The notes beneath the pieces were generated by a model. The model searched no databases and was not told the origin of the DNA. It worked only from the letters and a program-made list of their open reading frames with translations. Shown here one piece after another: positions 1-64,000 of a stretch of 64,000 bases of DNA. Source of the DNA: Cristatella mucedo. Lineage: Eukaryota > Bryozoa > Phylactolaemata > Cristatellidae. Within the stretch, counting starts at the first letter, position 1. The number at the start of each line of letters is the position of its first letter. Location of the stretch: positions 454,501-518,500 of the forward strand of contig WPIO01000177.1 in assembly GCA_009760855.2 (NCBI GenBank). Direction: 5' to 3'. Made by a program: the position numbers and the translations under genes.

Positions 1-1080
1 TCGCTAAGCTTCGACAGCACCGCGTTCCCGCGGCTTCTTCTCCAGTCTCTACCCTGCTATAGAGTTTGTCGTGTGTGACTTTTCTGACAAGTTTTGGCGG
101 TGAGTGCCCGTCTTTTCTACTTGTTTTCTTTGTTGTCATCTGCGATTGGTACGCTTATATTCTGCTCGCTTTTGAACTCTCCGGTCCACAATGGCGAACA
201 AAAGTCGCAGGTTAAATATGGAAATTAGCGTGTTTCGTGAAAACTCGCGGAAAACTACAACCTTTCTTTGGATGGCGGGCCGAGTGTCTGCCAGCTTAAC
301 TGGTGAGACTTTCTCATTGGCTGGCAAGCCCAGAGTTCTTATTAAATGCAGCAAAACCTCTACACAATGAAAATTAAAACCAATTTCAAAATTGTATTTA
401 TTAATTTTCTCAAAAAACGAACGTTAATATACTTTTATCAAATGTATTCGCCTAAGCCGGGTAGTAAATCTGAATTGAATTGCTTGCACAGAACGTACAG
501 ACGTGCGGACCATCTTTAAATTTATAGAAACTATCTAGTAAGCCCCTGCGAAGAATCGCGGGCAGATTGCATTTATGCGTGGCCATAGCTTGCCAAAGCA
601 GTGGAGCAAGGCATGTTTAATTCAACTACGAGAGTTGTAGCTACATAAGCAAATTATTTCCCCCTTTTGACATTTTGCCTAGGCATTCGTCATTGCTGTA
701 CTGTCATAGTATTACTATAAATATCACATAAATTACACATTATAACGTCAGTGACTGGCCTGCCGTGGGCGTACCAACCAACTGACAACCTAACAAATTC
801 TACAGATTTAAGGTGGCTACTACGCGTTGATGTACTGGCTGCAGCAGCTGCTGCTGGTGAAGTCATACTACAACCACGGTACCTAAGGAGATCGTAACGA
901 CTTATTATCTGTATTTTCGCATTACATTACGCTGCCGAAGATGTAAAAATCGATGTGGTGGTGGAATGCAAATGCATGTGCACGATACAGTCGACAAAGA
1001 TTTCCGGTCACTGGCATGGTAGAATTTTACTTTAACTGTTTACTTAGGCCACAGTATAAGCGCATTCATCTTAAATCTGG
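1..1080. other. No recognisable gene
   Basis: AT-rich, stop-rich sequence. The first 120 bases are GC-richer and contain GCG|GTGAGT near 110, which could be a 5' exon end of something to the left, but nothing is translatable into a known protein. Confidence 0.4.
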
Positions 1081-1109
1081 TGCGTGAACGTGCAAACTGT
1101 CATCTACAA

Positions 1110-1500
1110 TTTTGAATCAAAACCGTAGTTTCGCAAAGCTTTCTGTGGAAATGGCAGCTGTGTCGCAACTCGAAGGTTTTGGGCTGCCATTCGGGTCGGG
1201 CCATTGGAGGCCATTGCATGAGAATGTGCATGCGAAGTCGCATGAAATTTAGTGGGTAAGCTCAGCACACCGTTCTCTATAATTTGGAATCAAAACCGCA
1301 GTTTTGCGAATCATTTTGAGCAAGTGGCAGTTGCATCGCCATTCAAATGTGTAAAAAGGCTGACTGGCCCGGGCCACCAGAACGCACAAGCAAAATTGCA
1401 CGCAATTTGTCGGTTAAACCCGTAGTCCCATTTTGTACAAGTTGGAATCAAAACCGCAGTTTTTTACAGTATATTTAGTCAATCGCAGCTGTATCGCAAG
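1110..1500. repeat. Degenerate tandem repeat, about 160-170 bp, three units
   Basis: The anchor TGGAATCAAAACCGCAGTTT (with small changes) recurs near 1113, 1283 and 1440, each time followed 30-50 bp on by GGCAGCTG- or CGCAGCTG-like sequence and TCGCA. Spacing of about 170 and 158 bp suggests an old short satellite-like array. Confidence 0.6.
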
Positions 1501-1559
1501 GAAGCTGTATCGCACTGTATCAAAGTGCATTGCAGGTATTCGTGGAACTAACGGGTTCT

Positions 1560-2836
1560 TACACCGTTAGTCACGTCATTCTCTGTAAGTCTCGAGCCAG
1601 TCGTCAGCAGCGCCAGCAGCTTCAAAATACCTGTGAAATATGGGGTACCTCAGGGCTTCGTGCTTGGTCCGGTTCTTTTCACGCTTTATACGCACCCTCT
1701 TGCTGATGCGATTGCCAAGCACAATCTAGGCTTTCACTTCTATGCGGATGACACTCAGTTGTACATTTGCTTTGATCCCTCCCAGCCTTCGAGCACCTCA
1801 AATTCTCTCAACTCACTTGGTTCATGTATTGATGACATCCGCACATGGATGGCAGCAAATTTTCTAAAACTAAACGATGATAAACTAACTTACTAGTTAT
1901 GGGCAAACCCAGTGTGATTCACAAATTGGAAAGGCTGACTTTCAAAATTGGCTCTGCCAGCATATCTCCTGCTGAATCAGCTCGAAATCTATGTGTCATA
2001 TTCCAAAGTGACCTCTCGTTACACGACCACATCAGCTCCACAGTCAAATCCACCTATTTTTAGCTTCATAAAATTGCTAAAATTCGGGCTTGTTTAGATA
2101 AGGATACCACGTCCAAGTTGGTCCATGCATTCGTGACATCCCGTCTCGACTTCTGCAACTCACTGCTTACTGGCCTACCGGCATGTGCGATCAGGCGATT
2201 GCTGCTGGTGCAAAACTCCACAGCTAGGCTTGTCTGTCGTTAGCATTGTCGCAGTTACCATGTCACACCACTTCTCGCCGACCTGCACTGGCTACCAGTC
2301 AAGCAACGGATTGACCTCAAGGTTTTGTCGCTCACTTTTAGGTCACTTCATTCTTTGGCTCCAGCCTATCTCTCAGATCTACTCCCCACCAGGCCAAGCA
2401 GCGTACCACCTGCTTTTCGGAATCCAAAAGTCTACAAATACCTTGTATAAACCTCAAATCCTTTGGAGAACATGCATTTAGTTCACATGCGCCCAAAGCC
2501 TGGAACTCACTCCCGACTTGCGTCACAAAATCCCCTGAATTGACCGAATTTATAAAGAACCTAAAAACACACCTATTTAGGACACATTTAGTGGGTCCCT
2601 GTGATTCGTCCTTTATGTGCTTATGCGTGCTGACACTGTGCAGACTGCCACTAACCACATTTGTATGCTGAACCTGTGCACGTCACCCCTAACCATGTTA
2701 TTAACGTTGTTTGTTTATCAAGCATGATATTACTCACCATTCTATTGTATTTCCCTTTGCTGCAAATGTAAAGCGCCTTGAAAGAGATTGAGTTCTCCGA
2801 GGGCGCTTTATCAAGTGCGTTCTTATTATTATTGTC
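1560..2836 (+). mobile_element. LINE-A fragment with RT motif and 3' end
   Basis: Encodes KYGVPQGFVLGPVLFTLYTH and FYADDTQLY (RT catalytic YADD) around 1632-1770, then further frames with LFRT- and LSDLLP-like C-terminal sequence, broken by stops and frameshifts. The 3' end GTAAAGCGCCTTGAAAGAGA, then TTATCAAGTGC and ATT repeats at 2770-2836, recurs across the window. L2/CR1-like; 5' truncated and inactive. Confidence 0.85.
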
Positions 2837-2839
2837 AAA

Positions 2840-3265
2840 GCCATCTCGAAGACTGGAAACATGCTCATCGCCATTATTGATCCTCGCCGGATTCTACTGT
2901 TCTTCTCCAAATCCTCGACTGAAGGTTATGCTTCTACTGTGAATGTCGCTCAGGCACTACGCCAGCAGCAAGCTGAAGTTACGGTATCAGCACAGCAAAG
3001 TGTTGAGCTGCATTCAGCTAAATTGCTTACTTCTGCATTGCCAGGTCGAGGCAGCGCCCCGCTTCTTGCTTCGTTATTTACAGGGGCACTCGACATCGGA
3101 CGAGATACCTGCCATTTTGACGTGCGACCTCAAAATCGGCGATGAGATCCATCGTTCGTGCTAGCTTCAGGGCCAATTCTTTCCACTGATACGTATGTCG
3201 GATTTCGGGCGTATACCCCAACCGGAAATTTGAAAAAGTCACACGTCACCCTCAGCCATCCTGAT
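2840..3265. other. Unassigned sequence with one 94-codon frame
   Basis: An open frame at 2861-3145 (+) reads MLIAIIDPRRILLFFSKSST and similar, but matches no family I know and has no start or splice context. Treated as non-coding. Confidence 0.35.
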
Positions 3266-3476
3266 TTTAGATGTAGTATTAATTAATTATTCCGGTATTC
3301 CTTCATCCGATAATGTTTACTGCTCACCCTACTTATTTAGATGTAGTATTAATTAATTATTCCGGTATTCCTTTATCCGATAATGTTTACTGCTCACCTT
3401 ACTTACTTAGATGTAGTGTTAATTAATTATTCCGGTATTCCTTCATCCAATAATGTTTACTGCTCACCTTACTTAC
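3266..3476 (+). repeat. Tandem repeat, 70-bp unit x3
   Basis: Units begin near 3267, 3337 and 3407 with TTTAGATGTAGTATTAATTA and continue through ATTCCGGTATTCCTTCATCC to TGCTCACCTTACTTA. Only a few substitutions separate the copies, so the expansion is recent. Confidence 0.93.
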
Positions 3477-3479
3477 ACC

Positions 3480-4220
3480 TTCCTAAGGCAGCTGAGACCC
3501 CCTTAAAAAAGGACGGGTGCGGTAGGAGGAATGCGGTCGGCGGCACATATTGCAAACTTGTAGCGCTTCGGGGCAGACACTAGTCACATCACAATAAGGT
3601 GATGCAAATGCCATTGACCTGATCAACATGAGGCACACATCCATCATTACATGAAAAAACGGAATCTTGATGCAGATGACCAAGATAATCACTGGAAATT
3701 GAACTTGTCTGCAAAGATGACCCGATGCAATACTAACGAACCAGAGCCAGCCATTTCGGTCATGAATCGGTCGATTTGGTATACAGTGGTAAATTCCTAG
3801 AGCTCCTAACGCTCACATTCGCGTCGAGCGTGCCGCCATCTCGCTCGGGAAGGCCCCGAAAAAGACCACGATGACCAGCTCTGATATTAAGCAGGACACT
3901 ATCCTCGCTAGCGGTCGCCTTTTCGTCAGCACTTAGCCGACGAAAAAAGGTAACTGTGTTATTGCAGATAAGATGCGGGCAGATGCGACAAAGAAAAATT
4001 AGCAGCTGGCTCTTGTGAATCATTTCGTTAAGGTCTGCTACCGTGCTGCTGCTACGAGACCGATTTTTTGACCTGAAACGTGTAAAAAAAGAACAGGTCG
4101 GTCCTCTGGCGGCAGCTATATCTGACACTCAGTTGAATCGACCCCATCCGATCGCCAGTTTTCCTGCACAGGTTCATGATTGCCAATGAACGGTGAGATT
4201 AGTAGTTTGCAAGCCTTTAT
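3480..4220. other. No recognisable gene
   Basis: A 122-codon minus frame at 3760-4128 has no recognisable domain or splice sites that join it to a neighbour. Otherwise stop-rich. Confidence 0.35.
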
Positions 4221-4224
4221 CAAG

Positions 4225-5035
4225 CAAATGAAATTGGCTCTGCCAGCACATCTGTTGAATATATACGAAATATATGTGTCCTTTTCCGAAGTGATCTTTC
4301 ATCAGACGACCACGTCAGCTCCGAAGTTAAATCTGCACTTTCAGCTACAAAACATTGCTAAAATTCGGGCTTGTTTATACAAGAATACCACTACTAAATT
4401 GGTCCATGCATTTGTGACATCCCGCCTTCTGTAACTCACTGTTTATGGTCTATCGGCTTGTGCAATCAGGTACTTACAGCTCATACAAAACTGCAGCTAG
4501 GCGTCTATAGTGAGCGTCGTCAGTTGCCACTTCTCGCCGACTGGCTCCCAGTCAAGCAACGCACCGACTTCAAGGTTTTGTCACTCCCATCTCTCCATTC
4601 TTTGGTTCCAGCCTACCTATCGGATCTCCTCCCTCACCAGACCAAGCATCGTGCAACCTGCTTTTCGGAATCTAATCGTTTACCTAGACCTCCTAATCTT
4701 TTTAGAGACCGTACCTTAAGTAAGTCGGCTCCCACGCCTGGAATTCACTTCCGACTGGCGTCGCAAAAACCTTGGCTTCATAACCTGACATTCAATAAGA
4801 AGCTAAAATCGCACATATTTATAACAACGATTAGTTGGGCCACGTTATTCGTCATTTGTGTGCTTATACGTGCTGCCACTGCATGCTGTCACTAACCATA
4901 TTTACATGCTGACGTACAACCAAGTTATACTTGCTGCCATTAAGCATTCTACCACTAACCATTCGACCGTACTTGTTTTGCAGCACATGTAAAGTGATTT
5001 CGAGTTCGCGGAGGGTCCTATAACAAACATATTAT
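4225..5035 (+). mobile_element. LINE-A fragment
   Basis: Parallel to 1930-2836: TTGGCTCTGCCAGCAYATCT, the CCACGTCAGCTCC segment, ADWLPVKQRTDFKVLSLP-type frames and the terminal GTAAAGTGATTTCGAG. More decayed, with frameshifts. Confidence 0.8.
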
Positions 5036-5039
5036 TGCA

Positions 5040-7860
5040 GATCATTCAGCATTACGGCAGGTATTCTTGGTAAAGGCAGCCATGCATCACACAGTGGGTC
5101 AACGGTGTCCACAATGAGATCAGTTGCATTAGCAAAATTCTAATTTTGCATTATTCATTCCTAAAAGCAGCATTTGAAATGACTGTTCGCTGAAGGGAAA
5201 GAACTACAGAAAGTACATGTAAGGTATTAACATTATTCTTTGCACATTAGATGTAATTGCGTTTTAAAAGATTTTCTCGAGAAATCTACAAGCAGTGGTC
5301 GTTAAAACTCAGAGCGATGCAGAATGTCAATTTCTCAAAAAGTAAGCATCGACCCTTCTGGGTTCTTATGGAGCTACATCGAAATGGAGACAGTAACAAT
5401 CACCAACTGACTTTCGGGCTTTCCGAAAACATCAGTAGCAAGATTCCACAGATTAAGCTTTTGCAGCTGCGATTACTTGACGCATGAGTACTTGCTGACT
5501 TACATGCTTACAATCGCCAAGGTTGACTAGCATACAAAATAGAACGCCAATATCTTCGCATCAGCAGTGGCAAACTTGAGAGCAAATAGAGGCAGATATG
5601 TACAAGCGACTGCAGGCGACGTCAATGCATACCCCAAACACATCAACCGCGAAAGTAGTCACCGACCGTACATTGCAAGAATTCAAAGATCACTGCCACG
5701 TAGATCAACTAATTGCACCTAAATAGCATTGCACAACCGCAACAGTAGGAATGCTACGAAGCACTTCCCTTCACTTAGCGTTTCTGATGCCTAAAAAATG
5801 AAAGTTGCTATTGCCAAATAGGGTATGTACATCGTAAGGCATAAGAGGCTACGGTCTAGCCCAACCTATTTCTGGAAGGGCAATTGACTTGGTAGCAGGT
5901 AATGCTGCTTACACATACCGCTAGACAACAAGTAGCCCAGCTTGGTCCAGCTAAGCTACAGCAACTGTGCAGCTCATGGCACTAGAATTTAGGTAGCTTA
6001 CACAGCTCGTAACATTTGGTTGTCGGTTATTTAACACCAAAAAGTGACTCAACAACCTGCACAAAATGGTTGAGTGATGTCACAACATGCGGATATATAT
6101 TGTCAATTGCACAGACCCAAAACGTTAACTTCGTACTACTTCATCATATACCCGAATACAGAATTGACTTCGATGTGTAGTTTCTGCACACAAGTAGTCG
6201 CCGAGCTTACAAAGCCAGCCATTTCTGGTGCTCCGACTAGCGAAAATAGTGAGTCATTGCAAGGATTATAGTAGCAAGAATACCACCAACAGTCTCAGGC
6301 ATGCATAAAAACTGCCGATTGTAACTTCACGTGTGAAGCACAAGCACAGATAGCCGGGCCCAGTACAGATTGCCCTACGAAGAAAAAATCGGATTGATGA
6401 GTTAAGAGGTCCGCGAACGAACGGCGTTGCAGCATATATAACCAGCACATTCTTGCAGTTAGGCTAATGCAAACACACATTAACAATTCACCGTCTTCAC
6501 CAGCTATTCAAGGCAGTGTGAACGTCTGGCAGAAAGCACATGCCTTCAAGTAGTAAAGAGCATCCATCGCAAGCCCCTCAATGCAATGGGTCGCAACTCA
6601 ACACTCGAGGCCACGCCTCTAGTTCAAGTCGTTATTAACGCTTGGAATGCAACGAGCAGACCCGTCTCATGCTAGTTAACACTGCTAACAAGCTCTAGTA
6701 ACACGGCTCGTGAGGACATCAGGCAAGGGGAACATTAGGAATGTGACAGCAGTGAGCGGTCTGATGCTGATGCCAGCAATGCCCTGGGCTGCTCATTTTA
6801 GCATGCGCAAACGGCAAAGTAAAAAAGAACAAAAAAGAAGATAAAAAACACTTGCTACACGGTTTGACGTCAAGCGTCCAACTCATTGTTTTATATAAAG
6901 AGAACTACAAAGATTGCGACCGACGTTAGAGTCAGCCGCCTCTCCATGAGTAATGGTGTCGTCCTTGTAGCAGCAGTCGACGCTTGGCAGTATTCTTGCT
7001 GGTCTGTAGACTGGACAGGTGCAAGCTAGCCATCCATAAGCTCCCGGCTTCGATTCCCAGAGCGGAGAACAGCGAGCCAAGAGTACAATTTTCGCTTCCT
7101 AAACTTTTCAAATCTACACTGATGGCATAGGAATGACTGCATTATACATGTTGACACCACAGTAGTAACGCATAAGCTTTGGCCTACAAATAGATTGCAG
7201 TCCAGCATGAGCATACACGGTAGGACAATCACAATACCGATCAAAGGTAAACACAGAAAACTGGGCAGCATTAGGCCGCAAACCGACAGGAATACAAAAA
7301 AGTTAGCCGGGACCCTAGCGTACATGACATCGCTCATGAACATGACATAGCTGAAAATAAAAGGGCTCGCTAAGTCTGCCCACAACTCATCCAACGACAG
7401 TCTACTACTGAATTACACTTAGTTTTGTACAAGCAGAGCTGAGACCTGCAAGTAAGCATGTCAAGCATACGATGAATCAAACAAAACTGAGGCTGATCAG
7501 GTCAACATAAAAAGTTCAAATGCGAGTGCAGACATGCCACAATATGCAGGCAAAAGCAACGAGGTTCGTGAGCAATGTTTATTCAAAAAACGTGAGCAGA
7601 CACTTTCCATCGTATAACATTTGACACACACACAGTGCCGTAACGACTAGTTGCATCTGCTGGAGTACATAAAAGAGAATACATTGTACACCCAATCTTT
7701 CAAGCTTTCAAAACGTCTGAAGAAGATTTTACGTATGCGACTATACTAACTTACCTCGAATCTTAGAGCTGTCTGTAAGCAGCTTTGGTTCTTCGGTTTG
7801 AGAGGGATCTCAGTTGCTCCTAGGGTTCACGTCTGCTTATAGGACAGTGCTACATATCAC
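5040..7860. other. Long stretch without recognisable gene
   Basis: Only short frames in all six readings; no repeat shared with the rest of the window was recognised. TTTATT near 7577 (AATAAA on the minus strand) could be a distant poly(A) signal for the CPSF6-like gene, which is speculation. Confidence 0.35.
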
Positions 7861-8074
7861 GAGATCTGTTAATGAGGCCTTTTAACGAGGTAACCCAAGC
7901 AAAGATAATCCTGGTATTTTAGCAGACGTGACGAGCTGTGGACTACCTCCATAGCATGATGCGGTAAACAACATCCACCATTCGCCTTGTGGTGCACACA
8001 CTTATTTTAATGCGACTTGTTACTGCCCCAACCTCTTGTCAGGTAGCGGGCTCATAGCAAACAAGGAAAAGAAC

Positions 8075-8155
8075 ATACTAGTGTATGTCATACTAGTGTA
8101 TGTTCTTTTGCTTGCTTACTCAATGCCTGCTTACTCAATGCTTACTTACAAAAGC
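8075..8155. repeat. Short imperfect palindrome and tandem 14-15-mers
   Basis: AAAAGAACATAC and its complement GTATGTTCTTTT flank a doubled CATACTAGTGTATGT. Directly after come two to three copies of TGCTTACTCAATGC. Confidence 0.6.
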
Positions 8156-8269
8156 TGCTCAGCTTTATTCCGGGTTTTTATGTCACGTAACTCAAGAGGT
8201 GAGGAGGAAGACACAGCCTACAAAATTCCTCACATTATTGCTACAGCTGCTCTAGATTTGTTCGGCTAA

Positions 8270-9240
8270 TAAGAGGATCTCCTTCGATGCCAAGCATACT
8301 TCAGTTATGCACGGCAGATGAACATATTTACGGACAGCCCAAAACAAACGCACATGCTATTGGTAAGTACGTGCTTCATGTGCCACTGTCCCACCACGAT
8401 TATTTATGACCTCCCTTGTCTGGCCAAGCACCAAGGCCAAAAGCTTCTGCGTAGTCTCTTCTGCTATGGCACATTCCAGAGCCTGAGCAGTACTGCAAAA
8501 ATCGGCTACTCGTGAGAGCCGAACACACTACCTCAGCCGCCTGTCGATATTACTCCATACTACTATGGGAGCTCAAAGCAACTGGCGGGCAGGCGGGGGA
8601 AGCGCTACGACAGCACCTAACAAGCATTCATAAAAAGACTTAACTGGTCTGGCAGTGTGCTTAGGGTCGTTATCTTGCTGCCAAATGCAACGACCCCCAA
8701 GCAGAGTACTTGAGCTTTGAAATTTAACTTACTCGACCAACAACAAGTACTTTTTTTTGATGAATGCTTGTTTGGTGCTGATGCAGTAGCCCAGTCAATG
8801 GCCTGATTCGAACCTCTAGTACGAATGTGAAGAGATATCGACAGGCGGCTAAGGCAGGTATTCGGCCCACACCAGTAACTGAGCTGTCCAGTAAATCACA
8901 GGCCGGAATGTGCTTTAGCAGAAGACAAAAGTCGGCCTACATCGGACGTAAGTGACCTTTCAGTAAATCGCAGGTTGGAATGCACTACAGCAGAAGAGAT
9001 TAGAAGCTGGTGGCCATAACATCAGGCCAGACATGGCAGATCATAAAGAATCACAGTGAGACGTAACACCAAACTCTTACATAAAAGCACGAGTGCCTGT
9101 TTTTGGACTGCCAGTAAATATTTCCACATGCTTCGCATAGCTAAAGTATGCCAGGTATAGTTGAAAACCGTCATATTTACCGAACGATCTTACGGCCACA
9201 GCAGCTGATGCTACAATTTTTTTGACGCTGGGTGTAGAAA
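8270..9240 (-). mobile_element. Tc1-like DNA transposon relic
   Basis: Minus-strand translation near 8700-8630 reads WQQDNDPKHTARPVKSF, the Tc1 transposase motif before the last catalytic acid. The whole block is alignable by eye with 28090-28960, including the non-coding flank (GATATCGACAGGCGGCT, CCAGTAAATCACAGGC, TATTTCCACATGCTT). Confidence 0.75.
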
Positions 9241-9249
9241 CTATGGTAG

Positions 9250-9940
9250 GAGCCAATGGTGTGGACCACGACCATAAAGGCAGGAGACAGGCCAGTAAAT
9301 CATGGAATCGAGGAAAGCCAGCTAGAAATACTGTGGCATAATGAGCCACCGATCGGTGACAGGAGTGGATGAGGCGACTGGGCTGCTCGACTACCGGCTG
9401 GTTCGCATGTACGATTACTTACGGCTAGTCGCTGCAAAAGAACCACTAGTGGTGGCATCGACCACACCGGCAAAAAGTGGCGCATTTGCACAAAGCCAGC
9501 TGGAAGGTGGCCGGCAGGGCAAGTGCCGAGGTTAGCAATCAGCAAGTGGTCTACAGCAAACCCACGGCGAAAGCAACGAACGAACGAACACCGTTTCGCA
9601 CACAGCATATCAGGCGCATACACGCGACTGGCAACAACCACACCCAAGTAAGCTGCCGTAAGCATCGACTGAACACGGTGCCAGCAAGCCACATGTCACA
9701 AAACACTGCATTCAAAGTGGAACCCCGAAACCTACCAGGTGCCGACAAATCTCAGACCATAAAAGGCATTTGCCAGCACGACTACAAAGCAACTTCCGGA
9801 CTTTAGAAGTACAGGTGGCGAAATGTGGTGCTACGTGGGCAAACTCCCCAAGGATACCCTCTGTGCTTGTACACAGCGTCTTCTACCTTCTACAGTGACA
9901 CTAGTTACCTTGGCCGCAGCAGCTCAAACATCAATAAGGC
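9250..9940. other. Downstream of the CPSF6-like stop
   Basis: Likely 3' UTR or downstream flank of the minus-strand gene. Overlapping frames on both strands up to 130 codons show no known domain. No clear AATAAA on the minus strand was seen here. Confidence 0.35.
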
Positions 9941-10115
9941 CTAATGCCTGCTGCTGTAGTGATCTCTATGCGAGTAGCGGTCACTAGTGCGCTCTCTGTC
10001 TCTGTCCCGATCTCGGCTTCTTTCTCGGTAGTCTCGCTCGCGGCTCCTCGACCTCTCGCGACGTCTAGTCCTGTCACGTGACCTGGATCTCCTGTCGCGG
10101 CTTCGTTCTCTGTCC
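9941..10115 (-). CDS. CPSF6: CPSF6-like exon 13 (RS-like tail and stop)
   Basis: Residues 447-504: [15 protein letters not shown]-type Arg/Ser/Asp/Glu repeats ending [10 protein letters not shown] and TAG. In the human protein this tail is the RS-like nuclear import and protein-interaction domain. Acceptor CTGCAG. No clear poly(A) signal was recognised just downstream. Confidence 0.94.
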
Positions 10116-13100
10116 CTGCAGCAACATAGAAGCAACCGTCAGGCCTGCGTCTTGCTGCTCTACGACAAGCAGCACAGCCACAAGTCCGACATCTATGGAC
10201 TGCAAGTGACAAATAGAGCTCACCTTGAACCGTACGATTTCTCCTCTATGCCTTTAAGAGTGTCTTGCAGCGAGCTGACAAGGATTTTGCACCTGTCATC
10301 ATTGGCGATCTTCGATTGCTTTATCAACGAGATGGCAGTCACGAGCGTCTCGATGGCACTGGCAAACTCACCTAGGGATAAACACAGGCCGACGAATGCA
10401 TGGCAAATGTGAAAGAAAGCACGACCCGTGGGATGCGTGAAGGTAATAACAAAGCTCGAGGGATGATGCAGTTCCTAAACGGACTAGAGTGGTCGAGTCG
10501 TTCTTACTAATAACACACTTGATAAAACACCCTCAGAGAACTCAATCTCTTTCTAGGCGTTTTACATTTGCTGCAGAGCAAACACGGTCGAACGATTAGT
10601 GGTAGCATGCTCAAGAAACACGAATAATATGGTTAGGAGTGACGTGCACAGGGTCGGCATGCAAGTGTGGTTAGTGGCAACATGCACAGTGTCAGCATGC
10701 ATAAGCACATGAAGGACAAGTAACAGGGACCCACTACATGCTGTAATAAATAGGTGCGTTTATAGTTTCTTTTTAAATGTGGTCAAGTCAGTAGATGCCA
10801 TGACGCAAGTCGGGAGTGAGTTCCAGGCTTTGGGAGCATACGAACTAAATGCACAGGCTCCAAAGGATTTGAGGTTTGTATGAGGTACAGGTAAACAGTT
10901 AATTCCGAAAGCGGGTGGTACGATGCTTAGCCTGGTGGGGCAGTAGATCTGATAGATAGGCTGGAGCCAAAGAATGAAGGGACCTAAAAGTGAGCGACAA
11001 AACCTTGAAGTCAGAGCCAGTGCAGGTCGGCGAGAAGTGGTGTAATGTGGCAACTGTGACGCTCACGACAGACAAGCCTAGCTGTGGAGTTTTGCACCAG
11101 CTGCAAGCGCCTGATTGCACATGCCGGTAGGCCAGCAAGCAATCAGTTGCAGAAGTTGAGACGGGATGTCACAAATGCCTGGACCAACATAAATGCGGTA
11201 TCCCTGTCTAAACAAGCCCGAATTTTAGGAATGTTATGTAGATGAAAACAGGCAGACTTGATTGTGGAGCTGATCTGGTCGTCTAACGAAAGGTCATTTT
11301 GGAACATGACACCTAGATTTCGTGCAGATTCAACAGGAAATATGCTGGCAGAGCCATTTATGCAAGCAAACACATCGCAGATGCAATCAAACACATACCG
11401 GAATCAGCACATAACAGACACATACATTCTCAACTAATTAAAATAAACAGAGCAGCCCGCGAGTAAAGTTCGAGTCATTCAGACCATGAATCTAGTACTA
11501 CCACTGTATGTTATCAACCAATCCGACTTCAAATCGTCAGGCAATCGATATAGCGTATTTGCACGAACCCAACTAAACTTTCGACAACTCTCGGCTAGAG
11601 GGAAGATAGGTACCATTGACAAACCAAGTGTGCTAAGCTTGGAGGGTGGCAGCAGATGCAGCCACAGCCGAACAGTAAGCCCAGGCATGAAAACAGCATG
11701 GCAGACTACACAAACCCAGCGATTTTAATTCCTAGCTGATTAAACAGCCTCTTTTTGTATAGCGACAGAAGAGCCTTTACGGCTATCACCACCGCTTGCA
11801 GTGGCGATATAGAATCGCCCACTGCAGGAATCGAACCCACGACCTCGGGACCGAGGTCGTGAAAGCAACCGCCTTACCTAGTGTGCCAGCGATCACCTTA
11901 TTGGCACCATTTACAGAATTTCTGCCAATGACTATCACAAATGCTTTGAACTCACCGAGATGATGAAAAATGACCGGCAGCCTAGATGGGCTTACTTCTT
12001 TCCCCTGCCTCTCCTTTTAGTAAAATAAATTCGTTCACCCTCCTACTAGCACCTGCGCTGGCCGGACTGAGAATTTTTCGTTAAAAGACACACTAGGTGA
12101 GCCGTGATGGCATACTAGGTAAGGCGGTTGCTTTCACGAGCTCGCTGCCGAGGTCGTGGGTTCGAATCATGCAGTGGGAAATCATTTATTGCTGCTGCAA
12201 GCGGTGGCGATAGCCGTACAGGCTCTCCTGTCGATATACAAAAGAGGCTGTTGAATCAGCTAGTGTTAGGCCACAGCTGCTTCTCCAATGGACCACGGTA
12301 TTTATTAATTTCAATCAAAAAAGGCCAACCGTGCGTCAGTCCGTATGATACCTTTCATGCTGCAGGAGATACATACTATTAGTATTTATTTATTTACATG
12401 TATATATGCCAATTCCAATCCCATTTTGGTTATCGATGCTTATCTAGAACCGATATTTTTCTAAATAGCTCGTGTACACTTAACTGGCTTAGCCAAAATG
12501 TCGATAGCTGACAAGTCTGGTAACCCAATGGCGTACCTACTAGTTAGGGATGCTTGAATCACCTTGATAGCTAAGAAACCCCCAATACACCGGGAAGGAA
12601 GGCTGAGGCCGATAACACAACGATGGCAGGCAAGATGGAAGTGAGAAAAATTAATGCAGCTAAGACGGAAAGCAGGACAGGCATGCAGGTATTGATGGGA
12701 GGCTGAAGAGATAGGAATAAAAACAAGAATGGGGACATTCTGGGAAGGCACGAATAAGTGGAGAAAAGCAAAAAATCGTCATCAGTAGGAATGCAAGATG
12801 CAGCAATGAAACAGAGCTGAAACCAGATTCGTAGCCCATCGAACTGGCCAGGACTGCAAGAACAAAAGACTAGTGATGATTGCTACATGTTAAGTACATA
12901 AGATCCGGTCACTATAGCCTACCTGCACTGGCATCCTGAACAGCTCGAGAGATTGCACTGCTTGAGACTGACTTATTGCGTTGAAAAATCTCATCAAATT
13001 CTTGATCACTCATTACTGGCTGTGATTCAATTCTACAAGACAAGAAATTTTAGTGCAAGTGGGCCGTAAAGGAAACAATGCGAGCAGTTAAAGGATGAAC

Positions 13101-15225
13101 AGAAAAACTAACAAGCAAAATTTACGACTTTCCACACAGGAGCGACCACACTGAGCTAATTAGCCTACTAAATATTTGCATTTAGAAAGCAGGCAGCAGC
13201 ACAGATGTTGTCAACACACCGGGATTCAGTTGTCAATTTTCTGTGATTTAAAGGATGCAAAATACCAGAAGATCGCAAGCTCGCTAACAAACTCGGTAGT
13301 ATATTTCAAGTGCACAACCTGCACACACTCGAAGCTATCGTACATGCATCCAATTGCAGATCGCTATGTGCACATCCTTAGCAATTGATAATGCAGACCT
13401 GCTATATACTGTCATAAATACCTCTATTAGCCCTCTACATAAATAGTGATATTTAATCACGACGAGTTTGTAAACCATTTCAACACGTTTCTGGCACGGG
13501 AGTAGTAATTTTTCTTTACACAAACGTTCAAAAAGCCAGTCATGAGATAGTGCCAAGACACAACGGACATCTGCAACAGCTTCACAATTCTGTTTCACAC
13601 ATACGATGGCATTAGAGGCAGAGTAATCAACACAGCTGATAATTTACAGCAGCAAAAATTATTATTGCGCCGTGGAAAACACCACAGCACTACCAGAATG
13701 ACCATCATTCATGTGGACTACGAGACCAATAAGATTAACTTTCAAGGCACGGCTTGTATGCAAAAAAAGTAATAAATGTCTGCACTTGCTGACCGAAAGC
13801 AAGGAAATCCGACTATCAAACTGTACAAAGAAGGCGGTCTCTCCTCCACAAAGCTCGGATCTATCCTTCAGCTCAGTAATCACTCGCAGAAGAAAAAACG
13901 ACGGAGCAATCGCTAAGGAACTTGGCACAAGCAACAACAGCAAATTAAAAGTGCTCGAGGGGGTATGCCACGAGCGCTCTCGAGCTGAAAGCCAAACAAA
14001 GCAATTTACTCACGACATTCACTTTCCAACACCCATGTTTTTAAGTCAAGTATAGCAAGACTTCTCTGTTTCTTATCTTTTTTTTTTATAAAGCAAGCTC
14101 TAAATATCTTGCTTGGCCCATTAAAAGCATCGAACGTATTGCCGGGGGGGGGGGGGGGGGGGGTAGGGTGGCGCTCCAAACAACCCACTTGCAAATGGAA
14201 AGGGCTTTGGTGGAGCATAGCTGGATATTTAGGCAATCGCTGACTTTATCGCTGACTTTAATTTGACAGAAGCATGCAACGTGCACTCAAGACAGATCTG
14301 ACTTCTTAAAAAGGTTTCAGCACGATCCACCTTTGCCCCCTAAACAAGCCCAGGCAATGCATTTAGCCTCCACGCTGTGGTGCTCGCAGCACTTTGAGGA
14401 CCTGCAGGGAGCTCACCTGTCTGCTGGCGGTCGGTAAGGTTCTTGCACAAACATGGGTGCCGGAGGCCGGTACGGATCGTGATGCATCATCTAATCAAAA
14501 AAGCAGCTTCACTCACTTTACGATTTTCGACCACAGCGCAGCAGCTGCTCGACAGCCGGCACGTGCGCAGCACACTGCACCTGAGCAACGCCGGGCGGAG
14601 GCTGTGCGCCCGGGAAGAACGCCGGATTGACGTGAGGCGCTGGCGGCACGCCGTGAGGTGGTGCCGACATCAAGTGGCCGGGCGGCGGAGGCATGCCAGG
14701 CGGAGGGCCGGGCATGCCGGGCGGAGGGCCCACAGGATAGCCCGGCGTCGGCACTGGCATGTACACTGAAACGATCAAAGACCACGACTCACTCTGCTGC
14801 TCCGCAGCTTCGGTGGCCAGCAACAAGCAGGCAGCCATCCAGGGGTGTGTGGCAGCAACGCAGCTGCCGCACTCACCAGGGGGCCTCTCCCACTCGGGCC
14901 TCGGCGGCATCATGCCTCGCGGCATGCCCTGCGGCAGCATGGGTCCTCTGGGCTGCTGCAAGAGAACCTGCGATATTAGGCATTAGATTGGACGCCGTCG
15001 CCCAGACAGCGGTGCTGCGCAGCGAGCGACAATCCCCGGAAGTACGATGCTCACCATGCCCGGCGGAGGCTGCCTCTGGTGGTGCATGGGCGGACCGAGG
15101 TGGCCCGGCGGACCTGCAGCAGAGGACAGACCGAGCAATCGGTCACAAGCCAAGCCAAGGCGCTCGGCGATGCCATGCGTCCCGTCCGATCAGCAAGTGC
15201 CCACAGATGAGCAGTATTGCACTGT

Positions 15226-15291
<66 letters not shown>

Positions 15292-17832
15292 ATGCGATGC
15301 CAACAAAACTGGGGTGTGAGAGCCACAGCAGAATTCTAAAAAGCGGTGACTACCTTGCTGCCCTGCGATCAGACCTCCGCCACCGCCGGGGCCCATTGGC
15401 CGCTGTCCGCCGCGATGCATGAACCCCCCACTTCGATTGCCCCTGTTCTGTTGCTGCTGCTGCTGAGGCGGAGCCCCGCCTCCGCCGCCACCACCGCCGC
15501 CTCCACCTCCTCTGCCGCCCGAAGACGTCTTTGCTGCAACGAGATGCCAGACTGGAGCCATGTAGCGATCGACCCGGGATGCTCGAAGTGGCACAAGGTC
15601 GACAACGCGACAGCGGCTTACGCGGCTGGGAGGAGCCGTCCTTGCGCGCCTGGGCTTCGAACTGGCTCAGGGCCTGCCTGTTGCAGTGAGTCACCACGAG
15701 CTGCTGGCCGTGCAGTTCTTTTTTCACAAGCTTCTCCAGGAGAGTTCGAGACGATGCATCCGAACCCAGGGTGACCGTGGCAAACCTTCGGCCGAACGAG
15801 AAACAGCAAACAAGATATTTAATGCAGACCCACACCCCAAGAACGCAAAGCGATGAAGTATGGCTCTTGCATCGGCTTGCTCGGATAAGGAGCAGCGCCT
15901 TCCTAATGGGCGGGCGGAGTGCGGATCCATTACGATGCAAGTGCTCACATATGCTCACGAGCACTCAGTCGCACGAGAGAGAATTCGCACGCACGTGCTT
16001 TCGAGCATTGGCACTGGTGGTCAAGCAGAAAGCGTCGAATTCCGAGCACCAATAGCTTACCCTTTGGACTGGCCATTTGTCCTGTTCTCATAGAACTTGA
16101 TGTCGAGCACATCAGTTACACCCAAGCTACTGATGGCATCCGTTAGATCTTGGTCAGTAGTCCACTAGAAACGATATCAAAACAACAGTTCAGGCATTCC
16201 CTGATCAGAGCCAGAGCATGACAGACAATGCAAGATAAATCAGTGAAGTGGCACACCCTACGTACCCACGTGAGGTTTCCAACATATAACGCTATCCGCT
16301 TACCACCCGTTATTGAAGCATGCGTGCCGGCTGTATTCGTTTTGTCGTCTTCAACCTACGAACCGATAGTTCTGGATGTTTAAATGGCAGTATATGCAAG
16401 TAACCTGTATGTAACAGGCAAGGCACTGACTCCACCCCCCCCAAAAAAACTACTTTGTCACTGCAACATCTGCTGCTAGCCAGGCTATTTGCAACAGCAA
16501 ATCATGCAATGCTACATATAGCCATCAGGAAGCAACAGACCCTGGTCAGGAAGCAATGGACCCTGGTTAAAGCACATACCTCATTTGTGTCAGTCTGGCT
16601 GCTGCCAGAGGGTGCCGTAATAACATCGTCGTACAGATCGACACCCGAGCCATTGTTAAACTCTGTTTCCTGCAAGCAGGAAAGCCGAGTCAGTGCAATT
16701 TAAAGACAAGTCAAAAGACCGTTTGCGACTCAATCGCATGCCACAGCATTAGCTGGCTTATTTGCCGCCGATACAACATGCATGCAGCAAGTGTGACTTG
16801 AAATATTGACCCCTCCCCAGAGATACCATACCAAGTGCACGTTTCTTTAAGGCCTCACATTTTCCATACACAAAAAGGCACGAGTTTAGCGGTGCCATTT
16901 TTGTTGCTGTTTGCTTGCTTGCATGCTCACTAAGCGTAGCAATTTACTAACAATACTCACTGCACTTCTTCACACGAGCATTGTTACCTATTCGGTGATA
17001 CTTTCATCAATTTTTACTCTGGGAATACATAGCACAGCGCCGAACTGGTGCAGATACCCGTGCCCTGCTCGAGCTCTCAAGGAGGGGGAGGCTTAAATAA
17101 GCTCATCCCTTGAATTAAAGGCAGCCGAGGCTTAATTTCGACACACACGACTAGTAAGGTGCACCGGCAGGTCTGCAAAACACCGACGACGAACGACAGT
17201 GCGCATATACAGAGAAATTAAAGGTATGCACGTGATTTTATGATAGCTGAAATAAATCGGGACTGCTGAAACTTTGCAGCTTAGCAAATGCTACGTGCCA
17301 GTCAACAACAGCGGGATGTTTGAATTTACCCGCAACAGCAGCACCGGTGCACGTCCGCGCACGGGTTTCCCCAACGGACTAAAGTGGAAAAGAGGCGCAC
17401 AAATTAAGCTGCCCACCGAGCTTCAGCTCTTTATGAACTAACAGCCAAGTGGACTGACAATACAAACAGTGAACCGGCAGGTACGACGACAGTCTTCGGA
17501 TGTAGCAAGTGAAACATAAATATACTTATTAGGCTATGCAAAAATACATGCAAAAAATTAAAACCATAAATACTGCAATGAATACGCAATGATTACCACT
17601 CCGGGTTATATAGACGACGCTGTCGACGACCGAACAAAAAATCACGCGGGGATGCCGCACTCGAGCGGAACAAGGAGGCGGCAGCGTAACGACGAGTTAC
17701 TAGCGAGCGGGCACAATTACGCTGACGATGATCACACAACAGCAAGTTCCGTTGAAGCGCCACTACAAGCACTACCTGATTAAAGTCCTCGTCGATGTTT
17801 TCGGCGTACAGATCTATGTCAACCTCCGCCAT
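9941..17832 (-). CDS. CPSF6: CPSF6/CPSF7-like cleavage factor Im 68-kDa subunit, 13 coding exons, complete
   Basis: Nuclear pre-mRNA 3'-processing factor. The family pairs with NUDT21 (CFIm25), binds UGUA elements and influences poly(A)-site choice. I joined 13 exons (listed separately), all with GT-AG introns and compatible phases, giving 504 residues plus a TAG stop. Human CPSF6 is about 550 residues and CPSF7 about 470. Order: acidic N-terminus with two IDLY/VDLYDDV-like motifs (1-50), RRM about 68-150 with RNP2 ALYVGN and RNP1 NGQSKGFATV, Gly run and Gln run (about 175-205), Pro/Gly/Met-rich centre containing [10 protein letters not shown], a conserved block with [15 protein letters not shown] (about 380-397), a helical segment [14 protein letters not shown] (about 405-420), and an Arg/Ser/Asp/Glu RS-like tail (448-504). 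The start was chosen at the Met giving MAEVDIDLY, which matches the family N-terminus. Orthology to CPSF6 rather than CPSF7 is a judgement; it may be the single pre-duplication gene. UTRs not determined. Confidence 0.95.
10224..10371 (-). CDS. CPSF6: CPSF6-like exon 12
   Basis: Residues 398-446: [19 protein letters not shown] then [18 protein letters not shown] and [10 protein letters not shown], matching the conserved alpha-helical segment of CPSF6/7. Acceptor CCTAG, donor GTGAGC, ends in phase 2. Confidence 0.95.
10503..11395 (-). mobile_element. LINE-A 3' fragment in CPSF6-like intron 12
   Basis: Minus strand: [20 protein letters not shown] near 11330, [20 protein letters not shown] near 11200, [19 protein letters not shown] near 10840, then the terminal GCGC..GAGTTCTCTGAGGGTG at 10510-10560. 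Inserted in the same orientation as the host gene. Confidence 0.88.
11731..11897 (-). mobile_element. SINE-1 copy
   Basis: tRNA-derived SINE: head with GTGGGTTCGATTCCTGCAGT-like B box and the GACCTCGGTCCCGAGGTCGT hairpin, body GCAAGCGGTGGTGATAGCCG, end CAGCTAGGAATT. In the antisense orientation to the next copy at 12098, in the same intron. Confidence 0.87.
12098..12372 (+). mobile_element. SINE-1 long variant
   Basis: Starts TGAGCCGTGATGGCATACTA; B box GTGGGTTCGAATCATG; then a 3' extension after CAGCTAG (TTAGGCCACAG, GGACCACGGTATTTATTAAT) shared only with the copy at 24265. Lies antisense in CPSF6-like intron 12. Confidence 0.83.
12923..13032 (-). CDS. CPSF6: CPSF6-like exon 11 (conserved C-terminal block)
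   Basis: Residues about 361-397: [15 protein letters not shown] then [14 protein letters not shown], equivalent to [23 protein letters not shown] in CPSF6. Acceptor TTGTAG, donor GTAGGC. Separated from exon 12 by a 2.5-kb intron that holds a LINE-A fragment and two SINE-1 copies. Confidence 0.94.
14143..14163 (+). repeat. Poly-G tract
   Basis: Uninterrupted run of about 20 G (C in the CPSF6-like transcript), in intron 10. Length is likely uncertain in the assembly. Confidence 0.9.
14417..14490 (-). CDS. CPSF6: CPSF6-like exon 10
   Basis: Residues 337-360: [24 protein letters not shown]. Two YRPP units recall the Pro/Tyr-rich DPYGRPPPYD stretch of CPSF6. Acceptor ATTAG, donor GTGAGC, ends in phase 2. 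Less conserved, so the limits rest on frame continuity. Confidence 0.82.
14581..14765 (-). CDS. CPSF6: CPSF6-like exon 9 (Pro-rich, [10 protein letters not shown])
   Basis: Residues about 275-336. Contains repeated PPPGMP units and [17 protein letters not shown], the most diagnostic block of the Pro-rich domain, shared by CPSF6 and CPSF7. Acceptor TTTCAG, donor GTGCAG, ends in phase 0. Confidence 0.94.
14877..14955 (-). CDS. CPSF6: CPSF6-like exon 8
   Basis: Residues 249-274: [20 protein letters not shown] then EWERPP. Pro/Met/Gly-rich, as in the disordered centre of CPSF6. Acceptor TTGCAG, donor GTGAGT, ends in phase 1. Confidence 0.87.
15055..15113 (-). CDS. CPSF6: CPSF6-like exon 7
   Basis: Residues 229-248, [19 protein letters not shown], start of the Pro-rich domain. 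Acceptor CTGCAG, donor GTGAGC. The upstream intron (240 nt) contains a 62-bp CT/GA repeat. Confidence 0.87.
15228..15289 (+). repeat. (GA)31 microsatellite
   Basis: Perfect GA repeat, read as (CU)31 in the CPSF6-like pre-mRNA, 115-176 nt upstream of the exon 7 acceptor. Confidence 0.97.
15354..15533 (-). CDS. CPSF6: CPSF6-like exon 6 (Gly and Gln runs)
   Basis: Residues about 169-228. Low complexity: a run of 12 glycines, APP, six glutamines, then [15 protein letters not shown] and a GPGGGGG block. RGG-like and Gly-rich segments are expected in the RRM-to-Pro-rich linker of this family. Acceptor TTGCAG, donor GTAGTC. Confidence 0.88.
15622..15785 (-). CDS. CPSF6: CPSF6-like exon 5 (RRM C-terminal half)
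   Basis: Residues about 114-168: [14 protein letters not shown], then [17 protein letters not shown] and [13 protein letters not shown], matching the end of the RRM and the following helix in CPSF6/7. Donor GTAAGC; ends in phase 1. Confidence 0.95.
16061..16164 (-). CDS. CPSF6: CPSF6-like exon 4 (RRM core)
   Basis: Residues 80-113, starting [16 protein letters not shown] and ending at NGQSK of RNP1. Together with exon 3 this restores the WWTT-type signature as TW-WTTD. Acceptor TTCTAG, donor GTAAGC, ends in phase 2. Confidence 0.93.
16266..16355 (-). CDS. CPSF6: CPSF6-like exon 3 (RRM RNP2)
   Basis: Residues 50-79, exactly 30 codons, phase 0 on both sides. Ends [13 protein letters not shown]: first beta strand and RNP2 of the RRM. 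Acceptor CGTAG, donor GTACGT. Too short and too interrupted in the flanks to be seen as a long reading frame; found by completing the RRM. Confidence 0.9.
16580..16669 (-). CDS. CPSF6: CPSF6-like exon 2
   Basis: Residues 20-49, 90 nt, phase 0 on both sides. Contains [13 protein letters not shown], equivalent to the family DQIDLYDDV motif, then Ser/Gln/Thr-rich linker. Acceptor TTGCAG, donor GTATGT. Confidence 0.93.
17776..17832 (-). CDS. CPSF6: CPSF6-like exon 1 (start)
   Basis: Residues 1-19, [19 protein letters not shown], matching the acidic IDIYAD..EEFNQ start of the family. Donor GTAGTG, phase 0. The intron to exon 2 is about 1.1 kb and is spliced to an acceptor ending TTGCAG. Confidence 0.93.
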
Positions 17833-18540
17833 TTTCGGCCCAGTCGACAAACGGCGGCGGTTACCGGAAGAGGTTCCCACGTGACGGCAGTCCCGGCGAC
17901 GCGCGTGGCTGCGCACATGGCGTTTTAAGGTTAGTAATCTTGTTCGGCTCGCCGAGGCCACGCTTTTTGGAGGCTGCACCGGTGAGTCGAATTGACTTGC
18001 CGGTGCAGCCAGTGCTGGTCAATCGGTGTGTGACCTGGTTTAAGCCACGGTGTAACTTCGGTCCCTCTAGTTCGGTGCCCGTCGTGCTTGCCAGCAGTGT
18101 ACCTGGTTCGCGTCGTGCTTGGCATACTTCAGAGAAACTCATTAGTTCGTGCCGCAATGCTTTCCGGGCTGATCGGTAGCATGCTATTAGTAAGTAGATA
18201 ACGTCTAGTTGCTGCAATCCGTCCATGTAACGGTTCCTGGGCTAAAATTTAGCCGCCTCTTTGCTCCGAGCTGGTGGGGTATCCTTGGTTCTTTAGGGTG
18301 TAGCTGCTGTTTGGGTAGTTATGATTAACGGCGTCAGGGCGGGGGTGGTCAAGTGCTTATGAATGAAGCTTATGAATGAAAAGCGTGAGCGACTACTATT
18401 CTGTGCAGCTTGATGGTACCGTCGTCCAGTTAATATCGACTGCTGAACCGGCCTCTCGACTGAAATTGAGAACCCTGCTGGCTTGTCATTGCCACAACTT
18501 CTGAATATCATACCATTTGTATTTTACTTGAGATGTGATG
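17833..18540. promoter_or_regulatory. Upstream flank of the CPSF6-like gene
   Basis: The first 100 bp above the start codon is GC-rich and lacks a TATA-like motif, fitting a 5' UTR/promoter. No conserved element recognised. Placement as promoter is inferred from position only. Confidence 0.35.
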
Positions 18541-18544
18541 GAAC

Positions 18545-18550
18545 ATATGG

Positions 18551-18583
<33 letters not shown>

Positions 18584-18790
18584 TGACAATTGTAAAGTGC
18601 CCCAAGAGAACTAAAAATTCTGCCCTAGCACTTTGCTCGACCCCCATACTTATCTCTAGTTCCGTGCATGGCAGAAAATGGGCAGCGTCTTTCTGTAGCT
18701 GCTTAATGGCCGCAATTAGTTCAATATAGTAATAACAGTACGATCTTCGTATAGCGCCTTGAAAATAGTTGAGTTCCTCAGATAATCAGT
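18545..18790 (-). mobile_element. LINE-A 3' tails with (AAT)n
   Basis: (ATA)n at 18550-18582 followed by CAATTGTAAAGTGCCCCAAG, then at 18745-18785 TATAGCGCCTTGAAAATAGT and GAGTTCCTCAG. Both are diverged reverse-oriented 3' ends. Confidence 0.6.
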
Positions 18791-18863
18791 GTTTCGCACT
18801 CTGTAGTGTTTATGAGTTCTGTTGCTAATTAGTTGTATCATTGTGGTAGAGGCAGAGTACATA
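18786..18863 (+). repeat. Dispersed direct repeat, copy 1
   Basis: About 78 bp (CACTCTGTAGTGTTTATGAG through GTATCATTGTGGTAGAGGCA and GAGTACATA) repeated at 19293-19370 with few changes, 507 bp apart. Identity unknown. Confidence 0.85.
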
Positions 18864-19292
18864 GCGTTTAAAGGATGTGCCATAAATGTTGGCGATTTAG
18901 GAATAGTGTTTTCTCAGCAGTGTCAATCCGTAGGAGCCACTAGCAGCATTCCTCTTATTGACTCCCAGTATGCATTCTAACGGAGCTTGCCTCACGTGCT
19001 GTCCTCCGAAGAAAAGCCAGTCAGCTATTCATCGATTTTCTACTGGTTGTCCACTTCAATCAGTTTGTATTATTCAAGCAAATTCCTCAGATTCTCTTGT
19101 TAAGCAGTAATGCATAATGGCTTGTAGGTCTAGCAAGATACATCTGTTCTTCACGTTGTCTTTATGTCGGTTTATTGACCCGTTGTTCAACTGCATGTCT
19201 GTACTCTGAGGTTCAGGAGTTGCCAGATTGCAGACTTGATCTCCAGCTATAAGTGGTTTCGATTACCCATCATTGCTGTGTCGCTTGCATAA

Positions 19293-19370
19293 TTAGTGTT
19301 TTGCACTCGGTAGTGTTTATGATTTCTGTTGCTAATTAATTGTATCATTGTGGTAGAGGCAGAGTACATA
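19293..19370 (+). repeat. Dispersed direct repeat, copy 2
   Basis: Second copy of the 78-bp repeat; differs from copy 1 at a handful of positions. Confidence 0.85.
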
Positions 19371-19649
19371 AATAATTGCCACCTTACACTGGTTGAAGTT
19401 TGAGGAGTTCTCATTTGCCATTTATTTGTGACTAGGGGCCTATGTATCTTCAATTTTGCAACATCACGGGAAATCAAGTCTTTCATTTATCAGCATTCAT
19501 TTTCACTTGCTTTCAAGTCGAAATGTACCAGGCATAGAGGCCACAAGCAGCTGTGTTATCTCTTCTGATGTAGCATATTCTCACAGAGCCTGAGTTTTCC
19601 TTCACCGTAAGGGTTGGCTGCAGATTCATGCCAAACACATCACTCTGGC

Positions 19650-19895
19650 TCAGCAGCCTATAAATATCGTCCCATAGACGTTCTATGAGTTGGGATCAGG
19701 CGACTGGGTGTGCCACTGAATCAGCACCACACACAGATTTGTCGAAAAAGTACTTTTTTTTAGCAGTGCCTGGCAGTGTTCACAGGGTCCTTATTTTTCC
19801 ACCACGTATAACGACCCCTCCTCAAGCAGAGTATCTGAGCTTTGTAATTGAACTTGCTTGGCCAATAACGACTTGAGCAAAGTAATTTTTTAATG
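19650..19895 (-). mobile_element. Tc1-like relic
   Basis: Minus strand reads KDPVNTARHC then, after frameshifts, QWHTQSPDP and LWDDI-like sequence: the Tc1 catalytic end. The plus-strand flank CTTGCTTGGCCAATAACGAC matches the copies at 8.7 and 28.5 kb. Confidence 0.72.
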
Positions 19896-20404
19896 CAACC
19901 ACAGTGTTAGCTGGCTTTCGATGCATGTACAGTTGCCAAAATTTCACGTGACAAAGTAAAAGTGCATAGTATAGCTAAGCTCTAACTAAGGACAGGTAAG
20001 GAAGTAAGTAGCAGCATAGGGTGGCTGGATGCCAGTCTCCAACCGGTGAGAGAACATTGGCGTGCAAAAGTTAAGAGACCTGCAAGCTAGACGAAGCAAA
20101 AACTAAACACCTGAAATTGACGTGTATTTGTATATTTATCTCTGTAAGTTCTCAAAGTCATTAAGACTATGTGGGTAATGTGCATGTTTTGTATAGCCCA
20201 CTCAAAGCTTAAGCGGCTTTCGGTACGCATTCGATAGCCAACATACTTCGTCTCACGAAACAAAAGAGAACGTGAGAAACATAGCAGAGTCAGGAGAGAA
20301 GTTGAGGTAGTGAGTAGCATGGAAGTAGCAGCTCAGGACGACTGGAAATGATGTGTGGTGATAATGAGCAGGAGAGTAGATGTCGTTGCGTAGGAATTGT
20401 GGAA

Positions 20405-20860
20405 GTGAGTTTCACAGCCTAGGACCTACAGTGCTAAAGCTGCAGTTGTCAACGGTCTTTAGGCGGAGGAATGGAGTAGTTAATTTATTGTCCATACAGG
20501 ACCTGAGGGCACAAGGAGGCTGAAAGTGGTGCTGTAGTTCACCTAGGTATGAAGGAGCCAAGCCGTGGCAGGCCTTGTGGGTTACAGTAAGAACTTTACT
20601 CGGTATTCGTTGATCAACCTGCAGCCATCCAAGCTCTTTTAATAAAGGAGTCACACGGTCAAATCTCACGGATTTTTAAACTAGCCTTTCAAACGTATTC
20701 ATCACCAGCTGCAGTGGCCTAGTGGCTTTGTTTTTCAGTAACTCAGCCAAAATGGAATTACAATAATGTAGCCGAGACATAATCAGGGAGCTACCTAGTT
20801 GTCTGAACAACTGCGGGGCTCGTTCCGAGAAGTTGGTAGCTGTCCAATTAGTACTAGCGA
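20405..20860 (-). mobile_element. LINE-B fragment upstream of POLR1A
   Basis: Minus strand: RLHYCNSILAELLKNKATRP near 20760, RFDRVTPLLKELGWLQVDQR near 20650, PFLRLKTVDNCSFSTVGPRL near 20420. Related to 25960-27330. Its 5' truncation point is only about 250 bp from the POLR1A start codon. Confidence 0.83.
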
Positions 20861-21106
20861 TGGGCAAATCGATCCCTTCGGCAAGCAGCATGCTGAAAGT
20901 GTGATCCAGAAAGATTATATTGCAAAGGTTGAAGTGAGGCTGCCGTTGGACACTTGCTCTGTTGCAGCCAAAGTTTAAACGTGGGAGACACGGTTTTCGA
21001 GTGCCCACGGCATGTCTTTTCGTGGTTCTGCATTCTGGCGATGCACGATTGCCACGATGTCTGACTGATTGCTGATTGCTCTGGTTTGCTAGCATAGGCC
21101 TCAAGC
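20861..21106 (+). promoter_or_regulatory. Probable POLR1A 5' flank
   Basis: The only unique sequence between the LINE-B fragment and the start codon. No TATA box or known motif recognised. Inferred from position. Confidence 0.35.
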
Positions 21107-21266
21107 ATGTTAGATAAAGCTCCCAGACACCGCGTGTCTCGTGTCGACTTCGGTGTGTACACGTCTGATGAGATCGTCAAACTGAGCGTCAAGGAGATCA
21201 CCAATCCGCAAATCTTTGACAGCCTTCAGCATGCCACCGGCGGCGGCCTTTACGACAGGGCACTCG
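21107..21266 (+). CDS. POLR1A: POLR1A exon 1 (start)
   Basis: Residues 1-53. Met followed by [20 protein letters not shown] and GGLYDRALG, the standard RPA1 N-terminus, so no upstream coding exon is needed. Donor GTAAAA; intron 1 is 130 nt. Confidence 0.95.
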
Positions 21267-24200
21267 GTAAAAGCAGAGCATTCATCTGTTGCTGTTGCTT
21301 TCTCTGCTGCTGCTGGTGTGCGCGGAAGCTGCCAATGGCACTGCAGCAGTTGTGTTTTTGGGCCCTTTGGACAAAATAGAGTTTGCATATTTTCAGGGCC
21401 CACCGAGAGGGATGACGTATGCATCACGTGTGGCCTTAGTCTCATGCTATGCCCTGGCCACATGGGTCACATCATGCTTCCACTCACTGTTTACAATCCG
21501 GTGTTCTTCAGACAGCTGTTTACGGTATGGCCTAGTGTGCTTACAATATACAGCCGTGCTGCTTTTACCACTACTCATTGTGCATTGATTGGATTGTGAA
21601 TCCGCAGTGTACGTGCAATGGATCGGTGATGCATGCTCTGCAGATCTTTCATTATCAAGCGGTTTGAAGGTAAGGAATGTGTGTGCCCTAGACTTACCCG
21701 AAAGTGCTGTATCACAGCGGCTGTCTTATGTGCTAAAATGCTGATCAGCATGAAGCCGACGAATTGATCAACTATCAATATTCTGTTAGCAGTTCTTCTC
21801 AATATGTCCTATTTAATTTATTTGTCTTAACCTTAACTTGTCTTGCTTTTTATTTTCTTTTGATCAAATAGTGTTTGTTTGCATATTTGAGTGTCCGAAT
21901 TCTCAGTGTTGGGGCTTTTCACTATGTCTTCCAAAGCTGCCCTAGAGCCCCTCCTCCTGCTTAACCGTGGAGATCTGCACCGTCAAGCAAGTATTGATGG
22001 CTTGCAGGGAGTTTGCCCTACTGAGCATGTTCCGAAATTGAATTTGCGAATTCAGCAGCTCGATATTAAGAAGACCTACTCTGCATCTTTCACTGTCTCA
22101 AGACCGCTGTCTGTCAAACCCTAATGGCCTAGCAGACATGTTGTCTTGAACCAGGGTAGGTGCACTCATATACAAACTATATGGTCATCCGAGAGATGTG
22201 TGCAATGCTTTTTGTTTAGTAATTGAATGTAGCAACAGGAAGCATTGTGGTCCGGTTAGTGCCTTTCTGGTCCGGTTTGTGCCTTTTTAGATGTAAAACG
22301 GTTCTGTGGCTTCTGCTCGAAGATGCAAGAGAGGCTGCCTGGAATGCCTTTGGAATGACGATTCTTGCATACAAGCCAGACTGTCATAGACTGTAAAGAA
22401 TCGATTCTTTTAAAATCTAGTTTTAAATTTAAAAAAAAGGAAAAATATTTTTAAATTGATTGATTTAATTAATTTTTGTTCTTGATTCTTTAATCTTTTC
22501 GACTGTAAAGAATTGATTCTCGACTGTCAATCTACAAAACTGTACAAGACTGTCAGATGAGCTAATCCTTCGCCGTTCCTATTACTGGAAGAGGCTTGGC
22601 TGGCTCCTATCTCTCTGGGAGGGCACCAAAAGGTCAAGAGGGATTAAGGGCACGCAAGAAGAGTAAGGGTACACAAGACAAGTTGCCTCTCTACTCTCAG
22701 CCGATAGAAGTGGCCTTCCATTCGGTCTTGTCTGCGCAAGTGCATTCCTCAGTCGGCGCTTCATTGCGCAATGTAATCACTCCAAGCTCTCAAAGATGCA
22801 TCTGGAAACATGTTAAATGCTCCGCAATGTGGTCCCCTGCAAGAGCATTCCATAGGCATTACATGTAATCGTTGTTGAGCTGTTGACTTCAATTGCTGTG
22901 TAAAAGCCGGCTGTGGTAACTACATTGTTGCTTCATCGTAGCAGCTTGCCGCTGTTTGCCGCCATATTGCCGGTGTCAGCAGGTGCTGGCATTGAATCAG
23001 CAAGACAGCGACCTTGAAACTCGTCTTACGGAGGGATTCTTTTCTGCACAGTCCACCTAGATGCTTCTCTGTAAGATGTATAGCATTATTCCAAGTGCAC
23101 ATATATTTATCTTCTAGCACATGTTTCGGAAACTTCGGAGGTTATCCACGGTGGTAAATGCTGTCCTTAACGTCCATGCAGTTTAAGTCTCCCGAGTAGT
23201 TGGGTGTAAAAAAAAGTTTATTCGCGCACATATTTTCTTTTCTGGGTCTGTTCTGTATTTTAATTCTAGTAAAGATTGTGCTGTCGTGTTTTCTTGTAAC
23301 TACATTGGGGTATAGCTGGCCCAGCAGGACCTCACTCAGTGTAATGGTAGCACTGTGCTACAGGGACTCGTCAATATCCGGGCATCGTGTTATGCCTTAT
23401 GCTGGGGCCAGTGCCTTCAGTACTTATGGTCTCAAAGCCTCTACACTGACAAAGACTCTCAAGCTCTCTGACTGACATGGCAGCATTTCTTGACTTTAAA
23501 ACATAATGATTAGAAGCTAAAAACCTATCTGTTCCTCAGTGTTTGGTCTGTATGCAGTTTTCTTTGAGAACAGCACTAATGGCAATGATAAGACATTTGT
23601 ATAGCTCCCTCGGAGAACTAAATCCCTTTCGATGCACTTTACAGCACCGTGCATGCTGCAAAGGAAGCATGTCCATTGGTTAGTGGTGACATGGAGTGTC
23701 AGCGCTCGCGAATACATACAGGAGAATTCACGCAGATGGAACAACTGCTATGAGGAAGTAGTTGGATTTGAGCTTCCTCAATGAGGAAGAAAGAGGTTGA
23801 ATTTTAGCTTCTTTTATATTTGTCGCCAAGTCAGAGGTTGTCAGGACGTAAGCCGGCAGTGGGAGCATACGAACGGTTTTGACGGTTTTGGCAACGATAT
23901 GTGGCTGTTAATTAGGCAAACGTGACAAAGATTTGTGGCTGTTCATTAGGCAAGCATGAATGTGGAGCTGATATAGTCATCCTGTGGAGGGTCACTGTAG
24001 AACAGGGTACCCGGATCGCTTGCCGATGATGCAATTGTAGATATGCTGGCTGAGACCGGGGTGCCCGCCTTTAACGACCGATATCATGGGCTCGAGCCCT
24101 GTGGCATATGTGAAGTGCCTGGGTAGAGATTCATAGAAGTTCTCTAAGGGGTACTATACAAATGAATTAAGTTGATCTCATCTTGTGCAGACAGGCTGAG

Positions 24201-27200
24201 CACCTGAGACCCTGTGACTACGCAGGGGACCTCGTGGTATGCTCACCAGATGGTTTGCCTCATTAGGAGTGACACACTAGGTAAGTCGGTTGCTTTCACG
24301 ACCTCGGTCCCGAGATCGTGGGTTTGAATTCTGCGGTGGGCGATCCTTTATTGCCGATGCAAGCGGTGGTGGTTGCCGTAAAGGCTCTCCTGTCTATATA
24401 CAAAAGAGGCTGTTGAATCAGCTAGGGTTAGGCCACAGTCGCTTCTCCCGTCGACCACGGTATTTATTTCTTTCAATCAAGAGAAGCCAGCCGTGCTTGC
24501 CGTCAGTCTGCCACAATCTTAGTACCTATGGTTCCTTTCATGTTTCGGGAGAGGGCTTGACGCTGCCGTTATATTGACAATGTGGCATTGGCAGGAATGG
24601 GCAGGCGTGTTTCATTGGGTGCCAATTTGAAATATCAGTAATCTGAGGACATACGCTTCTATTGTCTGAGGTAAGTAGCTAAACTCGCCTGACAGATTCT
24701 ATTCCCACCCTCCCTGTGGCATGTTGGTCCTGGCTGGGGTACCCTAAATAATTGCTGGTGTCAGTTGTATGGTTTTAGCATTTTACCTTTGTTCTAACAT
24801 GATGCTACCTCAATTTCAACTCTCCTAATCGCAGCTGGTTCTTTTTTTGGTAGCTACTGAAGGCTAGCTGCTTCAAGTGCAAGCAACTGCTTGTACACAC
24901 CGTCAAATCTCACTTCTTGCTGAAATCGTTGGAACTGCTGGATTCGGGTCTTGCCTCAGCAATCGATGGTCTAGAGGATGTTTACCATAGTGGACTCGGC
25001 ATTGGACCCTTGGACGTCAAGGAGAGTGGCGAAGAGAGAATAAGTGTCCAGTTTAATAAAGAGCAAGTTATCGAGGAGCTCAATGCCTACGTTGAGCTCG
25101 CAATCACCGGTAAGTCAGATGCAAGGTCCCTTCATTGCGTGATCTCCAGAGAAGCTGTGCTTCGTATGGTTGCTGCTGTGTAAAGATCACCTTGGTTGGC
25201 AGACAATATGAACACTAAGTAGTACGGCAAACCCAATTTTTTTTTATTGGAACCGTGTAGACTGCTGCTTGCCAATGAGCACGGAGGAGAATGCCAAACA
25301 TTGAAGAGACTTCTTCTCAATCACTTCTCTTTCTCTCACGAAGGATTTTACTGCAACATGCTAAAATGAACAAGCACAAGCCTACCCGATGATTTGTATT
25401 GTACGCCCAGGCACAAACCTTGTTTGTGATGAGTAGTAGGCACACAATCACGAACTAGGTTACACTAAATAGGCCTAAGCACAAAGAACGAATGCACCCA
25501 ATTAATAGTGCCTTTCACGATGGGTCTTTCATAAACCAGTGCACGTAACACAAAGTCACAAACCAGTGCACGTAGCATAAAGTATCAAAAGAACCCGACC
25601 TTGATCGTTAAGGTTCATTTAGAAATTCGAGACCAACGATTTTTAGGCACCATGAACATGACTGCATTGTCCGTTTTTGGATGTACTTCGACATGAATGG
25701 TAGAATGAAAACAATGCACCGGTTATGTTCATTTTCTAGCCTTAACGAAATCGCCAATGGGCATGCCTTAAGACCTTGTAGTTGACTGCCTTTACAAAGG
25801 GTCAAATGTGGGCTTTGCACAAAATGGGACTAAACAACCTAGCAACTGCTAAATGAGTGCTTATTGGTGAGACTTCGATGAGGTATAACCTGAAGAAGGT
25901 TACTACGACCTGTCTCGTGGATAAAGTAGAGAGATACCCCGACACAACTTCCTGGCAGCAACGATGACAGGAGTGTCACTGCATTAGTGCTGCTTCATCT
26001 ATCAGCTGCCTTTGACACCATTGATCACGATATCCTACTTGAACGATGGAGAACAACGATCGGTCTGGCCGACGACGAACTGGCATAGTTAAACTCATAC
26101 TTTTCGATCGTGTTCAATCCGTGTCGTGTGGGGGTCAGGTTTCAGCCACCTGACTAGTCACCTGTGGAGTCCCCTAAGGGTTTGTCCTCGGTCCTTTGTG
26201 GTTCTGCATTCATACTCAACCTCTGGGAAACGTGATTCAGGCCCATGGAATAAGACATCACTTATATGCTTACTTATTACTTATTACTCTGCTGTATTTG
26301 TCATTTAAACCGTCGGAATCTGCTGCGGCAACTGCACAACTAAATGCTTGCATTGCCGACATTCGATCCTGAATGTTGGCAAATTTTCTTAAACTAAACG
26401 ATGATAAAACTGAACTCATAGGACACCCTAAGTGTGTGGCTGCACTAGAAGGCATTGGTCTTCTAGTAGGTGATGCTGTTGTGTGACTATGACCATGTGC
26501 TCAGAATTTAGGAGTTGTCTTTTGACAGCTGCCTTCATTTTCAAAGCTTCGTGAAGAAGGCTGCTTCTACAGCTAGCTATCACGTTCGATACCTATCCAA
26601 GATTAGGAGCTGTCTTCCACGGTGGCTTGCAAAATATTTAACTAGCTCCTCAGTTCTGTCTCGGCTAGATTATTGTAATTCTCTTTTGGCTGGGCTAGCA
26701 AAAAAGCCACTAGGCCACTGCAGCTGGCTATAGCTATCGCTGAAGAGCTTGTTGCAAATCCCAGAGGTTTGACCGTGTGTCTGCTTTGCTAAAAGTTAGG
26801 ATGGCTGCCGGTTGATCAACAGATACAGAGCAAAGCTCGTATGCTGACCTAAAAGGCCTGCCACGGCTTGGCTACTTCATACGGCTGTACCTATCCTAAA
26901 CGTCTGTACCAGTTTCAACCTCCTCGTGCCTTCAGGTTATGCATAGGCAACAAACTAGCTGTTCCATTCCTCTGCTTAACGTCCGTTAGTGACAGAAGCT
27001 TTTGCTCTGCAGGCTCTAGACTATGCAACTCACTTCCACAATTCTTACGCAACGATAGCTAATCTCTTGCTGCCGACTATGGCACATACTTTCCAGCCGT
27101 GCTAAGCTGTTACTTCCATAATACTCACTACCTCAACTGCTTTCCAGACTCAGCTTCTGACTTTCTCTTGGTTTCGTGAGATGAAGTGTGTTGGCTACCT

Positions 27201-30200
27201 AATGCATATAAAAAGCTCCTTGGGCTGTGATTGCTATTTACAAAACTCTCCTGTGTAACATCCACGTAGTCTTTGTGGAGCTACAGACGGAGATACATTA
27301 CGTTATATTACCCGGCCGATATGTGACTATACCCACTAGGATGCACTGATAAAGAGTAAATAGGCATCATTTCATTCCTTCGAGGGTTCATTAGCAAAGT
27401 CCTGCTGCTACTGGTAAGATGCGATTAGGGTGAGCCGTGATGGCACACTAGGTAATGCATTTGCTTTGTACGACCTCGGTCCCGAGGTCGTGGGTTCGAA
27501 TCCTGCGGTTGGCGATCCTTTATTGCCGCAGCAAGCTGTGGTGATAGCCATAAAGGCGCTTCTGTCGCTATACAAAAGAGGCTGTTTAATCAGCTAGTAT
27601 TTTTTAGATGTCGAAATAAGCATTTCGTGTTCACTCGGAATTCGCAAAAGAAGCCACTTCTGTCCGTCAATCTTCCAGTAGCTAGTTTGGAGTTGGCTGG
27701 GGCAAGAGCATACTGGACCCACGGAAACTGGAGCAAGATCGAATTTGGCAATGATTGTAGGTTTGCCATGTTTAGTAACTGAAAATGTATGCAGGGAGCG
27801 CATCGTTTCATCAACTAACCTTTAATTATAATTGCCTTTGAAAGACAGTGAAATTTATCTGCTAAGGGATCTTGGCCTGCTTCTATCGAAGATACCACCC
27901 CCAGATCAAGTCACATCAAGACCTGCCTTAATAGTTGATTTGTATAATTTTCCCTACTTCGCATAGGTAATGCGTACAGAGCGAATCCATACTACCAGGA
28001 TTTGCTGTCCGAATGCTTACACCTGTATGTGGACTGATACTGCATACTGCTGTGACCATACATAGTGTGTAAATTGTTCTGGTAATCAGAGGGTTTTCCA
28101 CAATGCCAGGCATATTATAGTTATTCGGAGCATGTGAAAATCTTTGTCGACGGCCCAAAAATAAACAAGTATGCTGTTGCTATATGTGCCTGTGATTGTC
28201 GTCCTACCATAATTCTTTATTACCTCCCTTGTTTGGCTAGGCATAAAGGCCACAGTCTTTTGGATTGTCTCTTCTGCTGGTGTAGGTCAAGAGGTCAAGC
28301 AATCTGCTTCAGCCGCCTGTCCCCATCGCACCAGTCTTTTTATGGGGTTCAAATAGTACGACTGGCTGGGCCACTGCATCTTTACAAAATAAGGATTCGT
28401 TAAAAGGTACTTCACTGACCTAGCAGTATGCATAGGGTGGTTATCTTGCTGCCAAATATAAAGACACCCAAGCAGAGTATTTGAGATTTGAAATCTAACT
28501 TGCTTGACCAAGAATAACTTGAGTAAAGCACTTTTTTGTTGAATCTTGTTAAGGGCTTCTGTTGTGGCTCAACAACTTGCCTTATTTGAACCTCTCAGTA
28601 TGAATATGGAGCGATATCGACAGGCAGCTGGGGCAGGTGTTAGGCCTACATCAGTAGCTGACCTGTTCAGTAAATCTCAGGCTGGAATGTGCCCTATCCA
28701 GCAGAAGGGAAAATCTAGAAGCCGGTGGCCTTTTTGCCAGGCCAGATAAGGCAGATCGTCAAGAATCACAGTGAGACATCACAGTAAACTCATACATACC
28801 AGCACGCGTTATATGTTTTTGGACTGTCAAAAAATATTTCCACGTGCTTAGCATAATTGTAGCATGACCGGTATCATTGAAAACCGCCTGATTCACCGAA
28901 CGAATTTATAGCCATGGCGGCTGTTGCCACGCTGCGAGGATTTTTTGCGACTAGTGTATTAATGCAGGCAGGAATATAGTGCATAGCATATTGGTGAACT
29001 TGCACGTGCATCCACATGCAAACGTAACTGACTGGTGGATGTGTCAGTCACAATGCAGTCGGATCGGGGTGACTGGTCTAAATAGAAAATCTTCACCTTA
29101 AATTCAACGTGTTTACTGTGAGATTCCGGCATTAATAGTGGTTAAAGAAGATATGATTGAGAAAGTGAGTGCTTGCTAACTTGGACACTGGTTTATGGCG
29201 GCAGAGACACAGGTAACTCAGTTGTGGTGAGCCCCTCCACAAGGCAGGACCTTTCTTTGCTCCGTCCTTGATGTATCTCCATTGCAGCTGTTGGCAAGCT
29301 GCGATAGCCCACTAGGTTAGGCGGTTGCTTTTCGGCCTCGGTCCCGAGTTCATGGGCTCGAATCCTTAGGTGGGCGATCCTTTATTGCCACTACAAGTGG
29401 TGGTGATAGCCTTTAAAATCGACTGGTATTTTTTATTGTGACTCGACAGTGTTAGTTGTTTCAAGTAGCTGATAGTGGTTAATTGCAATTGCACTCATCG
29501 CGTTGTTGGTTAATCAAGTGCTTGCTGTCAAAGAGCTTTTTTCCTACGCTCGCTAAAGTCACTTTTTGTCATACTTGTTCATGCCGCATAGGTTTTGAGA
29601 ACATTCGTTGCATTTTAGAGGCCAGAAGAGGAACTGGTGACATCCTAGTATCAGACGACCGTGCTATTAGGCACACCATAAGCACACGACGGAGTCTGAT
29701 CGAGGAAGTGCAGACTTGTCAGTTTAGACGAGAACCTCGCCAGTGTGGCCACTGCTGCTTTCCCGTGCGCAAAATGCGCGCCGAGAATTACTGCAAGATT
29801 TTCTTCGGCGAGGCGGTCTCGCTCAGGCGGCTTCAGAATGCTCAGAGGGGCACCAGGTGAGGCACCCGTCGCGTGCATGCGAGAGAAGTACCTCCGGTTG
29901 GAGGTTATTTCTTTTTTTTTTGGTCCGTTATCGACTGCCGCGATTAGGAGGGCTTGCTCAGCCATTCGATCGTTCTCCATCCTCCAGACGGGAGGAAAAA
30001 AGCACGCTCTCAGTGCTACGAAAGTGCTGCACTTCCAAAGCAAAGTGCTGCACTTCGGTCGGCCCGAGCTACTTGTATTTGTAAATAATAAATAAATCCT
30101 AGCTGATTAAACAGCCCCTTTTTTTGTATAGCGACAGAAGAGCCTTTACGGCTATCGCCACCGCTTGCAGTGGCGAGAAAGGATCGCCCACCACAGAAAT

Positions 30201-33200
30201 CGAACCCACGACCTCGGGACCGAGGTCGTGAAAGCAACCACATTACCTTGTGTGCCGTCACGGCTCACCAAAGTAGTCGAAGCTGGTCCAGGAGCAGCTT
30301 TGCAAATTTGACCCGTGCCTGTGGGCACTTCTTCAAGCGACCCCGAAATTTCTTCTGATACGCGAATTTAATCCTAAGTTGCCCATAGCTGTCACCTGTC
30401 CGTAAAAAGAGTCGCTTGGTTTAGCCGTGTGAACATGCTTTGGACAGTGTTAATTTGCACGGTCGTCTGTAATTAATTGAAAAATAGGCTGCAAATTGGA
30501 TGCAATTCGAGTAGTAGACGAGATTGTTTACATGGAGATCGCCGGCCTGCAAGCACCTTCTCGAATGGAACCGGAAAAGAATTGTTGAGGTTATTTGAGC
30601 CGGAAATGATTTTTAGCGGTTTCTTTGGCATCTCTTTTGCTGCCCTCACTTTGTTGTCATGACGCTGGCAGCAGCTTAGCTTGACGTACCTTCGACGCTG
30701 AGCCGCACTCTCGACCGACTCTCGTTTTGTCTTGTGTTGTTGCTGCCGATCAGTTGTGCGACTGTTGCAGATTGTTGGTGGTATTTGCATTAACATTTTT
30801 TGATCGGTCGCATCACGTGGCTGCTCCTGTAGTGCATTATAGGGCCTGGGCTGCATACATATTCTGAGGCAGCTGTGCAGTCGAAGCAGCCTTGCAGTCT
30901 AGCCATGCTTTTGTCCTGGTCGCCTCACTTTCTCTCTTCGTCGTCCTTCGAGCTGTCATACGAGCTAATGCAATACGGTGCTGCACTGGGTCCTCTTGTC
31001 ATTGATCAGCAATAGTCTATCCCAGATCCCAGTCGTCTCCGTCGGAGCACTGGTATGGGCTTGCTTTTGGTCGGATTGGTGGCATAGGTCTGTGATATTC
31101 CCTTTGCAGCAAATGTAAAGCGCCTAGAAATAGATTAAGTTCTCTGAGGGCGCTTTATGAAGTGCATTATTGTTATTGTTATTATTAAATAGGTCGATGC
31201 TTTGGTCTGGCCTCCATGCTGCCTCCGCTGCGGCCGGTGCACTGGCTGTTACATTTATTTGTGGCGCATATTCTGCTTATTTCCAGAGAAGCCGAGGGTG
31301 AAGAAGCCGAGATTGTTGATGACGAGCTGGCCGACTACGAGGAAAAAGATGCCGAGCCGAGGTGGGTGACACGAGAGCACTGCTCGATGGGGACTTTAAT
31401 AACGTGCCACTTCCACGGGACAAAGTTATCATGTGGGTAACGACCGGCTCAGCGTCCGATAATATGGACTTTAGATAAGAAGGTTAAATAACTTTCTTCC
31501 AAGTCTGCAGACCCCGGTACTTCAAAACCCTTCGGTGTCAGATGGTGTCTTCATGCTAAAAACGTTCCATGATGTATCTGTGAAGGCAGTAGTGCCCTCA
31601 TGGGAGCCTAGTATTCAGTTCCAATCGGATAGCACGTCCTTGACCCATGTCGTTCGTCGAGGGAGGCGGTTGCTGTTTCAGTGCCTGTGCAAGTACCTGT
31701 TTCCGAGTGCTATACTATACTATACACTTTAGTGCAGTACATTTAGCATTTACATTTAGTCATGGTGCCTATATGCAAGCATGCTAGTGTGCATGCGTCT
31801 GCACGTGTTTCGTGTATCAGTGGCGTACTAAATGCAGTGGCATAAAGCCACTTCATAGTTACATTGCTGTCAGCTGTGCTGTACCTCATGCTCTACTTGA
31901 AGTGAGGAAGGAAAGGTTGGTTTTGAGTCAGGGATTCTTAGGCGCCTGGCACCCTGATAGCCCAAGAGGTAAGGTGCTCTTCACGACAAAGGTCGTGGGT
32001 TCGAATCCTGGTGTTGGGCGATCCTTTATTGCCAACTGCAAGCGGTGGCGATAGCCGATACGGCTCTTTTGCCGCTATAGAAATGAGGCTGTTAAATCAG
32101 CTAAGATTTTTAAGGGCCCTGATAGACCAGGAGGCAAGGTGCTCCCTCTTCACGACCCAGGTCATGGATTCGAATCCTGCTGCGGATGATCCTTTATTAG
32201 CAAACTGCAAGCGGTGGTGATAGCCTTCAAGGCTCTTCTGCTGCTATACAACAGATGCTGTTAAATCAGCTAATTTAATTTCTTTATATTATTTTCGATC
32301 GGTACAGATTACTGGAAGTAGGGCTTCCCAAACAATAGTAATATTTATAATAGTAGTTGTAATACAACATTTGTATAGCGCCCTAGAACTAAGCCTCGGT
32401 CTTGTCCATTTCACATATCACATGTTGAAAGGGAAGCCGGTCAAGTGGTCGCTGATAATATGCCCAGTTTCAGCATGCAAAAGCACACGCAAACGGTTTA
32501 TTCCCGGTTGAGCAAATGCTGGGAAGAACATATGGGTTTTAAGCCTCTTTCTAAATGTCAAGTCAGGGGATGTGATGACCTAAGACGGGAGTGAGTTCCC
32601 GGCTTAGGGAGCATACGAACTAAAGGCACGGTCTCCAAAGGATTTGATGTTGGTTCGATGCACTGCAAAACTACTTGAGCCGGAAGAGCAGGTCACATGA
32701 TGAGAAGCCTGATGAGGAAGTATATCCGATGGGTAGGCTGGAGCAGGAGAAGTAAATATCCTACACGTGAGTGAAAGGCCCTTTGGTTGATACTCTGCTG
32801 AGCGGTAGCCAGTGCACATCGATGCTGAATGGTAGCCAGTGCACATCGATGAGAAGTGATGTAGCAGTTTTAACGTTCGTGAGAGAGAAGCCTACCTGCA
32901 GAATTTTGCCCCGACTGAGCGTTATATCGAGTAAGTAGAAGATACTGGGAGCACTGAGTTACATTAATCTAGAGTGATGTCACAGATGCATGAATCAGGT
33001 GGATTGTAATACCCTGAACTAAGCAGTCTAGCATTTTTGCATTGGTTCGTACCTGAAAGTGTGCAGGCTAGTGAAAGGTCACTTTAAAACAGGACAACCA
33101 GATTGCATTCACACTCTACAGGAGATAAATTCTGGTCGAGTCCATTTTGAGGGTTTGGCTTTCCAATTTCTCGTTGACACCGGGTTTCCCCACAACTAGC

Positions 33201-35573
33201 AAGTTTGTTCTAACTTCATTCAGTTTGCAAAACTTTGCTGCCATTAAAGTCCGAATGTCGGCGATACATCCTGTGAGGGAGCTGAGTACTTGATGCTCTG
33301 GAAGGCAGGGAGCTATTAACGCACGGTTGCAGCTACGTGTCGTCTGCATAAGAATCGAAGCCTAGATTGTGCTAGGCGATTACGAGTCAAGAGGGAAAGT
33401 AGACATTGTCAAAGTGGATCAAGCACAGACCCCTGGGGTACCTCATACTTTGAAGACTTCCCGGTTGACCGTGGGGTGTTCACATCTACACTCTGAAATC
33501 TGCTACTGAAGTGGAATGCAAACCATTCTAGTGCAGTGCCTGTGATTCCCGGCAGAGATGCAATGATGATAGGCGATCAAGGGGAATGTCAAGAAAATAT
33601 CTATACAATTTGTCCGAAAATCAAATGTGTGTTTATGGTACCTTTCGAAAGACAAATATGTTAGAACTGAGATCGGAAGTTCCGACGACATCTGCGCGAA
33701 AGAAAAATTGGTTATGCCAACCACGTTTAACCCGGATGTAAACTGGAAGCAACGAATCTACAAATGAAAAATTTACCGATCTCTGCATCGTATGCGACTT
33801 GTATCCCAACTTGTCGAATCTTGCTAGATCGCGATATATGCTTGAAGCTTGTTGAGGTGCATTCTTGTGACTTCTATACAGCTACATTTCCAGGGTTGGG
33901 TGGTGCCTTGTAAATTAAAAAACTCAAGTGATACTTCACGTATCGGAGTAAAATTTGAAATGCGAGTCCAGCTCTACTTGTTTGACCCTAGTCTTTAATA
34001 TTTTTGGATTTCGATCTGATACATATGGTTCTGTATGTCCACGATTACGGAAAATAAAGCTCCAGGACGTTTAATGGCGTATACAGCCAAATTTATCCAA
34101 CCGAAATTAAAAATATTCCAGACTAGGGTAAACAGAAAAAGCAGAGCTGAACTCAAGTTTCATACCGATTCGTGAAGTATTAGCCGAGTTATGGAATTTA
34201 CAAGGCACCAACCAACCCTGGAAATGAAGCTGTATAACAGTCACAAGAATGCACCTTAACAAGCTTAAAGCATCTATAGCGGTCTACCAAGGTTCGATAA
34301 GTTGGGATACAAGTCGCATACGAGATCGCAGAGATCGGTACATTTTGCATGTTGCTTCCGGTTTACATCCAGGTTAGGTATGGTTTGCATAGCGAATTTT
34401 TTCTTTCATGCGGAAGTCAGAACTTCCGATCCCAGTTCGAACATATTTGTCTTTCGAAAGGTACCATAAATACATATTCGATTGTCGGACAAATGGTATA
34501 GGTATTTTCTTGACTTCCCCCTTAAGGAGTCTGTGATCAAGGCATCTTACCCTGCCAAGATTTCCAACAGAGCTTACTTAGAGGCTCCAAGTCAGCGGTC
34601 CTTAATTAAGGTTGGTACACTTGCATCAGTGGCAAAAATGTGCCATGTGAATAAAGTGGTATGTGGAGTTAGTACGAGAGTAGCCTGGTGTGTAAACACG
34701 CAACTGTTTACCCTTCTGCGCCATTGGGGTGGGTGCCGAGAGCTGCTCGATAAGCTGGATAATCGAGTACCACCTGACCGACTGAGGAGGTTGAGCAGGC
34801 ATTATTTGTTGCATGACCCCGAAGAGTGCATGCCGCGGTCTTGAGGAACTGCGTCCACGGCCGAAATTCAGGCTCGACAGCAGGCAAGTCCCCATTCCTG
34901 TGAGATTAGGCGGTAAATGCGTTTTGCAGACCGGCATTTGTGCTCGGTTCAACCGCTCTATGCCAAGCTGAAATTTAGCACCTCTTGTTGCACTAAACTA
35001 ATCTCGCTTTCCTCGGCATTTGCTTCGTTCGGGTGAACTGTCCTCTGTATGCCTACTTATACCGGCACCGAGCGGCTTGCCAATTGATTATCTTCCTTTC
35101 TAGGGTATGCAAAGTGCCTGGAAAGAGATTTAGTTGTCTCCGGGTGCTTTGCCGTAGTTTTACTTTTTCTTAGTTTTGTAGCATTTGTACCCACACCAGG
35201 GCAATGTGAGAGCCAGAAAATGCAACGGTGCTTAAGCTCCCAGAGTCAGAGTTGTCCTAACCGAGAAACGTCCAGTAACCATTGATGTGGTTTGGCTCAC
35301 GCTTTGCTGCTGTCAGTAGCATCTGGTGGCACTGTTCGTTGAGAGATTGTATGTATTAATAATAATACTAGTAGTAGTGATGACGATAATCAAGGATGGT
35401 TGGTGAACCATGATGGCACACTAGGTAAGACGTTGCTTTCACGACCGAGGTACCGAGGTCCAAGGTTCGAATTCTTTGGTGGGTGATCTTTTATCGCTGC
35501 TGCGAGCAGTGGTGATTGCCGTAAAGACTCTTCTGTCGCTATACAAAAGAGGCTGGTAAACTGCTAAATCAGC

Positions 35574-35634
<61 letters not shown>

Positions 35635-36441
35635 TGGAAGGTAATAGGCTTGACTTCGAAGCTTGTGTGGTCATTTATCGAAGGGCCCCTTTTTTGGAAA
35701 AGGACGTGCAAGCAGGAGATGCTAGCTAAGCTTTCTTAGGATGCTATACACACGAATTATATGTTATTTTAAGTGCGAATGTCGGCAATATAAGCTGCAA
35801 GGAAGTTGAGAGAGAATCTAGGGTGCTTGAAGGCATGGGACGGGTCAAAGCAAGAGTATGACCTAGTGTCGTCTGCATTTGCTGACCAATTAAAACGCTT
35901 CCTCATGCCTATGCTAGGTGCATAGAAAGAGATCTAATTCTCTTCAAGCATTTAAAAAAATGTCTTTATTATTATTATTATTATCATTTATGTTGCCCGC
36001 TTGCTTGCTGCTGTTAACCAGTTAAGTTCCATCGTGCGTGCACGTTAGTGCTGGCATGTCTGCGTGCCATTTGCACTTTCTGTCTTCGTAGTGCCGGAAC
36101 CAAAGAGAGGACCAAGCGTGCCACTCATTCTGGCAGTGACGTGCCTATTTCGCTGACAAACCAGGATTATCTGACACCAGCCAGTGCCAAAGAGCACATG
36201 CGCCAGCTCTGGCAAAACGAAAGTTCTACCCTGTCACGTGTGTTTGGAATGCTGGCGCAGTTGGCGCACGATGACACTCAACCGTGTTACCCGACGGACG
36301 TGTTTTTCGTCGATGTCATTCCAGTACCTCCAACGAGATTCAGGCCCGTACGTTTTTTGGGGGCGCTTGAGGGCTTCGTAAAAGGCCTCAAGCGCTGCCT
36401 GATCCTGTTCCTCTTTACTTCGAGCCCACTCCCTGCTGTAT

Positions 36442-36523
<82 letters not shown>

Positions 36524-39500
36524 CTTTTGCTGTCGTTGTTTATAGCTCTTTCCCTCGTGCTCCTTGTCTTTCGCGCTGAACTTGTGCCGTGGCTCCTCTT
36601 TCCCTTTTTTTGTTGTTGCGACTTGAGATGATGCTTGCTCTTCGTAGAAACTGTCTGTGCACTGCCTGTTTTTTCATTTAAGACGATGCACCTAAAGGGC
36701 CAGCAGTATGCAAATCCGCAGACTGCAAGTTTGAACAAGGTGCTGTCCAGCTGTGTGGCCATACGGTCAACTCTGAAGGAGATTAGGGACAAGGAGCAGA
36801 AAGGCGACTCAACCCCTGGCAACAAAGTGGTGAGTGTGTTGCTGTGCGTGGTAGTGTGTCACTGTGAGAGCTTGCTGTTTTGGGATTGATCCGTTCTGCC
36901 ACTGCTCCCGAGCCTGTCTTTCTGGAGAGTATTATTTTGAGGAGAAAGCTGATCTTTGCCAAATCACTTAGATGGATGCCGGCAAGTTTCAGCGAGCCAG
37001 CGACAAAGAGCGGCTGCATGCTGCCTGGATCAGCCTGCAGGTTCAAGTCAACTGCTTGTATGACAGCCAGCTGGATCGTCTTTCCAAAGATCACAGTCCG
37101 GGCGTCAAGCAGGTATTAGCCAGTGCCGATTGTGATGCATTGGTGGCGTCACGTGAATTTCGATGGCCCAAGTTTGCTTATTGCCTATCTTGTTTCGGCA
37201 AGGTCTTTGTTATTGTGGGATGGGGACAGGGTGGGAAGCTGGTTTGGTCTAGCGGTTAAGGTGCTCGCCCCGACCAAGGTCTGACCGAGGTCGTGGGCTC
37301 GAGCCCCGAGGCATATGTGAAGCGCCTGAATAGAGATTAAGTTCTCTTAGGGCGCTATATAAATGAATTATATATTTTTTTTAAGCAAGGCGTCTGAGGA
37401 AATCGCCGTCGACACCTTGGTGTGCAGACCTTAGCCTGATCTCTTTTTATGTGTTTTAAGATTCTAGAAAAAAAGGAAGGGCTCTTCAGAAAGCACATGA
37501 TGGGCAAGCGTGTCGACTACGCTGCGCGGTCGGTCATCTCGCCTGATCCCTACATCGGTGTGGACGAGATAGGTGAGACATTAGAGTGCACAAGTCGTAA
37601 CCGGATTTTTGCTCGACAGTGAGTCGTTGCACATGGCGCTTAGTGTGGATGAACTCTAAAAAGAAATGTGGCTCACTCTATAAAAATAAATTAGCAGTCG
37701 GCTGATCTAACAGCTTCATTTAAATATCAGCAAAAGAGTCTTTGCGGCTGTCGTCCACTTGCAGCAGGCAATGGAGGATTGTCTGCTGCAAGACTCGAAG
37801 TTTCGACATGGGTCGTGAAGCGTGAGCACCTTACTCAGGTTAAGACCCAGGGTAATTTCTGTTGCATTATTTGTTCCTGCATGAAATTAAACGACCATTG
37901 TAGGGCTAGTAATTGTGAACAGTTGCCTATTCCGTCATGAGCTAACAAACCGTGCTAGAATCTGACTTGACCACATTTAAAAGAACTTAGAACACCTATT
38001 TAGGACAGCATTTAGTGGGTCCCTGTGGTTCGTCCTTGATGTGCTTATGTGTGCTGACACTGTGCATGCTGCCACTAACCACACTTGCATGCTGACCCTG
38101 TGCATGTCACCCTAACCATGTTATTCATGTTTATCAAGCATGATACCACTTACCATTCAATCGCGTTTCCCTTTGCAGCAAATGTAAAGCGCCTAGAAAG
38201 AGATTGAGTTCTCTGAGGGCGCTTTATCAAGTGCATTATTATTATTATTGTTATTAGTATGTACATGTGATGTGTACATGAAAAACGGCAGCCTGTGTGC
38301 TTGAACCATACGCTGGATTTGTATAGAGCTGATGAGCACTGATGCATTACTTCGTGGCCAATACTAACTCTATTCTTATGCTTATTATCTATGTTGCTGA
38401 AGTTTGACTACTGGGAAAGACATCGATGCCAAATGCACTCGAACCACTATCAAGCTACTGCTGTGCAAGGCATTGGTTGAGAGAAATTGCTTTGCCCCTC
38501 CCCCCTCTGTCCACTGGTCTGATGCCAGCTTGACCTGGGGTTGCCTTAGAATGTTCGTGGCGACTTCATCTTGAACAAAAGACGTGATATTCTGTTGATA
38601 ATCTTCCCAGTTTATCTCAAAGTGCTAGTATTTGAATCTGACATTTTTTTTTTAGCTATTAACCATTGAACTGCTGCACTCATTGTTAAATTGCCGCCGG
38701 GTCTCTTAGCTAACCGCTCCAGAGTACGTGATGACCTGTGCTTTCTGTTGCAGGCATTCCAATGGTGTTCGCTAAGAAGCTGACTTACCCGGAGCCTGTC
38801 ACCCCATTTAATGTCGAGGAGCTCAGGCAGGCTGTGCTGAACGGCCCAGATGTCCATCCCGGGTTCGTGCCTTTGGCTGTGAAAAATGGCAGCTGCAATA
38901 TATGCCCTGAAAAATTTCAGGTCAGCTAGCCTGTTTTTTCTTCCATTAGGCGCCACCCTTATACTGGTATGTCTGTCCTCGAGCAGGCTTCCTAGCTAGT
39001 CATACATCATCTGTTTAGTGGAAGCGCACTTCCCTCCCGCAATAGCATAACAGCATGGCTAGCTAGCCAATCAGGGTGGGATGCACTAGCTCGAGCTGAC
39101 TGAAAATTGGTTAGCTGTAATTCACAAGACGTTATACGAAGCCACTGTAATTTCATCTGTATTGATAGCCTTCTTAGGGCATGGTAGATAAAAGTATTTG
39201 TACCGCCTTTCTGCAAAGTTTTGACTCTCTGGCCAGGTGTCGATTTGTATGTCGTGTTCAAGTACCATCACCCGACCCCCACAGCATTGTATAGGTGTTG
39301 CAGACTGCCGGTTGTGGTAGATGTCGGTCGACTGGTGTCAAATCTTACTGCAATCCTGATTCGAACTGGGACCCGGAGAGAATCCAGAGAATCTAACCAG
39401 ATGATGTGATATTGGTGTCAGATGTAGCCCAGGTTTCCTTTTAACCGCCTTTTTATTTATTTTGTCTAGGGATTACTTAGAGTACTAGCTTGAAAAGTGC

Positions 39501-42500
39501 TGCCTTTTATGCATTCGCGCTGAATCGCTGTGTCCGAAACTGATGCAGCTGCTTGTTAAAAAGCAGAATCCTCAATCCAGTAATTATGCATTTGTTGCCT
39601 TCTGTGATCCCTCGTATACAATGTCTGAGCATCAAGATCTTTAAAAAAAATTGACATACCTGGTAACACTTGCATTCTTTTTGTAAGGTTTCAAGAAGCA
39701 CGATAACTGTGTTGAGAATTTTTTTTTTAAATGCCTTTCTTAGCAGGCACTGAGTGTTCTTATCTTTTGCTTTTTCTTGCTGCTGGTTTTCTGTCGGTGG
39801 AGTCGCCTCTTTTTGTACAACATACTATGTATTGTGGAGCTGCGTGCATTTGAGATTCCACATTGTTACCTGGTTGGTTGCTCGTGATTGTTGCACTACG
39901 TAGATATTTGGCTCCCCATTGCAGTGCCACGCATGTTGAGATGGATTCTGGGAAGAAAATTCTCCTGAGTGCTGCAGACAAGACGCAGCGAGAGGCTCTT
40001 GCAAAATCGCTGCTGACACAAGCTGCTACTGTTGACCAGCTGCTGATTCAACCTAAAAAAGTATGCCGATCGTACTTCCTTATTTGACTGAGCTGCCGAC
40101 GTTTGACCGGGCCTGTTTGTCTGGTCTTTGGGACTACTTGACGGCTGCCAGTGTACACAATTTCTTACCGCCTGCACTGGCTCCCCATAAAGCAGCATAA
40201 GCATCTTGACTTCAAGGTCTGCCACTCACTTATAAATCTCTTGACTAGCTTCTTCTAGCCTCTTTATCAAAAACTTGTTTCTAATGAGGCATTGCCCCAC
40301 CTCAAATCCCTAGGAGCAAAGCAGGACAAATAGATCCCAAAGATAAACAAATATTTCCTACCACTTAGGTCTGTAGAAGTTAGATCCGGGACAAATGGTC
40401 ATTGGACGTTTAGGTCCCGAACCTGTTACATAAAGACTGCGGTATTTAATTCTTATTGCTATACTTCAAAGAGCTTAAAAAGTAATGGTTCAAAGAGAGT
40501 ATGAACTGTTAGATGCGATGAAAATAGATTGGTATTACAATCCTAATGGTAACATGCACCAGTGATGATAATGATGAAATAGATTAAGGGCTGTTTGATC
40601 TTTAACCAGATAACTCCAGGATCCTCCATAAGTCCTTTTGCCCACTCCTGCACCACCCATATGGTCAACACGGTTTTCCCAGAAAACGAATGTGGCTGGT
40701 CTATTAGCCATACTTTCTAGCCTCATCAGAAATGTGCTAAGGGTATCGAGCAGTGAAAGATCATTTAATGGTGCCAATCAATAATAATAATAATAATAAT
40801 GCACTTGATAACGCGCCCTCAGAGAACCCAATCTCTCTCTAGGCGCTATACATATACTGCAAAGGGAAACGCGACTGATTGGTGAGTAATATCATGCTTG
40901 AGAAACAACATGAATAACATGATTAGGGGTGACATGCACAGGGTCAGCATGCAAATGTGGTTAGTGACAGCATGCACAGTGTCAGCACACATAAGCATAT
41001 CAAGGACGAATCACAGGGACCCACTATATGCTGTCCTAAATAGGTGTTTTTAAGTTCCTTTTAAATGTGGTCAAGTCAGGGGATGTTCTGTCGCAGGTCG
41101 GGAGGGAGTTCCAGGCTTTGGGAGCATACGAGCTAAATGCACGGTCTCCAAAGGATTTGAGGTTTGTACGGGGTATTTGTAGACTGTTGGATTCCGAAAA
41201 GCGGGTGGTACGATGCTTGGCCTGATTAGGATCAAGCCGCGAGGAGAGAGAGAGAGCGCGAGCGAGCGAGAGAGCGAGATGGGGAGAAGGCAGGAGACAG
41301 ACTATGCGCTCCCCACTCCTCATCAGGTGATGACTGCCGGTTTTCACTTGTCAATATGGCCAAGACATAGGCCGCAAGCTGGTGTAATGCCCCAGTGCAA
41401 CACGAGACTGTACACGTGTGCTCATTTATTCGCACAAGCTTGTGAGCACACAGGGCACCTTTGCTATTGATAGTTGTGACCCGGAGTGGGGTTACCTTAA
41501 AGTACACCCAGTCGGGGTACTGCCCGGCCTTGCTAGCCACAATCGAAGGGCCATCCAAGCCACTGCTTCTAGCAGACCATTGGAAAGGGCACCCAATTAA
41601 TTATCCATTAGCCATTGCTGCATGAGTAGGCACACACGATAGACCCTCCCCCCCCCCCCCCCCCCCCGACTATTGAGCTAGTCCCAGTCTCGCCCGGTGC
41701 AGGTCATGTCCTATGGCTTTGATCGCTGTGGAGTGAGCGCTGCTCCGTTGTCTGCTGCATAGCTCGAGGCAGGCAGTTGTGCGCTTTTTTGCCGGTGTTT
41801 GGGGTCTTGTTGGGTGGCTTTGTCGGCTTGTCCGTTTCGTCGTGCACAGGTTTTCGTCCGGGCTACACTATTCAGTTTTCCCTTCCCCTCCTGCTAACTT
41901 GCTTGCATACTGTTGTAATAAGTAATCAACTATTTCAATCAAACAGTGCCTAGAAAGAGATTGGATTCTCTGAAGGTGCTATAATGAATGTATTATTATT
42001 ATTATTACTGTTAAAAAAGCTGGGCTTCCAAAGCCAAGCGATTCTTAATGTATGTGCACCCGTGTCTTTCTCCAAATTCGGCTTGCCTTAACGTACTGGA
42101 TGCTGTGTAGTCGGTATCTCGAGGAATCTATAATATTGAGGTGTATTGGACATCATTAAATATTCATTGTTGCTGCTGACGTATTAGCTGCTAGTGTTCT
42201 AGCTCTGCTTAGAGCCAAGTGTCTTGGTTGAGCAGAGTGTCTTGGTTGAGCCGATCGATGGTTCAGTAGCAGTGGTGCTAAGGAAATATTTTCATAGCAC
42301 CCTAAGAGAATTTAATCTCTCTTTCTTGGCATGTGGCATATGCTGGAAAGTAAGCATGTCGATCGGATAGTTGTAGCACAGACTATTTCAGCATTCATGA
42401 ATGCACAGAGGAACCAGGACAGAGCAAATACTGTGAGGAACAGGTGTTTTTTGTAGCTTCTTTTTAAATGCTGTCAAGTCTTGGATATCTTGGCTCCAGT

Positions 42501-45500
42501 CGACCGTGGATTACGCGGTTTTGCAGGAAATCGTCTCCACCTTTCAAGGCTATTGTTGAGCATGTCTTTTACAATGCCAAAGGATAAACAAAATATGTAT
42601 ACTCGGTTGTTTTTACTCCTAAGCAGCCTCCGATTTTTTTAATCTAGCAACAGAAGGGTCGTTCGTCTAATGGGGATGAGTGGATACGAGCTGCTTGAGA
42701 TTCAACCTGGCCCTGAGAATGCCTAGCTGCTGCCTAGGAACCTTAGACAAGACTCTACGAGGATCTTTGGCTGACGAGATCTGCACTCTCCAACAGGAAG
42801 GCTAGCTTGACACATCCTTCGAGCGTGGGCACTGGAAGCTGCCACCAGGATTCAAGTTAGCCGGCAAGCAGTGAGTCGTCGTCTTGCCGATGCTGACATC
42901 TTTCGGTGAATAGTGAAGAAGGCCCCCCCCCAATCGGCTGAGTAACGGTATAAAGCCAAGAGGCTGAACCGGGCTTAGCACCGCGCCCACTGGACGGTGG
43001 AAGACTGATGCTTGGTCAATTGGACAGATGAGAGCATATTGAAGCTTCTGTATAATAATAATAATAAACGCCACCATCTGCAGAAGTAAAGCTGAGAGCA
43101 GTACTGCAAAACTGCCTACAGCATATTGTTAGGGTGCTCGCCTTTAAGGACCGAGCTCGAGCCCCTTGGCATTCGTGAAGCCCCTGGATAGAGATTAGGT
43201 TTTCTTAGGGTGCTATGCAAACGATAATATTTTTTTTAACCACGCTGGTTGTGGGGTCGGGGGTTGCCAGATAGTTTGTTGCGTGGATTGGCACAGCCAA
43301 TCAGCTCTAAACCCCATTGAGCATCTATAGGACGACTTAGCACCTCGACCGAGAAGCAGTAGAAGTTCACTGGCCTTGGCTGCCCTTTTTCTAAGTGATT
43401 TCAAATGTGAGATTTGATGCCACAGGAGACTGTTCAGAAGTATGTTGTGCCCTGGCCCAGGCGGGTGCAAGTGGTCATTGAGAAGCAAGTTCAGTCAACT
43501 TCTTATTAAGCAAGAAGTTTGATATTGCTTTTTATGATTCTAAGATGTTAATAAACATTGTTACATATCCCGTGCAGCTTGTGTCTCCCACGATTAGTTG
43601 GTTTAGCATAAGACCCGATCGCTGTTTACCTTATTGTAGAGGTGTGTAAGTACTCGTGGAAATAAGTAATACACTTCTAGTCGAGGAAGTGGTGACTATA
43701 TTTCATGATATCAGGAGCAATGGTATGAGCCAGTCACCTGTTCTAACGTACGCAGGGCCCGAGCCGACCAGGGTCGTGAGCAGGCCCCCCCCCCCCGGTT
43801 ATTAAATCTCTAGTAGGATCTTTAGCAAGGCCCAGAGCGAGGCAGACCATCAGTGTTTGGGTAGGGCTGACGGAGACAGACAGAGTAGGTTGTTTGGGCT
43901 CCAGTGCCACTTACCAGAATTTTTAGTACTGCTGACTTTCAGTGACCCAAACCGTTTCACTGGCCTTCCACGTTTCACTTCCATCGGGGTTGCCGCATAA
44001 AGCACCAGTGTTTTACATATTTAGCTTGCATTGGTACCCCCACGTGTCAGCATCATAGTGTATTTGGTAATGTGTGATGATGTTAGTCCAAAGCGGTTGA
44101 CCCTCTGTACAATTAGGACTGATTTACATTGAATGTAATGCCTGTAATCGTCCAGAGCTTGAAAAAGAGTTCTTGCCTCCACAGGTTCACCGGCACTTAA
44201 GATCAGGAGACGTGTTGCTGCTGAATCGGCAACCGACGTTGCACAAGCCCAGCATCCAAGCTCACCGGGTAGGCTTCCGGTGTCAGCTGCTGCTGCTTCC
44301 TTTCGAGGGGCTTGGAAACTCAAACACTGATTGCGCCATCAGTTTTGGTTATGTCCTGCTTTTGTAGTAGAAATTTCAGGAAGTTGTGAAATGTGTACAT
44401 GTAGGCTCGGGTGCTTCCTGGTGAGAAGACCTTGCGCCTTCACTATGCTTGCTGCAAGGCCTACAACGCCGACTTTGATGGTGATGAGATGAACGCTCAT
44501 TTCCCACAGAACGAGTTTGGCCGATCCGAAGCCTATAATATAGGTAAGGTGCAAAACTTTATTGGTGTACGATTTGTATGGGTTTGACTGAAAAGTACTT
44601 GTCGTCCCAGAATCTGTGCTGTAGTAGCTAAATCTGTAGAAAGATAGTTGACCAGATGCACTAGGTTTCTTGCCATGTTACAACGTCTGGTATTAATAGT
44701 TAGTGCAAGCATTCGATTGCCTGGTCATAAACTTTGGCGCTTCTGCACCCCTTGACCTCTAGAATTGGATGTGTACCTTTTTTGTGCTACATTGCTTCCT
44801 GGTGGCCTTCAGCCGCACCCCCATTGAATCTCTTGTCAGCTTTCGGTACGTATATGTCGGTATCGGGGTTTATTGCCCAGCCTTCTCAATTCGGGTCAAA
44901 CAATAAAATTGATGTACCTGTTCAGCACAAGTCAGGTTAAACTTTAAAGTTGCTCGCGTCGACTTTTTTTGCAGTAGCGACTTTTGTTCGTGCATTGCCG
45001 ACGATCTGTCGGAGCTCAACGAGCACGGTTGCTTTATGTTCTGGTTGTTGGATGTACAGTTTGTTAGGTTTCCTCGAGGGCGTGTGAGCCAGGCTGCTGG
45101 CTCCTAGACCGTGCTGCGTGCATGACCATACTCGCCCTAGCTTCAGGCCTGCCAGTGGAGGCAGTATTCAGTGCTCTACGGTCGTGTGTGGTGCCGAAAG
45201 TCAGTTACGTGATGTCAGCATGCGACACATTTGTCTGCGGCTCGTGCTGCTGTCAGCATGGCTGCACTCATTCGACAGCGGCCGCTGGGAGTGGTGGCTC
45301 AAGCCCATGCTTTGCGCCTAGGAACTCTGACAAATAGTGCGCGCGTTGCGCCCTGGCTGAGTTTGCTAGGCACACGAGTGAGCAGCACGGCCACTCAGCC
45401 ACTGCCTGTCTCAGGACATCAGCGCTTGGTGCCAGCCCGTATCGCATCGCAGCGAGATGCACCCATGACATTCGCTTGGTTCCAGTGAGTGTTCGAAATC

Positions 45501-46794
45501 AGTATCTGGTGCCAAAGGACGGCACTCCTCTGGCCGGCCTAATTCAAGATCACATGGTGTCAGGAGCTTGGCTGACCATCCGCGGCCGCTTCTTTTCAAG
45601 GTGAGTTGCAGCGGGGGGGGGGGGGGGGGGGGGAGTGTTCCTCTCGCAGTGCTGCTTTTTTTTAGTCTGCAGCACTCTTCTATGGTTGGCACTGAGCGCT
45701 GCTGGAATTTTCTTTGCGTCTGCTAGTCACAACGACTTATTTCACTTATTTATGGCTTAATGGTACGATGGGCATGCTGTAGTGACTCGCCCACAAGGCC
45801 GGTCGGCCCGACCGAGTAGCTTCGACTAGCTTGTAAGTAGGATGATAGCTATAAGCTCCGTACGTTTTGTCTGTATTTTTGCCCGGTGCATAAGTGAGTG
45901 TTTGATACAAACGCAGCCACTAAGTTTCGGGAAACTGAGGTGGTATATCGTTGCAGCAGCACACTCGGTATTAACCCATCCGGCTTGTGCTTGTGCTTGT
46001 GCTCTATTTTTCAAGGCAGCATTAGAGAGTTGACTCGATGCTTTGTGTGCCCTGCTACAGATTAACGAAGGTTCCTGTGCTCAAAGTTCTGTGCTCTATG
46101 CTAGGCTTATTGTTGGGCAGACTTTCTCCCTCCCTCCCTCCCTCCCTCCTTCTCCCTCCCTCTCCCCTCGAGGTACCAGCAATCCAGAACCGCGAGACCT
46201 GCTATTGGGTGTGCGTCGTTGCAGGTACGACTACCAGCAGCTGGTGTACAGCGCTCTTGCCGACAAGCCCTCGCCAGTGAAGCTGCTGCCTCCATCCATA
46301 ATCAAGCCTCAAGTGCTATGGTCGGGCAAGCAGGTCGGTCCTGGTGGCGCCTGCGTGCGAGGGGGCAGCTTTGCTTCTGCCTCTGCCCTCTGAGGCGATC
46401 CCGCAGTTTCCAGCAATCGATCCGAGCGACCCTGACCTTGCTCTGCTGCCTCCGCCCCTTAGTAGCTTGCCTCCGCCCCTTAGTAGCTTGCCTCCGCACA
46501 TCACAGGTACTCTCGACGGTGCTGCTCAACATTATACCCAAGTCGAAGCCACCGCTTAATCTCCACGGCAAAGCCAAGATCTCGTCCAAGGTAATCGGGC
46601 GGTGAGCCGTGTAGCAGGTGCACGCTTGCACAGTCGGCTCCTCGGCTCAAACTCGAAGCGGCCAACGCCCTCGAGCCGGGCAGCCCGGCTGTGTGGAGGT
46701 CAAGGCCGGCTACCCCCTCCACGGGTCAAACAAGCCTCAACCGTGAGGCGACAAGGGATGGGTAGCCGAGGGGTTGGCACGCCTATACATGCAT

Positions 46795-46851
<57 letters not shown>

Positions 46852-49800
46852 CGCGCAAACAATGTCCACTGATATATGTGCATCCTGGTACAATGGCAGT
46901 TTGATATGCAACTGTTGGGCTAAAGGTTGTCTGAACTATCGGAATACAATAACTTGGTACAATGTTTAATAATATGTATGGAGCTCTTGTAAATGTAGTC
47001 CTAGCCCAAATACGTGATGCTGAGATTGATAACATAGGCAGATCCTGTTCTGGTGAGTTTATAGTGGTCACGAGTTGACTAACCTCAGAAAAATAATCGA
47101 TCACTTCTTAATTCTAATAGGCGTGGATTTTTCTAGCCAGCACCATGTATGATGCTGACGTAAGAACCAGACCCAGCAATAAACATGCTGACCTCTGACC
47201 TCGATGTCCTCGTGTGCAGTCGGCTTGCGTCCGTCCGTATCGCCAGCTTAGGAACTGTTTCGTGCTGCTTCGACCCTGCGGAAATGATGCCCGGTTACAC
47301 TGGCGCCGCACTCTTGACGTTTTTTGCATGCAGACGTGGCAGACCAGTTCCGGCCACGAGCAGGCCGCGCCCGACGATCAGCTGATGTGCGAGAGTGAGG
47401 TGATTATCCGGCAGGGAGAGCTGCTGTGCGGTGTGCTCGACAAGAACCACTACGGCGCGACGCCTTACAGCCTCGTGCACTGCTGCTATGAGCTGTACGG
47501 CGGTGAGACCTCGACCCGCGTGCTCACCTGCTTCGCCAAGCTCTTCACTGCGTTCCTGCAGTACCGCGGCTTCAGCCTGGGCATCGAGGACATCCTCGTC
47601 ACCAAGGAGGTACGGCCGCCCGGTTCGAGCTCGCTTCGCTTGCCGCGTAAGCCCTCTCGCGAGAGCGCTTTTCGCTGCACCCAGCGCGGCCCCTTAGTGC
47701 CACGTGACCATGCCCAGCTTGAGTGCAAAGCAGCTGGCCGACGGCTGTGCGCAGGCGCATCGAGGTTTCGCCGAGGTTTCGGTTTGGGCTGCCATCGTTT
47801 CTTCAGTGAGCTCTGTGGAGCCTTTGCGCCTAGCCCGTGCGTCCGAGGCAAGATGGCAAGCGATCGAGTGCTTTCGCTTTGTGGTGTGTGTCACTCGCTC
47901 GATTCGCTGCGGTCGTCTACAGCCCATCTGGTCACCGTTTTTTGCTATAGGCTTTTGAGCTCGCTGCAGGCTCCGGCAGCGTATTCACTCGATGCCTGAG
48001 ATAAAACTGTGCATGTCGTGCCTGCCGCCGGCATAGAGCTTTGACCTGCCATCTCGATTGCGGGTTGTGCTCGCTTTGAGCCCTACAAAAGGAAACGCAC
48101 GGCCCAGTGGCTGAGTCGTCACACCCGCTTCACTGCAGGCCGACCGGAAAAGACATCACGTGATGAGGCAGGGCCGCAAGGCCGGCTTTGCGGCCCTGGC
48201 CGCTGCTCTCGGCAGAGCGACCAGCAGCGACAGCTCTGCCGGAGCCTCTGCTGAGGACGTGGCGGCTCACTATCGTGCTGCCCAGTTCGCTTCCGATGAT
48301 GCCGAGATGCGCGCGATCGATCGAGCCCTGAAGGGCGCCACGGACGAGATCCAAAATCAGATCACAAAGTATGGTCGATAAGAGACGTTTTGTGCTGGCG
48401 CGTTTTTTTTTGCGCCGCCACACTGTGCCATTGCTGGCAGCTGGTGCCTAATGCTCGGCCTTGCCTCCACTACTAGTCCCTTCCTCTCTGTAGCCTCTAG
48501 CCACCGTCCACTGCACTGCCGTGATCAGTTGTTCCGCTACGTCCTGCTGGCTGACCTAGCCGCACTTGCTTTCATGGCTGCTGTCGGTGGATGCAGGTGA
48601 AGTAGTTTTTGCATTTCCTTTAGAGTCTGTATGCCACTGGGCTTGCTGAAGAAGTTCCCTCATAACAACCTTCAGCTCATGGTCCTCTCGGGTGCCAAAG
48701 GTTCTGCTGTAAGTTTTCTGTGTGTGCAGCTGCATTCGTAGCAGCCTAGCTATTCGCCTGCCGGTTTCTCTTGTGGGCGCATGCGCCGCGCCGCCGCCCG
48801 CGCCCCCCCCGTAGGCTCGTTCGTCATTACCCGCTGGCTTTGGTGAATGACCTTAGGCCACATTCTCCTCTGGGCATTAGTTTTGCTTACAATTACCCGA
48901 TACAGTGATGAGGATACCGATTGGTCTATTTACTCTCTGGTGTATTGTAAAAGCTTTGTATGCCTGCCAATTCTTTGCTCGATGGCTATGACATTGTCAT
49001 TTCGTTCAACGTGCTGCATCTGCTGGCTGCTGTCGGTTGGGGTGAGGGATTATAGGCCTAGTGACCAGGGGTGCGGCATCCTTTGATTTAAGCGTTGGCA
49101 TACACAGTGCAGTTGCAAGTGGTAAGCCTAGCTCGACCAGGTGTTTGTAGCTTGCGTCATCTGGTGGCTAGCCTCCATTCGCAAGAATTACTTTCTGCAC
49201 CAAAAGTCGAGTTAGTTCGAACGTTTGACGAATGCGGCGGCCCAGTTATTATAGTCACTCTCGAATTGCCGCTGACTGTAAAGAGAGTGCCCGCGGTGGA
49301 GCAGGCACCGCAGTTGCTCTTCCGGGCGTCTTGAGAGTCGTTTGTTGCCGTTTGTAGGTCAACTGCATGCAGATCTCTTGCCTGCTCGGTCAGATGGAGC
49401 TCGAGGGTCGCAGGCCGCCTTTGATGCTCAGCGGGCGCACTCTGCCATCGTTCTTGCCCTACGATCCTTCCCCGCGTGCTGGCGGATTTATTGATGCCAG
49501 GTTTCTGACGGGATTAAAGCCCCAGGAGTACTTCTTCCACTGCATGGCTGGAAGGGAGGTGCGTGGAGCCACGGCGCAGCCATGCAGCAGTTTCTCTGGC
49601 ACGGGCAGCGAGCCGGTTTCACGCCTGTGCAGCTTTGCTAGCAGCGTTGCTGCCGTGCTGCTGCTGCTGCCCTAAAGCTGTGCTCTCGCGGTCATAGTTT
49701 CCCTCGCCCGATTTGTTCTGCTAAAGGCACACACTGGCAGCCACAAGTGTTGTCGCACATCACAGTTGGCGATTTGCAACACTTTAGTGCAGTGGTTCTC

Positions 49801-52800
49801 AATCTTCCTAATGCCTCGACCATTTAATATCAGTTCCTCAAGTTGTGGCGACCCCCAACCATAAGATTATTTTCGTAGCTACTCTACTTCATGCCCGTCA
49901 TACGATGCATGTTTTCCAATGGTCTTAGGCGACCTGTGTGAAAGGGTCGTTCGACCCTCAAAGGGGTCTCGACCCACAGGTTGAGAACCGCTGCTTGAGT
50001 ACAAGAATGAAGGTATATGCGCTGTTGCAATTGACAACGTAGGATTACTTTTCAATTTAAAACCAAAACACACAAGCACAATAAGGCCTCCGTCCGAGAG
50101 AAACATGATGAAATTTTGGGTCTTTTGACCTAAAAAATAATTACGTAAAGGCGTGGTACAGTCACAATTAAGGATCGGGCGATGTTCGGGATCGGTGATT
50201 CGAGGTTGATATCTAGTCATCGTTGCTAGCCGGGTTTAGAGACTCATGTCGATCAATGGCAATTACAATCTGTGCTCTTAGTGTCACTTCCGCGGTGCAT
50301 ACTCGAGAACAGGGCCCTGTTTAGGGAGTTTAGCTTTAAACATCACAATATTGACGTCTTTCTTCTATTTCTTTAGTAAACAAACTCAAGAGTTGTTCGT
50401 TATTTGCTATTCCAAGTTCCTATACATCTTCATGATATATTCGAGATTATGCTTTGAGCATAGAAATAAAATCTGCCTGGCCAGTTTTGCCTGTGACAAG
50501 ATGGTTAAACTTGTAGCCATAGTTAAATGCGATGGCTGATCTCTGGAAGCTTTCACAATATGCAATGAGCAATAGCACGGGCTTTTTTTAACGTAAGCCT
50601 TTCTAACCGAGACGCTACATAGACTCACAATGCTGTACCTTTTAAATCTTGTGGTGCATCCTTGGCTGGAGATTTCACAAATTTACTCGGAGAGGGGAGT
50701 ACAAAACAAGAACAGTGATCGACATCTGCCTCTAAACACAGCCAGCTTAGATGACGATACATTTCTTGTTTTCGGCACACTTGTGTGCCTGCATAAGACT
50801 CTCACTGATCCAGAATATCCCCTGCTTGCTCTGCGCTATCGGATTCCCTGGGCCTAACACCGGTGTAGGGCTTAAGGAGCCATAGTTTTCCGGCTTTTCC
50901 TGCATGGAGGACACACACATTGCCTGCTCACTTTGATTTAAAGCTAGAGAAGTACTATTCCAGGCTTCATTTGGGGCTTGTGCCTTTAAATTTTGCAACA
51001 ATCCGTCACTTGGTGCTAATCTGTGGTGTGGCACCACTTACGACCAGACTTGTGTAGTGTTATAAATGCAGCGGCCTCTGCACGAAGTCCTCGGACCACG
51101 TGTGTACACGGCACTGAGTACACGGCGATGATAGCCGTGCTGGTCTCTACCGACATATGACAAATACTGGCAAAGTTAGCCTCTCGAAGTGCGGCTAGCG
51201 ACTGGCATATGCTGCCTTGATACATGAAGGTAAGCCGACTATGATAGAGCACGGCAGCTTTAAAGAGAGGACCTTGATATATAACAAGTCTGTGTCCTTG
51301 GTGAACAACAGCCTGTCACAGTCACAGAGGGTTGCAGCTGTCCAGCACCGGCCTTAGCATGTAACTCACTTGAAAGCCCAAAGAACAGCTGACTGACTAA
51401 TACCCGATTTTAGCTTTTTATGCCGCCTAACTGTAGATTATGGCTTAGCTACTTCCAAATCATTTTAATTTAGGAGCCGCAAATAACATCTAGGTCGTCA
51501 CAATCGGGCCGGGTTCAGGTCATCAGCACTTCACTTGGCTGGAAGCACGCGAGTACTTTTAGCTTCAGCTCTTTTTCAATCAATACCTGAACCGACCTCA
51601 AAACTAAAGCACGATTAAGTGTACACGACACAGGAAGGGGGCCATCATTCATGTACTGTTGCACAATTGATTGCGCCTTATCATCATGTTCATCCCTGGC
51701 ATCGTTTTGCCAATCCAGTCTTGTCTGCCTTATATTCAGTTAGATAGTCTGTGGGCAGGTGTGCTGGACAGCATCCAACAAATCTCTTAGCTGAGCATAC
51801 ACCCACTGGCAGACTGTTGAATGCTGTGAACAATTAATTAAGTCACTGTGAATCAAAGTTCAATCTATTTGCTTTTAAGATAGGTCGATTCAGCCGCCAT
51901 AGCATGGTTGTAACTCCCGCGGCTGGTTGAAATGCAAAGGAATGCTGACCACGGCATTTGCCGATTTGAAATCACAATGTGGCATCGTCATTTGACATAT
52001 AGAATTCTCACCATAGTAGAACAGACACCGTCAACTCTCTTACTGAGTAGTGTAACAGCCTGTCCAACATCAGAGCAACAGTCCGTAACCTCGAAAGTTT
52101 GCACAGTAGCAGTCTTGAAGCAAGTTACAGCAGTCACAGTCACTACAGTGTATTACCAGGCACAGGAAGAACGATCACCCTTTTTTATCGCATCATCAGT
52201 CTGTAGTACCAGAAACCTGCAATTTACAGCAGCAGCCGGTCTCGTGCTTAGCTATAAAATCATAGACTTGGACATCCTAAGCCATAAATAAGATTAACTA
52301 ATTTCAACACGTTGAGCTTCAACCTTGGCCTGTACACGTGATCACCTTTGACATATTCTAGATTAACAGTGGTAAGCCACGCCTGCTGCCGTCATTTGCA
52401 TAATTAAGTTCCAGCTTAGTAGCAGTCTCAGCCTAACTCTCGGCAGACTGGGTGGCCTTGACATTTTAATTTAGATGTCACCAACTTTTGCTTCATGCAG
52501 AAAGTCGTATATACACACTAAGCTGGTGTATAAGCTTATCGGTTTCCCGAGTGCAATTTTTTTTAGATGTGTTTCATCAGAACCTGAGTTCTGTTAATAC
52601 TGTCCTGAGGACTGACCATAGCTAACTTTCATCTTACACGTGCAATCCCCATGTCCGTGATTGTTGAGAGTGAGTGTGTGAATATCTATGCTAATGCTTC
52701 TCGTGCAGTTTTTGCTGTATTAGCCAATTGTGAAGCCCATGGAGGTCTGAGTTGCTCCAATGGTGGTGCCCAGCAAGCTAGTCCTGCGAGCTAGTATTCC

Positions 52801-55800
52801 TGTTGCAGCGCTTGCCTACAGATTCCTTCGGTTGTTTCGTTGCTCCCCTTGCTGCCTTTTGGTTCATAACTTACACGATTGCCGTTTTTTTTAGTGCCAT
52901 GCCCTTGTTTTTGGCCACTCTCCCTCGTTTTGAAATTGCTGAATCCCAGTTTTTTTAAGGGCTTGGTCGACACGGCCGTGAAAACGAGCCGCAGTGGCTA
53001 CCTGCAGCGCTGCATCATCAAGCATCTGGAAGGCGTCATGGTCTCCTACGACTTGACCGTCAGGGACAGTGACTCCAGCATCATTCAGGTTGAGACAAAA
53101 ATCTGCATTCTTGTCGTTGACATGCTGCCGATGTGTGTGCGTGTGTATGTGCATCCGTGTAAACAGTAGTATGCGTACCTTGCTTGCATCATCTGATAGC
53201 TTTAGCCTCGATCGGTATGAATTCCATTCCTGCTAGAGTATCACCGGAGCAACTTCGGGTGGCTGTAAACTCGACGAAGCACTTGCCGCTGGCCTATGTT
53301 CCGGTTGCCTGGTCTTGGCATTTTGTCATCCTCGGGTGTAATCCAGTATGCCCACATAGCCCATAGAACCATTGAATGTGTGTGCGCAGGGGTGTTTGTT
53401 TAGGTACGTGCAGGAGTGCTGGCAATGTGCCTGCATGGACTTATGCCTCTATTTTGTCTCTTAGTTCCAGTACGGTGAAGATGGCTTAGAAATTGGCAAG
53501 ACACAGTTTCTCAAGGAGAAGCAGTTTCCTTTCTTGATCGAGAATCAGACCGTTGTGTTACGTGATGACGAACTAGATCAAGTGAAGAATGCAATGGATC
53601 TGAAGAAAGCAGCAAAGCACATCAAAAAGGTGGGTGTGCATGCCTGCAGTCTCGGCTGGGGCAACGACGGTGTGGTGGTTGGGGTGCCAATGGCCATCTG
53701 CAGCAACAGACGGCAGCCGTGCGAGCTCGCTGCCCAAGCCGCCGGCTTGTTGACGGCTTCCGAGACGATGCCGCGGTGCCTTCATTCTAGGTGAGCCGCT
53801 CGAAAAGGAAGGGGCGACCATGCGGCAGCAGGCAGGCGTTTCCATTTTTAATCTACAACAACAGCGAGTGGCCGCAGACACTGGCAGCAGTGCAGCCTAT
53901 CGCCGACGGCCACCGGGCTGCCGATGCACAGAAGGTTATCTCGGCCTACAGGAGCCTGGGCGATGACGAGATCAGCAGGTGCGCACTCACTCCCAACCCC
54001 CCCCCTTTCTCTGGCCCTTGCTACTCGGCTGCTCCGTCAATTCGGTTCAGCCAAGCGCCTGAGCCAGCATTTGTCCGGCCGCACGATCACGCCGTTTGCC
54101 TTGCTGGAGGGGAAGAAGAGACTGCGCTCTTCGTCACCTTGCAAAAATGAGCGCCGATCGACGCCCGTGTATCTCTATTTGTGCCGCGAGCGAGCTCTTC
54201 CGGCACGTCCGGCGCTTCGTCCGATCGTAGCAGCGCGAGTTGCTCTTTTTTCGCCTAGATTGAGCGAGCTATGCCAGCCGGCGGCGCCAGTCATGGCGGC
54301 GTTGAATCCTCTCCGCTACTTCGGCTCCATACCCGAGAAGCTGTCCGACATAGTTGCGAGCTACACCCAGCGCAATCCGCAGAACGTAAGCGTGTGCGCG
54401 CTCGCAGCACCTCCGGCAAGGGGACGGGTGACCTTGAGCTCGGCTCCTGCTCTCTGTGTGCGTGGTGCTCGTGTGTGCTGCTCGTGTGTGCGTGGCGCTC
54501 GGGCGGGCAGTCGCCAGTCGTCCTGCGCACGAGAGCTCCTTCGTGCCAGCGCTTCACCTTCTCTTGCCGCTCGTCGTAGCTGATTGTCACCGAAGACGGT
54601 GAAGCCGCCGTCAGCCGTATCTCAGCGCAGCGGTTTCGTTCTCTGATGAACCTTCGCTGCCTGCGCTCCCTGGTCGAGCCAGGAGAGGCCGTCGGACTGC
54701 TGGCCGCGCAGGTACAGCAGCTGCAGCAGACGACGCTCGGTCGAGAGAGGGGCCGAGGAACGAGAGCGCACTTGCAGAGTGCCGCGTGAGCGCTGGCTGC
54801 GTTCGAGCCTGCCCGCCCTGTCATCGACGTCGTGCCCCTGCTCTGCGCTCTGCTCTGTGTGAGTGTCTGTGGTTTGAGGACGACACGCCTTTGCCTCGTT
54901 GACAGTCCATCGGTGAGCCGTCAACGCAGATGACGCTCAACACGTTCCACTTTGCCGGTCGAGGCGACATGAACGTGACGCTGGGCATCCCTCGACTGCG
55001 AGAGGTGCTCATGGTGGCCAGCGGTAATATCAGGACGCCGACCATGGAGATTCCACTGCGCAATCCTTCGAGCAAGCGCGCCCGTCGTCGCGCTGAAGCC
55101 CTACAGCGGCGTCTCTGTCGCGTCACCCTCAGAGAGGTGAGGCTGAACCCCCCTCCTCCTCCCCCCCCCCCCCCCCCCCCCCCCCCCCCGCCGATGCATC
55201 TGCTGCTGCAATCGAGGCAGAACCAGTGCTTTCGGGTGGTATGCATGGTTGGGCTATTCTAGCCGGTCTGTCTGTCTGCTGCTGCTCAACCCCGATGACA
55301 CGTTTGCGTAATTGAAGGTCATTGTGTTTTTTGTTTCTCGGTTGCAGCGATACGGCAAGTCCCGCATCATGCTCGTGGGTTACTGGCCGCTAGATGGGCT
55401 TTCCCATTCCACAGCTGACGCTGTGTCCCCAGTGCTACACTTGATCCTTTGATCGACCAGAAGTCATCGAAGCTCATTTAGAAAAGGAGACAGATGGCTG
55501 GGCCTTTGATATTTCAAACTAGCCTTTCAGCCATATGAATCACCAGCTGCATTTACCTAATAGCTTTTTCGGTAGCTCTACCAAAATAGATGAGCATGTT
55601 CTCGTTCAAAACGGCAAGAGCGGTTCCATGCGCCAAGTGACGCCGGCGGAGCGTGCTGAACGCTTGTGCTTTCACTTGTATACCTACTCTGTATATGGCT
55701 TGTCCTGTTCTCGGAGCTGCCCTGATTTAGGTTTCGGTATCCTTGACCCAATTGTACATGGTTGCATCTTTTCTAAGACGTTTGTGGCCGGAGGTATGAA

Positions 55801-58800
55801 CTTCAAACAGACGTGCCCTCAGTCTGCTTCAATCCTGCACGATCCTTTCGCTTCGCTGAGAAACGTCGTTGCAGTAACTTCGTTTCTTTGTTTTTGCAGT
55901 AACAACTGTCGGGCCAGGCGTCGGTATTTGCAGGCTAAGATTATTATAAAAACGGTTGGGTTTTGGTCAATGTTCGCGTCGTTTCGGCAATTGGCCATAG
56001 GCTTGGGTAAAATGTCGTCGGTGCATGCAAATTATAGCAGTCAGCTGCTGAAGTCAGCCACGGTGTTAGTCGTTGACTTCTTGCTGGCAAAACTTAGGCA
56101 GTGAAAGCAGGTTTTTGTCTGATGATCTTTTGGTTGCCCTTTTGGAAGTGATTAGCCTGCAGGCTTCTTTTTTAATGCTGCACTGGCTGTAGACGCGAGC
56201 AGTCTTTGTCACCGGACTCGAGTCACCAAAGTAAAGCTTGGTATCCGTGATTTAGCCGTCACTTGATTTGAAGGCGTCTGCCCGACTGAGTTATTATGCC
56301 TAGCTGCAGTATCCGTGTCATGCCATTATGTGCTACCAACGCATTGAATCTCTTTTTGAAACAGGTAATCGAAAGTGTGCAAATCTGGGAATCACTGGAT
56401 GTCATGGGTCCATCAGAGTGAGTACTTTTTCTCACGGGCTGCTTATTTTTAAGCAGTCTTGTCTGCAATTTCTACGCAGTGGGAGGTTGCTTCATACGCT
56501 TGTACAAAAATCGCTGTGTGTAAGACCAGAAGTCTCTTGTTAGCAGCCAATGCAATGGCCACATCACTGGCCTTCCAATTTGATCATGAGCGTATCATGT
56601 GTATAAACTTCTCATCTGATTTTTAATTTCCTCACTTTCCCTACTTCTAGTGATCCGATCTGAAGTATATTCGCTTGATCCGAATCAAACTGCTTTTGAT
56701 TTTTTGTTTTGATAGAAAGCGCTGTCGGAACTTCAAGATTCGATTCAACTTTCTGCCTCAGTCACAGTATAGTGAGCGCTGTGGGCTGACGTCGCAGAAA
56801 CTGCTGCAGTATTTTGAGTCTACGTTTATTGGCAATCTGAGGGAGGCAATGGACATTGCGATCAGAGTGGCTCAGTCGTCCGGGTAAGGACACTGGCGGC
56901 GCTTTCCTTCGTGCCGATCGGTGATCGTACGTGGCGAAGCGTTCTCCGTTGACTGGCCTGGCCGAAGGAGGCCCGTGGCAGCTGCCATATTTTTCTGCCT
57001 TGGGCAGATGCTCGACCTTATTTAATCAAGGCTGTTTGTTCACAGTCGAGCACACGTTTTTTTCAACAAGCTTTTTCCACTCGTCTGCCCCATTTAGACT
57101 TACTAGCACGGCGAAGGTTGCCAAGCGACAGAAAGCAGCCAAGAAGGACACGGAGCAAGTGGCCGATGCAGCCGAGAATGGCGAAGCAGACGACGATGCG
57201 GACGATCAGCACGACGGCGATGCTACGTCAGCAAAGGCTCACGAGCGGCACGCTGAGGAGCGCGACTATGACGGCGAGGAGGAAGAGATGCAGGAGCTCG
57301 CTGTGAATGACGACGCTGACGACATGGCAGACGACGACGCTGACGACGAGGGAATCGTCAGCGACGAAGACAAAGCAGCCACCGACGACGACGGTAAAGT
57401 CGCGCCAAATCGGCCTCGGTCATCTGTTGCCGCTCTTCTGTCTTGTCAGGCTTTGCAGCGAACCTCATACTTTCTCAAAATAGCACTAGGCGAGTGCAGT
57501 GAGCAGCAGGGTTTAGCTTTCGTCGGGGACTCGGTGCTGTGTTCGCTAAGACTCTGCATTGGTTCGCTAAGACTCTGCATTGGCATTTGGAGATCCGTAG
57601 CTGCGTAGCTCTTTGGATTGCTGTGTGGTGCCGAGCTTTGCTGCTTCCTATTGGGTGCTGGGCATCATGTGACCAATATCCGTTGGCTCACTTATCCGGA
57701 TGCAGGCGACGAGGCCAAGAAGCCTGGAGTTTCAGAGCACGGCAAGCATGCACAAACGCCACCTAAGAAAGTATCGCAAGTGGACGTGAAGAGGGTCAAC
57801 GTAAGTACCGCGCAGTTTGCCTGGCTGCTGTGCCTTCACTCCGACATGCCACTGTGGGCCACAGTGCTCATCCTGTGTGCGCAGACTCCTTGAGACGCGA
57901 GTGCATCTGTGCATGCATGAGCATGCGCGTGCACACATGGCTGGTGCACCGCAACTGCGTCTGTAGGTCAGTCGTTCCGTTTTCAAACGAGGTGGCATTT
58001 GCAGGTCACTGTACGTCATGCCTCCTACACATGAAATTGGTCTATAGCGTGCACAAATCAGTGTGTGCCTGGTTCGAAGCTCAGATCAGCATGCTTCTGT
58101 TGGGGTGAGAAGCGTGCTGATGGGGGGGGGGGCTGCTGCTCAGATGTGTGGCAGATCGGCACAGGAAATAAGGTGACCTTGCAGCTGCTACGCCTCGACG
58201 GTGGGACGAACTCCACGATTGCACATTGTCGCCGACACTGCTGCCGAGCTGATGCTTTCACGTGCCTTTTTTTTGGCGAACGATGATGAGAAAAGGAGGT
58301 TTTTGGCTGCCGTTCAAAATCCCACTGCTTCAGCCTTTGGCACCCATGTATGTTCACCTGCCGTGTTTTAGCTATGGGTTGGAAGGCACATTCTAGAGGG
58401 GTGAACAAATGGCACGGTTAAGTCCAAGCGCCTCGGGTCGATCCTAGTCGGGCTGCAGTGCACGATAGCCGATCCCTGCAAGCCCAAGGGAATTGACCAG
58501 GACCTGTACTGCTGCTGCTACTAGCACTGCCTATAGCTGTACTTATACTGCCGAGTGGCCGTTTTTGTGAGCTTGCCTCGCCCAGCCGATACTTCTGGGC
58601 ATGGCCTGCTCACCCGGATGTGGATCACGTACTGGTCACGTGGACACTTGACAGTCGCGCAACTCTCGCTGCTTTTGATCAACATGCCAATGTTAGACTA
58701 GAAAGCAGGTAAATTTTACAGATGAAAAGATGATCAGGACTCTCCCCGTCGGCCGGCCACAATTGCTGGTTGCCTAAGGGTGCTGGCCTGGGATGGGCGC

Positions 58801-61800
58801 GTGTTAGCTGAGCCGAACGTTTGGCTGTCTCTATATGCTAGCTGTAAGTATCGCTCGCCTGCAAGCAGATCCTTTATGATATGATTTGAATTTGCTGCCT
58901 TTTAGGCTGTCATTACCAAGTTTGGCATCCTGCATTATGCCTATGACGCCGAGCAGGAGGAGTGGGCCGAAGTCACCTTTCAGGTGCGTCAAACGCACGC
59001 TCTTCAATGAGCTTTCGTTTCTCGAGCTTCAAAGACCTACCGCATGTTTTCATGTTGTTTATCAAGCATGATACCACTAACCATCCGATCGCGTTTCCTT
59101 TGCAGCACATGTAAAGCGCCTAGAAACAGATTGAGTTCTCTAAGGGCACTTTATCAAGTGTATTAATTATTATTATTATTATTACGACGTGAAAGCACTT
59201 GCCGAGTAGCAAGTCTGCCTATCGACTTTGTTAGCCACTGTCTGCTCGTTAGATGGCAGAGGTTGCATCTACTGCACGTGCTCGCACATCGCTAGCTGCC
59301 GTTGTGTTAATAGACTTGCTCCGAAACATCGTCGTGTCAGCTCTTTCCAAGATTTCTGGGTAACCAGTTAGCCAGTATGGAACTCGGCTCACAGCTGCCT
59401 CACATATTAGAGACAGACTTATGCTATGTGCTTCCGGTGTGCGTGAATCGAAGTTAGCCAAGCCGTGCCGCAAAAGGTGATTGCTAATGTTCTTTCCATT
59501 GTAGGATGGTTGTGTTGTCGTTGCCCTCGAGATGCTTTTAAAATTAATGTGCTCGGTGATGGTCGGTTGCTACCGTGTGCTTACCGAAAGCCGAATAGGC
59601 TCATGAGTGCGCTTCGGGAAAACCCCTAACATAACACCCGCTTAGTCTTTGTGGTTTCGTCGAGTTGCAGACGAATATTCACTAAATTGCAATTAATACC
59701 GACCGAAACCACTTGCTGGACACCACTGGCAGCTCTCCAGCAAGCTCGTAGTCTAAACTTCGTAAACGACGGAACGCTTTTAAGGGATGGCTTAATTTTT
59801 ACTTGTCCGAACCAGACATTCTCAGTGGGCTGAACATCCGTTCTGGCATTAAAGGGCCTCCAGCCTTTCTAATTTGTACCCTTTGCTCTCTGTACCAGCT
59901 TCACTCCTTCGTCTGTGGGCGTTCGCCGACTAGCTTTATCACCTAGTGGCGTCGGATGTTGCCGGAAGCTGGCCTTTGGGAGTGAGGGCGAGCTGGGAGC
60001 CCGAGCTTTGTGCGAGTGTGCAAGCCAGTGTTTGAGTTCTTTGAGCATACACTGTGTACGCATATACATAAGTTTCTGTCATTTGTATAGCACCCTGAGA
60101 GAGCTTATTCTTTATTCATGAGCTTTATGTAAGCCGAAGGGCTCGAGCCGACCACCTTGGTCGTTAAAGGCCAACGCCTTGCCCCTGGGCCAAATCAGGG
60201 CTCAAAAGATCTCAGACTGGGTTGAGTTCAGCGCCATGTCGTATGTTGTGCTTTCTGTGCTCTTGCAGTTTCCGTTGCTTGGCAGCAAGATCGACGTGGG
60301 CACCACCATCCAGAACGTGTCGCGTGTTGCCATCGTCTGTCACGTGCCCGGCATAAGACGCTCGTTTCTCAGCTCTCCGGCCGGCAGCGACAGCCGAAAC
60401 CAAGGTCACCTGTCTCTGCACACCGACGGCGTCAACATAGCGGTACGGGGGGGGGGGGGGGGCTGGGGCCCGAGTTTCTTGGCGCACGCGTCTTTGCAGC
60501 ATCAGCCGTGGCTGCACCTGATCTGCTTCGAAGTACTCGCTGCTGCTGCGGCTTCTTGCCGCGGCCTCTACTCGCGTCCCTCGTGGTCACTGCCTCGCTC
60601 TTATCTTGGCCGCACGCATGAAGCGCTCTCCTGTTACGAAGTCTCGGCGGCAGGTGCAGTTAATTCCCAAACTCCCTCTTGAACGTCTCGATGCTAGCCG
60701 CTGCCGCCGTTGCTATGCTTTTGGTATCGTTTCTTTTTTTTTGAAGGAGATGCTAAAGTACGACGACGTGCTCGATCTCAACCGCCTGTACACCAATGAC
60801 ATTCAGGCGATGCTGCTTAACTACGGGGTCGAAGCTGCCGCTCGAGCCATCATAAAGGTGAGTCGTCCCAGCCAGGGACGTGGCCAAAGATTTTTTTCTC
60901 TCGAAGGGGTCGAACGTTGACCCGCCGATGGCCGTAGGACATGTCATCGAGGTCGCCTACAGTTGAAGCCCTGCGGCTGCTTGCGCACCCGTCATTGGAC
61001 GTAGTGGCAGGACTCTGTGGTACTTTGCTAGAATGATGCACGGAAATGCAAAGCAATCGTGTTCGATGAGCTTTCTGAAATCTAATGTTTTTAAGCAACA
61101 TCTGCTCTCCTGCTGCCGGCTGTGTCACATGCTCTCCAGCCGTCCCGAGCCTCTACTTACACGCTGCTCGCTACCTCAACTGCCTTCCTGACTCAGCAAG
61201 GCTTGTCACTTTCTCTTTGTTGTGTGAGGTGAAGTCGGATGGCTATCGAATGCTTACCGACAGCCACTTGGGCTTTATTTGCGCCATAGAAAATTCTACA
61301 CCCACATAGTCTTGGTGTCTTTGTGAAGTTACAGACGTAGATACATTACATTATATTATAATAGAGAATATCCTGTGAGAATCCGTTTAGTTTCTTATCG
61401 ATCTTTATGACATTGGTGTATATTGTATAATTAGGTAAATTTGATCAGTTTTTCACAGTTTGTTTATTGTTTCACCAAAAACGTTCTTGTCGGCAATAAT
61501 TTTCCCAAAGCTTGTTAAAAAAGCTTTAGCAGTGGTTACGAATTTCTGAGAATTTGTTGTAAGGATTGTGAAAGTAAGTGTGCTAATGCTGAGACATTGC
61601 CTCTTTGAAGTCTTTTGAGTCTCAGCGTGCATGTGGTAGTCATGTGCACGATGCAGGGGAACTATTTCGTCTCTCACTGGAGGCGCGTCGAAGGCGCTAA
61701 ATAACTTGACCTTGCCCCCTTCCTAGCCTTCTGTTTAATATGCAGCTTGCTGATTTCATTTCTGGCCTCGCTTTTACTGCCGAGGTCATCCTCACGCAGT

Positions 61801-62438
61801 CGAAGCGAGCTCCAAGGTGTCCTCGAAAGTAAAGGGGTGGTCGAAACAGTCAGTTCAGAGACGCTGCAAGGCTGTGGCACGAGACCTGGGAAGTTTGTCA
61901 GAAGCTAATGTGGTGCGCACTCCAAGCACTGCTGAATCAATCACTCCTCTATCAAGCTTTGAATCTACAAACTTCCAGTTAAGGGCTGGTTCCTACTGCT
62001 GGCTGGCACATATGTGGCTGGCCTGCCAGGGCGGCATGGAAGGAAGGGCTGCTGCTGCTCACTCTGTAAATCTGTAAATCGCTCCTTGTAAGTCTTGATG
62101 CCTTACAAGCCTTGCCAGTGCTGCAAAGGAGCCGAGCGTGGCAAATTCGGCACAGTACGATTGTGGGGTGCTCGCTTGCAATGCACGGCGAAGAGAACGA
62201 TGAACTGTGATGCCCTCACATACCACATGTGGTGGTAGTGACGACGGCTGTATTGTACGCAGGCGGCCGAGCTTAGATACTGGTGGTCCAAGCCTTCGCG
62301 TGTGTTGTTGCTCCGGTGCACGTAGTGTGGAGAGACAGAGAGAGAGAGACAGACAGAGACAGAGAGAGACAGAGAGAGACAGAGAGACAGACAGAGAGAG
62401 ACAGAGAGACACAGAGGGATGTGGAGAAAGATAGGGAG

Positions 62439-62536
<98 letters not shown>

Positions 62537-63370
62537 TGAGAGACAGTGAGAGAGCGTACAGCCCGATGCACAAGCAAGAAGTCACAATGCCATGCAAGGA
62601 TACGGTCACGTGCCGGCATGGAGCCCTCCCGTTGGGGGAGGGAACGTCGGCTGGGCAGAAGCACGCGATGACACGCCCACACCATCACAGGAAAGTCTCG
62701 GCCGCAAGCTCATCTGTCAACTCGTTCGGACCCTACTTCGGCCCCCCCCCCCTCCGCCTCAGCAGGTGGCTTCGTGCACATGCCGTGCAGGCGCCGGATT
62801 GGCCAGGCGTCTAGGGGCTCCTGTCTCGCTGAGGCAGGAAATTCCACCGACGGATAGTTGTGCCCCTCGTTCTGACTATCCATCTGGAAGCGCTCGAGGC
62901 AGTGGCGCTCGGGCACGCGCTTTGTTCACACCTGCTCTTCGGACGCTCACGTGCCGCTGACGTTCGTGTTGCCTTAGCAGTCGCCTGTGTTGCCTTGACA
63001 GCGTGAGCGCTCCTCCAAACTCTGCTGCTAATGGGGCGTGGCCGTGGCTGAGCTGATCGGGTGCCGGGGGTGGGGGGGGGGAGCAATGGAGCGCAGAGCG
63101 GACGGTGGGTTTTTATTCCGCCGTGAAGAGCAGAGTCGAAAATGGCTGCATGCTGCTGCTGCTGTTTGTTTTTTAAGGAGTGCCGTGACGTGTTTGCTGC
63201 GTACGGCATTGACGTCGACTATCGTCACCTGTCCCTTATTGCTGACTACATGACGTACGACGGCACGTACAAGCCGTTCAACAGAATTGGTATCGAGGCT
63301 AATCCTTCGCCTCTGCAGAAGATGAGCTTTGAGACGACCATGCACTTCCTGAAAGCTGCCACCATGGAGG
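21107..63370 (+). CDS. POLR1A: RNA polymerase I largest subunit RPA1 (RPA190), 34 exons, 3' end outside window
   Basis: Catalytic subunit of nucleolar RNA polymerase I, which transcribes the large rRNA precursor. I assembled 34 exons with GT-AG introns and fully compatible phases; 5254 nt give about 1751 residues without a stop. The human protein is about 1720. Landmarks: N-terminal zinc region CITC...CPGHMGH (exon 2), second zinc pair elements CFKC and CGHC (exons 3-4), NRQPTLH (exon 12), the invariant Mg-binding [10 protein letters not shown] (exon 13), bridge helix [20 protein letters not shown] (exons 20-21), trigger-loop region [15 protein letters not shown] (exon 26), the Pol I-type acidic insertion (exon 29) and the C-terminal clamp (exon 34). 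Its full-length similarity is to Pol I, not Pol II or III. The final roughly 30 residues (family VVGKVVRGGTG region) are absent from the remaining 630 bp, so the last exon is beyond the window. No frameshift or lesion was found: a functional gene. Confidence 0.97.
21397..21524 (+). CDS. POLR1A: POLR1A exon 2 (zinc site)
   Basis: Residues 54-96: [18 protein letters not shown] then [16 protein letters not shown]. The C-x2-C...CPGHxGH pattern is the clamp zinc site common to largest subunits. Acceptor TTTCAG, donor GTATGG, phase 0 end. Confidence 0.96.
21525..23597 (+). other. POLR1A: POLR1A intron 2, first part
   Basis: Non-coding. Contains GACTGTAAAGAATYGATTCT twice (22390 and 22500) around an A/T-rich stretch, and TGGTCCGGTTWGTGCCTTT twice near 22250. 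No transposon assigned. Confidence 0.5.
23598..24010 (-). mobile_element. Decayed LINE-A 3' fragment
   Basis: TTTGTATAGCTCCCTCGGAG, AACTAAATCCCTTTCGATGC and a later GTGGAGCTGATATAGTCATC, which mirror the reverse-oriented LINE-A copies at 10.5 and 32.3 kb. In intron 2. Confidence 0.65.
24050..24175 (+). mobile_element. SINE-2 copy (LINE-like tail)
   Basis: tRNA-like head with GGGCTCGAGCCCTGTGGCAT, then AAGTGCCTGGGTAGAGATTC and TTCTCTAAGGGGTACTATAC, resembling the LINE-A 3' end. In intron 2. Confidence 0.72.
24265..24552 (+). mobile_element. SINE-1 long variant
   Basis: B box GTGGGTTTGAATTCTG, body GCAAGCGGTGGTGGTTGCCG, CAGCTAGG, then the extended tail TTAGGCCACAG, CGACCACGGTATTTATTTCT shared with 12098-12372. 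Ends about 300 bp before exon 3. Confidence 0.83.
24854..25109 (+). CDS. POLR1A: POLR1A exon 3
   Basis: Residues 97-181. Begins [13 protein letters not shown], the second cysteine pair of the N-terminal region, then a variable acidic helix-rich stretch ending AYVELAIT. Preceded by the 3.3-kb intron 2. Acceptor GGTAG, donor GTAAGT. Confidence 0.92.
25960..27330 (+). mobile_element. LINE-B fragment with RT remnant
   Basis: [20 protein letters not shown] near 26000 (RT palm, first catalytic region), GVP-KGLSS-like break near 26165, [13 protein letters not shown] near 26385, [16 protein letters not shown] near 26660, and a 3' end with GAGATACATTACGTTATATT. Many stops. In POLR1A intron 3. Confidence 0.85.
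27430..27603 (+). mobile_element. SINE-1 copy
   Basis: TGAGCCGTGATGGCACACTA, B box GTGGGTTCGAATCCTGCGGT, AGGCTGTTTAATCAGCTAGT. One of the better-preserved copies; intron 3. Confidence 0.88.
28090..28960 (-). mobile_element. Tc1-like DNA transposon relic
   Basis: Minus strand at 28287-28511 reads [19 protein letters not shown] then [19 protein letters not shown], the Tc1 transposase end (QQDNDPKHT...WPxQSPDLNPIE). Homologous over its length to 8270-9240. Confidence 0.82.
29305..29436 (+). mobile_element. SINE-1 copy, 3' truncated
   Basis: GATAGCCCACTAGGTTAGGC, GGCCTCGGTCCCGAGTTCAT, GGGCTCGAATCCTTAGGTGG, body ACAAGTGGTGGTGATAGCCT. Ends about 180 bp before exon 4. Confidence 0.82.
29619..29856 (+). 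CDS. POLR1A: POLR1A exon 4
   Basis: Residues 182-261. Contains QCGHC (family RCPHC) and [14 protein letters not shown], equivalent to VVRKEHNSKLTITF in the human protein. The start at TTTTAG|AG is set by phase; the N-terminal part is poorly conserved, so an upstream acceptor is possible. Donor GTGAGG. Confidence 0.85.
30099..30269 (-). mobile_element. SINE-1 copy
   Basis: Reverse-oriented near-complete copy: CTAGCTGATTAAACAGCCCC, ...ACGGCTATCGCCACCGCTTG, GAACCCACGACCTCGGGACC and CGTCACGGCTCACC. In intron 4. Confidence 0.9.
31100..31195 (+). mobile_element. LINE-A 3' tail only
   Basis: GCAAATGTAAAGCGCCTAGA, GAGGGCGCTTTATGAAGTGC and a (TTATTG)n/(ATT)n end, finishing about 90 bp before exon 5. 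Severely 5'-truncated insertion. Confidence 0.85.
31287..31361 (+). CDS. POLR1A: POLR1A exon 5 (acidic linker)
   Basis: Residues 262-286, [20 protein letters not shown] and DAEPR. A 75-nt exon placed by acceptor TTCCAG, donor GTGGGT and phase; acidic and variable in the family, so support is moderate. Confidence 0.78.
31950..32110 (+). mobile_element. SINE-1 variant, first of a tandem pair
   Basis: ACCCTGATAGCCCAAGAGGT, GTGGGTTCGAATCCTGGTGT, GCAAGCGGTGGCGATAGCCG, GCTGTTAAATCAGCTAAGAT. Lacks the long hairpin arm of the main family. Confidence 0.85.
32113..32280 (+). mobile_element. SINE-1 variant, second of a tandem pair
   Basis: GGGCCCTGATAGACCAGGAG, ATGGATTCGAATCCTGCTGC, AACTGCAAGCGGTGGTGATA. 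Directly follows the previous copy in the same orientation. Confidence 0.85.
32345..33574 (-). mobile_element. LINE-A fragment, 3' part, split by foldback element
   Basis: Minus strand: [31 protein letters not shown] near 33440, [20 protein letters not shown] near 33200, [12 protein letters not shown] near 32640, and a 3' end at 32345-32420. The LINE continues on the far side of the foldback as minus-strand ATCACAGACTCC (34530-34620). Confidence 0.85.
33575..34528. mobile_element. Foldback element: two arms of about 470 bp, almost no spacer
   Basis: Left arm starts AAGGGGAATGTCAAGAAAAT; the right arm, reversed, starts AAGGGGGAAGTCAAGAAAAT. Internal landmarks pair throughout: GGTACCTTTCGAAAGACAAA with its complement, CGTATGCGACTTGTATCCCA, AGGTGCATTCTTGTGACT, TTTCCAGGGTTGG, TGCCTTGTAAATT. 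The centre is near 34050. No transposase frame. Inserted in a LINE-A in POLR1A intron 5. Confidence 0.9.
35105..35165 (+). mobile_element. Diverged LINE-A/SINE-2 type 3' end
   Basis: ATGCAAAGTGCCTGGAAAGA, GATTTAGTTGTCTCCGGGTG. Only the terminal segment is recognisable. Confidence 0.55.
35400..35575 (+). mobile_element. SINE-1 copy ending in (GA)n
   Basis: TGAACCATGATGGCACACTA, GAGGTCCAAGGTTCGAATTC, CTGTCGCTATACAAAAGAGG, AAATCAGCTA directly joined to a GA microsatellite. Confidence 0.85.
35575..35630 (+). repeat. (GA)28 microsatellite
   Basis: Perfect GA repeat abutting the 3' end of a SINE-1 copy in POLR1A intron 5; probably grown from the SINE tail. Confidence 0.95.
35905..35985 (+). mobile_element. 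LINE-A 3' tail
   Basis: TAGGTGCATAGAAAGAGATC, TAATTCTCTTCAAGCATTTA and (TTA)n. Just upstream of exon 6. Confidence 0.65.
36092..36347 (+). CDS. POLR1A: POLR1A exon 6
   Basis: Residues 287-371. [19 protein letters not shown] and [15 protein letters not shown] match the human YLTPTSAREHLSALW and FFLDFLVVPPSRYRP segments. Acceptor CGTAG, donor GTACGT, phase 0 end. The preceding intron 5 (4.7 kb) holds the foldback element. Confidence 0.95.
36445..36521 (+). repeat. (CA)38 microsatellite
   Basis: Perfect CA repeat filling a quarter of the 335-nt intron 6, about 160 nt upstream of exon 7. Confidence 0.97.
36683..36829 (+). CDS. POLR1A: POLR1A exon 7
   Basis: Residues 372-420, 49 codons, phase 0 both ends: [14 protein letters not shown] then [11 protein letters not shown]. 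Equivalent to the NGQTVNLQAVMKDVVLIRK region. Acceptor TTTAAG, donor GTGAGT. Confidence 0.93.
36972..37112 (+). CDS. POLR1A: POLR1A exon 8
   Basis: Residues 421-467, phase 0 both ends: [20 protein letters not shown] and SPGVKQ, matching [20 protein letters not shown]...PGIRQ. Acceptor CTTAG, donor GTATTA. Confidence 0.94.
37236..37385 (+). mobile_element. SINE-2 copy, best preserved
   Basis: Head GGTCTAGCGGTTAAGGTGCT then GTGGGCTCGAGCCCCGAGGC (tRNA-like A and B boxes); tail AAGCGCCTGAATAGAGATTA, GTTCTCTTAGGGCGCTATAT, like the LINE-A 3' end. Between exons 8 and 9. Confidence 0.85.
37461..37572 (+). CDS. POLR1A: POLR1A exon 9
   Basis: Residues 468-504: [20 protein letters not shown] then [17 protein letters not shown], near identical to the family (lid/rudder region preceding the active centre). 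Acceptor TTTAAG, donor GTGAGA, phase 1 end. Confidence 0.97.
37688..37840 (-). mobile_element. Degenerate SINE-1 copy
   Basis: Reverse-oriented: CTGATCTAACAGCTTCATTT, GTCTTTGCGGCTGTCGTCCA, CTTGCAGCAGGCAATGGAGG, GGGTCGTGAAGCGTGAGCAC. Clearly older than the other copies. Confidence 0.65.
37955..38252 (+). mobile_element. LINE-A 3' fragment
   Basis: GAACACCTATTTAGGACAGC, GGGTCCCTGTGGTTCGTCCT, GTAAAGCGCCTAGAAAGAGA, CGCTTTATCAAGTGC and ATT repeats. Nearly identical to the end at 2570-2836. In intron 9. Confidence 0.92.
38754..38862 (+). CDS. POLR1A: POLR1A exon 10
   Basis: Residues 505-541: [20 protein letters not shown] and NGPDVHPG. Ends at HPG with the unusual donor GTTCGT; joining here to exon 11 gives an exact fit to the family (HPGA...). 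A stronger-looking donor 58 nt downstream (CAG|GTCAGC) would shift the frame. Confidence 0.9.
39925..40060 (+). CDS. POLR1A: POLR1A exon 11
   Basis: Residues 542-586: [20 protein letters not shown] then LAKSLL, matching [21 protein letters not shown]. Acceptor TTGCAG, donor GTATGC, phase 0 end. Confidence 0.93.
40165..40260 (+). mobile_element. Small LINE-A internal fragment
   Basis: TACCGCCTGCACTGGCTCCC, then CTTGACTTCAAGGTCTGCCA, equivalent to the LHWLPVKQRIDFKVL stretch of other copies. In intron 11. Confidence 0.65.
40783..41222 (-). mobile_element. LINE-A 3' fragment
   Basis: (AAT)n then GCACTTGATAACGCGCCCTC; minus strand encodes [20 protein letters not shown]. Truncated where a GA/GC-rich stretch (41230-41280) begins. 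In intron 11. Confidence 0.9.
41648..41667 (+). repeat. Poly-C tract
   Basis: Twenty consecutive C in intron 11. Confidence 0.9.
41940..42010 (+). mobile_element. LINE-A 3' tail only
   Basis: AGTGCCTAGAAAGAGATTGG, TTCTCTGAAGGTGCTATAAT and ATT repeats. In intron 11. Confidence 0.8.
42285..42485 (-). mobile_element. Decayed LINE-A 3' fragment
   Basis: TTTTCATAGCACCCTAAGAG, AATTTAATCTCTCTTTCTTG and AGCTTCTTTTTAAATGCTGT, reverse-oriented. In intron 11. Confidence 0.65.
42640..43510 (+). mobile_element. Tc1-like relic interrupted by SINE-2
   Basis: Plus strand encodes [18 protein letters not shown] and NWTDES near 42960-43035 (first catalytic D region), and TAAACCCCATTGAGCATCTA near 43310 gives LNPIEHL. 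Stops and frameshifts throughout. A SINE-2 copy sits between the two halves. Confidence 0.8.
43125..43220 (+). mobile_element. SINE-2 copy nested in Tc1 relic
   Basis: GGGTGCTCGCCTTTAAGGAC, CTCGAGCCCCTTGGCATTCG, AAGCCCCTGGATAGAGATTA, TTCTTAGGGTGCTATGCAAA. Confidence 0.75.
44185..44268 (+). CDS. POLR1A: POLR1A exon 12 (NRQPTLH)
   Basis: Residues 587-614, 28 codons: [20 protein letters not shown], an active-site flanking motif conserved in all multisubunit RNA polymerases. Acceptor CACAG, donor GTAGGC. The preceding intron 11 is 4.1 kb. Confidence 0.97.
44405..44543 (+). CDS. POLR1A: POLR1A exon 13 (catalytic [10 protein letters not shown])
   Basis: Residues 615-660. Contains the three catalytic aspartates that hold Mg-A (DFDGD at about residues 637-641) followed by [17 protein letters not shown]. 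Acceptor ATGTAG, donor GTAAGG, phase 1 end. Confidence 0.98.
45453..45600 (+). CDS. POLR1A: POLR1A exon 14
   Basis: Residues 661-710. [20 protein letters not shown] then [15 protein letters not shown] match the family. The upstream [14 protein letters not shown] segment is 9-11 residues longer than in the human protein; acceptor TCGCAG is set by phase. Donor GTGAGT is followed after a few bases by a 21-G run. Confidence 0.9.
45613..45633 (+). repeat. Poly-G tract next to exon 14 donor
   Basis: About 21 G starting 12 nt inside intron 14. Confidence 0.9.
46225..46333 (+). CDS. POLR1A: POLR1A exon 15
   Basis: Residues 711-746: [14 protein letters not shown] then [19 protein letters not shown], matching the funnel-adjacent segment. 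Acceptor TTGCAG, donor GTCGGT, phase 0 end. Confidence 0.96.
46448..46500 (+). repeat. 24-bp tandem duplication
   Basis: TGCCTCCGCCCCTTAGTAGC occurs twice, with a third partial copy, just before exon 16 in intron 15. Contributes C/T-rich sequence upstream of the acceptor. Confidence 0.85.
46507..46590 (+). CDS. POLR1A: POLR1A exon 16
   Basis: Residues 747-774: [20 protein letters not shown] and GKAKISSK. Phase 0 on both sides. Acceptor CACAG, donor GTAATC. Confidence 0.95.
46797..46849 (+). repeat. (CA)26 microsatellite
   Basis: Perfect CA repeat in intron 16. Confidence 0.95.
47334..47609 (+). CDS. POLR1A: POLR1A exon 17
   Basis: Residues 775-866, 92 codons: [53 protein letters not shown]. 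Very close to the family. Acceptor ATGCAG, donor GTACGG, phase 0 both ends. Confidence 0.97.
48139..48368 (+). CDS. POLR1A: POLR1A exon 18
   Basis: Residues 867-943. Variable Ala-rich helical stretch (funnel) ending DEIQNQITK, equivalent to EEVNHYSNEINK. Starts after CTGCAG; donor GTATGG; ends in phase 2. Confidence 0.9.
48624..48708 (+). CDS. POLR1A: POLR1A exon 19
   Basis: Residues 944-971: [20 protein letters not shown] and LSGAKGSA, equivalent to [27 protein letters not shown]. Acceptor TTTAG, donor GTAAGT, phase 0 end. Confidence 0.96.
49358..49558 (+). CDS. POLR1A: POLR1A exon 20 (bridge helix start)
   Basis: Residues 972-1038, 67 codons: [48 protein letters not shown]. Bridge-helix N-terminal half. 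Acceptor TTGTAG, donor GTGCGT, phase 0 both ends. Confidence 0.97.
49790..49993 (-). mobile_element. SPIN-like non-autonomous hAT element
   Basis: 204 bp in POLR1A intron 20. Terminal inverted repeats CAGTGGTTCTCAA and, reversed, CAGCGGTTCTCAA (12 of 13 match). Internal signature: GGGTCGTTCGACCCTCAAAG, GGTCTTAGGCGACC, CCCCCAACCATAAGATTATT. This is the composition I recall for Space Invaders (SPIN) non-autonomous copies. Flanking 8-mers CTTTAGTG and CTTGAGTA agree at six positions, as expected for a decayed hAT target duplication. Strand is arbitrary. Confidence 0.85.
49994..52950 (+). other. POLR1A: Remainder of POLR1A intron 20
   Basis: About 3 kb without recognisable exon, transposon or RNA gene; frames up to 119 codons are unsupported. 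Confidence 0.5.
52960..53088 (+). CDS. POLR1A: POLR1A exon 21 (bridge helix end)
   Basis: Residues 1039-1081: [20 protein letters not shown] then [18 protein letters not shown], near identical to the family. Preceded by the 3.4-kb intron 20 that carries the SPIN-like element. Acceptor TTTAAG, donor GTTGAG. Confidence 0.97.
53465..53629 (+). CDS. POLR1A: POLR1A exon 22
   Basis: Residues 1082-1136: [20 protein letters not shown] then [10 protein letters not shown] and [11 protein letters not shown]. Acceptor CTTAG, donor GTGGGT, phase 0 both ends. Confidence 0.95.
53791..53978 (+). CDS. POLR1A: POLR1A exon 23
   Basis: Residues 1137-1199. Starts with a Val codon (GTG) after TTCTAG; it is an internal exon, not a gene start. 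Variable jaw-proximal stretch with [14 protein letters not shown], like the family MWYELDEESR. Donor GTGCGC, phase 2 end. Confidence 0.85.
54259..54385 (+). CDS. POLR1A: POLR1A exon 24
   Basis: Residues 1200-1241: [20 protein letters not shown] then [14 protein letters not shown], equivalent to the [20 protein letters not shown] stretch. Acceptor CCTAG, donor GTAAGC, phase 0 end. Confidence 0.88.
54580..54711 (+). CDS. POLR1A: POLR1A exon 25
   Basis: Residues 1242-1285, 44 codons: [20 protein letters not shown] then VGLLAAQ. Leads into the trigger loop. Acceptor CGTAG, donor GTACAG, phase 0. Confidence 0.96.
54906..55136 (+). CDS. POLR1A: POLR1A exon 26 (trigger loop)
   Basis: Residues 1286-1362, 77 codons: [40 protein letters not shown]. 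The trigger loop that closes on the incoming nucleotide. Acceptor GACAG, donor GTGAGG followed by a long C tract. Confidence 0.98.
55145..55189 (+). repeat. Poly-C tract next to exon 26 donor
   Basis: C-rich run (29 uninterrupted C at 55161-55189) beginning within 10 nt of the exon 26 splice donor. The minus strand would be a G tract. Confidence 0.92.
55440..55600 (-). mobile_element. Small LINE-B fragment
   Basis: TTTCAAACTAGCCTTTCAGC, ATGAATCACCAGCTGCATTT parallels 20685-20760 of the LINE-B copy upstream of POLR1A. In intron 26. Confidence 0.65.
56365..56417 (+). CDS. POLR1A: POLR1A exon 27 (53-nt microexon-like)
   Basis: Residues 1363-1380: [18 protein letters not shown], aligned with VLQKIDVQESFCMEE. 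Acceptor AACAG, donor GTGAGT, phase 2 end. Small, but needed for continuity between exons 26 and 28. Confidence 0.85.
56716..56883 (+). CDS. POLR1A: POLR1A exon 28
   Basis: Residues 1381-1436: [20 protein letters not shown] then [13 protein letters not shown], matching YQLRFQFLPHAYYQQEKC and ILRFMETRFFKLL. Acceptor GATAG, donor GTAAGG, phase 2 end. Confidence 0.94.
57098..57393 (+). CDS. POLR1A: POLR1A exon 29 (acidic Pol I insertion)
   Basis: Residues 1437-1534. Lys/Ala stretch, then Asp/Glu-rich sequence with repeated DDDADD-type units and [14 protein letters not shown]. Corresponds to the long acidic insertion in the Pol I jaw (human EEVDYESEEEEE). Acceptor TTTAG, donor GTAAAG, phase 1 end. 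Confidence 0.93.
57541..57582 (+). repeat. 21-bp tandem duplication
   Basis: TTCGCTAAGACTCTGCATTG is repeated in direct succession in intron 29. Confidence 0.9.
57706..57800 (+). CDS. POLR1A: POLR1A exon 30
   Basis: Residues 1535-1566: [20 protein letters not shown] then [10 protein letters not shown]. Placed by acceptor TGCAG, donor GTAAGT and phases (1 to 0); corresponds to the linker after the acidic region. Confidence 0.88.
58906..58983 (+). CDS. POLR1A: POLR1A exon 31
   Basis: Residues 1567-1592, 26 codons: [19 protein letters not shown], matching IDDYQYDTEESLWCQVTVK. Acceptor TTTAG, donor GTGCGT. Confidence 0.92.
59045..59185 (+). mobile_element. LINE-A 3' tail
   Basis: TTATCAAGCATGATACCACT, GTAAAGCGCCTAGAAACAGA, CACTTTATCAAGTGTATTAA and ATT repeats. 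In intron 31, 60 bp after exon 31. Confidence 0.9.
60075..60195 (-). mobile_element. SINE-2 copy, reverse orientation
   Basis: GTATAGCACCCTGAGAGAGC (LINE-like tail), AGGGCTCGAGCCGACCACCT and GGCCAACGCCTTGCCCCTGG (tRNA-like head reversed). Ends about 70 bp before exon 32. Confidence 0.72.
60269..60442 (+). CDS. POLR1A: POLR1A exon 32
   Basis: Residues 1593-1650, 58 codons: [38 protein letters not shown], the last matching LNTEGINL. Acceptor TTGCAG; donor GTACGG runs straight into a 16-G tract. Confidence 0.94.
60447..60462 (+). repeat. Poly-G tract at exon 32 donor
   Basis: Sixteen G beginning 5 nt into intron 32. Confidence 0.92.
60747..60857 (+). CDS. POLR1A: POLR1A exon 33
   Basis: Residues 1651-1687, 37 codons: [20 protein letters not shown] then [13 protein letters not shown], matching [27 protein letters not shown]. 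Acceptor TTGAAG, donor GTGAGT. Confidence 0.97.
61075..61360 (+). mobile_element. LINE-B 3' end
   Basis: CTCGCTACCTCAACTGCCTT, CACTTTCTCTTTGTTGTGTG, then ACAGACGTAGATACATTACA and TATATTATA, the same 3' end as 27100-27330. In intron 33. Confidence 0.75.
62330..62555 (+). repeat. (GA)n-rich microsatellite region
   Basis: AGAGACAG-type imperfect repeats at 62330-62440 followed by uninterrupted GA at about 62441-62533. In intron 33, about 620 nt before exon 34. Confidence 0.95.
63178..63370 (+). CDS. POLR1A: POLR1A exon 34 (C-terminal clamp)
   Basis: Residues 1688-1751: [57 protein letters not shown]. Acceptor TTTAAG, donor GTAAGA, ends in phase 1, so at least one more exon follows outside the window. 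Confidence 0.97.
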
Positions 63371-64000
63371 GTAAGAGGGCGCCTCGACGGCGGACAGGGC
63401 GCCAAGCTGACGTCACTGCCGACGGGGGAACCTCTGCAACGCGGCTTTTTTAGATGCGGTTTGTGCGAGAGTGAAGTGCCAGTGGTGAACGTATCGTTTA
63501 GCTCGGCAGTTGCTGTGTTGCTGCTGCTATTCCAGCATGGTCACTGCGAGCTTGAGTGCTCGCGGTCGAATGGTCGGCCAACGGCGCAATGGCGCCCCTC
63601 GCGAGCACCTGTAGCATGGCAGGCCGTCACTTCGCTTTATTTAGCCTTCTGCACAGTGCTTTCCTCCAGACCGATGAGACAAGCGTGAGTAACCATAGCT
63701 TGGGCTCAGCTTCAGCATATTTTGCCTGCCTTCCTTATATCGTACATTTGCTGCTTATCTTATTGCCTGCCTAATCAAGTCTCGTCAGATGCGCACAAAC
63801 ACGCACAGGAGCCCACACTTGAACACAACAGTATTTGGACTGTCCAGATTCGCTCGATTACCATATTTTCCCGAGCGCTGGAGTGGAACTGGGGTGCTGG
63901 TTCACTTTGCTTATTATTGGATGCGCAACTACGAATTGCCATGGTACTCGGGGCAACTTATGGACCATATGCCCAAAACTAGCCAAAAACCCTTTAAACT
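63371..64000 (+). other. POLR1A: Start of POLR1A intron 34
   Basis: No frame here encodes the expected C-terminus (family VVGKVVRGGTG-like), so this is taken as intron. No transposon recognised. Confidence 0.6.

Follow-up and report, generated by a model that had tools for sequence, protein, structure and literature searches.

A short hAT copy within a POLR1A intron

The window analyzed here, i.e., the whole stretch of 64,000 nucleotides, includes a POLR1A intron of 3.4 kb (positions 49559 to 52959, plus strand, GTGCGT...TAAG) that runs between exon ends at 49558 and 52960 with GT...AG borders. The gene was called from Pfam and PDB matches of its other exons, together with reading of the frames; the two exons bordering the intron were taken from the frames, and positions 49358 to 49492 also match Pfam RNA_pol_Rpb1_4. 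Within this intron, where a first-pass annotation of the DNA had located it, lies a complete nonautonomous hAT copy of 204 bp (positions 49790 to 49993, minus strand), which lies 231 bp past the exon end. Its ends, the related copies in the genome, the family consensus, and comparison with a provisional SPIN reference sequence suggest a whole SPIN-type element (MITE). The minus-strand start, CAGCGGTTCTCAACCTGTGGG, is presumably the usual SPIN orientation.

The terminal inverted repeats, CAGTGGTTCTCAA (positions 49790 to 49802, plus strand) and CAGCGGTTCTCAA (positions 49981 to 49993, minus strand), each have 0 mismatches to the end motif, and the inverted arms span 17 nt and are 88% alike. No other end motif in the window is free of mismatches, and at ≤2 mismatches the window holds 7 matches, with 6.1 expected. 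The flanking target site duplications, CTTTAGTG on the left (positions 49782 to 49789) and CTTGAGTA on the right (positions 49994 to 50001), agree at 6/8 positions, in keeping with the decayed 8-bp duplication proposed previously; the length of 204 bp, the coordinates, both hAT-type ends, and the internal block are likewise as first described. Six subterminal motifs are present in the copy, namely, CGACC at positions 49817 to 49821 (plus strand) and starting at 49849, 49930, 49952, and 49970, and GGTCG starting at 49945. Comparison of forms identifies the center (positions 49859 to 49915; minus strand ...GCATGAAGTAGAGTAGCTACGAAAATAATCTTATGG) as the mark of subfamily B; this center is partly common to a form of ~320 bp and is absent from the bulk form of 187 bp. 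The copy lies at a K2P distance of 0.135 from the bulk consensus (mean of the copies read, 0.093), and the excess is in part the subfamily difference.

We regard the copy in this intron as most likely neutral. Its closeness to the preceding exon would suit co-option as an intronic regulatory element, but we consider this extremely improbable, as its divergence exceeds that of most copies read and many similar copies occur elsewhere in the genome.

Copies, target sites, and size classes

In the 572-Mb genome, paired intact ends at the right spacing were counted at 213 places, compared to 0 in the reversed control, and the family is therefore more than a product of chance. A genome search for the 204-bp family gave 2045 first-look candidates, of which 40 were scored: the window copy itself and 39 others at 75 to 86%. 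The consensus of the bulk of the family is 187 bp long, and copies differ from it by ~9% (K2P). From the 213 places and the comparison with this consensus, we infer ~2,000 full-length copies. The first-pass annotation had proposed counting the copies and their divergence, and had held that a lack of other genomic copies would speak against its reading; the 213 places with intact ends, at ~9% from the consensus, supply that count and place the window copy in a family of many copies.

Target sites could be compared across 63 copies, and 52 of them have an 8-bp duplication agreeing at ≥6/8 positions (22 exactly), compared to 1/63 for an adjacent control. The duplications of these 52 copies are of the nnCTAGnn type, with frequencies of 0.89 for T and 0.93 for A at positions 4 and 5. 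Both the 8-bp duplication and the short terminal inverted repeats, here beginning with CAG, are those of the hAT superfamily, and the central TA of the duplication is that of the Buster group, whose target site is nnnTAnnn. The subterminal motif is found 7 times in the family consensus, where 0.41 occurrences are expected (0/2000 shuffles).

Three size classes of about 187, ~200, and ~320 bp have both ends in common and differ in their insides. The bulk 187-bp form has its own center, TTTCCACATTTTGCACAC, of which we know no counterpart from tetrapods. The ~320-bp form yielded 94 candidates, and the 40 scored comprised the query and 39 others at 77 to 85%; the interior 26-mer AAGTAGCAACGAAAATAATTTTATGG occurs with ≤3 mismatches at 76 places, compared to 0 in the control. 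The elements are short, noncoding, present in many copies, and probably derivatives of a longer element, as is characteristic of MITEs. Internal deletion is the probable route between the size classes, judging from sequence alignment.

Resemblance to SPIN and nature of the host

SPIN is best known from tetrapods (mammals and reptiles), whose SPIN_NA elements (SPACE INVADERS) were reportedly the subject of work by Pace et al. in 2008, and we take the URR1-like repeats of rodents to be close both to SPIN_NA elements and to the present family. The tetrapod SPIN/URR1 letters used for comparison are a provisional reference, set down after the 187-bp consensus and one long copy (L117) were known; its 49-nt interior stretch was fixed before three further long copies (L120, L121, and L122) were known.

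Several observations favor the SPIN identity that the first-pass annotation had assigned. First, the 187-bp consensus agrees with the provisional SPIN reference at 179 of 186 aligned positions, with near-identical ends and subterminal blocks; the 8-bp duplications are likewise shared with tetrapod SPIN_NA/URR1-like elements. Second, the likeness goes beyond the ends: the provisional 49-nt interior fits L120, L121, and L122 (each 0/500 shuffles); its fit to L117 is no better than shuffles allow (9/500). The provisional tetrapod interior is thus present in 3/4 long copies, and the outcome that would have counted against SPIN, i.e., an unrelated hAT element with an unaligned interior, did not occur for the ~320-bp form. 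Third, printed primers for the mouse Ate1 locus, which are probably SPIN sequence, match the consensus at 18/19 and 18/20 positions (36/39 in total), one at the very end and the other over a stretch 56 to 75 nt inside, and in part bear out the end region. The assignment of the family to SPIN is therefore well supported, with the name resting partly on the provisional reference.

A native, vertically inherited invertebrate hAT element of the Buster group, resembling SPIN at its ends only, could account for end motifs and target sites, which are common to whole hAT groups, and would be compatible with the reliance of the SPIN name on the provisional reference and with the one of four long copies (L117) that does not fit its interior. 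The interior match in the three other long copies and the match of the mouse primers at the very end and 56 to 75 nt inside argue against such an element, as does a likeness in noncoding sequence that should be too high for descent from a common ancestor of vertebrates and protostomes. We regard a native element as improbable and retain SPIN.

The main difference from tetrapod SPIN_NA is the host, which is an invertebrate. Mitochondrial COX1 requires AGA/AGG to be read as Ser at conserved serines and ATA as Met; it is open by table 5 and has 8 in-frame stops by table 2. Because of the serine reading of AGA/AGG, the host is nonvertebrate, as the first-pass annotation had surmised. A vertebrate host, e.g., a jawless one, would make transfer across phyla needless, and the GC content of the window (43 to 59%), its long CA/GA microsatellites, and a last POLR1A exon close to the human one point that way; given the codon readings that COX1 requires and its 8 stops by table 2, however, we find this very unlikely. 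A lamprey, considered on base composition, microsatellites, and POLR1A, was ruled out by the mitochondrial code. Partial COX1 matches were also seen on other contigs of the assembly, and the best PDB matches of COX1 are what we take to be mammalian chains. Beside COX1, ND3 was recognized by reading, and ARAGORN (bacterial code) found no tRNA in this mitochondrial stretch. Neither the PDB matches nor this stretch served to place the host. The marker families PF16915 (annelids) and PF14830 (mollusks) yielded 0 matches each, but the control genomes gave none either, which makes both absences uninformative.

Contamination of the assembly by vertebrate DNA would be in line with the predominantly tetrapod record of SPIN. 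Nevertheless, the 63 copies read are spread over 37 contigs (one of 24.8 Mb) and have sizes, target duplications, and divergence in common, the window copy lies inside a POLR1A intron of the assembly, and the mitochondrion uses a nonvertebrate code. There is hardly any likelihood that contamination explains the family, and we treat the copies as residents of an invertebrate genome.

Transposase search, probable horizontal transfer, and known invertebrate cases

A full-length SPIN transposase, which the first-pass annotation had suggested seeking, was not found in a partial search that gave at least 138 matches to the hAT dimerization domain PF05699 (150 scored of 766 candidates) and in which 50 of the 138 loci were read. 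SPIN ends were found at 0/30 strong loci (1.5 kb on each side) and at 0/20 weaker loci (downstream side only). Between the 138 matches and 87 sites of the 26-mer or of the long interior, the shortest distance is 14,050 bp. The 30 strong loci, considered as a source of SPIN, belong to a different, recent hAT family without SPIN ends.

Since the host is an invertebrate and both the interior and the primer matches are SPIN-like, horizontal transfer is probably the best account of SPIN in this genome. We predict with considerable confidence that the 204 bp are a dead MITE-type SPIN hAT copy and that SPIN entered an invertebrate lineage horizontally, shrank, multiplied, and stopped. The following history is proposed. 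A tetrapod-type SPIN element would have entered the lineage horizontally. SPIN transposase acting in trans would have recognized the ends together with the CGACC/GGTCG motifs repeated next to them, excised short elements, and reinserted them at sites of the nnCTAGnn type. The shorter forms would have arisen from the longer element by internal deletion, and the 187-bp form may have multiplied most among them. Activity would then have ceased, and copies would have drifted to ~9% from the consensus. Exact scans of IMG/VR viral and GTDB contigs gave 0 SPIN matches, as expected for collections that are not animal. In SPIN, near-identical sequence with a patchy occurrence among animals is the mark of horizontal transfer, and for hosts other than the present one the comparison draws on published accounts.

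The snail Biomphalaria glabrata has a SPIN-like hAT element with about 1,000 copies (PMC5440852), compared to the ~2,000 inferred here; the snail is likewise an invertebrate host, and its authors report no intact transposases in the assembly. In Rhodnius prolixus, SPIN_NA_12_RP and SPIN_NA_13_RP are ascribed to transfer from vertebrates (PMC11614815). These are nonautonomous SPIN elements in an invertebrate host, as in the present case; R. prolixus differs in being a blood-feeding insect. Since both animals have published SPIN or SPIN-like elements, the present family is a new host record rather than a novel type of element. Its novelty lies in the host and in how well the series of shrunken forms is preserved; the SPIN kind and the snail and insect cases were already known.

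Every independent host is useful for mapping the animals among which SPIN was exchanged, the time of the exchange, and the go-between involved. The present finding is one more data point in an established story, which it leaves unchanged. A more speculative proposal, to which we give less than an even chance, is that the host phylum, being that of neither insects nor gastropods, has no prior SPIN record and has preserved the full series from the tetrapod-like ~320-bp form to the 187-bp form; if so, SPIN transfer and shrinking could be dated inside an invertebrate. The high-copy series of size classes holds sufficient copies for dating the burst and for comparing the long form letter by letter with the SPIN elements of tetrapods, Rhodnius, and the snail, which would bear on whether protostomes received SPIN in one or several transfers.

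The hAT-like element and its POLR1A intron

The 204-bp hAT-like element of the first-pass annotation was recovered at positions 49790 to 49993 with both ends as described (CAGTGGTTCTCAA and, opposite to it, the inverse of CAGCGGTTCTCAA), and its inverted arms are 17 nt long and 88% alike. The decayed 8-bp target duplication proposed for it is also apparent, the flanks CTTTAGTG and CTTGAGTA being identical at 6 of 8 positions. End-like sites with ≤2 mismatches number 7 in the window, against 6.1 expected, and the only two exact end motifs are those of this copy. The element lies in an intron (49559 to 52959) with GT and AG at its borders, and the preceding exon ends in ...FFHCMAGRE. Assignment of this intron to POLR1A was supported: of 10 frames scanned, 4 contained Pfam RNA_pol_Rpb1 domains (3 above Pfam's cut-off), and a late exon had POLR1A (RPA1) chains as its top PDB hits. 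No function is expected for the element at this site.

Several other features occur in the window. A reverse transcriptase fragment at 1552 to 1896 (RVT_1, 5.5e-13) probably belongs to a LINE, and a 70-bp unit is repeated three times at 3267 to 3476 (95% alike). On the minus strand, opposite to POLR1A, frames at 14518 to 18018 are, in our estimation, reminiscent of CPSF6/CPSF7; the two scanned contained no Pfam family. A 169-bp unit present about twice at 31952 to 32273 (81% alike) may be an interspersed repeat, because similar sequence is seen in translated frames at other places in the window.

Copy number, anatomy and size classes of the family

The element claimed as SPIN proved to have other copies in the genome (572.0 Mb, 688 contigs; the window is C85 454501 to 518500). 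The 204-bp query gave 2045 first-look candidates, and the 40 scored comprised the window itself and 39 others with 75 to 86% identity over nearly the full length (E of 1e-32 or better). Paired intact ends 150 to 180 apart were found at 213 places, each seen on both strands because the pattern is palindromic, and at none with the reversed control. Since the copies differ from their consensus by 0.086 on average, only ∼1/9 of them are expected to retain every one of the 24 fixed end letters, and the 213 places therefore suggest roughly 2,000 full-length copies.

Sixty-three copies (L001 to L063) were read, yielding a 187-bp consensus and a mean p-distance of 0.086 (K2P, 0.093); this divergence is probably biased low, as 47 copies were chosen for intact ends (L009 to L055) and 16 because they resemble the window copy (L001 to L008 and L056 to L063). 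Target duplications agree at ≥6 of 8 positions in 52 of the 63 copies and exactly in 22, compared with 1 of 63 for the 8 bases next outward. The duplicated site, nnCTAGnn (middle T, 0.89; A, 0.93), fits the nnnTAnnn typical of the Buster group of hAT elements. CGACC/GGTCG occurs seven times in the consensus, compared with 0.41 expected from dinucleotide shuffles (none of 2,000 reached 7), and, since subterminal repeats are binding places of hAT transposases in other systems, these are putative transposase-binding motifs. Two pairs of copies have the same flanks: L005/L006, which lie on C653 at a distance of 54 kb, and L014/L033, on C11 and C44. They appear to reflect either duplication of a larger region together with its element or integration into another repeat, and the copies therefore represent at most 61 independent insertions.

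The bulk form (class A) has the centre ACGCATTTCCACATTTTGCACAC, in place of which the ∼200-bp class B has a centre containing GCATGAAGTAGCAACGAAAATAATTTTATGG. Class B comprises 6 of the 63 copies (the window copy L001, L002, L003, L004, L007, and L061), a share inflated by the selection of L001 to L008. The window-copy centre as query matched nine places, three of class B and six on one side only. Two of these six (L117 and L121), together with L120 and L122, reveal a third class, in which the ends are kept and the inside is longer; the two copies that have both ends measure ∼320 bp. L117, the first found, enters an N block from about 1556, and L122 is without clear ends. The long inside as query gave 94 candidates, the 40 scored being the query and 39 others at 77 to 85%. 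Pairwise identity among the four long copies read is 83 to 87%, which puts the long class at roughly the age of class A. The 26-mer AAGTAGCAACGAAAATAATTTTATGG, shared by class B and the long class, was found at 76 places with ≤3 mismatches (7 exact; control, 0), 29 of which fall within the 40 listed long-class matches. From this comparison of sequences, classes A and B are read as putative internal-deletion forms of the long class.

Probable SPIN identity and the host

The tetrapod SPIN_NA/URR1 repeat probably shares both ends and the long-class inside with this family. Identity to a working version of the tetrapod sequence, gaps uncounted, was 179 of 186 aligned positions for the class A consensus and 182 of 199 for the window copy, although that version may be biased toward the present family. 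Comparison of the interior is the better test: 49 interior letters of the tetrapod version, fixed before L120 to L122 were retrieved, fit each of these three copies better than any of 500 shuffles, whereas L117, the one long copy known beforehand, fits no better than chance (9 of 500). In PMC2767504, two mouse Ate1 targeting primers are printed that match the reverse-complement consensus at positions 1 to 19 (18/19) and 56 to 75 (18/20); they would sit in a mouse SPIN copy. The family is very probably a SPIN-type MITE and, if this identity holds, horizontal arrival rather than descent follows, as the first-pass annotation proposed.

Lymnaea is reported to be a SPIN host, in line with the pond snail named in the first-pass annotation. 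In the literature, SPIN transfer into several mammals is dated to 15 to 46 million years ago (PMC5857283), Rhodnius carries SPIN derived from vertebrates (PMC11614815), and Biomphalaria has ∼1,000 SPIN-like copies, the authors reporting no intact transposases (PMC5440852); the present genome resembles it in that our partial search found no autonomous SPIN. Because the literature searched, mostly outside subscription journals and in part as extracts, gave no further invertebrate host, we regard the host as apparently new and the kind of element as already known.

The non-vertebrate nature of the host was supported by mitochondrial evidence. COX1 on C688 (21,008 bp) is open by table 5, but the vertebrate mitochondrial code (table 2) gives 8 stops, and the host is therefore most likely an invertebrate with the table 5 code. 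Codons AGA/AGG (serine), ATA (Met), and TGA (Trp) fall at conserved positions, and the COX1 wording may point to a lophotrochozoan. Marker families of annelids (PF16915) and molluscs (PF14830) gave 0 matches each, in searches whose control genomes gave none either. C688 likely belongs with the nuclear genome of the assembly. It is rather long for a mitochondrial contig (L118 and L119), with frequent AGA/AGG serines, and ND3 (by frame reading) lies behind COX1, followed by a long stretch with no obvious gene. COX1 also has five more partial matches, spread over four other contigs; those at C166:4375626-4376390, C549:2641741, C299:634220, and C83:2826-3735 contain in-frame stops and are perhaps nuclear copies of mitochondrial DNA.

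Transposase search and a second hAT family

The hAT dimerization domain (PF05699) gave 138 matches among 150 scored of 766 candidates, 63 at 69 to 78 bits and 75 at 28 to 45 bits. Exact SPIN ends were absent from the 30 strong loci read, as was any SPIN end from the downstream kilobase of 20 of the 75 weaker loci; thus, no autonomous SPIN with a transposase was found among the 50 loci examined of 138, in a search far from complete. For 87 sites carrying the 26-mer or the long inside, the smallest distance to any of the 138 domain matches is 14,050 bp.

The 63 matches at 69 to 78 bits are assigned to a second hAT family, Ac-like by our reading, and the 30 strong loci read (L064 to L093, e.g., C62:104187 and C687:1714900) form one family. 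Most are 99 to 99.9% identical to L069 over ∼2-kb alignments (lowest, 98.96%), and this family was probably active in the host genome very recently. Several of its open frames are ∼640 amino acids long, and one is 1947.
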